Part shown: positions 1-64,000 of the stretch, one piece after another | Position numbering within the stretch: position 1 is the stretch's first letter | Layout of the letters: each line of letters starts with the position of its first letter | Assembly (NCBI GenBank): GCA_028753945.1 | Contig: JAPNXP010000006.1 | Coordinates: 3,162,001-3,226,000, forward strand | Source of the DNA: Hexactinellida sp. DTS-2022 | Taxonomy: Eukaryota > Porifera > Hexactinellida | Reading direction: 5' to 3' | DNA length: 64,000 bases | Translations under genes and position numbers: made by a program | Notes under the pieces: model-generated | Databases searched by the model: none | Told to the model about the DNA's origin: nothing | What the model saw: the letters and a program-made list of their open reading frames with translations, nothing else

Positions 1-62
1 ACAAGGAGTGGAATGAATATTGTTCATTTTAAATTAAGTTTTTAATTAATATATAGTTTTAG

Positions 63-262
63 TGAATACGGCCGCAGATCACCAATATGCTTACTCATTA
101 TCGCGTGATGACGTAAATTGACCTATTTTAGGCCTATTTACGCTTTATAATCAACGTTAGAAGTGTATAAACCACAAACCAACCGCAAAGTGGTTGGTGT
201 GTGGTTCTGTTCTGCCGCGAAGCGACCTAGCAAGCGAAGCGCGCTAGTATATATGTATATAT
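63..262 (+). mobile_element. Helitron-like 3' terminal fragment (CTAG-T end)
   Basis: This about 200-bp stretch is repeated at 56262-56487, including the shared blocks GTGTGTGGTT and GCGAAGCGACCTAGCAAG. Both copies end in GCGAAGCGCGCTAGTA. A GC-rich stem followed by CTAG-T is the usual Helitron 3' terminus. No TC-type 5' end was found, so this is a short derivative or a fragment. Bases 1-62 and 263-405 show nothing else recognisable. Confidence 0.45.
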
Positions 263-404
263 ATTAGGTTTCAATTATCAAGGAAAGGAAAGTTTATTTT
301 GTGTAGATATTGTGCAAGGATTATTAGCTGAGGACTTATTTTGCTTTAAATTGACATTTATCTCTTAAAGATATCTGACTATAATAACTGAATCATTCCA
401 GGCG

Positions 405-2060
405 CACCATAACATCTCGTAAATTCTCTTCAAATGAAATTTTCCGGGACAAGTTTTCTCTAAACTTACGAAGATATTTGTTGCAAGCTTCGAGGGCTTC
501 CTCTGAAAACACTTTAAAGACCATGGCCATTGTTGTAGCCACTTATTACCTCATTACATGCGCCAACAGCTTATATAAAGTTGGTGTTATACTTGCCCAT
601 GGGTAGTTTGAAATAATGTATTCGTAAGTACTTTACAGTGAAAATCAAGATGACGGGTGTCAACTTTTAAGCTAGAGTTCAGACTCGCAAAGTTACTGCT
701 AGATTTTGATTAATAATAGCAATAAAATCGCGATCATGCTCTTCAAGAAGTGTAAGGATCCAAAATAGAAAATCATGTTGGTTATCTTCATGACGAATAA
801 AACATGATCGAGCAATATTTCCAGTGGTGCTGGTACCTCCTTGGCTGTTAGGATAAACTATCTTCAGTCCTGTATGTTCTCATACAAATTTTTTCGATTT
901 TTCTACATTGGGATGACTTGGCGACCACTCCTTTTTATGTTCAGCGTGCAAATGATATATTAATGTCATAAACCAACCAAAGACCCTTAAGTAACTATGG
1001 AGTGGCGAAACTGGAAGAATATCATGTTGTGAAGTAAACTTTTGTGTAATTCCGAAACGTTGTTCAGATGAAAGGGATAAAAAATCATCAATATCCACTT
1101 CTTCAAATATTTGTTCTGCACTTTGAATAGTTCTGTTTATTGGGAAACCATTCCTGATAAAAGATAGATATTTTAAATTGGATTTAGTCGTAGTTCATAA
1201 TTGACATGCAGCTCCTCCAGCGCCATCAATCATTGATCGAACTATCTTAATATACATTTTTTTCTGATTCACATCGATACTCACTTTCTCAAGTAACTCT
1301 GCTTCTTGGTTGATAATGTTGTCCATGATCAAATTTACATTCTCATATGAGTATTCTCTAGAGCGAGCAAGGCGATAGGTCTCAATACAAAGGGAGAATT
1401 TGGCTTAAGATTCGTCCAGCAAATTTGTGGTATGTCGGACGAGTCAGTGATAGAGATAATTTTGAAACCAAATAATATGAAGTTTTTTGTACTAATTTCA
1501 GGGTGTGGTGGAAGTTTATTATACGTAGAGTCGATGGCAACCAGATCCATCCAAACCATCCAAACCATCACATATCTCTATCTTAAGAAGGAAACCCCAT
1601 AAGTTATTTTCGGGTATGCTTACAAGTAACCTGGTTGTTGTTTGGATTAAAATCTACCGATAAGAGATAGCTAGACCGATTGGACTAAGAACTTTTTATA
1701 CTGAATATAGTAAACTCACTCACTAGCCCAACATCATGACGATGCTTAGTCAACTTTCAAAATGAAGTAAAAGTTATGTTTTCAGTGAGACAAAGACGAC
1801 GGATTTCAGTATATTTACTCCGGCCAATTTCTAACATATCAACCAAGTACGAGGCTTTGTCAAATGGTAATACATTTGAAGTTCTAGAAAATCCTCCATG
1901 TTCAATATTGGGCTAGATTAGCAGCATTGTACTCATGATCTTCATTGGCAATTAGATGTGATGTATACGCAGCGAGAGCTTTAGGCGATATGTTTTCAAG
2001 AACTGCTAATGCATTTATATGTTTGAGGAGGATATTGAACCGTGTTTACATGTCGAATAG
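405..2060 (-). pseudogene. Decayed transposon-type gene, unassigned family
   Basis: Several protein-like blocks lie in shifting minus-strand frames with many stops. At 1098-880 there is a 72-residue block, continued at 890-780 by GLKIVYPNSQGGTSTTGNIA. At about 535-410 a block contains SEEALEACNKYLRKFRENLS followed by an Arg/Lys-rich stretch. At about 1990-1920 there is SHLIANEDHEYNAAN. From memory of the family, the order (a GLRV...GGSGT-type motif, then an EEA.E..NK..R..R motif) resembles an uncharacterised protein found in many copies in invertebrate genomes and probably transposon-borne. No catalytic residues can be assigned and there is no intact reading frame. The family placement is inference. 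Confidence 0.4.
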
Positions 2061-2329
2061 ATATTTCTGACAGAGGTTTCCTCCTTGCTCTACTCGGGTC
2101 TTCAATAAAATACGTATGTTTCTTTGGGTGAGCTCGAAGTTAAAGACTCAAATTTATCAAAAGGATTGGATTGATAGAATAGTGATTATTCCCATGTAAG
2201 GAGATCATTATTCTTGATAAATTTCTTGCGTGACTCGACCAGTTTTATAAATTTATAGCGAAATGAATTGTAATCCGTCTGAGGAAGTCCATTAATTTGT
2301 AAGAAATGGTGTTAGTTTTCGATAAATTT

Positions 2330-3345
2330 GATTCATTGGAATAAAAAAATCCAAAATTGCTGCCTGTGCCGACGCATGTTCCTTTGGTGGCACTATATTT
2401 TGTTGGTGGTTTATTGATAGTGCCTCCAAAGGAACATGCTGTCAGCACATCTGCAATTTTGGATTTTTTTCGCCATGTCATCAACGCCTCAAGGTGTCAT
2501 GATCCATTTGTTAATTGATCCGAGCCACAAGGAACGGTTGATAAATTTGAAGTTTGTTTCTATCACAAACCATCTTGAGTTTAATGTCATTCATTCATTT
2601 TGTATTGATAATAAGTTATATTATTAGTTATTTATTTTAGCAATGTTATCCATGGTTGGTTGAGTTGAGTCAACAAATTCCTTACATTATATTATTTTAT
2701 TTAATCAATTGTATAGTAATACTAGAATTAAATAGAAGCCAGCTGGAATTTATAAGTTAAATCAATATAATTATCGCAAGTTGAATCACTAGAGTAGGAT
2801 TTAACAAGTTAAATCAATATAATTATTACAAGTTGAAACAATAGATTTAGATTTAACACTTACTGAAATTGAAGTGTGAGTAAACAAAGAGATTTCAACC
2901 CCCATTTATGGCAGAAATTGACCCCTTTATTGAAAGATTTCTTCTCCCATCAGACGCAGAATTTTATGTTCAATCCAAATATGAAATAAAATTTGGGGGT
3001 TTAGTAAAACATATTTTTAGATATGGACCAGACAAATTTTGAAAGGTGTCAAAAATGTGTCAAAAATTGGTTAATCAAAAATCGTAACCCCAGGTGCAAA
3101 TTAGACGGTCCAACCGCACCTACATGCCAAGTTTCAGCCCATTAACTATAAAGCTCTGGCCAGGGTACCGTCTATGGAGAAATAATAATAATAAAAAATC
3201 TAAAATTACAGCTGTGCCGACTGCATATTCATTTGGAGGCACTATATTTGGTGGTTCAATGACTAATAGTGCCTCCACCAGAATATGCTGTCTGCACAGC
3301 TGTAATTTTAGATTTATTTCTCCCTTAGGGTGGATTGTATTATAA
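2330..3345. repeat. Dispersed AT-rich repeat with two palindromic hairpin cores
   Basis: Two imperfect hairpins are visible. Around 2345-2470, AAAATCCAAAATTGC pairs with GCAATTTTGGATTTTT. Around 3195-3325, AAAATCTAAAATTACAGC pairs with its inverse. Both enclose GCACTATATTT...ATAGTGCCTCC. The region between them, including TAGAAGCCAGCTGGAATTTA, recurs at 39180 and 51770. It is noncoding; the short ORFs over the arms are products of the palindrome. Confidence 0.7.
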
Positions 3346-4780
3346 ATGTAACGACCCTTTTGTTCTCGTCAGCTTCGCGATGGACGACTTAACCGCCATA
3401 GAATTAGAAATGTTCGCTAAAATATCTGTATAATATATTTTTCAACTTTACCACTACACGCAATCATCATTAATCAATTCCCAGTTGAAAAGTCTTCAAT
3501 ATATGCATTATCTGTAATACCCATTGCCTTCCATGTAAATATAAATTTTTATCCATTTGTATAACTTTTTATGAACATACCAATAGATATTCAAATCATA
3601 ATCCGTGCACTGTAAATTTGTTATTAGCATATACTTGTTTACCCATTATAACAATCGTAAGATAGTAAATAAGTTCAACTTCATTCTGATTCAAACCAAT
3701 TGTTTACCTATTTTAAAACGTCAACAATATGTAAACATAATACTTTCGTAAATTCGAAATCAGCATACTTGTTTACTTAGAATGACAAAAGGGATTAAGT
3801 TTATATTCCTATTATAAAATGCGGTATAAACTCCCCTATCACTCTAATACAGTGGTTCTCAAACTTTTCACAGCGCGTACCACTTCATCAAATATTAGGG
3901 TCTCCGCGTACCACCATAATGATCGATATTTAAATACACCCCTGAAAACGACGTACAGCATATCGTACTAAATTACATTTCCATTGTATTTAACATTTCA
4001 ATTTTGATGTATTTTAAAGTATAATGATCTACCCCCTCTCAAGGGCGTAGCAAGGAGAAAGTTTCTGCGCGGTCAAAGGTACAAGCAGCGAGCGTAGGGA
4101 GCGACCTAAAGGGGGTTTCGGGAGTATACCCCCAGGATTTTTTTGCAGAGTTAATGTTAACTACTAATCTACCTGTAGGAAGCATGATTTGCTAACAAAA
4201 ACAAAATACAATTGATTTAGAATGTGTACTCTAGCAACATTAGAGAATTGAAGGTATTGACGGTGTTGAATAATATCAACAATAAACTGCCAACATTTCA
4301 AAATGACTAAATTAGGGGAGGAGCAAGTGCTCATTAATCCATTGTTTGTATATCAGAAATCGTTTTGAAAGAGAATAACTATTGAATCAAATTAAATTAT
4401 TAATACATATATAATACTTTATTGTAACTATGATATCAGAAATCGGATTGTATAGTAATATCTATTGAATATAATTTAATTATTCATATATACTATAATT
4501 ATTTACTGTAACTATGATATCAGCAATAAACTTTGAAGAGTAATAACATTGAATCTAATTGAATTATTCATAATAGTAGATCATCATCGAAACCACGAAA
4601 TAATTGCATAATTGAATATTAATGATTTTACGATTTTAGAAAGTTAAGGGTGAATTGTGGAAACTTTGAGCCTAATTATCAGGAAAATGAGGACGAATTT
4701 AAAAAATCATGAAGAGCTATCAGCACCAAAATACTTTTCTGAATCTAATGATTCAAATGTTATTTTTGTTATTACTTTTA
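3346..4780. other. AT-rich intergenic region with hAT-like scraps
   Basis: At 3850 there is CAGTGGTTCTCAAAC, a typical hAT terminal sequence, followed by short GC-richer pieces. At about 4040-4140 another hAT-like scrap starts near CAAGGGCGTAGC and contains GCGAGCGTAGGGAGCGACC. No matching right ends were found. The rest is unremarkable AT-rich sequence without a credible gene. Confidence 0.35.
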
Positions 4781-5015
4781 TTTACCTATGGGACAAAAAA
4801 AGCTAAAAGTCCCGTTAACAATTTTTCCAAATCGAAATTATATAATCGTGACCCCAGGTGCACATCTGTAACCCATGAGACACCTGTCCTGAAAATTTGG
4901 GCTCTTAGTTAATTAAACTCTGTTCTGTGGAGAGGCTACGGAAGAATAATATACCAAAGCAGTAAGATTAGAACTGGGCCACTATACTATAGTATAGTCG
5001 GCACAGTAATAAATC
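4781..5015. repeat. Fragment of dispersed repeat ending in CTATAGTATAGTCGG
   Basis: The block with GACCCCAGGTGCACATCTGT and ACTATAGTATAGTCGGCAC is the same as at 34215-34395 and 50120-50690. It is a truncated copy of the same noncoding family. Bases 5016-5750 downstream hold nothing I can recognise. Confidence 0.6.
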
Positions 5016-5750
5016 AATTGCTTCTTTGTTATTCATTTGAATTTGAATGTATATTTAGTATCGTGATAAACATCCATTAATTGAACAGAATAAATATGTA
5101 TTTCTCACTCTCTTAATGAATTCTTATTATTCAACCACAATATTAACAGATCATATAATCATAAAATTGGGAATTATTGTCCGGTGGATAGGTTCCAAAC
5201 CATTTCTGACCTCAATCGCTGCATTTCAAGGCAATCAAACTAAGTAAAACTTTAAGTATATTGAAGAGCTTGCACTTATCAAAACGCCTCGATAATTACG
5301 GCTTGCATGAAAAATATCAAAAATAATTTTTATGCTAGCAAAAGTAGTACTGAGTAATTGCATCGTAATTCGATTTGCCTTAGTAACTATGTTACACTAT
5401 TTGATTTTATCTGAATAGCACAAAATTATACACTGGATTCATCATATCTTATTTGTTGAAAAGTTGATTGGAAGCCATTAAATAACTGTACATATCTTAA
5501 GGTCTAAAAATGAAGTAAAACAATAGGATAATCGCTTAATTGATCTCAAAAACTCGTCTAAATATAAGTCCTAAATGAAATCCAAAACCACAATTGTGGA
5601 CATTAGAATATACAAATTCTGAATCTTGAGTTTTTCAAACAATAACAGGAACGAAATCTTTGGCCTATTTCACCTGGTTGAACCACTGCGTACTTACTCT
5701 AACGCTAGTGCACTCATTTTTCATATAAATTTAGTTTGAATAATTTATTT

Positions 5751-6290
5751 TACGAGCCCTTCGGTCTCGATCCTTTGCGACGGATCACTCTCACACAAAG
5801 GTCACTTGGCGACCTTTGTTCGTCCATGTTATTTACTACACAATTAACGGCCGCTTCGCTGCCTTTCCCTCCTCATAAAACAAAAATATTAATAATAAAT
5901 GAGTTAACTTGTGGCTAGTGAAATACACACTATTACATAACGCGAGCCTAAAATTGATTCTAGGTTGTGATTTGTTAATGAAATTTGTTTGGGAAATTAT
6001 GTCACGTAAGTTATTCAAATGCTTATTTGTTATTAATTATAAGTAAATTAATAGCTCAATAATTCTTAAGGGTAGCTCGTATAAATTGAAACCTGTAGTT
6101 GGTAAATTATGCGCAATTAATTATTTCAGTAAATTGTATTGCAAATTAATTTAGTAACCCTCGATTTAAGACAGCTTCGCGGTCGTATTCTCACCTTTAA
6201 ACCAATATTTTGCAGAAGTTAAATCCAGGGTTGTAAAATATTTGATTAAATTGATAATATAAATAAACATTAAACATCTCACCATAAATC
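5751..6290 (-). mobile_element. Truncated non-autonomous Helitron-like element (3' half)
   Basis: On the minus strand this ends with CCGAAGGGCTCGTA, preceded by GC-rich stems, as at 20664 and 57079. The interior (GAGTTAACTTGTGGCTAGTG and the TTCTCACCTTTAAACCA hairpin half at about 6190) matches 57236-57620. The 5' part is missing. Bases 6291-6800 show nothing else. Confidence 0.55.
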
Positions 6291-6803
6291 ATTTATTTTG
6301 CAGGAGCTGAATCCTGGGTTAGAAAACGCGGCCTGTACAACTGTAATTTTAAATTAATACGTTATGTCAACCATCAGTATATAAAGGTGTTAGACCATTT
6401 CAGAAAGATATTTCGGATGATAATGATCCTTTGTTTCCATTTAACAGATCTCAATTCAGGGTTATACTAGTCTTAGCATCAATATAGTTTATCCTTGCCT
6501 ATCCGAACAGCGGTGTTCTGATCAAAATTTTATGTTCCGATTAGTGAATTCATTCGGAATAGTGAAGTAATACATTTTATATAATACGAGGACCTCGAAA
6601 ATCAGAACTAAACTTATCCAAACCTTTATATCCGAACAAAACATCCAGAATCAACGACGAAACGAAGATTTTTGATATCTTATCACACATTATATACAAA
6701 TTAACAATTAATACCGTAATGCAGTAACATGTAAGGAAAAATGTGGTGTATATTTAGTAGATATGGTCTATAGAAACTATCACTAGCAGGGTAATATTAC
6801 AAA

Positions 6804-9800
6804 TTATGTTTTAGGTTGCAATAAGTTCAAAATTTGATCGAGTTTATCCTCCAGTTTATTTATCCTCGTTTCCAGAATCGTGTTTTGATTAAGTGTCTTC
6901 TCAATATTCTGACCCAAAACAGTAATCTTATCTTGAACCCATTCATGTCCAATAGTCCCACGTAACTTCTCGTCTTCTAGTAGTTTCACATTCTTCTTCA
7001 GACGGGAGTGATTCTCCTCAATCTGGAGATCTGTATCTTTCTTTGGGCTACTTTCCTTTAGTGCATGCCATTTAGCAGGTTCTAATGTAAGCTCTTCAAT
7101 TGATGTGGACATTCGAAGTGTTCTCCCTATAAAAAAAGCGAGATTCGATCTGAATTCAATTGTCACCACCAATTCAATTTTGTAGTGGAAACCGCTTGTC
7201 TTGATTACCTGAGCATAAGTTTCTGACAATTGAGCAATCAAAATATTGAGCATCACTACAATTATTGTAAATGCAAAAGCTAAATAGAGAAGCGTGAATA
7301 AGAAATTTGAATTGAGTAGGGTGCTTTCTTCATTACCAGGCCCACCATCAAGAAGGAAAATAACTCCAGTTATCAGAGGTCTTCTTAAATCGTACATAAG
7401 TGTTCTATCTGGGTCAAGCCAAAATAGACTTGAAACAGATTGATTTGAACATGTTTGCTGATTGGGTAATGAAGAAGCAGTGCCTCTTTCAACTATATTC
7501 TGCCTCGCTGCTAGATGGATCCCACCGAAATAGGCTAACAAGAATATAAATATTATGATGCCAAACTGGGTTATATCATAGATGAAGATATGAACTATAG
7601 TACGGACGTAAGCTCCGAGAGAGGGAAAAATTCGTGTATACTTGAAGAGTTTCAAACTGAAGAGAATGAAAGTGAATGAAGCAAAGGTCCATTGTCCAGG
7701 AACCTGTGATAACCTCAATATTATCAGAAATATCAAGGAAATTAGGGCAGATATGTCAATAAGATTTAATACTCCAATGTACACGAAGAATGTTGAAAAG
7801 AAATGGAGAAGAAAACGATCAACAGTTCTGAGGATTTTGCTAATTCTGAATATTTTCCTAAAAGTATATAATACACCCTTTCCTTCTCCAGCAGTTCCAT
7901 GTTCCCTCACCTGGTCAGCTTCTTCAACTAATTTCATTTCCTTATGAGTCTGATACCATTGCAATATAAACTCTAAGAACTCATCAAAAATAAAAAAGAA
8001 ACCGTAGATAACCACTACAACCTCGCAAAATGCTCTTCCCTTACTAGATGCATCATTATAACTCAGTAACATATCATCACACAAATAAGATGCCTGAATC
8101 AGAGCATAGTAGAGACAAGCAAGAAAGATGCAATAGAGAAAGAATGTGAATACATACCACCAACGATAGAAACGAAGCTTCTCCCTAACTACAATACTAA
8201 CCAATGGATGATACTTGACTAAAGGATCAGGACAATATAGTAGTTTATGTAAGAAGGAAGGCTCGAAACGGTCGTACTTAGGATCATCAGGATAAGGATG
8301 TTCAAGGGAGTTGACAGAGTCAAGGTATTTAGGTTCCAGGGTGACATCCAGATATTTTTCATGAACAGACTCATCCATAAGTGCCTTTAGAGCTTCAAAT
8401 AGATTATTTGTAACCAGTTGATGATAGATGGTGGGATGTTGTATGAAGTAGTCACAATTAATGTGTCCGAAGAATTGAATCAACACAGCCTCGTTACCCT
8501 CCTGCACTGCTCTGTCCACTGGTGTCCTACCTCTCGAGTCTTTCTCTTCTAGCAACATTCTCTCTATCTGATCCAGGTGGTTCTCAGTTAGGTAACTTAA
8601 TAGGACCTCTGCACACCTCACAGCTCCATCCCTAGCTATCGTATGTAACAGTGTATTCCCATATACATCTCTTTTAGTAAAGCTAATGCCGTAGCTGATT
8701 AGCAGAGGCAGTAGTGTGGAAGCATCATTGTCAACAGCCAATTGTGCGGGCGTAGCTCCTGATGCTGTCTTGTCATCTGGATTTGCACCGTGTTCCAGCA
8801 GAATTTGTAGAGCTTGTCTCTGCTTACTGAGGATAGCCATGTGAATGGGTCTGTGATTTTCGTGACTGTCTACTGTCTCTACAGCACTGATTCCATGTTG
8901 TAGCAGCAGCTTAATGAGAGATATGTGCCCTTTTTCTATTGCAATACAAAGTGGTTTCTTCTTCCTGTCCCCGAGTCTATCATAAGCGTTTGCATTACAG
9001 TTACATTCTTCTAATAGGAATCTAAAGTATTACAAAACCATTAAATAATAAATACCATGATATAAGACGTACTAAAGTATTTGGGACAGCATTGTTAAAC
9101 AATATTCATTATTTATAATAGTAATCCTCAGGGCCGAATTAAGGACCTAAGTAGGCCTGTAGGTTGTAGCTGAATAAATTTGTTGACCTAACTACTTGCC
9201 AATTCTATACACGACAAAACAGATTTTATTTATTCGGTAACTAAAATATTTATTGTACATTATAGCTACTTTACGCGCTTTTCTAAACAATGTGAAATTT
9301 TAATGATTACGTCATCATGCGATGATGTGTAAGCAATACTAAGCATATTGGCAATTTCAAGTTATGACGTCATAACTTGTTGATGTGTGAGAAATTCTGA
9401 CTGGTACTCACAATAGTCAGTGATCTCTTTTATTTCATTATAAAACAAATCTAAACCGAAAAGAATTGATGAACTCGATCGAATAAATGAATAGTAAATA
9501 AATGTAGACTTGTATAGTGCTCAGGGACATTGCCAGTATTTTTCACTTAGGGGGGGGCATAGAAATTGTCAGGGGGGGGCAAACATTATATTGGTGTTAG
9601 ATCTAGCGATGAAGATGAAGCTTTCTAGTTTAATGTCCTGCAAAGTATGAAAAGTAGCCTACAAAAATCAATACATTAACAATAATTTTGCAAGCCCAGC
9701 AAATACTACAGCTTAACTACTATCAATTTTGACAGGTAACAGGTCTAAAGTAAAAGGTGTATTTGGGTTTGTAAAACAGTTGATTAGAAGTTAGATCAAA

Positions 9801-12800
9801 AGTTGCCAAAATAACTAGGAATATCCTACAATGCGTATCTAGATTACTAACAGTCCATTCCTGTCAACAGTACAGGGATTTCAACCATTTTGGATGTTCT
9901 GTCCAGGCGTACAGGGATGTAAATAAATTTGTATATGGATTACTAGTTTGGATAAATTATTGATTGTTTGTCGAATAATACATAAAAATGCCTAACCCTA
10001 AAATGTAGCATTTTGTTTTGTGTAAATTAATACCCTATTCAAGCGTACAGGGATTCTATGTCAAACTATATATTTCAATATTATCTGCGTTCCTAAGTGA
10101 TTATATTGATTTATGTCAAACTAAATAAAGAATAAATAACATGTTCGTATGTATGTATATCTTGACACTCATAATAAAATGTTTTGGTTAGTGCAATTTG
10201 TTTCAATATAAGTGTAGATTTACATTTTAGACGAGCGAGCGAGAAAAAATGTCTAGGGATCTTGACCAATGTACAGGGGAAAATTGGAGCCTCGTATAGG
10301 TATATGACTTAAACGGATTGGAAAGTGTGAACTCATTAAATTGAATTTAATAGCATCAATGAATCAGAGGAATAAAATAGTTCAATATATTTTACCAGGG
10401 GGGACATAGCCCCCCTATGCCCCCCCCCCCCCCGTGGCGACGTCCCTGATAGTGCTGATTCATTAAATCAAATACGGATTTGTTAAACAAATACAAAATG
10501 TAATATTGAGTTTTTGTGGAGGGGGCGTATCGATGGTAAATTGTAGACAAGGAGATGGTAAATGGTAAATTGGTAAATTGATGGTATCGATGGTAAATTG
10601 TTGACAAATACAAAGTATGCTGGTGGATTACATTGTTCTGTGACATTTAAAAGAGTCTAATAGATGAAAACATTACTGACAAAAATTAACCTCACAATTA
10701 AAACCTAGAATATTGTTTACTAATTTAATTGGACACATGTAGAGCTAGAAGTACTCAAGTACATCCACATAAATAATCATTGGCATTTCTAATTAAATAG
10801 TCCACTTAACGTGATAATAATTTGCCATAGGTTTACTGAAGCCTGCATATAAAATCCGGGTACTTCTAGTGCATAATTGCCAACCTATTAGAGTCATATT
10901 CCTGTACGGGGCCCCAATTTTCTCCTGTACATTGGCCAAAATCCCTGTACACCCAAATATTATTTCTCGCTCGCTACGGTCGCTCGTTTAGAAATCCCAT
11001 ATATACTAAAACTGAAAGGAATAACACTGCGCTGTTAACACAGAATACATGGCAAAAGTTACACTATCATGATATTAATAAATCAAAATAAATAAAATTA
11101 ATCATTTGGGTAAGGAGAAAATAATGAATTATTTAAACAGGGTATTATTGGACTCACAATCAGAGGCGTAGCCATGGTACAGGCCGCATCTAAAGAATTG
11201 TGCCTACAAAAATGCCCATTTAGTATAATACTAGAGTGCGTAAATGCCGCAACCATATTCTACCAGTGCCGCACCTTCATGCAGGCCTAGCTACGCCTCT
11301 GCTCACAATCAGTAATTTCACCCAACTAAAATCCCAGTATAAATTGATTAAATCCCTATACGCCTGTACAAAACAGTCAAAATGATTAAAATCCCTGTAC
11401 GGTTGGCAGGTTTGCTAGTGCACAACCAAAACCAACTCTTGACTAAGCATTCGGGGCCTATTTTGAAGATGGCCCTGGGGCTACAGTCCCATCAGCTCCA
11501 GCCTTAACCTGGCCCTGTGAATGCATATAATTCTGCATATAATAAGTGTTAACAGGTTTCCCCGTGCTACTTCGGAATTTCTAAGTGATAAATGTAGTAA
11601 CTCACTTGGTAACATCGTAGTTTCCACCAAACACAGCTGAATATAGAACACTCTTTGCTGCATCTTCTCTGTCTATGTTAGCTCCATACTTAACCAACTC
11701 CCTCACCAGACCAGCTCTGCCGTGCTGAGCTGCGTAGTTCAGAGGAGATAATTGTGTCTCTGTCAGAAGTAGGTTTGGATCTGCTTTATACTCCAACAGA
11801 GCAGTGCCGATTTGCTCATAGCCTCGCTGTGCTACGATACACAGAGGAGTGAATCCAAAAGAATTCTCTGTGTTCAGAGGAACTTCATTTTCAATCAAGT
11901 ACTTGGCTAGATATGGTCTATTCTGGTCACAAGCGAAGTGTAGCATGGAACCGTAGTCTTCTTGACATGACTCATTAGACAGGTTAACTCCATATAGCAA
12001 CAGCTAAATAAAAGAAACCATGTTAAATATATTCTTAAAACATCACTATCACTTTGTAGACACGGCCATCATAATATTATTTACCATTGCCAACTTTCGG
12101 ATATTCCTATAAAAAGCATTTGACTATTACAAGCCAGCTAAAACAAAGGAATTGTACAATTGCTCAACAAGTTTGGAATTTCAGTTTGTATTGATTATCA
12201 ATTCAAAATACAATTGATTAATAGGTTATTTTACTGTGACTTAGGTTATTTCTATATTAATTAACCTTAATGATTTCTTCATTATCAGAGTCCATGGCTG
12301 GTAGGAATCCTTTGAAATTTGTAGTCTCTCTGGCTTCTTGAAGTTTCCCCTCTGCATCCTTTCCTCCCTCCCTGGCTCCCTCGACAACAGCCTGTACTGC
12401 TTCTATGTTATTATCCAATGCAGCATAATGCAGAGTGCTGTATACATAGTTATCTGTGCAAGAAGGATCTGCTCCAGCTTTCACCAACTCAAACATAATC
12501 CTATAGTTCCTATTATTGTAAGCCTGGTGCAATGGGGTGTTAAGTGCTGCTCCACATTCTCCGTCCAACATTTCACCTAGTTAAACCGAAATAGTGTATA
12601 AAAGTTATAATAAAACAGTCAAAAATTATACAATATTTCTTACTAATAGAGTCATTTTCTTCTTGTAATTTCTTAATCCACTTAAGAATAACCATTAGTG
12701 AATCTTCATTATTATCTTCAACAGACGTATTCAGTATATTGTAATCTTCACAGTTTTTCTCATCAAATTGTAGATCACCTCTATTTTCAAGAATATTCTC

Positions 12801-15116
12801 CATAATTTCTCCTCCAGCATATCTAGCCGCCAAGTGCAATATAGTGTTTTCATTTGTGAATCTAGGATAGATCTATTAATAATAATCTTCTTAGTTAAGT
12901 TATATAGAAGTGGAGAATTGCCGAACTTAACATCAATGACTGGGAGGAGGGATTAAATTATATTGGAGATGAGACAGTTCCAAGTACTCCTTATTGGCAA
13001 CTATATCCACATACCTTATAATAGGAAATTAACGCTCCATGAAATTAACGCGAATTGCTCCAATTCGCGTCTATTTCATGGCGCGTTAATTTCCTATAAT
13101 AATGTCATTAGAATAGGACAGTCTGAACATAATATACTCAGGAGTATAATTAGACTAGGACATTATATACTCGGGGGTATACCTTATTATAGGAAATTAA
13201 CGCGCTATGACATTAACGTTAATTGCTCCAATTCGCGTTAATTTCCGTCGCGTTAGTTTCATGGCGCGTTAATTTCCTATAATAAGGTAGATCTTATTTG
13301 AATAATTAAGTGTAACAGGCTCCGAACCATGGGCGCCGAAACTCTCAAACGCTAGGGGGGGTGTGACGTAATATTCAAATGTGAAAGTTCAAAAAACAAT
13401 GCTTATGGGGATAAAATCAATGTTTGATGGGCATAATTGTAAAGATATATACATCATCCACTGATATTTATACAAACTCGTTATGGAATCAAGAATTTTC
13501 CATTTTTTTCCCCTGAATTCTCCTCGGCCAGGGGGGGTGACACCCTCCCTGACCCCCCCCCTTTCGGCGCCTATGCTCCGAACCATGTATTATAATGTGG
13601 TTCGGCTACGCCGCACTAGTTATTCGGATATGGCTAAGCGATCATTAAACCATTAAATTATCAAGGAATTGTTTAACATCGAACAGATAGAGGTGGTACA
13701 GCAAATCCTGAAAAGTGGTACGGCGCTCGCCGAACCAGCCGTACAGGTATATGGTGTGGAAGGTAAAAAGGAGTGACCTATACTAATGTGATAATATTGA
13801 GAAATGTGATAAAATGGATAACATTTAAGATTTGAGACATTTTTGGTAAGTAAATGAGTATAGCTGTTCGGAAGACTGTTTAAATGAAGTCTCATGATAT
13901 TTTATGTTTTTAAAAAGCTGTTCACAAGAAGATAGTAACAAGTTAAACGCAACATCCTGAAGAAACACAAGTACGTATATTTATTTTAAGTTTTAATAGT
14001 TAAACAGCGTTACCTTCCATCATATTTAATTTTGTTGATAGAATGTATATTGGCTAACCATTAGGGTGCACTAATTTCCCATTATAATTGAAACAACACT
14101 TGTCCCGCTGCTTTTATGTTATGTATACAATATGGAAACATAATATAAAATTATAATTCATAAAAATTTAATGAATCCTCGCTCCAATCTTTGTTTGTTT
14201 GTTAAAAAATACTAATAATAATTAAGTCAACCTGTGGCTTGTAAATTACACACTACTAAATTCATTTCAGCGTGCTGTTATTTGGAAGAGGGTATTTACT
14301 AACCCATGTTTTATAAACTAAATCCTTGTAAAGTAAATTACTATATTCCATTGATAGTATAGGAGGCCAAGCTAGGTTTACGCTGTAAGGAATAAAAAAT
14401 GCATCAGAGAAGTTAACAACTCTAGTGCGTTCTTATTAAGCGAACAAATCATACTCCCACATAGTGTAAAATCATAGGACGCATTTTAGATAATAACTTT
14501 CGTTAAGTGTTTTATAACTTTCAAATTTGAAATTTCAGAAAGGTGTTCCACAAATGTGCTGCATATTTTTATATAATATTTACTCTAGTCGAGTCAAATT
14601 TATAGAAGTAATTAATGAAAAGGTTATCGTGTGATGTAATACTTCACAATACTTCGCATAGACCCATGTCGCTATACCAAAACTACATCTCAATTATTTT
14701 TTTTGATGTAGAGATTAATGCTTGATTAATAATTATTTCCCATTTGTGCACCTTATCGTACGCACCGTTATCAAAGGAACAGTAATGATTAAAATTCAAC
14801 AATCTAACCTATGTTGTGTCAGTAGAGTATCCTTGAACATAGGAATAAGCTTGTTGCTATTTGTTTTCAACATGTTGCAGATTACACCTTCATCAAATTG
14901 ATCATCTTCAACTTCATCATCCTCGCTACCAATCTCTTTGTATTCCATTTTTTCTTTTTTTTCGTGAATTAATGGCTCACTTTGTTCCCTCTCAATTTCA
15001 GAATTTGACGCCGGTTCAATAGACTCATTGGCTGTGCTTGATATCTCATTACCCTCTGTTTCAGTGCTAATTGGTACAAGTTGTAAGTCATCTCCATTTT
15101 TTTCCTGTTTATCCAT
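6804..15116 (-). CDS. Ankyrin-repeat TRP channel (TRPA/TRPV-like), five exons
   Basis: A plasma-membrane cation channel of the TRP superfamily is the likely product. Inferred exons (minus) are 15116-14809, 12861-12644, 12576-12266, 12003-11606 and 9021-6804. All four introns are GT-AG and the phases agree (2, 1, 0, 2), giving 1150 residues without a stop. Residues 1-102 are acidic and soluble. Ankyrin repeats follow to about residue 640 (for example HLAARY, TPLHQAY, TPLCIVAQRG, SPLNYAAQHGR, GNTLLHTIARDG). Six hydrophobic segments lie at about 698-722, 742-768, 820-850, 858-873, 888-915 and 982-1010, with a pore-loop candidate FLLDGGPG before S6. S6 carries MLNILIAQLSETYAQV. Residues from about 1085 to the end form a predicted coiled coil. 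The start is the first ATG of exon 1. The subfamily is not certain: the S6 end resembles TRPV-like channels, while the long ankyrin region recalls TRPA. Confidence 0.88.
9522..10448. mobile_element. Non-autonomous hAT element in TRP intron 4
   Basis: The element is flanked by a perfect 8-bp duplication ATAGTGCT (9514-9521 and 10449-10456). The ends are CAGGGACATTGCCA and, inverted, CAGGGACGTCGCCA. It contains no transposase. A relative of the TACAGGGATTT element family (see 15947) lies inside it at about 9850-10325. Confidence 0.85.
10874..11414. mobile_element. MITE of the CCTGCCAACC family, TRP intron 4
   Basis: A perfect 8-bp duplication CTAGTGCA flanks it (10866-10873 and 11415-11422). 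The ends carry TTGCCAACC and GGTTGGCAGG. The interior repeats ATCCCTGTAC-type motifs and GCTCGCTACGGTCGCTCG. The family also occurs at 15947-16362 and 22072-22413. The 8-bp duplication points to hAT mobilisation. Confidence 0.75.
11161..11301. mobile_element. 141-bp hAT MITE nested in the previous MITE
   Basis: The ends are CAGAGGCGTAGC and GCTACGCCTCTG, flanked by the perfect 8-bp duplication CTCACAAT (11153-11160 and 11302-11309). It inserted after the surrounding MITE had arrived. Confidence 0.9.
13014..13290. repeat. Two-part palindromic MITE (TTATAGGAAATTAACGCG)
   Basis: CCTTATAATAGGAAATTAACG at 13014 pairs with CGTTAATTTCCTATAATAA near 13100. A second such pair spans about 13183-13290. 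Each half is a short foldback around GCTCCAATTCGCG. It lies in intron 1 of the TRP gene and has no coding content. Confidence 0.6.
13328..13575. mobile_element. 248-bp hAT MITE (CATGGGCGCCGAAA ends)
   Basis: A perfect 8-bp duplication CTCCGAAC (13320-13327 and 13576-13583) flanks ends CATGGGCGCCGAAA and TTTCGGCGCCTATG. The same terminal type is at 50793-51456. It is in TRP intron 1 and has no transposase. Confidence 0.88.
14215..14530 (-). mobile_element. Degraded Helitron-like fragment in TRP intron 1
   Basis: Blocks such as GTCAACCTGTGGCTTGTAAA and ATGCATCAGAGAAGTTAAC match the element at 57079-58347 in the same order, with an internal deletion. No termini remain. The rest of the intron, 13584-14214 and 14531-14808, shows nothing further. 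Confidence 0.5.
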
Positions 15117-15946
15117 TGTCACTTATCTAGGAAGATACTCATAAATTGTATTATATACATATTTCATAACCTTTGCACCACGTGATATCTAATGAATTTA
15201 TTCGTGAATTTTTGAAAATAATATAAACTTAGCTATTCTTAGGAATCAGTGGAAGTGTTGTCTAACAAGGTTTGATTATTGAAGTTACTTCTTTTAATTA
15301 CGGTAATTAACTAAATAATCCTTCAATATACATGAGATTAGTTCGCATGTTTAGTCATTATGCAAAGTATATACAGTACAAGAAAAATGTCGGAATGCCA
15401 AATTGTCGGATTATGCAGGCTCTAATGCATAGTACAACGCTCATTGGGAGAAGGAAAAGTGTCGGTTCTGCTGAAATCCGGATTATAGAGCTAGAGGGTT
15501 GGGTTATGCGGGTTCTACTGTATTCATAATCACTGGCGGTTCTTGCCATAATAATAATATACGTATGCACAAATCAAATCACAATCTACTTCGCTTAATC
15601 GGAACAAATACCAGGACAAATGAATCTCAATAAACTGTTTACATAAATATTTTTCGAATAATCGGGACAAACGGCTTGGAACAACCATGTAAAATTTAGT
15701 GAAGTCGAACGATAAATTTTCTGATAGGTTAAAATACGTTGAATATAGTCAAGATACTGAACACGTGTTATATACTCAGTTAATAGCCTAAATATATACC
15801 TATTAGGTAACCTAAGATACATGTAACTTAAGAAGTCTTGTAATTGGCTTCAATTTAATATTTGGTTTGTTTGCCATGCATTGCTATAAAATAGGAAGTA
15901 ATCTTAAACCTTAGCAATATTGGATAATTAGTATAATGCGAATAGC
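15117..15946. other. Intergenic region upstream of the TRP gene
   Basis: Mostly AT-rich. Around 15380-15525 there are degenerate pogo-type MITE pieces, such as GCGGGTTCTACTGTA. No promoter element can be named with confidence. Confidence 0.3.
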
Positions 15947-16362
15947 CATACCTGCCAACCGTACAGGGATTCCCAGTACAGTACAGGGATTTTAACGATT
16001 TTGGCTGTTATTCCATTTGTACAGTTTATTCCATTTGTACAGGGATTTTTATTTTACTATTATTATGAGTCAAATATTGCCTAAAATGTCTACAGTGATG
16101 ATAGTATATTTTGCCATGCATTCATTGACTACATATAAGCACAACTGGTTTATATCTTCATTAAAGCGTACAGGGATTCCCTGTACATTATATAATTCAA
16201 ATGTTTTCTTCCTTTTCCAAAGTGATAATTTTTCTATGTTAGTGTATAGTAAGTTAGTAACTACCTGGACGAGCGAGCGCAGCGAGCGAGAAAAATCTTT
16301 GGGAGGTGTACAGGGTTTTGGCCAATGTACAGGGATATGACTCAAATGGGTTGGCAGGTATG
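15947..16362. mobile_element. MITE with inverted ends CATACCTGCCAACC
   Basis: It starts CATACCTGCCAACC and ends GGTTGGCAGGTATG, with internal tandem copies of TACAGGGATT and a GAGCGAGCGCAGCGAGCGAG stretch. A weak repeat (GAATA..C) lies at both flanks. The small ORFs across it are products of the repeats. Confidence 0.75.
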
Positions 16363-16575
16363 GAATACTCTCGGAATATCCAATGACCCAATATGTGGAG
16401 GGAGACATCTTAGTGTGTTGTTTCCTAGTATGAATTTCTCTGGATCTTGATGTAATCATCATGACGCATTGTATCCTGTAAATAATGCTCATAATTCTCT
16501 TTATTAAGAATATGTTGGTATATATTTATGTATTTGATGTATATTGAGTAATATTGGTGCAAAAATACCCGGTAT

Positions 16576-16835
16576 ACCGTATTGCCTTGAATAGTAGCCG
16601 GGAAGATTATTGATTTCAAGCCCCATTTAGGCCCACGAAAATGTTATGATTTTCGAGAATGGCGAATATTTGTGGAATATAATCATTTGAGAGAGTCAAT
16701 AATTGTAGGGAGGCGATTATTTGATATTAACGGTTATTCTAGGCGGTGTCAAAAAATAATTAGGACCTATTTGGGGGGGCGATTATTCAAGGGGGGCGAT
16801 TATTCGAGGGGGCTACTATTCAAGGAAATACGGTA
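16576..16835. mobile_element. MITE with CCGTATTGCC ends
   Basis: The left end reads CCGTATTGCCTTGAATAGTA and the right end is its near-inverse TACTATTCAAGGAAATACGG, with TA at both flanks. A relative is at 55843-56074. The interior carries GGGGGGCGATTATTC repeats. Bases 16836-17110 beyond it are low complexity (AGCCCAGATTATAC pieces, then a TTTG/TTTA microsatellite). Confidence 0.7.
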
Positions 16836-17337
16836 AGTATAACAGCCCAGATTAAACCCTCCCCGAATAAACCCGGGTATAATCTATCCTAGCCCAGATT
16901 ATACCCCCGGATATGAAGTGGGCTAGCCCAAATTATTCCCGAAGTTAATCTGTCCTAGCCTAGATTATACTTGGTGTAACAGCCTAGTTTGTTTGTTTAT
17001 TAGTATGTGTGTTTATTTATTAGTTACGTAATTAGTTTGTATGTTTATTTATTTATTTGTTTGTTTGTTTATTTATTTATTTATTCATTAGTTAATTAGT
17101 TTGTTTATTAACAATTTCCATTCACTTAATACCTTAACATACTGTCCAGCGAAATCGGTTATTTCATCAGTGAAAACTCCGCTCTCATTAACCGGACACA
17201 CAACTCCATCGCTCTTAACAAACACTTGGTTAGCCAAACAAATACGGTTATCCTCCCCAAATCCGGGATCCTGATGGACCACTCCTGTTTCCTCTGATGA
17301 CGTCACGTAGGTGTCTGTTAATACACCCGGAATGCCC

Positions 17338-17815
17338 CTAGTAAACAACAAACAACAACAACAACAACAACAACAGTTAATATAGTACAGTAGAAACTAT
17401 TTTTTTCTAGCCAATTCTTTGCATGGAAATAAAGTAGAAAATGCGAAAGTTATACAGTCAACTCCCGACAGTAGAACTGTTATAACGAAATCGGATATAA
17501 CTAAATGCATTAATTATATCCGCATATAATGAAGGAATTTACAGGTCCCAAACACTTCGTTATAACGAGAGTTCAACTTAATTACAATTTACCTTTATTT
17601 GGGTTTTCAGAACACATGTAACTAAAGTAAGAAAAGAGAGTAACATATCTCTCCCCGAATAGCTTCTGTCCTGGGAATCTAAACAACAACAACAACATAA
17701 ACAACAACAGCTAGAAGTAAATACATAACAATGCAACATAAACAACAACAGCTAGAAGTAAATACATAACAATGCAACATAAACAACAACAATAGAAGTA
17801 AATACATAACAAATT
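17338..17815. repeat. AAC microsatellite and 45-bp tandem repeats
   Basis: An AAC run follows the acceptor at 17342-17375. At about 17453-17580 there is a degenerate pogo-type MITE (TATAACGAAATCGG...CGTTATAACGAGAG). From 17690 to 17812 the unit CAACAGCTAGAAGTAAATAC with flanking ATAACAATGCAACATAAA repeats about three times. All is intronic to the synthetase copy. Confidence 0.6.
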
Positions 17816-18000
17816 CTCAAGGTTATTCTATGAGCAATTTGAACTAGCAAACAAAAACAATAATAATAACCATTTAGTAACAACCATAATCACTAACTAA
17901 CTAACTAACTAACTAGCTAAACAGTCAAACATACAAATAGCATATAAAGTAGTATCATACAAACTAAGTAAACAACAACAACAACAACAGTAAACAAATA

Positions 18001-18329
18001 CAGTACACCCTCGTTAATCCGAACCCCGCTAATCCGAACCCTCGCTAATCCGAACAGGAGAAACCAAAATATTTTTCTAATAAATTTGGAAAAATCGTAA
18101 ATAGCAATGGAAGTATACAAAATAAGTATCAGGAAAGTATTCTAAGGAGTACACTAGATGTTTAGTGCGGATTAACAAGGTTTGTACAAGTTTGGTTCGG
18201 ATTATCGAGATTCTCATTTATAGATGCCCATAGAAAATGCATTACTTCACTAATCCGAACGAATTCACTAATCGGAACAGAATATTTTTGAATCGGAACA
18301 CCTCTGTTCGGATTAGCGAGGGTGTACTG
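18001..18329. mobile_element. pogo/Tigger-type MITE
   Basis: The ends are CAGTACACCCTCGTTAATCC and GGATTAGCGAGGGTGTACTG, flanked by TA on both sides. It has no transposase. TA duplication and this terminal type are characteristic of the Tc1/mariner-pogo group. Confidence 0.8.
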
Positions 18330-18639
18330 TAGTAAACAACAACAACTTACTTAAGAAAAGAAAAGTTTAATTAGTAGCCCGTAGGCTAAATTGCTCTAAC
18401 ACATTATTATCGAAAAGTACTTATAAAAAAAACAAAAAACAAAAACCAGAAACAAACATCCCCCAAAATAAATCACTTTGCCAATTAACAGGCAGGAATC
18501 CTGATCCCCTGGAGCCTGGAGGGTTTACGCTGGAAAACCAGCTATCTATCTGCAGATTCTGCACCAGGATTTATCCCACAGATAGCACCTTGATCAGGAA
18601 TCCTTCGACGGATTTCAATATGTATACAAAATATAAATC

Positions 18640-20664
18640 TCTATATTAAAAGCGAAATTGTTGTGTGTGTGTGTGTGTGTGTTGTGTGTTTGTGTGTGTG
18701 TGTTTGTGTGTGTGTGTTTGTGTGTGTGTGTTTGTGTGTGTGTTTGTCCAGAATTAATTGGAAAGACTACGAGTCCCAGAAAGCTGAAAATTGGCATGCA
18801 GGGGTAATTTTGTACTGCGACAACGATCTATTGGTTTTCTAAGCGAAATAACGGGATTATGACGTCATAAACGCACATATTTTGGGATAACTCATTCAGT
18901 TTTTATTCGATTCGCCCACAATTTTCGATTATAACACAACATGCAATAAGACACACGTATACCAATTTATGGGAATGTGACGTCACGTGGGAACTAATTT
19001 GGATTCAGCTCTTACACTTTTGGTTCAATCGACAAATAATTTTGTCACATTATAAAACAGAATGTATTGCATGTCTCTAGAATTTTTTATAATTTTCGCA
19101 TTTAATCTGAGCCAGGCAATAACAAAAATGTAACCTCCAATTGCTGCGTCATTGCACATATTGAGGTTTGACGATTTAATCTTCACCTACATTATTTCCG
19201 AAATTGCATACTTGATTAATCCAGTTTGGCTTCCATCAGTTTATTTCTATTCGTGATGTATTTAGCTTACGTCAATCACATAAGCATAATATTCATATCA
19301 AAGTAATTCAACTATTTACAAACAATTTACTACTATGCTGTTAAAATCCTGGGTTAGTAAATAACATGAATGAATTAATTAATTACTTGACATACTGGGG
19401 TCCCACAGTGGTTTATTTGGACCATTCACAGGAATTAGGTATTTCCAGGTCAGATAGACCTATCAAATGTATTATATACCAATAAGTTATCGATACCTGT
19501 GAATCAATTTATGGACTCAGAAAATTAGTACGGCTTCTTATTTTTAAGTTATGACGTCATAGTATTTTTTTAGACTCCCATAGTTTCCACAAATATTGCC
19601 AAATTTGTATTTTCAAATAAACTAGAGCTAATTAATTTATGTGCAACTCTAAATAAATGCATGTGTAGATATAAATTAACTTGATAATGTAATTCGAGAT
19701 CCTAGGCCTGTTAAATAACCAGTTTTATTAACATCAACGATTCGACCAGTTTTTCTTGATCCAATTTTGGCATTTGATCACCCTTGCGTTTTCTATTCCA
19801 TTACAGCAACCTGTATAGATTCTGCAACCCGTATACTTCTAAATTATTCATTGTAGTTTACTAATAGATGAAATTTCGATAAGAAAAATTAAAATCTTGG
19901 TGTATATGAATTTTAAAAGCCCCCGTATATAGACAAGTAGATTTTGGTTTGCGCGGGTTTGCGCGGGGTTAGAAAGTGGTTAAAACAGAAGTTTATTAGG
20001 TCATTATAAGATAAAAACGTGTCTGGGTACACGGCACTTGACGGCACCACAAAATTAGGCACTTCCTAAAAAGGTATATATCTGTCCGGACTTTTAGTTG
20101 AAACATATTTTGTAATGATCCACTACACTTAAGAGTTGACGTGATATATATGTGAAACTCAACTGTTTTAGGATAATCTAAGGTACAATAATATGTATTG
20201 AAAGTCTTAGGTCATAATGAAAGAAGCCTACAGAGAATATGAGCATGATCTAAAGCAAGATTATGAAACCACAAAATTCAAAAATAAAATGATTCTGTTG
20301 TGTCATGATTTGATGCATTATATCTCCTAAACCCTTTCGAATTTTTAGCTGAAATTTATCTTTCCTACGTTTTAGCTTATGCTTAAAACGATAAAAATGG
20401 TTTAGTGTGATTTGAGAACATTTTGCACTACTTCCTGTCAATAAGCCACTCTGGGTCCCAAATAGCAGCATACTGAATTGAGCACGTGTAATTTACCAGT
20501 CACAGGCTTAACTTATTTAATATGAGTTATATTTGAGGAGAGTAAGGCCGCGAAGCGGCCGTTAATTGTTTTGCGTAGTGTCTAATACGAACGAACAAAG
20601 GTCGCGAAGCGACCTTTGTGAGAGAGTGATCCGTCGCGAAGCGACCGAGACCGAAGGGCTCGTA
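18640..20664 (+). mobile_element. Non-autonomous Helitron-like element, first of a tandem pair
   Basis: The 5' end is TCTATATTAAAAGCGAAATT, followed by a GT microsatellite (18661-18745) and the conserved block AGACTACGAGTCCCAGAAAG. The 3' end has stems GGCCGCGAAGCGGCC and GGTCGCGAAGCGACC, then CCGAAGGGCTCGTA. The same 5' and 3' modules occur at 20684-21982 and 57079-58347. There is no transposase. The TC start and 3' hairpins fit Helitrons, but the terminus is CTCGTA rather than CTAGT. Confidence 0.6.
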
Positions 20665-20683
20665 TATATAAAATATCTATCTA

Positions 20684-21982
20684 TCTGTATATTAAAGCGC
20701 AATTGTTGTTTGTGTGTGTGTTTGTGTGTTTGTCCAGAATTAATTGAAAAGACTACGACTCCCAGAAAGCTGAAAATTTGTATACAGGGGTAATTTTGTA
20801 CTGTGACAACGATCTATTGGTTTTTGAAACAAAATAACGGGATTATGACGTCACAGTTGCGAAAAACAGATATTTTGTACTAGCTTCCCAATTTTGATCC
20901 CCCCGATCTGTAGAAAATTCAAATCATTAGACGTACACTAAATTTCTACATCTGATAGCAGTTCACGAATTCCCATTTACTTCTGATTGTGACACAATTA
21001 ATTAATTAGTCCCTGCACAAATCAACCATAAATAGTGTATCGTACCAAAACAGGTATAGCAAAGTGCAATCGATTTTCGACTGTGTTCTATTGCAAACAA
21101 TTCAAGTAAGAGTGATTAACGAAAGTTATTAGTTAAAATGTATCATATTATTCTTAGCACTATGTGGGTGATCTGATTTGTTTGGTTAACAAGAATGCAC
21201 TCGAGTAGTCAACTTCTCTGATGCATTGTTTATTTATTACACCTATATTGGCTTCCTATTAATAAGCCAATTAATGGAATTACGTAATTTATACCTATAC
21301 TGAAATTATGAAATTAATTAAGTAGTTGATTCATCAAGGATTTAGGATCTGTCTAATTATGAGATTGATATGTTTATTATTACTATCAATTAAATAAAAT
21401 ATTTTACAACCCTGGATTTAACCTCTGCATAATAATGGTTTAATGGTGAGAATAAGACCGCAAAGCGGTCTTATTCTCACCTTTAAACCATTATTATGCA
21501 GAGATTAAATCCAGGCTAAGTAAATTACATTGCAATATAATATACTGAAATAAATAATTGCTTATAATTTATCAGCCACGGGTTTCAATTTATTTGAGCT
21601 AACAAGCTAGCCTTTTAATGGAGCTGAAATGAGCTACCTTAATTAAGAATTATTGAGCCAATATCATAATTATTAACTAATAATTAATAACTACTGTAAT
21701 AAGTAATGAGAATAACATACATAACACATCATTTCCCAAGCAGATTACATTAACGAATCACAACTCAGAATGAATTTAAGCGCGCGTTAAGTAGTGTGTG
21801 TAATATACTAGCCACAGGTTAACTTATTTATTATTAATATTACTGTCTTTTAGAGGAGGGAAAGGCCGCGAAGCGGCCGTTAATTGCATCGCGTAGTGCC
21901 TAACACGAACGAACAAAGGTCGCGAAGCGACCTTTATGAGAGAGTGATCCGTCGCGAAGCGACCCAGACCGAAGGGCCCGAA
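20684..21982 (+). mobile_element. Non-autonomous Helitron-like element, second of the pair
   Basis: It begins TCTGTATATTAAAGCGCAAT only 19 bases after the previous copy ends, in the same direction. It contains a long inverted repeat at 21424-21520 (CTCTGCATAATAATGGTTTA and its inverse around AAGACCGCAAAGCGGTCTT). It ends with GCGAAGCG stems and CCGAAGGGCCCGAA. Bases 21983-22071 are an AAAT-rich simple repeat. Confidence 0.6.
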
Positions 21983-22071
21983 TATATAAAATAAATAAAA
22001 ATAAAAATATATAAATAAAATGAAAATAAATAAATAAAAATAAAAATAAAACAAAACAAAAACAAAACGTT

Positions 22072-22413
22072 CATACCTGCCAACCGTACAGGGATTCCCT
22101 GTACAGTACAGGGATTTTAGTCATTTTGCTGTTCTGTACAGGGAATTATTACATTTGTACAGGGATTTTAAGTCGGGACAAAATTAATGATTGTAGGTCA
22201 AATACACCTAAAAAATGTCTTTACTCTCAAAATGTTGCATTTTATTTAAGCAACAATTCCTAATTAAGCGTATAGTGTTTGTCTCGCTCATGTAGGGAAA
22301 TTTCCCTACATGAGCGAGATAAAAATTCTTGGGTGTACAGGGATTTTTGCCAATGTACAGGGGAAAATTGGAGCTCCGTACAGGGATACGACTCAAATAG
22401 GTTGGCAGGTATG
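22072..22413. mobile_element. MITE with inverted ends CATACCTGCCAACC
   Basis: The ends are perfect inverses, and a 6-bp AACGTT flanks both sides. The interior is built from TACAGGGATTT motifs and an inner GGGAAATTTCCC foldback with TGAGCGAGA. It is the same family as 15947-16362 and 10874-11414. Confidence 0.8.
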
Positions 22414-22414
22414 A

Positions 22415-23490
22415 ACGTTACATGACACAAACAATACGAATACACTGCTACAACGAGTTCATCGCACCTCCGAAACTTCCGCTTAGTCTTCTTCAACTCC
22501 AGGTGTTTTGGATCTAAAGGGGAGACTCAGACCGAGGGGTTAATGGTGTTTTATTGATAGTTAACAGAAACAGATGACTATGTCTTTCGTTTTTCTAATG
22601 TTGGGAACCATGTTGTTAGCAGAGGACCATGAAGTGGTAAGGTCCATGATGGATTGCATTGAGTTAACACTCCCCTTCCCAACCCTGACCGTTAACGTTG
22701 TGTCGTCCATGTACTTGTGAGTAGCACATGGAGGAGTCAGGTCATTAATCAGGATAACGAAGAGGAGCGGCCCAAGCCATGTTCCCTGCGGTATAGATCC
22801 CTTCAGATGGACCCAGTCAGAGAGCTCCTGACCATGTCTCACCTTCTGGGACCTATCGGAAAGGAAAGCCCCTATCCATCTGATGATGAATCCGGGTAAT
22901 TCGTACATCTTACATTTGTTGATCAGCACTGTGTGGTCAACATGGTCAAAAGCCTTTCGGTAGTCCAATAGGACTACGTGAGAGGCCATCCTTCATCTGC
23001 AGCGACGAGCCAGTTATGAACCATGTCAACCAAAGCATGAGTGGTGGACAGGCCCTTCATACCTCCATATTGACGCACGTCTAACTTATCAACTATTATG
23101 ATATCAAATATCCACCCACCTACAATGCTCTCTAATAGCTTAGATAGCACAGCAGTGAGCGAGATAGGTCTCAGATCTTCTTCTGTCTTACGAGCGGGGA
23201 TAACTTTAGGAATGGGGATAACGGTGGCACATTTCCAGAGTGCTGGAACATACCCCTCTCTGATTGATGCATTAAATATGGCACAAATAGGAGGTGCCAA
23301 ATTAATGGCATGGTCTCTGAGAATCCAATTAGGTATATCATCAGGGCCTATAGACAGGCTGACCGTTGCGTCAGCAAGTTTCAGGCAAGTTGTGCTGTCG
23401 AGTCTGGTGGCTGTTGGCTGGTCTGAGTGTTCTGATCATGTAGGATGCAAGCCGATGCTCCAGAGCAAACTCGGCCTTCTCTGTTGTACT
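22415..23490 (-). pseudogene. LINE reverse transcriptase fragment
   Basis: The reverse transcriptase of a non-LTR retrotransposon, which copies its RNA into DNA at the target site. Reading on the minus strand, blocks include SIGPDDIPNWILRDHAINLA, then VIPIPKV and RPISLTAVLSKLLE (about 23300-22980), followed by VVLLDYRKAFDHVDH, GSIPQGTWLGPLLFVILIND and the catalytic KYMDDTTL (22989-22561). A one-base shift separates the two main blocks near 22980, and a second shift lies near 23395. The endonuclease and the 5' region are missing. The type looks like CR1/L2-group LINEs from the palm motifs. It is an intronic passenger in the synthetase copy, possibly replacing the lost middle exons. Confidence 0.8.
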
Positions 23491-23637
23491 CAGGACCGGC
23501 GGAAGCTCGTGAGAGGTGGGGCGGCCTTGTATAACAGTATCGCAAGCCACGCCCGCAAAATTACAAATTACCAAAAGAATCACAGAAAAAGTGGGGCGGC
23601 CCAAGCCGCCCCAAACGCCCCTCTTCCGCCGGCCCTG
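23491..23637. mobile_element. 147-bp hAT MITE
   Basis: The ends are CAGGACCGGCGGAAG and CTTCCGCCGGCCCTG, flanked by GTTGTACT and GTTGTGCT (7 of 8 match). It is inserted in the LINE fragment. Bases 23646-24006 contain no other recognisable feature. Confidence 0.75.
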
Positions 23638-24228
23638 GTTGTGCTTCATGCTACACGAAGCTAGTCACGTTCGTTTGTGTGTTGTGTGTGTTCACACACA
23701 ATCATACGACTGTATGATAGTTGGCTTGGTAAGGAAGGTGTCTGAAATAGTGTATTAACGAGATTCTACTGTATTTTGAATAATAATACAGTAGTTATTG
23801 AAATAAATACAGTTACTATTGTGAACAAATTTTTATTCTGAACAAGCCCTATGGTCCAAATTTAACAACCTACATAGGGTTTGTATTAAGTTGAGTTCGC
23901 TTATTATAAAGTATCTCTATTATGAACACAATATTTCTGTCTTGAATATTCATAATAAAAGAACCTGACTGTATCTTAAAAGATGTGAGTATATGAATAA
24001 ACATACCTTATAGCCTTTGTATATCATCCCTTTCTCATAAATATGTTTGAAAACCCACCAAATACTCTCCATGTACCAAGGATACATCGTTTTGTAATCA
24101 TTCTTAAAATCTATCCACCGTCCCAATCTCTCAACAATAACCTCCCATTCACTAGCGTAGCGCATTACAAAACTCCGACACTTCATGTTATATCTAGAGG
24201 AGAGATATTTATATAAATATGGTATATA

Positions 24229-24385
24229 CAGTAGAACCTCGTTAGTAGGAGAACACGGTTAATACGAACACTATTTCAGCCCTTCAAAGCCTTTTAGATA
24301 TAAACGATATTGGTTAATACGAAATCCGGATAATGCGAACACGTTTTGAATGTCCCTTGGTGTTCGTACTAACGAAGTTCTACTG
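24229..24385. mobile_element. pogo/Tigger-type MITE, 157 bp
   Basis: The ends are CAGTAGAACCTCGTTAGTA and TACTAACGAAGTTCTACTG, with TA at both flanks. It lies in the intron between synthetase exons 2 and 3. Confidence 0.85.
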
Positions 24386-24712
24386 TATATAGAACATTCA
24401 TATCCATAAAGCACACTATAATAGTATACACATTCTCACACGTCTATCCCCATCTTCTCGACATCAGCTGGTAGCATAATCCCGTTAGCCTTATCGATCT
24501 CAAACTCCACACGAAGCCCGTGGCAGTCCCAACCGAATCGCCGCTCCACGTAGAACCCGCTAGCCGTAGCGTATCTACAGGTAAACAATAGGAGTAAACA
24601 AACAAACAAACAAACAAGCAAGCAAACAAACAAAAAACAAACCAACAAGCAAACAACAAACAACAAATACCCAATAGAGATAAAATAGGAACTACTAGTA
24701 ACAACATCCTTA

Positions 24713-26985
24713 ATTAATAGGAGGCGCATGCAATTGATCGACTTTTTTAGGTTTGCAATTCATCGACTTTCCCAGGTTTGCAATTCATCGACTTACTCTA
24801 AGGTGTGCAATTCATCGACTTTCCTAGGTGTGCAATTCATCGACTTTTTAAGGTTTGCAATTCATCGACTTTTAATTAAGTATTTAAATAAGAATGGGAT
24901 TTTCCATGTTTTGTATTGACAGTAGTAGCATGATGTTTTCATTTATGTATACAACTATATAAATAACTTTTCAATATCAAGTTAATATTCTTTCGAAATT
25001 GCTTTTATTGACTTACTTCATATAATATCATGGATTACACGAGCGGACATTACAAACATAAAAGAGGAACGATCATTACTACATCAGATGGTTTCAAATA
25101 TAATCGCTATAAAGCCAAACATGGTATGACATATTTACGATGTGTTTTATATCTGACACAAAAAGCATGTAGAGGATCCGCAAAGTTGGATTCTCACTCC
25201 GATACAATTACACCCTTAAAAGCACACAATCATCCGCTTTCAGATTATAGGGCCGAAGTTTACCTTTAAAATCAAAGTGCTTAATCGCGGCGAGAACTTC
25301 ACGTGACAGACTATCTAAGGTGTTTAAACGTGGTCCGTGATGATCCTGCTGCGACTACTTTATCATATAAAAATTTAGAATCAACAATGTATCGCGCACG
25401 TAGAGAAATTGAGCACCTATTCCTGAAGTCCAGCTGAATTTTGTCAAATGATTCCATCATCACAATTTGGTGTCCATTACAAAGGTGAGGAAATGATATC
25501 GGAGTAATTTTTTTCTCAGATAAGATGACTGCTACACTATCAGAAGTAGAAGACATTTATTTCGATGGAACATTTTACACAGTCCCTCCCAATTCTATCA
25601 ACTGTGGACAGTTTTTGCACGATTTGGGCGTCACGTACTCCCTGCGATTCATTGTCTGCTTACAGGCAAACAGGAAGAAATCTATACTGCTGTTCTAGCA
25701 AGAATTCATGAACTTTTTTCTTCCACAACTAACACCTATTAATGGGATGTCCGATTGGGAAAGGGGTGCTAGAAACGCTGTAAAAACACGATTTCCAGGT
25801 ATTCTTCTTAGAGGATGTCATTTTCACTATTCTCAAAGTGTCTGGCATAAGATTCAAAGGTTAGGCCTTTCCAATGCATATCACTCGAATTCGGAATTTA
25901 AAACAGCAGTTAGGTATTTTATGGCTCTTCCATTTCTTCCCGAAGATCATATTCGACCAATATATAATCACTTAAATTTGGAAGATGTCATTCTTACTGC
26001 TGAGAATATGGATAACTTTACCATTTTAAAAAATTATATCAGAAAGCAATGGATTGATGGCGTTCCTAGCAACGAACTCTCTGTTTTTAATTGTAAATTC
26101 AGAACGAACAATGGAGCGGAAAACTACCATGTTAGATTGAAAAAGGACATCGTAGTCGCACATCCACGCATTTGGTTCTTTGTAGAAGTCTTAAATAACA
26201 CAATCCAGGATACTGATCTAGATATTGAGCGTCTAAGCAGAGGCATTGATATCACTCGCACACGCAAATTGAAAGATATCCAGAAAGATTCATTCCTTAG
26301 TAACTGCAGAGAAAAGCTTGTGTGAGGTGAATATGTTCTAGTTCAATATGTGAAATCAATTGCCAACTCGATTCAACCAGAAACCAATTCGATGGATATT
26401 ATACATGGAGATCTTCAATCGATGACGATGATGAGCGTGAAACTCATCAACAAATTGCTGCTTGCTGTGTGTGCCTATTACGTAGAGAAACGACCGTAGT
26501 ATTTCTTCCCTGCAGACATGCTAAATGTTGCGAGAATTGCAGCGTACACCTAGAACAATGCCCAATGTGCAGGTCTACCATCGAAGAACGATTCCAAATA
26601 TATATTTAATAATTTTATATTACTTTATTGTTTTTCTCATTTGGTTACTTTTATTTAATCATTTATTCATAAAAACTCGTGACTAGTACAATGCTTTTGA
26701 AGCGGAAGTAGTCCTCCGTTCCTGTTAAAATACTTCAGTCTGACAGGATTTGGGGATGGTAGGTCACCTAGGACCACCCTCCCTACGCCACTGTCACAGT
26801 AAAGTCGATAATTTGCTAACCATAGGAAAGTCAATAAATTGCAAACTTTGGAAAGTCGATGAATTGCAAACTTTGGAAAGTCGATGAATTGCAAAACTTT
26901 GGAAAGTCGATGAATTGCAAACCTTGGAAAGTCGATGAATTGCAAATACTGAGTCGATCAATTGACGCTTCTCCATTAATAGTTC
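24713..26985 (+). mobile_element. Mutator-like element with tandem-repeat ends
   Basis: Both ends are about 150 bp of tandem TTTGCAATTCATCGACTTTC units in opposite orientation (24727-24880 and 26820-26950), capped by GGAGGCGCATGCAATTGATC and GGAGAAGCGTCAATTGATC. ATTAAT lies at both borders, but the exact target duplication cannot be fixed in this AT-rich context. It interrupts exon 1 of the synthetase copy between LAGTI and KDVVTR. Confidence 0.75.
25030..26609 (+). pseudogene. Mutator-like (MULE) transposase with FLYWCH and RING domains, frameshifted
   Basis: A DDE-type transposase would cut and rejoin the element. An N-terminal FLYWCH-like zinc finger lies at 25030-25266 (KYNRYKAKHGMTYLRC, ending KAHNHPLS). 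A MULE core follows (STMYRARREIEHLFLKS near 25390, SDWERGARNAVKTRFPG and LLRGCHFHYSQSVWHK at 25745-25860, then GVPSNELSVFNCKFRTNNGA). The C-terminus at 26455-26609 is a C3HC4 RING: CCVC, then PCRHAKCCENC, then CPMC. At least three frame changes or stops separate the blocks (about 25267, 25320-25700, 26330). A RING on a MULE transposase suggests ubiquitin ligase activity in the ancestor, which is inference. Confidence 0.78.
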
Positions 26986-27066
26986 CAGCTAGAATGTGTC
27001 CGTAATTCGGAAAACCAGTGGCGAACGGTGGTCCGTCATAGAAAGTATATTTCGGTCGATCCTTAG

Positions 27067-27561
27067 CAGGGTTGCCAATCCAATCCAATCCAATCCAATC
27101 CAATCGACAATCCAATCCAATCGAGCCAAATTCGGACAATCGGCAATCCAAATTTCGACAATCGATTATTCGGATGACAATCCAATCGCAATCGACAATC
27201 CAAAATATCATCGATTTTTTTGGATTGTTTCTCCGATTTTTTTCGATAGTTTACTCCTCAGTATTATATCAAAAAGAGTTATGTTTCATCATACGTTCAA
27301 ACTTAAGACATATATTATTGGGTTTAATTGACGAGCAATTGTGCATTTTAAATTTTGGCATTATTTAGATATTGAAAAAACAAACAATCGAAAAAATCGA
27401 TGAAAATTCATCGATTGCAATCCAATCGATAAAAATCGAAGCAATCCAATCGACAATCCAATCAATGAAAAATGCAGCAATCCAACCGATAATCCAATCG
27501 ATGAAAAATGCAGCAATCGGCAATCGAAAATCTTCTCGATTGGATTGGATTGGCAACCCTG
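27067..27561. mobile_element. hAT MITE in synthetase exon 1, CAATCC satellite interior
   Basis: A perfect 8-bp duplication ATCCTTAG (27059-27066 and 27562-27569) flanks ends CAGGGTTGCCAATCC and GGATTGGCAACCCTG. The interior is mostly CAATCCAATCGA-type repeats. It falls between the codons for LSKD and RPKYTF. Confidence 0.92.
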
Positions 27562-27711
27562 ATCCTTAGACAGATTTAGTTGCTGCTGAAAACATTAATT
27601 TTCCTCCAGAATTTTAGAATATTCTCTTCTTCATTTGGAAAGTTTATATTAGACTGAACTGGTTTCAATCCAATGTGTGACATTAAATAACGCTAGTATG
27701 GGTAATTATAA

Positions 27712-27867
27712 TAGTACTAAGCTCGTTAGTACGAACACGATTAATACGAACAAACGTCCCTACAATGGCTATTCAATGGGTATTACTCGGGTTAATTAAT
27801 ACGAACTCCGGATAAAGCTAACACATTTTAACCGTCCGTTGGTGTTCATATTAACGAGGTTATACTG
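27712..27867. mobile_element. pogo/Tigger-type MITE, diverged left end
   Basis: The right end CGAGGTTATACTG and internal GTTAATTAATACGAACTCC are typical of the family. The left end (AGTACTAAGCTCGTTAGTA) has drifted. The hAT target duplication begins directly after it. Confidence 0.65.
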
Positions 27868-28893
27868 TATATGACCAGGGGCGGCGGCAGGGGGGCGCCA
27901 CTTTTTTCCATATCTTATGCTAAATTATGCAAATCAACGCCGTAACGAAATGAAATCATGAAATAAGTGATGAACGAAATAAATCTATGCCTACATTGTC
28001 TACAATATTAGATCCATCCTCCTTTCTCCACGGGTTACGAAGGCGTCGAGAACCTGATTGAGGCCGTCCTCTGTCTCAAGCCCCTTAGTGCGGCCCCGAG
28101 ACATAGCTAGGATTCCACAATCTGATAACCGCTAGTGTGTCATCGTCGTCCGCAGCCAGGTCTTGACACGCTTCATGACACTGAAGCTTCTCTCGCATCC
28201 TGCGGAGGAGATGGGAAGGGTTACAGCAATTTTGGCAAGTTCGTAGAGGCAGAATAGTGAGTCTTTATGCGGTATAAGAAACCGGTAGAACTCAGATAAA
28301 CTGTCTACACTTGCAATCGCCGGGTGACCATCTGCCCTCATTTTAGCAACCATGAGTTTACACGTCTCCACCTGAGGGCGAAGAGGTGCGCAGTCGATAT
28401 GAAAACGCTCTGCCATAGGCTGCAGGAGATCCAACTCAAGAAATGAGTCATGAAGCTGGGGGTTCAAGGCGTCAATGCCAGTTAGGACTCCGTCATTGTT
28501 CAAGGCATATCGTGTCTCGATTTCTGCTATCAGAGCACGCAACATGGGGTTGAAGACAATGCGTCGCCAGTCATCTGGGCCTTCGAAGTTTCTAATATAT
28601 CCTTCTTGGCCAGCGTTAGCAGCAGCAGTTCTACGGACTCTTCGAACTCTTCGTTGTGGTGGTGCAGGAAGGTCAGACTCTTGAATGACAGCCTCGGCAC
28701 GTTCCCAAATTCCATCGAATCGCGGATCTGCATGTGGGGGATTCAGAGGAGCGAGTTCTTCCACCAAAGTATTGATGAGGTTTCTAGCAGCAGAGAAGGT
28801 GGCATCATGGGCTTGCAACTGTCTGGACAGGATATCAACCTTGTTCAGAATCCACTCCATGATAGAGAGGTTTATGATCAGGTGTGTGTCCAC

Positions 28894-29497
28894 TAGTGCT
28901 GCGAACTGGAATTATATTTGATTCAATTCAGTTACAGTTACAGTTACAGTTTTAGTTTCATTTCAGTTACAGTTTTAATTTAGTTACAGTTACAGTTTTC
29001 ATTTCAGTTACAGTCTTAATTCAGTTACAGTTTTAATTCAGTTACAGTTTTCATTTCAGTTACAGGTTTCATTTCGGTTACAACTTTACCACAGTCAGTA
29101 CGATTTCGTACTTAGTTTGCCTAAGTTTGGTATTCACAACTTTCACCTATTTACGACTAAACCTTGGTTAATTATTACTAACCCTTATTATACTCTATCC
29201 AATAAATAATCGTAATCGCTTAATCTAGGTTCCAAGGTCTGCAGACAACATAATCTAGTTTCATTTTTTCTAATTTCATTTTATGCCGCCTGACTAGTGC
29301 TGCAAACCGGAATTGAATTTGAAGAAATTCAATTTCATTTTTAATTTCAGTTGGAGAAAAATACATTTCAGTTACAGTTACAGTTTTATAATCGAGTACA
29401 TTTCAGTTACAGTTACAGTTACAGTTTAGAAAATCGCTAAAACTATTTCAGTTTTAATTCAGTTACAGTTTTAATTCAGTTTCAGTTCGCAGCACTA
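28894..29497. mobile_element. hAT MITE with CAGTTACAGTTT satellite interior
   Basis: A perfect 8-bp duplication GTGTCCAC (28886-28893 and 29498-29505) flanks ends TAGTGCTGCGAAC and GTTCGCAGCACTA. Most of the interior is tandem CAGTTACAGTTTTAATT. A second left-end-like sequence, CTAGTGCTGCAAACCGG, lies near 29293, suggesting an internal duplication or nested copy. Confidence 0.92.
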
Positions 29498-30238
29498 GTG
29501 TCCACGGTGAGTAGAAGTCCAGAAGCTGTGGCTCGTCGCTTAGAGTCTTTGTGACACTCGCTCTGCTCAATAAGAGTATCGTGAACAGCAGGCATGACTT
29601 TGAGAATGCCTTAGGCACATCTTGCTTTTCCCGCAGTTGTTGTTGCACGCCCCTGTGCTCACCGGACATAACACTGGCCCCATCGAAAGCCATTCCCACC
29701 ATGCCATTGATGTCGATTCCCACAGTCGTGAGCATTGCAGATATAACTGTGGTGAGACCGGCAGCACTCAAATCATCAGACGCAGCCCCGAAGCCAATGA
29801 ACTCCTCCTGAATCCCACCGTCAGAGACATAGCGGATGCTCACAGCAACTTGCTCCACTTTAGAGAGGTCCTTCGTCTCATCCGCACTGAGACTATAGCA
29901 CCCTGCAAGCGATACCTCTTTTGCCACTTGCTGTCTGATGATAGACGACGCACAGTGGAGCAACTCGTTCTGGATGTCATGGTGCAGGTACTTTTGGTTC
30001 TGCGGTCCCTTAGCTAGTCTCTCTCTGATAGAAGTGCTGTGTGTAGACAATAAATCCATCCCTTCCAAGAAATTGCCTCTATCGGCCATGTTCCCATGAG
30101 CGTCTACTGCAGTGGCGCCCTCTCGATGCCCCCGAAAGGCCAGCCCATTTCTGCCAAGGTAGAGTACTAGACCAATGATATCCATGATGTATTGGCGGTT
30201 CTTGAGCACTTCATCGCGATGGGTTTTGTGTACTAGAG

Positions 30239-30381
30239 CAGCGTTTCTCAACCGGGCCCCGTGGCCCCCCTGGGGGGCAACGAGCCCTTCGCCACGAAGC
30301 TTTTTATTGAAGGGTAGGGGGCCACGGGTACTGAAGGTCTCGGTAGGGGGGTCACGGAGCATTAAAGGTTGAGAACCACTG
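30239..30381. mobile_element. 143-bp hAT MITE in the transposase gene
   Basis: A perfect 8-bp duplication TACTAGAG (30231-30238 and 30382-30389) flanks ends CAGCGTTTCTCAACC and GGTTGAGAACCACTG. Confidence 0.95.
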
Positions 30382-31196
30382 TACTAGAGTCACCACAGAA
30401 GTTTCATTTAGCAGGCATCTTTTGTGCTCAGTCCAAGCAGTAGAAGATGACGTGGGAGCCAGCGATGTTTCATGTGCTTTCACTGAAGCTGTAATCGAGT
30501 CATACTTACCAAATCCTACAGTAGTCCACGCAGTAGAGGCATTGAGATTCCTTCCATAGTGGCGACAAGCAAAGCAGAACATCCTATTCAGCGACACACT
30601 ATACTCACACCAAGAATGCAAGGCATATAATTTCTTGTTGAAGCGTCGGTCACGGTCACCCATTCTCACTGCAGGATACACCATTAAATTGGGCTGCGTA
30701 GGACCATCTCCTGGAAACTGTGAAACATCATTAGGTCCGGGTGGAGGCGTTCTCTTCCTCTTGGCCTGAGGGCTGTTGTTATTGATATCTGAGTCAGATG
30801 ACATTGACATATGAATACTACTCAATTAACTTGAAGAGGATGAATAAACGATCAACAGTCACTAATACGAAAAATAACGGTTATGTGATGAATCCTAAAT
30901 TAAATAGAAAGGCTAATATATATTTCAAATAAAATATATGGGTAACATACTGGTAACAATCGATGAAGTTGAAAAAGTGGCGCATCCTTATATTTGTCGG
31001 CGCCCCCTCGGCGCCCCCTGGGCGTCGAGGCTGGCGCCGCCCCTGTATATGACATTATATAACGCTAATATGGGTAGGTATTAACAAAATAATATTATAG
31101 GTTATATATTCATATTTAACACCTCCATTTTCAAGCGAAATATGAAATAGGAAATTCAAGTAGTTAATCGAATATAGAATATTATGCTATCTATTA

Positions 31197-31767
31197 TAGT
31201 TAGGGAATTTTGACTCAATTCAGCTACCTGAGTAAAATTATACACATACCGACGCTCTAAAACGTGATTTTATAAAATTATTCGAGATTTTCGAGATTAA
31301 CTGTAAATCTCGAATAATTGTATAAAATCACGTTTTAGTGTCGGTATGTGTATAATTTTACTCAGGTAGCTGAATTGAGTCGAATGAGGGGTCTCTTGAT
31401 TAATCGGGAACACTATTTGATAATGGAATTTTTACACATTCCAAAGACATTCCAGCGTTGCTATGGAAAAATTCTTCCAAATATCGACATGTGATATATC
31501 AAATTGCTGGAAATTTAACGCAGAGTACCAATATGGTGATAATAAGTTGATTGGAGCTGATTTGAGAAAGTTAGCTCCAGAAATGTCGGCGATTTACTAT
31601 GGAAAATCAGAAACTGCAACCCGTGTAAAAAATTTTCCTTACGGGTTTGGGCTTGCAACTTTTTTTCTATGTTTATTTGGGTCCAGAAGAAGACTCTAGT
31701 GTAGAAATTGTTTGGTAACAATTTTTTTCAAGGTTTACCTATAATTTGAGGTAAAATTCCCTAACTA
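31197..31767. mobile_element. MITE with long internal hairpin
   Basis: The ends are TAGTTAGGGAATTTT and AAAATTCCCTAACTA. Just inside the left end is a near-perfect inverted repeat of about 80-bp arms (31213-31385). The right part carries a small ORF (31463-31699) with no recognisable similarity. Bases 31054-31196 and 31768-31971 hold nothing notable beyond a short repeat of 27676-27710. Confidence 0.65.
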
Positions 31768-31971
31768 TTAATTAATATAGAGTGTAATCTTATATTTAGA
31801 ATTTAAGTTGGAATGAATAATCAAATCGTAAACTACGTAAGTTCATAAATGGGGCTCAAATATATTAGCAAAGATATCTATATACTGTATCTATATTTAG
31901 AATTTAAAATAGAGAGCGCGAGCGAAATAGCTCCAAATCGAGATAACTGTTATTGTTTGCGTTAATACATA

Positions 31972-32128
31972 CAGTAGACTCTGTTAATAGGAACACGAAA
32001 AAGGGAAATATCGGTTAAGGAGCATAAGGTTTAATTCCCCTAGCCTATACAAATGCATGCAAGTCACTCCGGTTATTACGAACATATTTCTACAGTCCCC
32101 TGGTGTTCCTATTAACAGAACATACTAC
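31972..32128. mobile_element. pogo/Tigger-type MITE
   Basis: It starts CAGTAGACTCTGTTAATAGG and ends CCTATTAACAGAACATACTA, which is inverted but degraded at the last bases. Confidence 0.7.
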
Positions 32129-32406
32129 AAACTAAAATATATTTTAATTAAGTGGTTCAAAGGAATTTGATGGAATTGCAGAATTAGTTATTTCATTGAA
32201 ACAACAACCACAATACAGCCACTAATCTAAATATGCAATAAGTTCAGAGTTAAAGTATTGTAAGTTACTGCACAAACTAAAATAATAACAGTCGATTGTA
32301 TCAATTATTTACAGCTATTCGTTCCATGCTACGGGCATTTTAACATTTTTTGCCTTATGACTTATTCTCTCGCTTATACTTCTAACATATTATATATTGG
32401 AATATA

Positions 32407-32582
32407 CAGTAGAACCTCATTAATATGAACACCAACGGACGGTAAAAATTTGTTCGCTTTATCCGGAGTACGTACCATTTGAATTTTGAATAGCCATTGT
32501 TGGGACTTGATTTTGTGGAACAGTTTGTTCGTCTTATCCGGAAATTCGTACTAACCGTTTTCGTACTAACGAGGTTCTACTG
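32407..32582. mobile_element. pogo/Tigger-type MITE
   Basis: The ends are CAGTAGAACCTCATTAATATG and CGTACTAACGAGGTTCTACTG, with TA on both sides. Confidence 0.82.
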
Positions 32583-32765
32583 TACGTATATTATAATAGT
32601 CTAATGAATGGAATTGCAGTAGTTTATATTTTGAACTAACAGGTCCTAAACTTAGAAATGAAGACTCAAATAATACTTAGGTAATAAGCACAGGATAACA
32701 CTTAATTATTGAATAATTTTTTGACAAATAATAAATGTTACTAAATATAGAAATTCAAATATATA

Positions 32766-32942
32766 CAGTATAACCTCGAGAGCAAGAACACGGTTAATAC
32801 GAACACTATTTTCAGTCCCCTTCAAAGGCTTTTCAATACAAATTTCACCGATTAATACTAATTCCGGATAATGCGAACGCATTTTGACGGTTTTTTAATG
32901 TCCCCTGGTATTCATACTTGTTAACTCATCTTAACACACCTG
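32766..32942. mobile_element. pogo/Tigger-type MITE, degraded
   Basis: The left end CAGTATAACCTCGAGAGCA, internal GGTTAATACGAACAC and AATTCCGGATAATGCGAAC are diagnostic. The right end (CATCTTAACACACCTG) is eroded. Bases 32583-32765 and 32943-33059 show nothing else. Confidence 0.6.
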
Positions 32943-33059
32943 TATATACATTTTGGTTAAATAATATCAAATAACAACAAATAAAGTTGTTTATATTAGA
33001 GAATTAATATTTTAGGACGTGTAGCACCAAACACGAACAAATCTGAAAAAATAAACTGT

Positions 33060-34395
33060 AATTATAAAGCTACTAATAATCAATATAAAAAATCAAAAAT
33101 TGCAGCCTGTGCCGACGCATGTTCCTTTGGTGGAACTATATTTTGATTGTGGTTTATTGATAGTGCCTCCAATGGAACATCCTGTCGGCACAGGCTGCAA
33201 TTTTGGATTTTTTTCGCTAAGTCATCATCACTGTAAAGGTGTTAAATTATTTCAGAAAGGTGTTTCAGAAGGCTACTACCCCTAGAGTGGTGGAAGTTTC
33301 CATTTAGTTCACTTCATTTTAGAGATATTCAAGTTTGAGTAGGATATAATAGCTGATGACTCAGCATTTTTTATGTGAGTGTTGGGTCATCACCCAACAT
33401 CAACTAACCCATTTTAAATATCGAATTAACAAAATTGTAAGAAAACATTTTTTAAACGATGTCATCATCACCTCAAAGGTGTCAATACCCACTTGTATAG
33501 GTGGCACGTGCCATAACGACCAATTGATAAATTGAAAGTTTGTTTCTATCTTCTATGATCTCTGAGATTTATGATATTTAATTAATTAGTATAAATAATT
33601 ATTAATATTATTTATAATTTAACACCAATTTCAATGTCAACTTATATTTATTTAATTATTTTGTCATAAATAATAAATTAATTAATTTGGCTATCAAATT
33701 TCAATTCCGCACACTCGATAACCCCTAATAAACAAATTGGGAGCATCTTTATAAGTCATATACTGACAGAATTAATTATAATTAATTACGTCAGTATATT
33801 ACAGTGCAATAATATTCTCGTAGAGATAAATATAATCACATAATCTGTCGTTGTTATGGAATGTAAATTCTTAGTTTTCATTTAGAAATAGAAGCCTACT
33901 CAATTTCACAAGTGGAATCAATATAATTATCGCAATTTAAAACAATAGTGTAAGATTTAACAAATGGAATCAATATAATTATAGCAAGTTAAACAATAGA
34001 AATTAGATTTAACACTTTCAATTGAACTGAAGTGTTAGTAAACAAAGGGATTTTGCAACTCAATTGTGGCACAAACGAAGCGCAATTTGAAAAATTGTGC
34101 ACTGTCAAAAGGTGTAGAATTCAATTCTCTATCAAATACATATAAATTGAATATTCGGGTACTATTTATTGTTCTTTTTCTAACATTAAACAGGTCAAAA
34201 ATGTGGCCAAAAGAATGTAATCAAAAATCGTGACCCCAGGTGCACATCTGTAACCCATGAGACACATATCCTAAAAATTTGGGCTCTTAGTTAATTAAAC
34301 TCTGTTCTGTGGAGAGGATACGGAAGGAAAATAACTAACCAAAGCACTAAGATTAGAACTGGGCCACTATACTATAGTATAGTCGGCACAGTAAT
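33060..34395. repeat. Dispersed noncoding repeat, long form with hairpin core
   Basis: It begins with the hairpin AAAATTGCAGCCTGTGCCGA...GTCGGCACAGGCTGCAATTT (33085-33210). Next come TGATGACTCAGCATTTTTTA (33357), a TACTGACAGAATTAATTATA foldback (33770) and GACCCCAGGTGCACATCTGT (34231), and it ends at ACTATAGTATAGTCGGCAC. The same order is seen from 38390 and, in pieces, at 49835-50690. There is no coding potential. Confidence 0.7.
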
Positions 34396-34417
34396 AATAT
34401 AGGCAGTGATTTCAATC

Positions 34418-34650
34418 ATAGGCGCAAAGTTTTACAAGTCTGAGGTAAAAGTTGGGGGGCGCGGAGCGAGTGTAGCGAGCGATTTTCTGGGGGTCGCAGG
34501 ACTTGCCCCCCGAAAAAATTGATAACAACAAATGACATTTTTTTAATTAATTATACGTATATTTTGCTATCCTAAATTATATTGAACATTTTATTTTTTA
34601 TCCAGAGGGCACGGTAACACCCGCACCATTAATGTTGTCCCCAAAAATCT
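34418..34650. mobile_element. hAT-like fragment
   Basis: It starts CATAGGCGCAAAGTTT, has GGAGCGAGTGTAGCGAGCG and a right part (TATCCAGAGGGCACGGTAAC) that is the inverse of 51160-51200 in the hAT element at 50793-51456. No right terminus was found. Confidence 0.5.
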
Positions 34651-34720
34651 GAAAAATCTGAACTCTACAAAGCTCAGCTCTATATAAGGATTATCATATA
34701 ATAAATATTTAATGGAACTA

Positions 34721-35212
34721 CAGTGTAACCTTGCTAACCGGGGCCTCGATAACCGGGGAGCGGGGAATTCTTTTTTTGATTTCGTCGTTTAATATACAAA
34801 TGACTCTCTCTAACCGGGGAATTGCCCTAAGCGGGGAATGGGGAATGTGATCTGGTTACGACTTCGTATATTACTATAAATCCTAACCTCGCTAAACGGG
34901 GAATTTATAACATAAGTCGAGATGAATAGTATTATTACAGTGTCTTACTAATAGTACTTTACTTAATACAAACAATCATTCTACTAGTTTCCCTAAATCT
35001 GAAAGTTTCTAGAACACAAATAAGCTACACGGCTAATTAGAATTTCCGAAAAAGTCTGTGATGCTTGCCTGCTTAAGTGTGCTAAAATATAAGTTTCAAT
35101 AGAAAGTCAAGACCATAGGAAAATCAATAAATAGAGACACCCTCTAACCGGGGACTGGGGAATAACTTCAAAATCTGTAGTCCCAAATTCCCCGGTTAGC
35201 GAGGTTACACTG
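34721..35212. mobile_element. pogo-type MITE with an empty-site paralog in the window
   Basis: The ends are CAGTGTAACCTTGCTAACCG and CGGTTAGCGAGGTTACACTG, flanked by TA. The flanks AATGGAAC and TATCTATATTAGTGCCTG join directly at about 38175-38190 with a single TA. That empty copy fixes the borders exactly. Confidence 0.92.
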
Positions 35213-35425
35213 TATATCTATATTAGTGCCTGAATTTTGTACGCTTAATAAAATGTACGTCTATGGATAGAGTTTCGTCAGAAATAAATATAAATTATGC
35301 ATCAAGATTAACCCTTGCCTTGTTCTATCCTAATCAGACACGAAACCTGTATTTCTAACATGATTGTATCTCGATAACACGTGCACAACAATTGGATAGG
35401 AGGTATGGTGTCAATGAATAAAAAT
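35213..35425. repeat. About 210-bp direct repeat, copy 1
   Basis: It matches 38183-38387 almost base for base (GTGCCTGAATTTTGTACGCT to GGATAGGAGGTATGGTGTCA). Together the two copies bracket the NHL gene in the same orientation. The 5' extension (ATAAATATTTAATGGAACTA) lies left of the MITE at 34700-34720. Confidence 0.8.
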
Positions 35426-35594
35426 AAATGTATAAGTGGTATAATTAATATGTTACTGTCCAACCAGTCAACTAATAAAAAACCGACACAAAGTGAAAAG
35501 TAAGAATTAGCAAAGCAGACACAATCTACCATCCACTAGTAATTATTAGAATATTCTGGAATAAACTACAAAATTAGTAATTGGTCAATTATAA

Positions 35595-36442
35595 GAAGAG
35601 TTTACTTATACAGCGATCATCGGTAGAGTGAATAATGCCACCGATGATATTGTACTAAATATTCCTGTTTGAATTATCACTAACTTGAGTAATTCAGTCC
35701 AATTATTAGTTAACTAATAATTGGACTGAATTACTCAACATAATAGTGAGTGTTGTTTATAAATATCTTTAGCGAGTATAATTAGGAATAATTATTTTCG
35801 TACTCCATGCTCCACGTTATAATAACAAGGCATTTCATTTTCTCTCTATATAATCTTATTAAATTTTTTATCTGTTTGAAGAATTCACTACGTTTGAATA
35901 TGAAAATGATGATTATATGGGAGCTACCAATGACTGCAGCTATTATCTCCTACAGAACCACCTGGTTATTCCAAATTCCCCGATTTTGATAATCAACACG
36001 TTTACTTACTGATAAAACTTGACCTAAACTTGGCTACACTAATTAGCAACAACAAATAATACTCAAGAGTATTCAAGTCAAAGTTGGTATCCAAATCCCC
36101 TGCCTATTCCTGATCCAATTCAAGGAGGATAAATTTTCGCTGAGGAAACAAACCACACAATAACAATTCCTCGTAGCATTGAATTTGAAGCAAAATCGCC
36201 CATATAAGTACCGGAATGTAGCAGAACTGTCAATTTATCTGAGGATTTTCAATCTGGTCCGTGGACCTCAACAGATTCTGCGAAGCAAGAGCTTTCTTGA
36301 TGACTCACAACTTATTAACAGGTGGAGTACGTTTTAGTCTAAACTGGGGTGCTAATCTTGTCAAAAAGAGTAAAAAGGTAAACTAACTGCAGAAGGAAGA
36401 CTGATGATCGGTGCTACTGATGATCGCTGTAGAAGTAAACTC
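35595..36442. mobile_element. Foldback element or MITE upstream of the NHL gene
   Basis: The left end GAGTTTACTTATACAGCGAT at 35598 and the right end ATCGCTGTAGAAGTAAACTC near 36432 are near-perfect inverses, extended inward by CATCGGTAG. A perfect 54-bp palindrome occupies 35685-35738. No transposase is visible in the interior. Bases 36443-36760 before the NHL gene are plain AT-rich sequence. Confidence 0.6.
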
Positions 36443-36760
36443 TAAAAGAATAAACAACTTTTTTGTGTGTAAAAGAATTTGTCTAGAAGAGTTCAAATAT
36501 ACAACCACTAATACAACTAACTTAGGAAACAACTTTATTGATTCTTGTAATACAAACATGTTTGTGGAATAATATTGTGTAAGGCTACAAAGTTCAGAGA
36601 ATAGTACACAGCACTAACCACTGAGAAATCTAGTCATCCTATTTCCAATGATTATGTCGGATAAGCAGTTTCTACAGAGCTCTAATGCACACAGTTATAA
36701 ATAGAAATATTATGTTACAACTAACTCAATAAACTGAATAGTATCAGAATCAAGTTTACA

Positions 36761-38008
36761 ATGGCGACACAGTTTCCAGAACCCATACCAGTGCCACTCG
36801 TAGACCCAATAGCGACACAAATAAACCAATCGGTAGACAGGTTGATACGCTCTCTCGAGCAGAGAAGAGTCCAGCTGTTGACCGACTTAAGGGACAGCCG
36901 AGAGGAAATGAGAGCCAATCGAGTGGCGCGACAAAGAATCGAGATACAAATAACAAAAACACGCGCGCTTTTCGAAGGCCAACTAATGCACAATAAGCTC
37001 CATTCCATGCAGGAGAGAATAGTGGCAGAGTTAGAAGCTACGCGAGCTGAAATGCAAGCCAATTACCCTCCTCCTCAAGACCTGAACTTCCTGTGCGACA
37101 CACGGGACCTAGAGGGACACATCTCCCGTCTGGGAGAGATTCTACAGGCCGACATTCCTCCAGCAGTGCCTGACTACGCTGCATTCCAACAACCCAGTGT
37201 TGCTGTTGGGAAACAAGGATCAGCTCCTGGAGAGTTAAACTGGCCAAGAGGTGTTACCATCGAACAAGCATCTGGACACATTTATGTGGCAGATAGAAGT
37301 AACAGTCGAATCCAAATATTCTCTGAAACTGGAGAATGTCTCAACCAATTCGGAGATCAACACCTGAAGCAGCCATGGGGCATATTAACCTACAAAGACA
37401 GCATTTTTGTTACAGACATAGGACTCGACGCTATATTCCTATTCAAGATGTCAAATCTCACAATGATAAAGCGAGTAGGGAAGAAAGGATCTGGAAAGCA
37501 AGAATTCAATTATCCGAGGCAACTCGCTATCTCTCCAAACCAACGCCTCTACGTGCCAGATAATAACAACAACAGAATCCAAATCATGTCTACAGAACTA
37601 GCTTTCCAAGACTCGCTACGACATCAAACAATGACAAGACCTACTGATGTTAAATTCACAAAGGATGAAATGTTTGTGTTAAGCCGTGAAGACAATCCCT
37701 GTATCCACGTGTTTACACAATCAGGAGAGAAGTCCCGCTCCATAGTTACCAGCGGAGGAATAGGAATGCAAGTTTCAGGAGCATTGTTCTTCTGTTTAGA
37801 CGGACGCAATAATATCGTCATCAGCGACTGCTATGTTAACGCAATCAAGGTATTCTCTCCAGCAGGAGACCTCCTACACACGATAGGACGGAAAGGACAA
37901 CAAGATGGAATGTTTAACTTCCCTTATGGTATTGCTATCCTCAACAACACTAAATTAGTTCGTGTCTCTGAAAACCAAAAGTTCGGCCTCCAAATATTAA
38001 CTGCTTAA
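36761..38008 (+). CDS. Coiled-coil NHL-repeat protein (TRIM-NHL-like, no RING or B-box)
   Basis: A 415-residue cytosolic protein from a single exon. Residues about 18-135 are charged and helical (VDRLIRSLEQRRVQLLTDLR, then EERIVAELEATRAEM-like heptads), predicting a coiled coil. From about residue 165 to the end there are some six NHL blades forming a beta-propeller: GELNWPRGVTIEQASGHIYV, ADRSNSRIQIFSETGEC, FNYPRQLAISPNQRLYVPD, NNRIQIM, FNFPYGIAIL. Propellers of this kind bind proteins or RNA. RING and B-box, present in full TRIM-NHL proteins, are absent here, and no upstream exon was found. The ATG is the first in the frame. A candidate polyadenylation signal AATAAA lies in TAATAAATATTT at about 38160. 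Base and codon use fit a real gene. It is bracketed by two copies of a noncoding direct repeat. Confidence 0.85.
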   Translation: MATQFPEPIPVPLVDPIATQINQSVDRLIRSLEQRRVQLLTDLRDSREEMRANRVARQRIEIQITKTRALFEGQLMHNKLHSMQERIVAELEATRAEMQANYPPPQDLNFLCDTRDLEGHISRLGEILQADIPPAVPDYAAFQQPSVAVGKQGSAPGELNWPRGVTIEQASGHIYVADRSNSRIQIFSETGECLNQFGDQHLKQPWGILTYKDSIFVTDIGLDAIFLFKMSNLTMIKRVGKKGSGKQEFNYPRQLAISPNQRLYVPDNNNNRIQIMSTELAFQDSLRHQTMTRPTDVKFTKDEMFVLSREDNPCIHVFTQSGEKSRSIVTSGGIGMQVSGALFFCLDGRNNIVISDCYVNAIKVFSPAGDLLHTIGRKGQQDGMFNFPYGIAILNNTKLVRVSENQKFGLQILTA

Positions 38009-38154
38009 CTGCTATTTGTGCTTATCTATGTGCCTAATTAATGCATTGCTCTAATAATTAGAATTTCAAAACTCAGGGGGAATTGTTATTGTTTACTTTG
38101 GTAGAATAGCGTTTCTAAAGGCATGTTTCATATTAAACAATGTTTTCTGCTACA

Positions 38155-38387
38155 TAATCTAATAAATATTTAATGGAACTATATCTATATTAGTGCCTGA
38201 ATTTTGTACGCTTAATAAAATGTACGTCTATGGATAGAGTTTCGTCAGAAATAAATATAAATTATGCATCAAGATTAACCCTTGCCTTGTTCTATCCTAA
38301 TCAGACACGAAACCTGTATTCCTAACATGATTGTATCTCGATAACACGTGCACAACAATTGGATAGGAGGTATGGTGTCAATGAATT
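38155..38387. repeat. Direct repeat copy 2 (uninterrupted)
   Basis: This is the empty-site version of 34700-35425, lying in the probable 3' untranslated region of the NHL gene. It ends where the hairpin-bearing repeat family begins. Confidence 0.8.
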
Positions 38388-39970
38388 AAAAAAAATCCAA
38401 AATTGCAGCCTGTGCCGACGCTTGTTCCTTGGTGGCACTATATTTTGATTTTGGTTTATTGATAGTGCCTCCGAAGGAACATGCTGTCGGCACAGGCTGC
38501 AATTTCGGATTTTTTTATCTCCATGTCATCATCACTATGAAGGTGTTAAATTATTTCAGAAGGTGTTTCAAAAGGCAATGACCCTTAGTAAGTTGGAAGT
38601 TTCGTTTAGATCACTTCATTTCAAAGATATTCAAGTTTCAGTAGAATATAATAGCTGATGACTCAGCATTTTTTATGTGAGTGTTGGGTCATCACCCAAC
38701 ATCAACTAACCCATTTTAAAAATCGAATTAACAAAATTGTAAAAACACATTTTATGGTGATGTCATCATCACCTCAAGGTGTCAAGACCCATTTGTAGAG
38801 GTGTTACGTGGCATAAGGATCAATTGATAAATTGGAAGTTTGTTTCTATCTTATTTGATTTCTGAGATTTATGATATTTAATTAATTAGTATAAATAATA
38901 ATTAATATTATATATAATTTAACACCAATTTCAATGTCAACTTACAATTATTAAGTTAAATTATTTTGTAATGAATAATTAATTAATTATTTGGTTATCA
39001 AATTTCAATTCCGCACTCTCGAAAACCTCTAATAAACAAATTGCAAGCATCTATATAAGTAATATACTGACTGAATTAATTATAATTAATTACGTCAGTA
39101 TATTAACAGTGCAATAATGTTCTCCAAATTCCTTATATAAATTAATTTAATTTAATCCAGTAATGCTACAATTAAATAGAAGCCAGCTGGAATTTATAAG
39201 TTAATTCAATATAATTATCGCAAGTTGAATCACTAGAGTAGGATTTAACAAGTTAAATCAATATAATTATTACAAGTTAAAACAATGGAATTAGATTTAA
39301 CACTTTACAGAAATTGAAGTGTGAGTAAACAAAGAAATTTCAACCCCCATTTATGGCAAAAATTAAACCCATTTTTAAAGAATTTCTTCTCCCAACAGAC
39401 GCAGAATTTAAAGATGAATCCAAATATGAAATAAAATTTGGGGGTTTAGTAAAACATATTTTGAGTTATGGACCAGACAAATTTTGAAAGGTGTTAAAGA
39501 TGTGTCCAAAATTTGTTAATCAAAAATCGTAACCCCAGGTGCAAATTAGACGGTCCCATCGCACCTACATGCCAAGTTTCAGCCCATTAATTATAAAGCT
39601 CTGGCCAGGGCACCGTCTACGGAGAAAAAAAAATCCAAAATTGCAGCCTGTGCCGACGCATGTTCCTTTGGTGGCACTATATTTTGATGGTGGTTTATTG
39701 ATAGTGCCTCCAAGGGAACATGCTGTCGGCACAGGCTGCAATTTTGGATTTTTTTCGCCAAGTTATCAACGCCTCAAGTTGTCAAGAACCATTTGTTAAT
39801 TGATCCGAGTCACAAGGAACGGTAGATAAATTTGAAGTTTGTTTCTACCATAAACCATCTTGAGTTTAATGCCATTCATTCATTATGTATTGATAAAAGT
39901 CAACAAATTTGAGTAAAGTCAACAAACTCCTTATATTATTTTATTTTATTTTATCCATTGTATAGTACAT
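38388..39970. repeat. Dispersed noncoding repeat, two consecutive units
   Basis: The hairpin at 38395-38515 is followed by the same order as 33225-33830. A second unit with a hairpin at 39630-39750 then matches 2345-2740 and 51460-51760. The second unit is cut off at about 39970 by the Helitron end (host TGTATAGTA, then foreign sequence). Confidence 0.7.
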
Positions 39971-39975
39971 AATAC

Positions 39976-40076
39976 CCCGTTTCTCCCCCACACGCCACGC
40001 CCCCCGTTTCTCCCCCACACGCCACGCCCCCCGTTTCTCCCCCACACGCCACATCCCCCGTTTCTCCCCCACTTCC
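39976..40076. repeat. 27-bp GC-rich minisatellite at the Helitron 3' side
   Basis: There are about 3.7 copies of a unit starting CCCCGTTTCTCCCCCACAC. It is strongly GC-rich against the AT-rich surroundings and lies at or within a few bases of the inferred 3' border of the element. Confidence 0.8.
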
Positions 40077-40833
40077 TAGCTCTATAATGAACTTACTACA
40101 GTCACAACCATTACATATATAACATTCTTATTAGCTTAACTCTTTTCTTATTACTACATACGTATACTATATAATTTAAACTCTATTTATATCATGTTAT
40201 CAATTGCAATTATAATAATATCCGATCAAATGGAATATACGTATACCTTGTGATTGTGAAATAAGTATACTTCCTGGTATTTGCAAAAACCATAGTTCAT
40301 TATCAACCAATAATTTAACTGCAATTAAGATGTATTACTTGAATTCACCTTTCACAAATACCCCCATATATAAGATAATTACAGAATACTGCTTTAAATC
40401 TATGGAGAATTTCAATTCGGTCCCTCAAGGGCTGCTGATAAAAATCAGTGGGTGCACTTGGGACACACCTCAGTACCTTTCCCCCGAAATTAACCCATAA
40501 ATTACTAATTGCACCATGATCCCTGTTACATAAGCCATATGAAATACGGCACACTTATCATTCAGACAAGCCATATGCCTGGCACACTTGCCAAAAAAGC
40601 AAGCCACATGCTATCTAGCACACCTCATAGAGGCCATATGCGTTGCACACTTAGTAACAGTTACATGTATTAATTAGCAAAGTATTATTAAACCTGATTG
40701 TACTCATAATGACAAACAATTATAGTACCAACTCCAGGAAAATTTGGAATCTCATAAAGTTATGAAATAGCATAATCCATTATTTGTCGAGAAATTCTAC
40801 ATAATAAAATAAACGCCAATAGCTAAAATACTA

Positions 40834-40985
40834 TTAAATCATGTAGATTGCATCATAGTGGTTCGTACCACTTCCACAATGATTAATGGAATGAAATAGA
40901 ACTATTAATGACTTTCCTTGATAGATAGGATCATTGGGTATACCTAGATTATTTGCATTATATACGTACATCAGTAATCACCCAT
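40834..40985 (-). pseudogene. Out-of-frame C-terminal piece of the Helitron OTU domain
   Basis: Directly after WVITD the minus strand can be read in a shifted frame as VYNANNLGIPNDPIYQGKS followed by LFHSINHCGSGTNHYDAIYM and a stop at 40834. The NHYDAI motif is the usual place of the OTU catalytic histidine. A small indel near 40968 therefore ends the main frame early. It is too close for a spliceosomal intron (the candidate would be about 22 bp). Confidence 0.75.
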
Positions 40986-43900
40986 TTAGACGGGTCTGTA
41001 TCAGGAGCATTAATATAACTTACATTAATGCGGGCTAAAATGCCTAACATAATAAGTTCATTCACAGTTCCCCAAGAGTAATTACGCCGCATATTACTCA
41101 AGTGTTGCTGAATAGTAACTGCATTATAGCATTGGATGCCACAGAAAGCAGCAACATAAGGACTTTGTTCAAATGTGTCTATTAGAGAACCACGGATATT
41201 ATGATGCTCAATTTCATCACCGAAAATAATGTGAGACAATGTTCTAAAGAAACAATTTCCATCACTTGTTACAGGAACTATCCTGAAATTAAACCGATCT
41301 CTTATATTTGTACGCATAAAATCGTAATAACTAGTAGCAGAGACTCTAGACCCAGTATAGTTAGTCGGTCTTAAAGGTATTCTCTGTAGATTAATGCATG
41401 CTGCTAATGACTGTCTCATCGAAAATGTGAATGAATTAGCATTGTCATATGTATTTACGGGAGGCAGCACAGGAGTAGGGATGTACACATGACTAACAAT
41501 TACATCCTGAATATCCTTGGTTGTATTATCAATTGGTATTTGGTCAATATCAATAATATCATGTTGACTAGTAGCATGTGATATAATTGGTTGATTATCC
41601 ACATTACTACAGTCACTAACACCAGTTCCAAGAGAAATGAACATTGGCTTATGATCACTAAAGTATGATTCATAAAAACCAGATGAACAGGTCAAGTTTT
41701 TAGTGAATACACAATCCAGCTGAGATCCATAGTTAGTGGATACTCCAGACAAAGATTGCATCATCCCTTTATTTGCAAAATACTTTATCAAGGTATCTCT
41801 CTCAGGAGATCGGGCAAATAAATCTATATTGAAGTCCCCAGTAATTACCAAGGGATCAGAGTTATCAATTTTACATAGAACCTGATCAAGTTCCGAGTAA
41901 AATTCCTTCATTGGGGATTGTGGTGATCGGTATATAGACATTACCACGACAGGTTTATCGATTTTCATGGGATCATAGAACTGGAGAATCAATATCTCGA
42001 TCCTAGCGACATTATAACAGCCTGAGTGTGCAACTAAAGACTTATACACCGCTGGATTTCGGGAGTATATGTGTGTACCAGAACCAGGAAGTCTAGCGCT
42101 ACCATCAATTCTACCAATGAGAGTATGACCAGGGATATTAAAGTTATCGTTGGCTAAAGTCATTGTCTCCTGCAAGATTAACACTTGGGATTGTACTATG
42201 AATTGATTTACGGTCAAATCTTCCCAGTGTTTGTTCAATGAACGAACATTGTGTACATAGATGTCTGGACTAGTTAGTGGAATAGACCAGATAATAGCAC
42301 AGTGTTCTCTTAACCGCTTAAGTTCTAAGTGGACAGGATCTTTTTCAGATAACTTATTAGTCAGTTTTAGATTACCCACTATAAACAGACCAGATGCAGA
42401 TTTAGCCCTACTGAGCGCGGTGTATAACGCATTACGTAGCATACGTATTTCTATATGGACTACAACACAGTCGTAAGTATCGCCTTGACTCTTATGAATT
42501 GTAAGAGCTTCGGCTACTATGAAAGGAAACTGCTTCCTAACTATCTTATAGGAACTCACACCTTTCCCTCTCTGGAAACGTCGTGTTTCCAATCCAATAG
42601 GAGTCCAGTTCCTTGGAATTGCATTATCTCTAAGATAACGATGTTGAGACTTTGCTCGTTTGTCCTTTCCAACTGTAGGATCGTCAAACTCCATCCAGAG
42701 AATACAGGGAACTCGTTCCAGAGAATCGCTCTTGGTACCATATAAAAGTTTCTTCAAGAGGCCAGTAGCTCCATTAACCAGACCATCTTGTATGTCGTTA
42801 TTCACTGTCATGAGGTATCTAGCGCCCAGTTTCAAAAAGAGCTCATAGGGTAGTCCCTGGGTGTCACATTCCTTTAGGTGTTTAATAAGGTTACTCAGCT
42901 TGTCAGTAATACCTCCAGCATTGTCTCCTACTAAAGAATCAATAGCTATAAATCTAAAACCTTCAGTGGTTAATGCATTGAGAACAATCTCGTTATGAGC
43001 ATTAACACTGGCGTTTGTACTAAACAGATGGATAGATTTTATGGGAAGATTCTCATAAGAATTTTTCGCAATAATTCTACAAGTAAATAGATTTGTGTCA
43101 TCCTCAGATAAACAACAGTTAGCAAAATTGTTCAATGCTAATGCAAACTTCTGATCATCTTTTTGTCTCATTATTTCCGTCAGTTCTATATATGAGAATT
43201 TTTCCCAAAGGTACGGACCTACCAGCCCGTCGTAATTATTGGCACTGGAGGCTGAAATTTGAAATACATAGCTATCCATAACCGGACGTAATTGATGGAA
43301 ATCTCCAACACAGATGATGGAGACACCACCAAAGTCCAGTGAATTGTCCATAATGGCTTTCAATCGCTTATTAACCTGAGACAAAATTTTACTACCAACC
43401 ATGGATATTTCATCTATTATGATAACTTTCAAACAGCTTAGCTTACTTCTTAACGTGTTACAAACATCAGAAGATAAGTTGGGCATTTCGCCGTTAAACT
43501 CCGTTACAGGTAAAGCAAATGCAGAATGGAGGGTCATACCACGGATATTAAAAGCAGCTTTACCTGTAGGAGCTGTTAGCAGTACCTTAATAGCATCAGG
43601 CTTAGTGCCAGGTAGTGAATTCATAAACCTTACCAAACCTTCGTATAAGACTCGTACCACCGTACTCTTACCAACACCAGCACCTCCTCCTATATAGAGA
43701 TACATGGGCAGCTGCTTCATAGTCTTAAAGCAGTGCAGAGTGTGGAGGAATACAGTACGCTGAACCTTGTTCAAGCTGCGACACATCTCAAGAAATACCT
43801 CCTCAGTATTCATGTTAGGAATAGTGAAGAATCCTCCTACAGATTTAGTACCGGGGTCACTATTGGGATCTACAGTCCAGGGATTGTCGTTCCCTGGATT

Positions 43901-46900
43901 GTCTACCTGGAAGTCAGTATCCTCAATAACCACTGCACCCTCATTGTTCATTATTTCCTCAATAGCAATCCCATCAAAGTTGAGCTCATCAGGGTCCAAG
44001 TCCTCAAGGATATTAATAGCCTCGTCAATTGAGGATTGGTCTTTACTTTCAAACAATTCCCTATTCTGAGTAATCAGAGTAAGATGGATAGCATACATAG
44101 ATTTAAAGTCGATATTGTCAGTATCACTAGTGTCAGTTCTCCATGGTACAAACAGCATTAACTGTTCTCTATAAAAGTTAACTTCGTCCTGTATAATACT
44201 ATACCTTCTAAATCGGATAATTTTAGCTTTACGACGAAGTCTCATAAAACCTGTATCTTTGAGAGGAAATAGTGTCGGATTATCGACCAGGGACGCTGCT
44301 TCGTCTTCCATATTTTCCTCATCAAAGTCGGGATTAATTTTACATATTCTCTTACTAGATTGGAATTCATACCATGCTGCAAACTCTGCTAGGCATGTTT
44401 CCTCTAACTCGTCAGGTCGTTGCATGTAGTGCTCAATTAAACCTGACAGAAGTATATCTACAGAATCCTGTTCCATACCCATTAGAACGGGTTTGGACTT
44501 GAGCATCCTAACCCGTTTATTAGCAGGATTGGTGTTAATATACACATTTGCTCTACTGCACTTAGAGAGAGGGAGACTGAGGAGATGGTAAGAAACCTCC
44601 TGAGCTGATACCTCGCTACAGCTCTGAAATTTGTATGCTATTCCCCTCAGTCTCTCCTTAATTGTGGCATTGCCTGCTTTCAGATGCATTAAGGCATCTC
44701 TCAATAACTTAGACATCCCACGCTGGGACTTTCCGATATACGAAATAACGTAAACAGCACAAGCGTATGGATCCAATATGTATTGGAGATCCATATTAGC
44801 TTTCCATAAATGCAAAATAGTCGTATTATGAGCATTGATCCGCATTTCATTCAAATTTCGTTTCAGAAATATAGTTGGTCTATTTATACAAGATCTCAAT
44901 GCAGTTATGTATTGCTCTTCGGTAACATAGAGTTCATTAAAGAAATCCTGTATCGTTATACTACCTAAGTCAGTATCGCTCTTATCATAGGTGTCAATTA
45001 GAGTATATATTTTCTTAGCAGTCTCCTTAAGAGCTGCATTAGCAGCTATCTCCTCTTTGGTAGCCGTACTGGCATCAAACTCCAAAGGTTCTAGAATTTT
45101 AGTTGATACCATTGGAGGGTACGGAATACCAAACCTACAACGACGAAAAGACTTTTTCTTATAACACGTATTTGTGTGCTTATGTCGCTGTAACTTAATA
45201 TCATCCTCAGTTATTATACTAGTCTCATCTGGCAATTTACATGAGATAGTACGATCAATAAAATCTATTACTTCATTTAAAGGATTGTGATCATACTTAG
45301 GGGCATCTTGTACCCAAAGTAACGAATGCACATGTGGGGACCCTCTTTGCTGGAATTCTATTCTCAAATAGTAATCAGTCAATTTACCAAGGGGACTAAC
45401 CTCTGATCGAAGCACCTTAAATAGCTCCTTGGAGCGATGATCAAAGTACCTAGCACAAGTGACAGGATCTCTCCTTATCAGATCTGCTCTCTCGCTCCAC
45501 TGGAATTCCAGAACCTCTTCAACAGACAGCTTAACGTCATCGAGGATCTGTTTCAGTATCCTGAGTAGCTCCAGCCATTTAGTCTCAGCAGCAGACAGAG
45601 TTAGAAAGAACGTGGGACATCCCAGCTGTCTTATCATAGACATCAGCTCTCTCTGTTTCTGCTGCCAGAATGCAGGGGTAGACCGGACTTGCTTCAAGAA
45701 CTTAAAAGCCTCATCGTCCTCTACCATTCTCTCCAGATTGTCATCATTGAGAATATCAGCCACAGTTATAGCCTGTCCGTCATTAGACTTTGTTTTTCTC
45801 ATACAAATACTGATAGCATTGCTAAGACTAGCTGTCTCTACCAGTTTGTATTTGAGAAGCAGCAGAGGGATGTTAGTGCTACACCTCCTATCATATCTAG
45901 GGAATATATTAGAGTCTCATTAGCAGATTTGAAAATTATATTGAAATTTAATTAATTGTAAATAACAAATATGTTATTGGACCATGGATATAACATAGTT
46001 ATTAAACTTTAAGAATATCCATGGTTGTAACAAAATTATGTATAGTAGAGATTGAAATTATAAGTATTATTAGATAGTAACTAACCTCAAGATGTCAGAC
46101 TTTGATTTCTTGAGGATAGACAAGTCCTCAGGTAAGTCTCTCTTGAGACCAGCAAACACACAAGGGTAAGCTAGTTCCTCTATAAACCTATCCGTGGTTA
46201 AGTACAGAGGCTTCCTCCCTTCTCCAGGAGCCAATTTCATTAGCAGGTTCTCATTAGATAGCAGCAGTGTGTCTAGAGAACCAGGGTTAATGGGGAGATC
46301 ATCCTTGGTCTCATCCCAATCATCAATCTCCTTCAACAACTCCTCAAGGTTATCGAAGAGCTCCTCAATAGCAGGAACGGTCTCAGAACCCTCTTGTTCT
46401 TCATCCACTACTATATCACAAGGCTCGTCATTCGGATTAACAATAAAATTAACATTACCAGAACCAGTACGTGTAACAGAGTTAACCCAGTTCTCTGAAA
46501 CTACTACCTTCTCTAGCTTGAAGAGCTCAGTGGTAGAGAGATAGCGAGCGGCTTCTAACACTACATTCGGTCTTATCGTTTCGTATAAATAAGGTTTCGC
46601 GAACGATAACTTACGAAACAATTGTAACTGAATGGTTTGGGACTGTAAGAATGTCCTAGGTAACCGATTAACAGTCTTATCTACGTCTATGGGAACATTA
46701 ACAACCATGCCATGCAGTCCGTGCTGTCTCTCCCTGTCCAGAGATCTGATGTTCATGAACTCGTGTCTGGGAGATACCAGTCTCTGTTCAATCACAGTCA
46801 GACCAGTTAGCTCCGGAGGGATCTCGGGGAAAGTCAAGCCACGGCATAACGCTATCTTAGGTACTCTGCCATCTTTGATGTTAATGAGACAGGTCTTACA

Positions 46901-49392
46901 CACATACTCAATGTTGACTGTCTCATAGAGAAAAACCCAGAGTAACCGCGTACGTTCGTACGGTACGGTACGGAGAGTCTCCGTACCGTATTATTTCGTA
47001 CGGTACGTCGTACGGTACGCAATAATACGTTGTGAACAATTAACAATACCTATATACAAGTATTTCTATAATTCGAAAAATAATTAATGAACAAGGATCT
47101 AATCTATTATAGTTTGAAAATACAGAACCCAACAAAAATTAAAAATACCACAAAGTTCAAACCAATACAAAGGTAAGTTGAATTTTCTACTAAGAATGGA
47201 TAGTTAATCTTGACAATTTTACCTAACTTATTATTCGATTTAAAAAAAGAATCAAGTGCTAAAAGATAAGATTCTATACTATCGTTAAATAAGTACGTAC
47301 GGAGTGCGTACCGAGTGCGTACAGAGTGCGTAAGTACGGTACGGAAGGATAATCTGCGTACTAAGTCCGTACCGTACCGTACAGTACGCCGTACGCGGTT
47401 ACTCTGGAAAAACCTAAATAGAAATAATTATAGATATTAAATTGAATAACATTAACCGAAAATTAATTTAAATCATTTGTAAATAAATCTTATTATATTT
47501 AAAGATATTGATAATAATACCAATGGAATATAATATAATTACCTGTTTGACGAAATCATGTTTGCACACATTCGTTGAAACAAGTTTTTCTCTCTTAAGA
47601 ATGACTACTGTTTTCCTGAAATGGAGACATCCACAACAAGAACAAACAAAAGTTGGCCCTTCAGCTATCTCAGATAGATACTTGAGAATAACTGACTTAA
47701 GTGCACCTTGCATAGTCCTATACCTATCTAACTCAGCTAGGTTGTGCTTCATTTTCTCGTTTGAGTCTATCCGTTTCTCGGTAACAAGCTTCAGCTGGCG
47801 TTCATTATATTTCGCCCTCTCAGCCAGATCCTTACGCTTATCTGCAATAGCGGCATTATGTTTAGCCCTCTCAGCTGGATCCTTAAGTTTATCTGCAACA
47901 GAAGCATTATGTTTTGCCCTCTCAGCTGGATCCTTAAGTTTATCTGCAACAGCGGCATTATGTTTTGCCCTCTCAGCTGGATCCTTAAGTTTATCTGCAA
48001 CAGCGGCATTATGTTTTGCCCTCTCAGCTGGATCCTTAAGTTTATCTGCAACAGCGGCATTATGTTTTGCCCTCTCAGCTGGATCCTTGAGCTTATCTGC
48101 AACAGCGGCATTATGTTTAGCCCTCTCAGCAGGATCCTTGAGCTTATTTGTCAATGTCTTCGACCTATCATTATTATACTTCGCTCTAGTTTCGGGATCC
48201 TCTCGATCTTTTTTGACATTCGCAAGTCTTGTTTCGTTTTCATTATCACGAAACTCAGTATCATCCGTTCTCCTCTTTTTAATAGCATCTCTCTTTCTAT
48301 CCTTAGTAGCTCTATACCCTTTCCTCTTCCGAGACTTAGGAGTAGAGATCGGTGTGTCCTTGCTAGGAGTAGCACAGCTAGAGGAGCACTGACTAGACAG
48401 CCCGAGATCATTCATCGGTACAACCTGAGAAGTAATCGGGGTACGCTGAACGTCCTGGCTTAGATCAGCATTCATTTCAGATTCTGAATCTTCGTTAGTT
48501 ACTCCTTGCGAGCATAACTGTACTTCCATTGGATTCAATTCTCGGATAGTAAGATCGGTTGAAATATCCATAGTATCTAAAATATTGTATTGTGGGTATA
48601 GGGATAATTTAAATAAAATACCAAATACTCAAATTGTATTTCAGCTTATTTAACTTATAATTAAATTAACTTAAGTTTGAATTGTAAATAATTAAAACAA
48701 CAATCGGCTTTATTAATAGTAGGTATAATTATTACAAAAGATATACGTATAAATATCTTATTATTTCGTTACTAATGTGAATAATAGAATTGAAGTCATT
48801 ACTGAGAATGTGCAAGTGTTTTCATTGCACTTGTATGAAACACATCTTCACTTTAAAAAAACTAACAGTAATTATCAAGCAACATAGTTTGTAATGTAAT
48901 ATCATATAGTACCTCTTATAGTATTCAGTGTACTTAGTGTATGGAGAAGATGGCTGATTAGACAAAAAAACGTTAATTATTGATTTTAAGAATTATCGAT
49001 GACATCCTTTAATAGTTAATGAATTATATTAAATGGATAATTCGCTTCGAAAATATGGAAAAATACTTAATTAATAAACTTCATAATTAAATGACAATGA
49101 AATAATTACCGGTTTCTTAAATGACAATGAAATAATTACCGGTTTCAGATGAGAAGTCTTCAGAAGATGAGGCATTAGGATCTCCTCCGGTAGGTCCAGG
49201 ATTTAACTCTACTCCGCCGATCACTAGGAGCATCCTGATTACAACCAACAACAGGCAACACGATAGTGCTAATATCGGATCCGCCTGTTTCGTAATGGGG
49301 TAGAAATTATGTGTCTCATCACAGGCTCTAGGTAATCTACCTTTTCCTCCCCAGCCTCCAATTCGTGATCTCCAAAGCTCAAGAGAAATCAT
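40958..49392 (-). CDS. Helitron polyprotein: 2A-like leader, DUF6570, Rep, helicase, endonuclease, OTU
   Basis: This nuclear rolling-circle transposase nicks, unwinds and joins single DNA strands. Exons (minus) are 49392-49140, 48576-47543, 46921-46086 and 45896-40958; all introns are GT-AG and the phases (1, 0, 2) agree, giving 2353 residues. An in-frame TGA three codons upstream supports the start. About residues 42-65 are hydrophobic and end in GGVELNPGP. Residues about 200-340 hold tandem KLKDPAERAKHNAAVAD units. The Cys-rich DUF6570-like region opens with CSCCGCLHFRKTV. Rep has HVH at about 896-898 and YVISY at 1090-1094. The helicase has GGAGVGKS at about 1445 and IIIDEIS at about 1533. 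The endonuclease (about 1900-2125) has ILQETM, TGDFNIDL and SDHKPMF. OTU starts near 2240 with DGNCFF. The stop cuts the OTU before its histidine motif, which lies out of frame at 40985-40834. Confidence 0.88.
46938..47406. mobile_element. 469-bp hAT MITE in a Helitron intron
   Basis: A perfect 8-bp duplication GAAAAACC (46930-46937 and 47407-47414) flanks ends CAGAGTAACCGCGTACG and CGTACGCGGTTACTCTG. The interior near both ends is made of CGTACGGTACGG repeats. It sits just upstream of the splice acceptor at 46922. Confidence 0.95.
47795..48145 (-). repeat. 51-bp coding tandem repeats in the Helitron gene
   Basis: Seven units of 51 bp, each encoding KLKDPAERAKHNAAVAD or a close variant (the last KRKDLAERAKYNE). 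The period keeps the frame. Other Helitron N-termini carry Lys/Arg/Glu-rich repeats of a similar kind. The long plus-strand ORF across it is a shadow. Confidence 0.9.
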
Positions 49393-49837
49393 ATCTATTC
49401 AATAAATAAATGTAATAATTAACAATGGTGATGACATTTTATAATCTCTGTTATTATTTCAAGTTTACTAATGAGCGTTCAATTAATTAAAAGTTAACTA
49501 AATTTAATATGATAAATTGATATATTAATTAACTACATTAGTAAAGAATAGTCGACTTGATATAATAAAATTGTAAAATTATTAATCTCAACTGATAAAT
49601 TATTTGACAAGAAATTAAAATAATCAATACTTCTTACCTCAAAAATGTATGAGCTTTGTTTAGTTTGGAAAATAATGAAAGAAAATAGAAAATAGTCAAT
49701 GAAATAATCGATAAGTTAGTTTGAATAAAAACCCAGAATTTGTAGTATATATATATAATCAACAATGAATGCCTAATAAAGGGAAACCTGTTTGTGTGAG
49801 TTTTTGTGATGCAACAATCTGAATGTAACAAGCTGAA

Positions 49838-50700
49838 ATATACGCCTACTCGAACTCACAAGCTGAATAAATCTAGTTAACACTAGTTGAAACAATAGAA
49901 TTAGATTAACGCTTGTAATTGAAATGAAGTGTTAGTAAACAAATGGAATTTGAACTCAATTGTGGGACAAACTAAGCGAATTTGAAAATTCTTGAACAGT
50001 GAAAAGGTGTAGAAATAAATTCTCTATCGAATGCATATCAATTGAATATTCGTGCACTATTTATTGTTACTGTTGGAACATTAAAGAGGTGTAGATTGTG
50101 ACAAAAATAATGGAATAAAAAATGTTGACCCCAGGTGCACATCTGTAACCCATGAGACACCTATCCTGAAAATTTGGGCTCTTAATTAATAAAACTCTGT
50201 TCTTTGGAGTGTTTACGGAAGGATAATAAAGGTGTTAAGCCACTTCAGAAAGGTGTTTCGGAAGGCAACGACCCTTAAAGTGGTGGAAGTTTCGTTTTAG
50301 CTCACTTCATTTCAAAGATATTCAAGTTTCAGTAGAATATAATAAGTGATGAGTCAGCATTTTTTATGTGCGTGTTGGGTGATCACCCAACAACAATCAA
50401 CCAATTCGAATTATATAATTCACAAAATTGTAAACACACTATTTTTTAACGATTTCATCATCACCTCAAGGTGTCAAGACCCACTTGTATAGGTGGTACC
50501 TGGCATATAGTGGCCCAATACTGGGCCACTATACTATAGTATAGTCGGCACAGTAATAATAATGATAATAATAACCAACCAAAGCACTAAGATTAGAACT
50601 GGGCCACTATACTATAGTATAGTCGGCACAGTAATAAAGGCAGCCATTTCAATACTGGGCCACTATACTAAAGTATAGTCAGCACAGTTTAAAAAAAAAT
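49838..50700. repeat. Dispersed noncoding repeat, right flank of the Helitron
   Basis: Fragments in the order seen at 33890-34395 and 33225-33520, then three close copies of ACTATAGTATAGTCGGCAC (50535, 50610, 50665). No gene. Confidence 0.65.
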
Positions 50701-50792
50701 CCAAAATTGCAGCATGTGCGCATGTTCCTTTAGTGGCACTATACTTTGATTGTGGTTTATTGATAGTGCCTCCAAAGGAACATACTGTCGGC

Positions 50793-51456
50793 CATAGGCG
50801 CCGAAAATTGGGGGGTCAGGGGGGGTTACACCCTCCCTGATTTTTGTCAGGGAGGGTTTCACCCCCCCTGGCTGAGGAAAGAGTCAGGAAGGGTATACCC
50901 CTCCTGGTTGGTCAGGCAGGAAATATTAGACATTTTCTTTATTGTTTTAAAGTAGAAAACATACACGTAAACCCATAGAAAAATTATAATTCCATAAGGA
51001 GTCCTTCTAAATAGCATTGGATTATTAATATGTATACAATTATGCCCGTCAACATAATGATTTTCAGCCACCATAGCAGTGGCGAAACAGGGGGATGCGC
51101 TAGGGGAGGCGCGTTCCCCCCCCCCCGTAAATTGATGGGGGGCAACATTACTGGTGCGGGTGTTACCGTTCCCTCTGGATAAAAAATACAATATTCAATA
51201 TAATTTAGCACAATAAAATATACGTATAATTCATTCAAAACAAATTGATATCAGGGTATCTCGCAGTCCATTTTTTTATGGGGGGCTTGCCCCCAGAACC
51301 CCCCAAGGATTGCTCGCAACACTCGCTCCCGCCCCCCAACTTTAATCTTATACTTGTAAACTTTGCGACAATGCAACATAGGAATCGTTTTTTTGACCTT
51401 TCACATTTAAATGTAAAGTTACACCCCCCTGGCGCTGGAGAGTTTCGGCGCCTATG
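50793..51456. mobile_element. 664-bp hAT element splitting a repeat hairpin
   Basis: A perfect 8-bp duplication CTGTCGGC (50785-50792 and 51457-51464) flanks ends CATAGGCGCCGAAA and TTTCGGCGCCTATG. It has G/C-rich subterminal tracts and no transposase. It separates the two arms of the hairpin whose other copies are contiguous at 33085 and 39630. Confidence 0.93.
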
Positions 51457-52205
51457 CTGTCGGCACAGGCTGCAATTTTGGATTTTTTTCGCCAAGTCAC
51501 CAACGCCTCAGGGTGTCAAGAACCATTTGTTAATTGGTCCGAGTCACAAGGAACGGTAGATAAATTTGAAGTTTGTTTTTATCATAAACCATCTAGACTC
51601 TAGAGTTTAATGCCATTCATTCATTATGTATTGATATTAAATTATATTATTAGTTATTTAATTTAGCAATGTTATCCACGGTTGGTTGAGTTGAGTCAAC
51701 AAATTTCTTGTATTATATTATTTTATTTAATCCAGTGTATAGTAATATACTACAATTAAATGGAAGCCAGCTTGAATTTATAAGTTAAATCAATATAATT
51801 ATCGCAAGTTGAATCAATAGAGTAGGATTTAACAAGTTAAATCAATATAATTATTACAATTTGAAACAATGGAATTAGATTTAACCGTTTTACTGAAATT
51901 GAAGAGTGGGTAAAGAAAGAAATTGCAACCCGAATTTATGGCAGAAATTATATCCATTATTAAAAAATCTCATCATGCGCAGAATTTATGATGAATCCAA
52001 TGATAAAATAAAAATTGGGGGTTTAGTAAAACATTTTTTGAGTTATAGACCAGACAAATTTGTTAATCAAAAATCGTAACCCCAGGTGCAAATTAGACGG
52101 TCCCATCGCACCTACATTCCAAGTTTCAGCGCATCAACTATAAAGCTCTGGCCAGGGCACCGTCTACGGAGAAAAAATCTAAAATTACAGCTGTGCCGAT
52201 TGCAT
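51457..52205. repeat. Dispersed noncoding repeat, distal unit
   Basis: It continues the hairpin arm and then matches 2475-3215 in order, including TTAGCAATGTTATCCACGG and CTCTGGCCAGGGCACCGTCT. It breaks off within the second hairpin at about 52205. Confidence 0.7.
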
Positions 52206-52338
52206 ATAAATACCGTTTGTAAAGCGACAAAATTAATAGTAAAGTAAATCACAAATAAATGAGATTTCGTCACATACCTTGTACTATACATTTAATATAA
52301 AATATGTGCATGGAACTATTCAAAGGATTTGGATTACT

Positions 52339-52935
52339 AAAATGGCTACTAATATTAAAGTGAAATCATTCAGATTAATTACAAGCAAATCATTTCCACC
52401 TTATAAAAATAACGTTCGTAAAAGCGACAAAATTATCAGGACACAATCTGTCACCTCCATATATTGTACTATTCAGTTCCAGTTTGGTGGCACGGCTAGC
52501 GACACAATATTGACACCTATTTATGATAATGCCAATTGCGTTAAATCTAAGATACTGGAATTGAATGGGAACTCAAATAACGATAGTTTGGCAACCAAAT
52601 TGGAACCTAATATGGAACTATGTGAAACATACCGTAACAGCAATATGGAACTATGTGAAGCATACTGTGACAGCAATATGGAACTATGTGAAACATACAG
52701 TGACAGCAATATAGAACTATGTGAAACATACAGTGACAGCAATATGGAACTATGTAAAACATACAGTGACAGCAATATGGAACTAAAACCGGAACCAAGT
52801 GAAAATGAATATTTGTCGAGTGTCGAAGCACCCAAATATTCCAAACTTATAAATCGATTTTCCAAATCGGTTCCATCATTCAATCAATTTGAAACTGAAA
52901 TTAAGTGGAATCAAAGAAAAGACGGAAAAGTGTAA
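52339..52935 (+). CDS. Hypothetical protein with 11-residue tandem repeats
   Basis: About 198 residues from ATG 52339 (an earlier in-frame ATG is at 52279). The middle, 52610-52790, is tandem 33-bp units each encoding NMELCETYSDS or a variant, about five and a half copies, all in frame. The flanks are Ser/Lys-rich and show no domain I recognise, no signal peptide and no membrane segment. Downstream to about 53375, protein-like pieces occur in other frames (SRLEFHNGLDSRYKFRIQQE, DGKYWLTTNNTNAVYEYSLK), so this may be one part of a longer, frameshifted or spliced gene. Function unknown. Confidence 0.4.
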   Translation, partial: KMATNIKVKSFRLITSKSFPPYKNNVRKSDKIIRTQSVTSIYCTIQFQFGGTASDTILTPIYDNANCVKSKILELNGNSNNDSLATKLEPNMELCETYRNSNMELCEAYCDSNMELCETYSDSNIELCETYSDSNMELCKTYSDSNMELKPEPSENEYLSSVEAPKYSKLINRFSKSVPSFNQFETEIKWNQRKDGKV

Positions 52936-53380
52936 CATTTGCAGATTTTGAAGGAATGGAGTTAACTTAAGTGTTCTATTTTAAGCCATTCAACATTCTT
53001 TCTAGCTCAGATAGCAACCAAGATGAATTGGAAGTCACTACCAATATCGAAAAAACAAATTCTAAAATAAACAAACAAATAAATTTCAAAACAAATTTCC
53101 ATTGTGGCAACAAAAACCCGAAAGTTATCACATTCCCTCAGAGAAACAAGTTTGCCTTAGAAACCATTTCAGTAGATTGGAATTTCATAACGGGTTGGAT
53201 TCACGTTATAAATTTAGAATTCAACAAGAAAATTATTGTCAGATGGACGGAAAATATTGGTTAACGACAAACAATACAAATGCTGTTTACGAGTATTCCT
53301 TGAAAAGTGTTTTTGTTGATGTTTTTGTTTTTAAGATCCCAGTTAAATTGTGTCGATGTGAATTCGCCATTAGTTAGACA
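52936..53380 (+). pseudogene. Possible continuation of the 52.3-kb gene in shifted frames
   Basis: Two overlapping frames carry protein-like sequence. One, from 53102, includes SRLEFHNGLDSRYKFRIQQE and then DGKYW. No clear splice sites connect it to the upstream ORF, and the family is unknown. Bases 53381-53540 are AT-rich without features. Confidence 0.3.
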
Positions 53381-53540
53381 ACTTTCGGTCAGGAATTTTG
53401 GCACAACAATTCTGGAATTAATTACTCTATTGAATTCTATTTTTAGAAATTATGTACTATTTCTGTAATCAATTGTATTAATTCATAACTATAAAGTGAT
53501 TAATTTATTGATATCTGACTAATCTATAAGATAATGCTAC

Positions 53541-54531
53541 AGATGCCGGATATAAGAACACCGGTTATAAGAACATTATATTGGAAAACGGTTGCCATAT
53601 ACCCTGTATAATTTAAGCCGGTTATAAGAACATTGTATGCAGTTCCCGACAGTGGCGTAGTCAGGGTGGTGCGCGGTGGTGCGGCGCACCACCAAAATGT
53701 TTTTGCGCACCACCTGACGTGGTGCGCATTTTTTTATACACCTTAAGTAATAAGCATTAATTCCCAAATGATCACTTGTTATGATTGAAATTACCACTTA
53801 AAAATAGCCTTGATTGAAATGAACACTTTAAAATAACAGGAGTTTAAACTCATATCTGTCCTCAGCAAGGAAATTAATGGATTTGCGATAGAAGCAAAAT
53901 ATTTGACGATAATATCCTGCTAATCCCAAGAAATGTTTTACTTCTTTTAGACTTGAGGATAAGGCAATTAAATAACCGATTCTACGTTAGATTGATCTGG
54001 AGAAATTCCCAAACTCGAAAACGTAGCCCGAGATCTGAAACTTTACTCCTCCAAATTTAGCATTTTTACCCTGCAAAGTAAGGTGATAGCCCCTTCGATC
54101 GGACCAAATATTCGAAAATTTTTAAAGGAGATACTTCAATATCTAAGAACTGCACAACGGCATTCCCAATCATCTTCGATACTTGTATACACTATGTTTG
54201 AAATGGAATACATCTCGGATATAATTTTTTGCGGACTGTACAAGAACTTTTGGAAAATCCCTCGACGTTTCTGCAGTAGTTAATTCACCTATCACAGGTC
54301 CTATTATACTTCGTTCGCAAATTGATTTGCACTTTGTGAATTGCCAAGGATTGTTTGGGATATAGGGGAGGGGAGGGCAGAATAGACAACCCCGTGCACC
54401 ACCGAGATGAGCCCATCACCACCGACGCACCACCGAGATGAGCCCATGCACCACCGACGGACAACCACAAGTCTAGAGCTGGCTACGCCGTCCACTGGTT
54501 CCCGACGATGTTCTTATAACCGGCATCCACT
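53541..54531. mobile_element. MITE with GCCGGTTATAAGAACAT ends, interrupted
   Basis: The left part carries ATGCCGGATATAAGAAC and CCGGTTATAAGAACATTG. The right part is ATGTTCTTATAACCGGCATC. The two halves are separated by a hAT element. The terminal style resembles Tc1/mariner-type MITEs, but no clean TA duplication is seen. Confidence 0.6.
53650..54497. mobile_element. 848-bp non-autonomous hAT element
   Basis: A perfect 8-bp duplication GTTCCCGA (53642-53649 and 54498-54505) flanks ends CAGTGGCGTAGTCAGGG and GGCTACGCCGTCCACTG. GGTGGTGCG repeats lie near both ends. Short ORFs inside (for example 54083-54283) have no recognisable similarity. Confidence 0.92.
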
Positions 54532-55842
54532 GTCAAGGGCGGCGGAAGCAGGGGGGCTATATCCCCCCTAGTTTTGAAATACGGGGGGCTCAGCCCCCCT
54601 ACTTTCCCCCTCATATATACATTATACTAATTTAAATAATACTAGTAAAGGACATTTCAGTATACTATCTGCTTTAGTGAGTGTCACCAGCCACTTGATA
54701 TTCAATTTTGTATTATTTGTTGATGTTGTTTTTTCAATACTTAATTTGTTTGGAAAATGACTTAGATATTTGGAAATGACTTGAAAATTGATTCAAATTA
54801 TTTTATGTTTTTTTTTTTAATTTATTTGACGATTTGATATTTATTTGAATGATCTGAGAAATTAATTGAATATTGAAATTTTGTAATATTTCATTCACCA
54901 TGAAACAATAATATGACAAAGAAATGTCAGTCCTCGCTTAGATCTTGGAATATTTATTATTTAAACAATGGTAAATCGTGACCTTCGTTATATAAGACCT
55001 TACTACTGAGTAGATTTTGCTGGACCATGGATTACTTAAAGGACATTGATTATTAGCTAACATATCTTTATCAGGGGTGTATACTCGGGATGGGGATTGC
55101 CCGGATTGGTAGGGCCATTTATGCTAACTTGCATCATACTTAATAGAAGATGGCTCTTGACAAATTATTGGTAGGGCCATGGCCTCACCAACCCTACCGG
55201 AGCCTACGCCTATGTTTATCTCAATAGCTAGTAGTGACAGAGCTGAGAAATGCATAGGAACATGATATCAAGGCATACATAACATCCTTTAGAATTGTGA
55301 TATATCACCATTTGATTACGTAATTATCGTGTTTTTATAGCCAGCTTTTAACATAGTTAAACGCGTTATAAATGTTCAAAATTGGAACATGAGGATGTCC
55401 ATAACTAGTTAAATGAAAAATATCGAAATTATAAATGGAATGTTGACACATTCCTCGGTTGCTTCGGAAATGCATATTTCTTAAAATGAGCCATAACTCA
55501 AAAACTATCTATTTTATGTAAACTATGCTAGTACTGATCTATCCTCAATTTGTAACTTCCTATTCATTGATAGTACATTTTCTAGGCCTAACTTCAATAA
55601 TCTTTGAGATAATGAGATTATTACCATATAAAGAATTAATCAAAATATTTATATTTACATTATATAAGAAAATCCCCTTTATCTTATCCCTGGTCCAGGC
55701 GCATTTGGCTCAGTTAAATGGCTTGTATATAGTAGGCTATGTATTAATATAAATGGATTAAATTAAATTAATTTAAATAAAGCAATTTGTTTAGACGTAA
55801 TTAAATTAACTATGGATAATATACCGAAACAATTAACTAATT
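54532..55842. other. Intergenic region with small transposon scraps
   Basis: At 54540-54605 there is a G/C-rich hAT-like scrap (GGGCGGCGGAAGCAGGGGGG). At 55073-55215 a second scrap runs from CAGGGGTGTATACTCGG to GGAGCCTACGCCTATG. The remainder is AT-rich without a gene. Confidence 0.35.
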
Positions 55843-56074
55843 ACGTATTTCCCCGAATAAGCGCCGGGTCAATAAAAACGACAATGATATCATAAAATTT
55901 AAACACATTAGTTGATCATTGGAGTGTAATTCCATTGATTTTGACAACTTCAGTGTAGATTAGAACCATTAGAACCGACCTAAATATTATATTCAGGATT
56001 TTTTCAAAACAATTTCAGGAAATTTTGGACCACGAAAACAAAAGGCGCCGGGCGATTATTCGAAGCAATACGGT
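55843..56074. mobile_element. MITE with ACGTATTTCCCCGAATAA end
   Basis: The left end and the right end (TTATTCGAAGCAATACGGT) are inverted relatives. Inside them are GCGCCGGG and GGCGCCGGGCG. It belongs to the same family as 16576-16835. Confidence 0.65.
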
Positions 56075-56261
56075 ATATATATAAATTATGGTTAATTTTT
56101 CATTTTTAAAGATCACATTAAACTCCTCGATGGTTTAAGATAGAAACAAATTTCCAATTTACCAATCGTTCCTTGTGGCTCTTTACCACTTGGCAAAGGT
56201 GTCCTAACACTTTGAGTCGATGATGACATGGCGAAAAAGGACAAAAAAAAATTTTTAATGA

Positions 56262-56487
56262 ATACGGCATCATGCGATAATGAGTAAGCATAATGGAAAT
56301 CTTGTGTGACCTTACTGATTGTCGCATGATGACGTAATCACAAAATTTCACATTGCTAATTTGACTATTTTCGGCCTATTTATGTTTTGTAATAATTATT
56401 AGAAGTATATAAACCACAGCAATAGCGAAGCGTTTGGTGTGTGGTTTTGTTCTGTCGCGAAGCGACCTAGCAAGCGAAGCGCGCTAG
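56262..56487 (+). mobile_element. Helitron-like short element (CTAG-T end)
   Basis: Second copy of the sequence at 63-262, ending GCGAAGCGCGCTAGTA. It contains CATCATGCGATAATGAGTAA and GTGTGTGGTTTTGTTCTG. Homology between the two copies starts at TGAATACGG. Confidence 0.45.
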
Positions 56488-56495
56488 TAAACATA

Positions 56496-57050
56496 GATAT
56501 GTTATGTCGATTTTGTGAAATGTTGATTTACAAAATCAACATCCAAAATTCGATTTTGTAAAATCAACATACAAACTGAACTTAAATTTGTAAATAGTTT
56601 ATTTTGTAAAATCGACCGACATGTTGATTTTATTAAAATCAACAATTGACAAAATCGATTTTACAAAACCAACTAATAAAATATGTTGATTTTGTAAAAT
56701 CAACTATTTTCAGAATGTCGATTTTGTAAAATCAACATATTTTATTAAGTAGTTGATTTTGTAAAATCGATAATCTGAAATGTTGATTTTGTAAAATCTA
56801 CATTTCAGAATGTCGATTTTACAAAATCAACTGATAAAATATGCTGAATTTATAAAATCGACATATTTTATTTGTTGAATTTGTAAACCCACAAACACTT
56901 TGTTTAAAGCCTGGTTCTTTTATCTTGTTACGTGCTACATGCTTACTCACTTAAGCGTCGCTTTGACCCTCATTCCACACCTTCACAGAGAATGTTGATT
57001 CATGACAATTTTGTAAAATCAACATTTGACAAAATCGACATAACATATAC
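56496..57050. mobile_element. MITE built of palindromic TGATTTTGTAAAATCAACAT satellite
   Basis: The ends are TATGTTATGTCGATTTTGT and ACAAAATCGACATAACATA. At least ten degenerate palindromic units, GATTTTGTAAAATC with AACAT/ACATT spacers, fill most of the interior, apart from a unique stretch at about 56890-56995. Confidence 0.7.
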
Positions 57051-57078
57051 ATAGTATATACAGTTTTGTATTTAATAG

Positions 57079-58347
57079 TACGAGCCCTTCGGCCTCGGTC
57101 GCTTCGCGACGGATCACTCTCTCACAAAGGTCGCTTCGCGACCATTGTTCGTTCGTGTTAGGCACTACGCAATGCAATTAACGGCCGCTTCGCGGCCTTT
57201 CCCTCCTCTAAAAGACAGTAATATTAATAATAAACAAGTTAACCTGTGGCTAGTATATTACACATACTACTTAACGCGCGCTTAAATTCATTCTGCTGTG
57301 ATTCGTTAATGTAATCTGTTTGGGAAATGATGTGTTATGTATGTTATTCTCATTACTTATTAGTAGTTATTAATTATTAGTTAATAATATATGATATTTG
57401 CTCAATAATTCTTAATTAAGGTAGCTCATTTCAGCTCCATTAAAAGGTTGGCTTGTTAGCTCAAATAAATTGAAACCCGTGGATGATAAATTATACGCAA
57501 TTATTCATTTCAGTATATTGTATTGCAAATTAATTTAATCTCTGCATAATAATGGTTTAAAGATGAGAATACGACTTATTCTCACCATTAAACCATTATT
57601 ATGCAGAGGTTAAATCCAGTGTTGTAAAATATTTTATTTAATTGATAGTAATAATAAACATATCAATCTCATAATTAGACAGATCCTAAATCCTTGATGA
57701 ATCAACTACTTAATTAATTTCATAATTTCAGTATAGGTTAGAAATTACGTAATCCCATTAATTGTCTTATTAATAGGAAGCCAATATAGGTGTAATAAAT
57801 AAACAATGCATCAGAGAAGTTAACTACTTGAGTGCATTCTTGTTAACCAAACAAATCAGATCACCCACATAGTGCTAAGAATAATATGATACATTTTAAC
57901 TAATAACTTTCGTTAATCACTCTTACTTGAATTGTTTGCAATAGAACACAATCGAAAATCGATTTTGCACTTTGCTATACCTGTGTTGGTACGATACACT
58001 ATTTATGGTTGATTAGTGCAGGGACTAATTAATTAACTGTGTCACAATCAGAAGTAAAATGGGAATTCGTGAACTGCTATCAGGTGTAGAAATTTAGTGT
58101 ACGTCTATGATTTGAATTTTCTACAGTCGGAGCAAAATTGGGAAGCTAGTACAAAATATCTGTTTTTCGCAACTGTGACGTCATAATCCCGTTATTTTGT
58201 TTCAAAAACCAATAGATCGTTGTCGCAGTACAAAATAACCCCTGTATACAAATTTTCAGCTTTCTGGGACTCGTAGTCTTTCCAATTAATTACGGACAAA
58301 CATCCAAACACACACACACACACACAATTCCTCTTTTAATATATAGA
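57079..58347 (-). mobile_element. Non-autonomous Helitron-like element, 1.27 kb
   Basis: On the minus strand it begins TCTATATATTAAAAGAGG after an A, runs through a CA/GT microsatellite and AGACTACGAGTCCCAGAAAG, contains the long hairpin at 57540-57620, and ends with GCGAAGCG stems and GGCCGAAGGGCTCGTA. It is collinear with 20684-21982. Confidence 0.65.
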
Positions 58348-60248
58348 TATATTATTTTAGATAATATTTCTTTCTGCTCATGGCATCTTCCAATAATTGT
58401 AATGTACAATCCCAACGGCTGAAAATGTCTACTGTTAATTAATACGATCCGATTAAAAACTAAACCCAACCCAAACTAAATATAACTGCATAGATCATAT
58501 ACAGTGTATTATACAGCCATTTGTAAATACGCTCCTAATCCTGATCTAATCCAATTTTCATACGCCTAAACCACAAATTAATGTTACGGTATAGGAGAAG
58601 ATTCCAAATTTTCGCGCTCCTAAATTCGAATTTTCCAAAAATCATGCTCCAAATAATACAGTGTCCAGTTTTTGACAACCTGTGTCCAGGATTGTCCCGG
58701 ATTTTGTCGAAATTTTGAGAAATGTCCAGGTTTTTGGCCCAAATCCTCTGGTCACCCTAATTATACCCAAACTGCAAAATAAGTTGCAGTGTAAACGGGT
58801 ACCCGGACTCAACGAGTTCAAACCGGGTACTCGTTTACTTTACACTGCAACAAATACATTAAAAAGCCTTGGGGAAATATCAAATTTCACAAATCAAGAC
58901 AAAATCCCAAAAATGGGGGGGGGCATCCCCCAAATGAGTTACTATGTATATTTTTGGGGTGACTCACCCAAATACATATTCAGTTGTATAAAATGGGCCC
59001 CGGGATGAAACCCTACAGGATTAACTCATCGAGTGGTTGGATCATGGTTCCACCTGTTCCCCCTTAGAAGCCCCACTGGGTTTGACTCTTGCTGCTAACT
59101 ATTTGTATATCACCGCATCACTATTCTTATTTACGACTTAGAGTAGGGAGCTTAAATTATATTTTTCCAAGGGGTAAATTCAAACGGCGAAACAATCACG
59201 AGTGTCAATCAAGCAGAGTAGAATTGCATAATATAAATAATTTTACCTTAATTATAAATGGGATGAAGAACTTTGGGGACTTTGGCCTCAGGAAACCAGT
59301 TGAAAATCCTGGCTTAGAGTGTGTTGGCAACATATGAAAGTCATTACATATAATGATTTTATATATTTTTTAAAGAGGAATAATTAAATAGTGTATGTTA
59401 GAAATTCGTGACTAAATATTAAAATAGATTTGAATGGTTAACATTATGTAATATAATACCATTCTTTTTCTCAGTATGACTAAATAAATTAACCGATTGG
59501 CCTTTATATGTAGATTATGTATAATTACTACATGGGATTTTATGCATTTTAAACATTACAAAAAACATTCATTTCACAACTATATATATAGCTTTAATAT
59601 CTCGTTTTCATATACTGTATCTTTTCCTATTCTTGCTGCTACTTTTTCGACTGCAAATTTTCTGAGGTAATCCAATCCATTTATAGCTCATTGAGTAATT
59701 GAGTGATATTTTCGACAAACTTATTTTAGCATGTAATTACGTTGAACTTATAACACTTTGTGAGGACGACACTTTTTCTGCAAAAATATTCCTTATTCCT
59801 ATATTTAAATACATTTACTATCTTTATTGATTTGATCTAACTGTTTTAATGGAGTATAATAAGTATAAGAATAAAATACTAACTGTTGCCTGAGATTGAG
59901 TGTTTTGTACTATATCATTGGGATTTATTTAATCTTATAGGGAATGCATTTGAGACATATGACATAAGAAATATTTATCGATGTTAATAATCATTATAAG
60001 GATTATTTTAGTTTTTTTTTGAAATTACACTGAAGCTGTTTCACGTATTACAAAAAATTTGTTGTTATTTCTTACGAATTTGCTTATTACAAAACTTAGT
60101 AGAATTTAACTTACCGTATACATTATTTACGTTGAAAACAGGACGACCTATGGAAATTCGGCCGCTATATATTATTTGTATTTTGGAGGTTGTAGCTTGA
60201 AACAAATACAATGAAGAACATCATTTATTTTATAATATAATTTTTCCA
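58348..60248. other. Intergenic region upstream of the RecQ-like gene
   Basis: At 58675-58760 there is a transposon scrap (GTCCAGG pieces ending CTCTGGTCACCCTAA). At 58787-58853 a foldback pairs GTTGCAGTGTAAACGGGTAC with its inverse. At 60241-60249, TTTTTCCAG is a good splice acceptor, so a 5' untranslated exon may lie upstream. Nothing else is recognisable. Confidence 0.35.
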
Positions 60249-60251
60249 GTG

Positions 60252-61628
60252 ATGGAGTCACCAAGGAGTGTATCTGGCAGCAGTGACACATCTTCTGAGA
60301 ATCTTACTCCGACTAAACACCATTTGGAAGTACTCAGGTCACGATTCAATCATAATGAGTTTAAACCACTTCAATGGAAGGTTATTAGTTCGGTATTCAA
60401 TTATCTTGATGGACAACCATCAGATACCATCGACCAATGTGTAATTGCTACAAGTGGATTCGGTAAGAGTCTCTGCTACCAGTATGTACCAGTGTATAAA
60501 AACAGTCTAGCTTTGGTTATTTGTCCTTTGATTTCTTTAATGCAGGATCAGGTGAGTCGCTTGAATGGGTCTGGTATTCCCGCTACATTCCTTGGGTCTG
60601 CACAGGAGAACTCGAGCAGAGAGCTAAGCCGTGCATTCAAAGGAGAATTTCGCTTATTGTACATAACACCAGAATACGCAATGAACATCGGATCTGAAAT
60701 TATTATAAATCTTCATAATAAAATTAACATTTGTTTAGTTGCCATCGATGAAGCACATTGTATAACAACATGGGGTGCAAAATTTCGCCCAGACTTTGGA
60801 AAATTGTCACAGCTTCGTAATTGGCTACCAGATGTGCCATTTTTAGCACTTACAGCTACTGCTGGTATATTTATGATGACTACGATTATAAATACACTCG
60901 CACTTAAACACCCGATAATTCATTCAGCAAAAATAAACCGATTTAATATTTATTTCGAAGTGTTCCAAAGATCGGGTGACATCAATATTGATATGAAAAC
61001 TATCCTATACAATGATGGGACATCTCCAACTCCTAATAAACACACATTTCGTGGTTCCTGTGTTATCTACTGCATTACTAAAAGTGCGACCGAAACAGTT
61101 TGTTCTGCTCTCCAGAAGTTAGGTGTTAAATGTAGGTTCTACCATGCAGGATTGACTACAAAAGAACGTGAAGGAATTAACATTAAATTCATGCGAGATG
61201 AGATCGAATGTATAGTTGCTACTGTTGCTTTTAGCATGGTTCAGAAGCTAGACATTAGGACAATAATACACTATGGAGCACCGAAATACATAGAAAGTTA
61301 CATGCAAGAGGCTGGAAGAGCTGGTAGAGATGGGTTACCCAGTAGATGCATTGTATTTTATTCTTGCGAAGATGTTGCCTGGATACGGCGAATTGTGTTG
61401 AAGGACTTTGAAAGGAATCCAGCATTAAGAGATCGTCGGGAAAATATGATGCAAAAGATGGAGAATTATCTTCTTTCAAAGAAATGTAGGCGACAAGAAC
61501 TGCTAAAACATTTTGAAGAAGAATATAATTTGAATGAGGTTGATCCTGCTGCTCTTTGTTGCGACAATTGCACAGCAAAATACCAATTAAAAAGCACAAT
61601 TGCTCCTATGTCTACGGGTAATTCATAA
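60252..61628 (+). CDS. RecQ-family DNA helicase core, WRN-like, single exon
   Basis: ATP-driven 3'-5' DNA unwinding in the nucleus would be the role of an active enzyme. The 458 residues carry motif 0 (PLQWKVI), Walker A (GFGKSLCYQ, about 70-78), motif Ia (CPLISLMQDQV), DEAH (166-169), ALTATA, VIYCITKSATE, motif VI (QEAGRAGRDG, about 352-361) and a zinc site (C412, C436, C437, C440). WRN is the closest family member by eye (LGSAQ, YHAGLT, HYGAPK). It ends after the zinc domain: no winged helix, HRDC or exonuclease, so it is far shorter than full WRN (over 1400). Motif V reads AFSMVQKLDIR in place of the usual AFGMGI.K.D.R, and the aromatic loop has WGAKFRPDF rather than WGHDFR. The single-exon form could be a retrocopy or one large exon. 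The start is the ATG just after a splice-acceptor-like TTTTTCCAG. Confidence 0.78.
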   Translation: MESPRSVSGSSDTSSENLTPTKHHLEVLRSRFNHNEFKPLQWKVISSVFNYLDGQPSDTIDQCVIATSGFGKSLCYQYVPVYKNSLALVICPLISLMQDQVSRLNGSGIPATFLGSAQENSSRELSRAFKGEFRLLYITPEYAMNIGSEIIINLHNKINICLVAIDEAHCITTWGAKFRPDFGKLSQLRNWLPDVPFLALTATAGIFMMTTIINTLALKHPIIHSAKINRFNIYFEVFQRSGDINIDMKTILYNDGTSPTPNKHTFRGSCVIYCITKSATETVCSALQKLGVKCRFYHAGLTTKEREGINIKFMRDEIECIVATVAFSMVQKLDIRTIIHYGAPKYIESYMQEAGRAGRDGLPSRCIVFYSCEDVAWIRRIVLKDFERNPALRDRRENMMQKMENYLLSKKCRRQELLKHFEEEYNLNEVDPAALCCDNCTAKYQLKSTIAPMSTGNS

Positions 61629-62164
61629 GAAAATTAAACTAATTAAAATTAATCGTCATACTCCAATATATGAGAAACTATTTAATATAAAGTTCTTGTT
61701 TACTTTGTAATTTTATATAGAGAAATATATAGTCAGTTGTGATACTGTTTGACATTCATGTTCGCCAATTGTAATTATAATTCATGTTAATGAATGTATA
61801 TCAATTAAAACATCTACATATTTGTCGGCCGCCTACAATTTCGGATAGCTGACATCTAAGCAAATAACGCCGACATACGTACAAGGAACGCATCTAAAAT
61901 TGTATAAATCGCCTTAAATTTATGCAGAACAGAGTTTAAATGACTAAGATCCCACATTTTCAGGATAGGCGTCTCATGGTGACAGTTGATTCCTTTTTTC
62001 TCATTATATGGGAATCCATAACAAATTTTGTGTCTGCACACCATGACAAGCAGTCCAGGTGATAATCTTTGATGTTTTGGATATATTTTCGTGCACTTTT
62101 CTACTCTCTACTGCATTCGTGTCTGTGTACATAGGCAGCCTAAGTTTAAAGCAATATTAGTAAA
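61629..62164. other. Intergenic region after the RecQ-like gene
   Basis: AT-rich. At about 61905-61990 there is a piece like the dispersed repeat (TTCAGGATAGGCGTCTCATG, inverse of 4880-4900). No gene. Confidence 0.4.
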
Positions 62165-62849
62165 CTAGCCGGGTGCCCGCGCTTCGCCGCGGTATTCAAA
62201 TTCACGGGATGTGACGGATATCTAATATGACGGATGTATAATATTACGGATATGACAGAAGTTAACAATATTGTAAACAGTTGTATTTATATTACGGGCA
62301 CCATAGGAATGAGACTATTGACAACTCAATGCAAGCTGAAATTATATTGGTTAAATCATGTCAGCTATAGCAAGGGACATTCAATTGTTGTTTTCTTTCA
62401 TACACAATTAACCCATTGAATTATATAGACCAATAAAACTCGAGTCAGAATAATGTGAAAACTCTGCAATCTGATAAGTCAAGGTCGGTACCCTCGCAAA
62501 GTCTGAAAATATACATGTGGTAAATTGCAAATTATGCATTCTATTGACTTTAAAATATCATATTTGGATTCCTCATACACTAAAACCTAAATTGCACGTT
62601 TGAAATGTTTTTCTAGCAGTTGTGAACATTTGATAATTCCTATTGAAATGTATGGGAAGGTGCCAAAAAATCACATATTTTGAGTTAACTTCGCGAGGAA
62701 TGTAAATATCTCTTAAAAATTCCTTATTCAGGGTGGTGGGGTAATTCCTAAGTGACATACAAATTTTGGTTCAGATCTGTTGTGAACTCTCAGAGGAGAT
62801 GTGAGGACATACACACATACACACACACAAACAACTTTATATATATAGA
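62165..62849 (-). mobile_element. Canonical non-autonomous Helitron, 685 bp
   Basis: On the minus strand it starts TCTATATATATAAAGTTG after host A (62850) and ends with the hairpin CCGCGGCGAAGCGCGGG, then CACCCGGCTAG before host T (62164). A 5' TC, a 3' stem-loop about ten bases before CTAG, and insertion between A and T are the defining Helitron features. There is no coding capacity; the minus ORF at 62758-62573 has no similarity I recognise. Confidence 0.92.
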
Positions 62850-62850
62850 T

Positions 62851-62965
62851 ACAGTCGAATCCGCTTAATTAATAGAATCACCTCGGGAACAGGTTGCTTT
62901 ACCCGATTAAGCAGTGAAATCTATTAACCGGTGGCTCTATTAAGGGGAGTCGATTGCCTTGATAT
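62851..62965. mobile_element. Degraded pogo-like MITE beside the Helitron
   Basis: ACAGTCGAATCCGCTTAATT at the left and GGCTCTATTAAGGGGAGTCG at the right are inverted relatives, with TAATAGAATCACC and ATCTATTAACCGGTGG inside. The right end is eroded. Confidence 0.45.
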
Positions 62966-63092
62966 TGTGTTAATTGCAAGGTTACTACAAATACAATACG
63001 TAGTCCGTAATAAGTTAACTTACTTGTAACTCTTTGTAATTCATGAAAATATGTGAAATTATCCTTCAAATTTAATGAATTTAACAAAATCC

Positions 63093-63448
63093 CTAAGGTG
63101 TACACCTTTCGAGATATTGCTGTAATAATGGAACGTTTGCACTATTTTCTAAGGATTGTCGAACAAGTGATTGTCGTTCATAGTTGGTTAGCAGAGAGAA
63201 TTGGAATGAGCCTGAGATTGGTTCGGAGCAGCTAAACAACTTAACTGTCTTTTTGGCATTTGGATATTCATCGATAATTGATATAATTTTAAGATTTGTG
63301 CAGGTATGCTTAATATATGCAGTTAGTTCATTTGGTAGAAGTTCCAACATTTCTTTTAAATCACCATTAATTAAACCTTTCGATGAATATGCTTGCAGAT
63401 ATTTTCTTGCCCCGCTGCATTTGAAATATATATTCGTTCTGATATTGG
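63093..63448 (-). CDS. Short unrecognised ORF, possible exon
   Basis: An open minus-strand frame of about 118 residues starts within or just after the MITE at 63449 and ends at 63093. The sequence looks protein-like (DLKEMLELLPNELTAYIKHT, then IIDEYPNAKKTVKLFSCSE), with no transmembrane segment or known motif. The upstream part of the frame is MITE sequence, so the true start is unknown. It could be an exon of a gene cut by the MITE or chance coding. Function unknown. Confidence 0.25.
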
Positions 63449-63904
63449 CAGGGTTGCCGTGGGTATGGGAATCCTGTGGGAATTCCCACAGGATTCCCAT
63501 ATGGGATGGGAATGGGAAATTTTTTTAGCCTATGGGAATTCCCACATGTGGGAATCCTATGGGAATTCCCACATGTGGGAATCCTGTGGGAAACCTATGG
63601 GAATCCTGTGGGAATTCCCATAGGATTATCAGTAGAATTTTCACACATTCATATAGATCATCATATTACAATAAAGCATAGTGACATTATGGTTGTAGAC
63701 AAACCATATGATAATGATTCATGAACACTATATAGGCGAATTCCCATACGTAGGAATCCTGTGTAAAATTGTAAATGCTATGGGATTTCCCACATGTGGG
63801 AATCCTGTGGGAATCCTATGGGAAATCCTGTGGGAATCCTATGGGAATTCCCACAGAAATCCTGTGGGAATGGGAATGAAAATTCACTTCCCACGGCAAC
63901 CCTG
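63449..63904. mobile_element. MITE of GTGGGAATTCCCACAGGAT satellite with CAGGGTTGCC ends
   Basis: The ends are CAGGGTTGCCGTGGG and CCCACGGCAACCCTG, which are perfect inverses. The interior is repeats of ATGTGGGAATCCTGTGGG and inverse forms, with a non-repetitive core at about 63630-63750. No 8-bp duplication is seen at the flanks (GATATTGG against ATTTTTAC). Confidence 0.75.
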
Positions 63905-63956
63905 ATTTTTACCCCAAGAGCACTAAATGCATTAATTATTATCCGAGTATAACGAA

Positions 63957-64000
63957 CTATCCGGGTGCCCGCGCTGCGCCGCGGTATTCAAATATCGGGA
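63957..64000 (-). mobile_element. 3' end of another Helitron, cut by the window edge
   Basis: On the minus strand it has CCGCGGCGCAGCGCGGGC, then ACCCGGATAGT, almost the same as the end at 62165, with CTAG changed to ATAG. The element extends beyond the window. Confidence 0.7.

Follow-up and report, generated by a model that had tools for sequence, protein, structure and literature searches.

The Helentron found in the window, by which we mean the whole 64,000-nucleotide stretch that was analysed, is preceded by a leader exon carrying a 2A-like octapeptide and predicted to be spliced in phase to the Helentron protein. Homologous leaders were found in other DNA transposons of the same genome, which goes beyond what the initial annotation of this DNA had claimed. 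With a probability of roughly three in four, we read the leader as a functional-looking StopGo (2A) leader that is released, has a role of its own and is modular. 2A sequences are already known in viruses, non-LTR retrotransposons and NLR proteins, according to the parts of PMC4981915 and PMC11512398 on this subject. Among the literature matches listed, which were screened by title and start of abstract and did not cover Odon 2013 or Rao 2025 Cell Rep, none describes a 2A for Helitrons or for any other kind of DNA transposon.

The leader exon and the Helentron protein

The leader exon lies at window 49392–49140 on the reverse strand, where an ATG at 49392 opens 84 codons plus one nucleotide encoding MISLELWRSRIGGW...VIRMLLVIGGVELNPGP. 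Its product starts with MISLELWRSRIGGWGGKGR, runs through about 20 hydrophobic residues and continues with GGVELNPGPTGG; sequence, own-genome search and leader comparison together give it the layout of an N-terminal motif MIS-L/I-E-x-W-R-x-R-I-G, a hydrophobic run and GGVELNPGP. This confirms the 84-residue first exon, with its hydrophobic stretch followed by GGVELNPGPTG, that the initial annotation had described, in sequence as well as in coordinates. The octapeptide G-V-E-L-N-P-G-P (49192–49215, reverse strand, counted from the sequence) fits the StopGo/2A core (D/G/C/N)(V/I)ExNPGP, with a predicted break between NPG and P. Within its own genome the leader has 116 matches at E<=1, the best at E 9.9e-54.

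Between the leader and the next open frame lies a predicted phase-1 GT-AG intron of 563 nt (48577–49139, reverse strand, from sequence comparison), with its GT donor at 49139 and the acceptor AG before 48576, so placed that the joined reading stays in phase (SSET-DTMDISTDLTIREL). Donor and acceptor motifs modelled on the window's own leader family, here called F1, were sought by script in 19 entries, and both sites, in phase 1, were found in 13 of these, which correspond to eight distinct loci (the window, L001, L005, L006, L007, L008, L014 and L020) with introns of 118–919 nt; L031, L034, L035, L037 and L038 are longer cuts of five of the eight and were not counted separately. The script recognised the donor only in three entries (L003, L004, L009), the acceptor only in one (L010) and neither motif in one (L013); L024, where no leader start was recognised, was left out. 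A 30-nt tandem duplication at 49087–49146 (reverse strand), recognized by repeat search and reading, doubles the splice donor in the window, and a stop codon is met in reading ahead of the second donor.

In the sister family F2 (L047, L048, L050) no intron separates the leader from a homologous ORF1, to which it is directly fused; the octapeptide of an F2 leader reads GIEINPGP. Such intron-less fusions were detected at 18 loci of the genome with the related protein P0011 as query, each match starting from residue 1, covering at least 227 residues without a stop and lying in an open frame of at least 356 aa. Ten of ten proteins from other assemblies (P0003–P0012) combine the fusion with a 2A core; the top-scoring matches of P0003 and P0011 in the genome studied are only 71–81% identical, so that these two proteins probably come from another species. 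The frame thus stays open past the final P into further protein, by a predicted in-phase splice in F1 and by direct fusion in F2. The in-phase GT-AG join to a Helitron protein proposed earlier is consistent with the predicted sites and phase at the eight loci and with the F2 fusions, and the keeping of the leader by related elements, one of the points on which the initial annotation had staked its claim, was observed at the eight F1 loci and the 18 F2 fusion loci.

The region of the predicted second exon (47468–48576, reverse strand), recognised by open reading frame and repeat search, is ORF1, which holds 17-residue (51-nt) repeats and a CSCCGC motif. At the nucleotide level, seven overlapping 153-nt family members at window 47752–48210 follow each other at a 51-nt spacing that equals the 17-residue repeats of ORF1. 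Pfam searches identified, on the same strand, an open reading frame with DUF6570 (PF20209) at 46070–46990 and, at 40958–45916, a 1652-aa core frame with a Helitron_like_N Rep domain (PF14214, E 4.3e-28), a PIF1 helicase (PF05970, E 5.6e-25), an AP-type endonuclease at residues 1238–1425 (PF14529, E 1.7e-7; PF03372, E 2.2e-7) and a weak OTU match (PF02338, E 0.0067) that falls under the curated cut-off in a frame truncated early relative to its sisters. That frame stops about 45–50 residues before those of the sister elements (L031, L038, L047 and L048, 1697–1709 aa), ahead of an NHYD stretch near the end of the OTU domain. The Pfam scan of four window ORFs brought up neither a reverse transcriptase nor a NACHT domain; PF14529 stands there for the endonuclease domain, and the downstream domains are those of a Helitron. 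By domain content the element is a Helentron; the rolling-circle protein behind the earlier name Helitron is borne out, and the combination of Rep, helicase and AP-endonuclease makes Helentron the more exact term.

Synonymous divergence, compared over window 40844–48628, differs sharply between the parts of these elements. Against L048, dS is 0.11 in the core and 0.14 in DUF6570, and 1.5 overall in the ORF1 frame, whose first block is saturated; the comparison with L038 gives 0.11, 0.10 and 0.59 for the same three parts and 1.87 for the first ORF1 block. Because ORF1 was cut from stop to stop, it takes in the edges of introns, and the alignment of the first blocks may be faulty; in both comparisons dS drops to 0.2–0.3 in the last part of ORF1. 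Either the 5′ modules may have been exchanged or the cores homogenised between Helentron copies. The diverged 5′ modules (0.6–1.5 in ORF1 beside about 0.1 in the core) each retain the 2A core, and sister elements with similar cores and different leaders would, if the leaders are active, offer a natural comparison of leader function.

Conservation of the 2A core and the leader families

A degenerate DNA pattern for (G/D/E)(V/I/M)ExNPGP matched 128 sites in the 112-Mb genome (65 forward and 63 reverse) while the reversed control pattern matched 0 in the same 112 Mb, which argues that the octapeptide is not a product of chance and leaves 128 candidate sites in one genome, dozens of them within a transposon leader. 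On contigs C1–C13, the core pattern was present in 43 of 57 leader hits that have no stop, begin no later than query residue 30 and extend as far as the core, and in 46 of 64 when any start was permitted. The strict core is absent from the remaining 14 of 57, among them the hit at C2:4012721; the seven that were read comprise three identical NSGP copies (L010–L012), one NPGL (L026) and three EHPGP (L025, L029, L030). The stretch from L012 to beyond L010 (L036), around two of the three NSGP copies, holds no frame as long as 200 aa. Fused F2 loci on the same contigs kept the core in 12 of 13 cases, the exception being C11:1615799. All five fetched elements with a core frame of at least 1650 aa (the window, L031, L038, L047 and L048) carry it, although L047 and L048 are 99.8% identical and the window frame ends early.

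Selection on the N-terminal 50 columns retained 103 of 125 database proteins, 102 of them long enough to judge. The strict core (D/G/C/N)(V/I)ExNPGP is present in 84 of the 102, and in 87 if H is permitted for N, a proportion biased upward because the set was collected with core-containing queries and has among its rows, which are not independent, near-duplicates as well as the protein of the window itself. The first core position (p12) in the 84 is G in 63, D in 16, C in 3 and N in 2, the pattern admitting just these four residues; 15 leaders lack the core even with H, P0019 having A and P0054 having S at p12. Each of the variants found here (G, D, C and N at p12, H at p16) has independently been reported in viruses.

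Pairwise dN/dS ratios within the leaders are conditional on an intact leader, because the leaders were chosen by a pattern requiring most of the core. They lie at 0.10–0.36 in 26 of the 27 F1 pairs that gave a ratio (eight leaders of equal length, L006 not being compared and one pair being saturated), the outlier being L001/L003 at 0.64 with 3 changes. The F2 leaders gave 0.60 (6 changes), and the pairs of a third family, F3, 0.16–0.52 with one pair at 1.07 (6 changes). Across 13 diverse leaders selected with intact cores, M1, R8, I11, G59, E62, P65, G66 and P67 are invariant, and a motif MIS-x-E-x-W/Y-R-x-R-I-G, which precedes the 2A core by some 50 residues, is common to the families.

F1, the family of the window, and F2 are Helentrons. 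Queried with the window leader, the fetched F3 loci were recovered from E 1.8e-16 and, among the matches listed, a fourth family, F4, from about 9e-10 and F2 from about 1e-8. F3 frames of up to 912 aa have the leader at their start and a Mutator transposase domain (PF20700, E 1.5e-36), as well as a PHD match below threshold; P0126 and P0127 are their counterparts in other assemblies, and the octapeptide of a leader from this Mutator family reads GVEEHPGP. In F4 (L045, L046, L049) the leader is a short frame within an element that has terminal inverted repeats of at least 688 nt in L046 and an OTU domain in L045 (PF02338, E 2.3e-9); the 761-aa frame of L045 had no Pfam or NCBIfam match, and its best PDB match was at E 0.65. 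In its OTU domain and its leader of the same family, F4 resembles a Helentron. A D-type leader, L052, reads GDVEVNPGP behind a different N-terminus (MGVDLCTLRNHIG), and D-type cores occur also in L051, L053 and L054; past the leader of L052 come stops and then a frame in which an SSIWG stretch resembles that of F4.

Among the relatives listed, P0068 belongs to the glass sponge Oopsacas minuta. When viral contigs were scanned with the leader alignment, 37 stretches fitted the pattern, and tblastn brought up no relative. P0109 was considered as a leader on a non-LTR retrotransposon and not accepted as proof, its tail being only weakly AP-endonuclease-like (PDB E 0.24), with no Pfam hit at E<=0.1 and no match to the window endonuclease; it is a lead from motifs that look like those of an AP-endonuclease. 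In L013, which has no F1-type splice site by our script, the hydrophobic segment of the leader is duplicated (ILLVIGILLVIGG).

Possible function of the leader

Most likely, StopGo sets free a leader of about 66 residues. At NPG the ribosome would let the leader go without a stop codon and resume translation at Pro, so that a single mRNA would give the leader as a free peptide and, with Pro as its first residue, the Helentron protein. The conservation of the N-terminal motif across families suggests that the released leader has a role of its own, and where a hydrophobic run exists its removal with the leader would also prevent the replicase from entering the secretory route. With homologues in several unrelated DNA transposons, the leader looks modular, and if it is active, a translational device would be common to transposons of different classes. 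We hold finely balanced the further view that leader and StopGo form a cassette of about 60–70 residues, transferable between the rolling-circle Helentron, the Mutator-like element and the long-TIR element, swapped among elements whose catalytic cores were recently shared, and kept for the free leader peptide or for a defined Pro start.

The initial annotation had also called the leader signal-like, and a hydrophobic run that would suit this is present in part of the families. The best 19-residue Kyte-Doolittle mean, in leaders likewise chosen by a pattern requiring most of the core, is 2.48–3.54 in F1, F3, F4 and the D-type leader, and in F1, F3 and F4 the run leads directly into the 2A core; F2 and the related database proteins reach 0.75–1.28 and lack the run, yet the core is kept (12 of 13 loci, 10 of 10 relatives). 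Membrane targeting is thus not the common denominator, nor do the data support the run as essential, and a signal peptide as the sole conserved function was rejected. What unites the leaders is the 2A core together with the N-terminal motif.

These observations bear on a reading modelled on the sea-urchin NLR proteins, for which PMC4981915, in the part concerned, provides a precedent: the leader would be a signal sequence, and partial StopGo would divide the product between a secretory and a cytosolic protein. The strongly hydrophobic run directly before the core in F1, F3 and F4 speaks for such dual targeting, but F2 keeps the core while its run is reduced. Moreover, proteins that replicate DNA need the nucleus and not secretion, and we consider this reading unlikely. 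Perhaps, alternatively, the 2A serves mainly to shed a fraction of the ribosomes once the leader is made, and thereby to hold the transposase dose low, which might well suit a transposon; since it leaves the conserved N-terminal motif of the leader unexplained, we judge it decidedly unlikely. That the leader is a conserved protein domain in which NPGP is structural and inactive, with no skipping, draws on the fact that conservation alone cannot prove activity, on the N-terminal motif as another constraint on the leader, and on the 14 of 57 own-genome hits in which the strict core is missing. However, 84 of 102 leaders that were chosen on their N-terminal part fit the widened viral core, a further three do so if H is admitted at p16, which the relevant section of PMC12846837 reports as active in viruses, and the surroundings of two NSGP copies (L036) have no frame of at least 200 aa, which makes this quite improbable. 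Finally, the second exon has an ATG of its own, as would be expected if the leader frame were a small gene of its own, or had arisen by chance, and had no connection with the Helentron protein; this is hardly credible, and the separate gene was rejected, in view of the splice sites and phase at eight loci and the intron-less fusions at 18.

As for the substitution of G for D, which the initial annotation had suspected of lowering activity, the sections of PMC12846837 concerned give little ground for that suspicion: in viral proteomes G at p12 is as prevalent as D in StopGo sites and the motif is widened to (D/G/C/N)(V/I)ExNPGP (section 9), although G probably requires compensating upstream residues or contacts (section 14). 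The same source reports, again in the sections concerned, that rare core variants including H for N show activities of about 90% or above in their natural contexts (section 9), that the D-to-A change at p12 abolishes activity in F2A and that chimeric 2As are often inactive (sections 10 and 14). The window leader, with its G-type p12 and its fit to the core, comes nearest in our judgement to motif 5 of that paper, a viral class ending in (A/G/S)G at p12 and associated with P at p15; the resemblance of the L-rich upstream context, with GG before VE, is by eye only. Motifs 1, 3, 4 and 6 were those assayed in the section concerned, motif 5 not being among them. Unlike the viral StopGo described there, the window leader lies outside a virus polyprotein, has L and not P at p15, and is known here from sequence.

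A 2A-like core in the protein of a mobile element is shared with the APE-type non-LTR retrotransposons, which carry 2A-like sequences (Odon 2013, as cited in the part of PMC4981915 concerned). The window element differs: it is a Helentron of the rolling-circle kind, the scan of four ORFs showed no reverse transcriptase, and its leader is N-terminal and far from the C-terminal AP-endonuclease. With the sea-urchin NLR signals, as presented in that part of PMC4981915, the leader shares an N-terminal hydrophobic stretch ending in a 2A core; those signals, however, have 26 residues and sit on immune receptors, whereas the own-genome leaders measure 60–73 residues to the final P, bear W/Y-R-x-R-I-G, sit on transposon proteins and, in F2, are missing the hydrophobic run. 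Helentrons as described in the passages of PMC4067079 concerned have the same Rep/helicase and C-terminal AP-endonuclease and often an OTU-like domain, to which the weak PF02338 match of the window element would correspond; those passages mention no 2A leader, and the window element adds DUF6570 and a repeat-bearing ORF1.

Direct and inverted repeats flank the element at window 38377–39900 and 50097–52177, and are found also beside other Helentron copies; these repeats are possibly non-autonomous relatives. Further along, at window 36725–38008, lies a 427-aa frame which we take to resemble an NHL-repeat protein.
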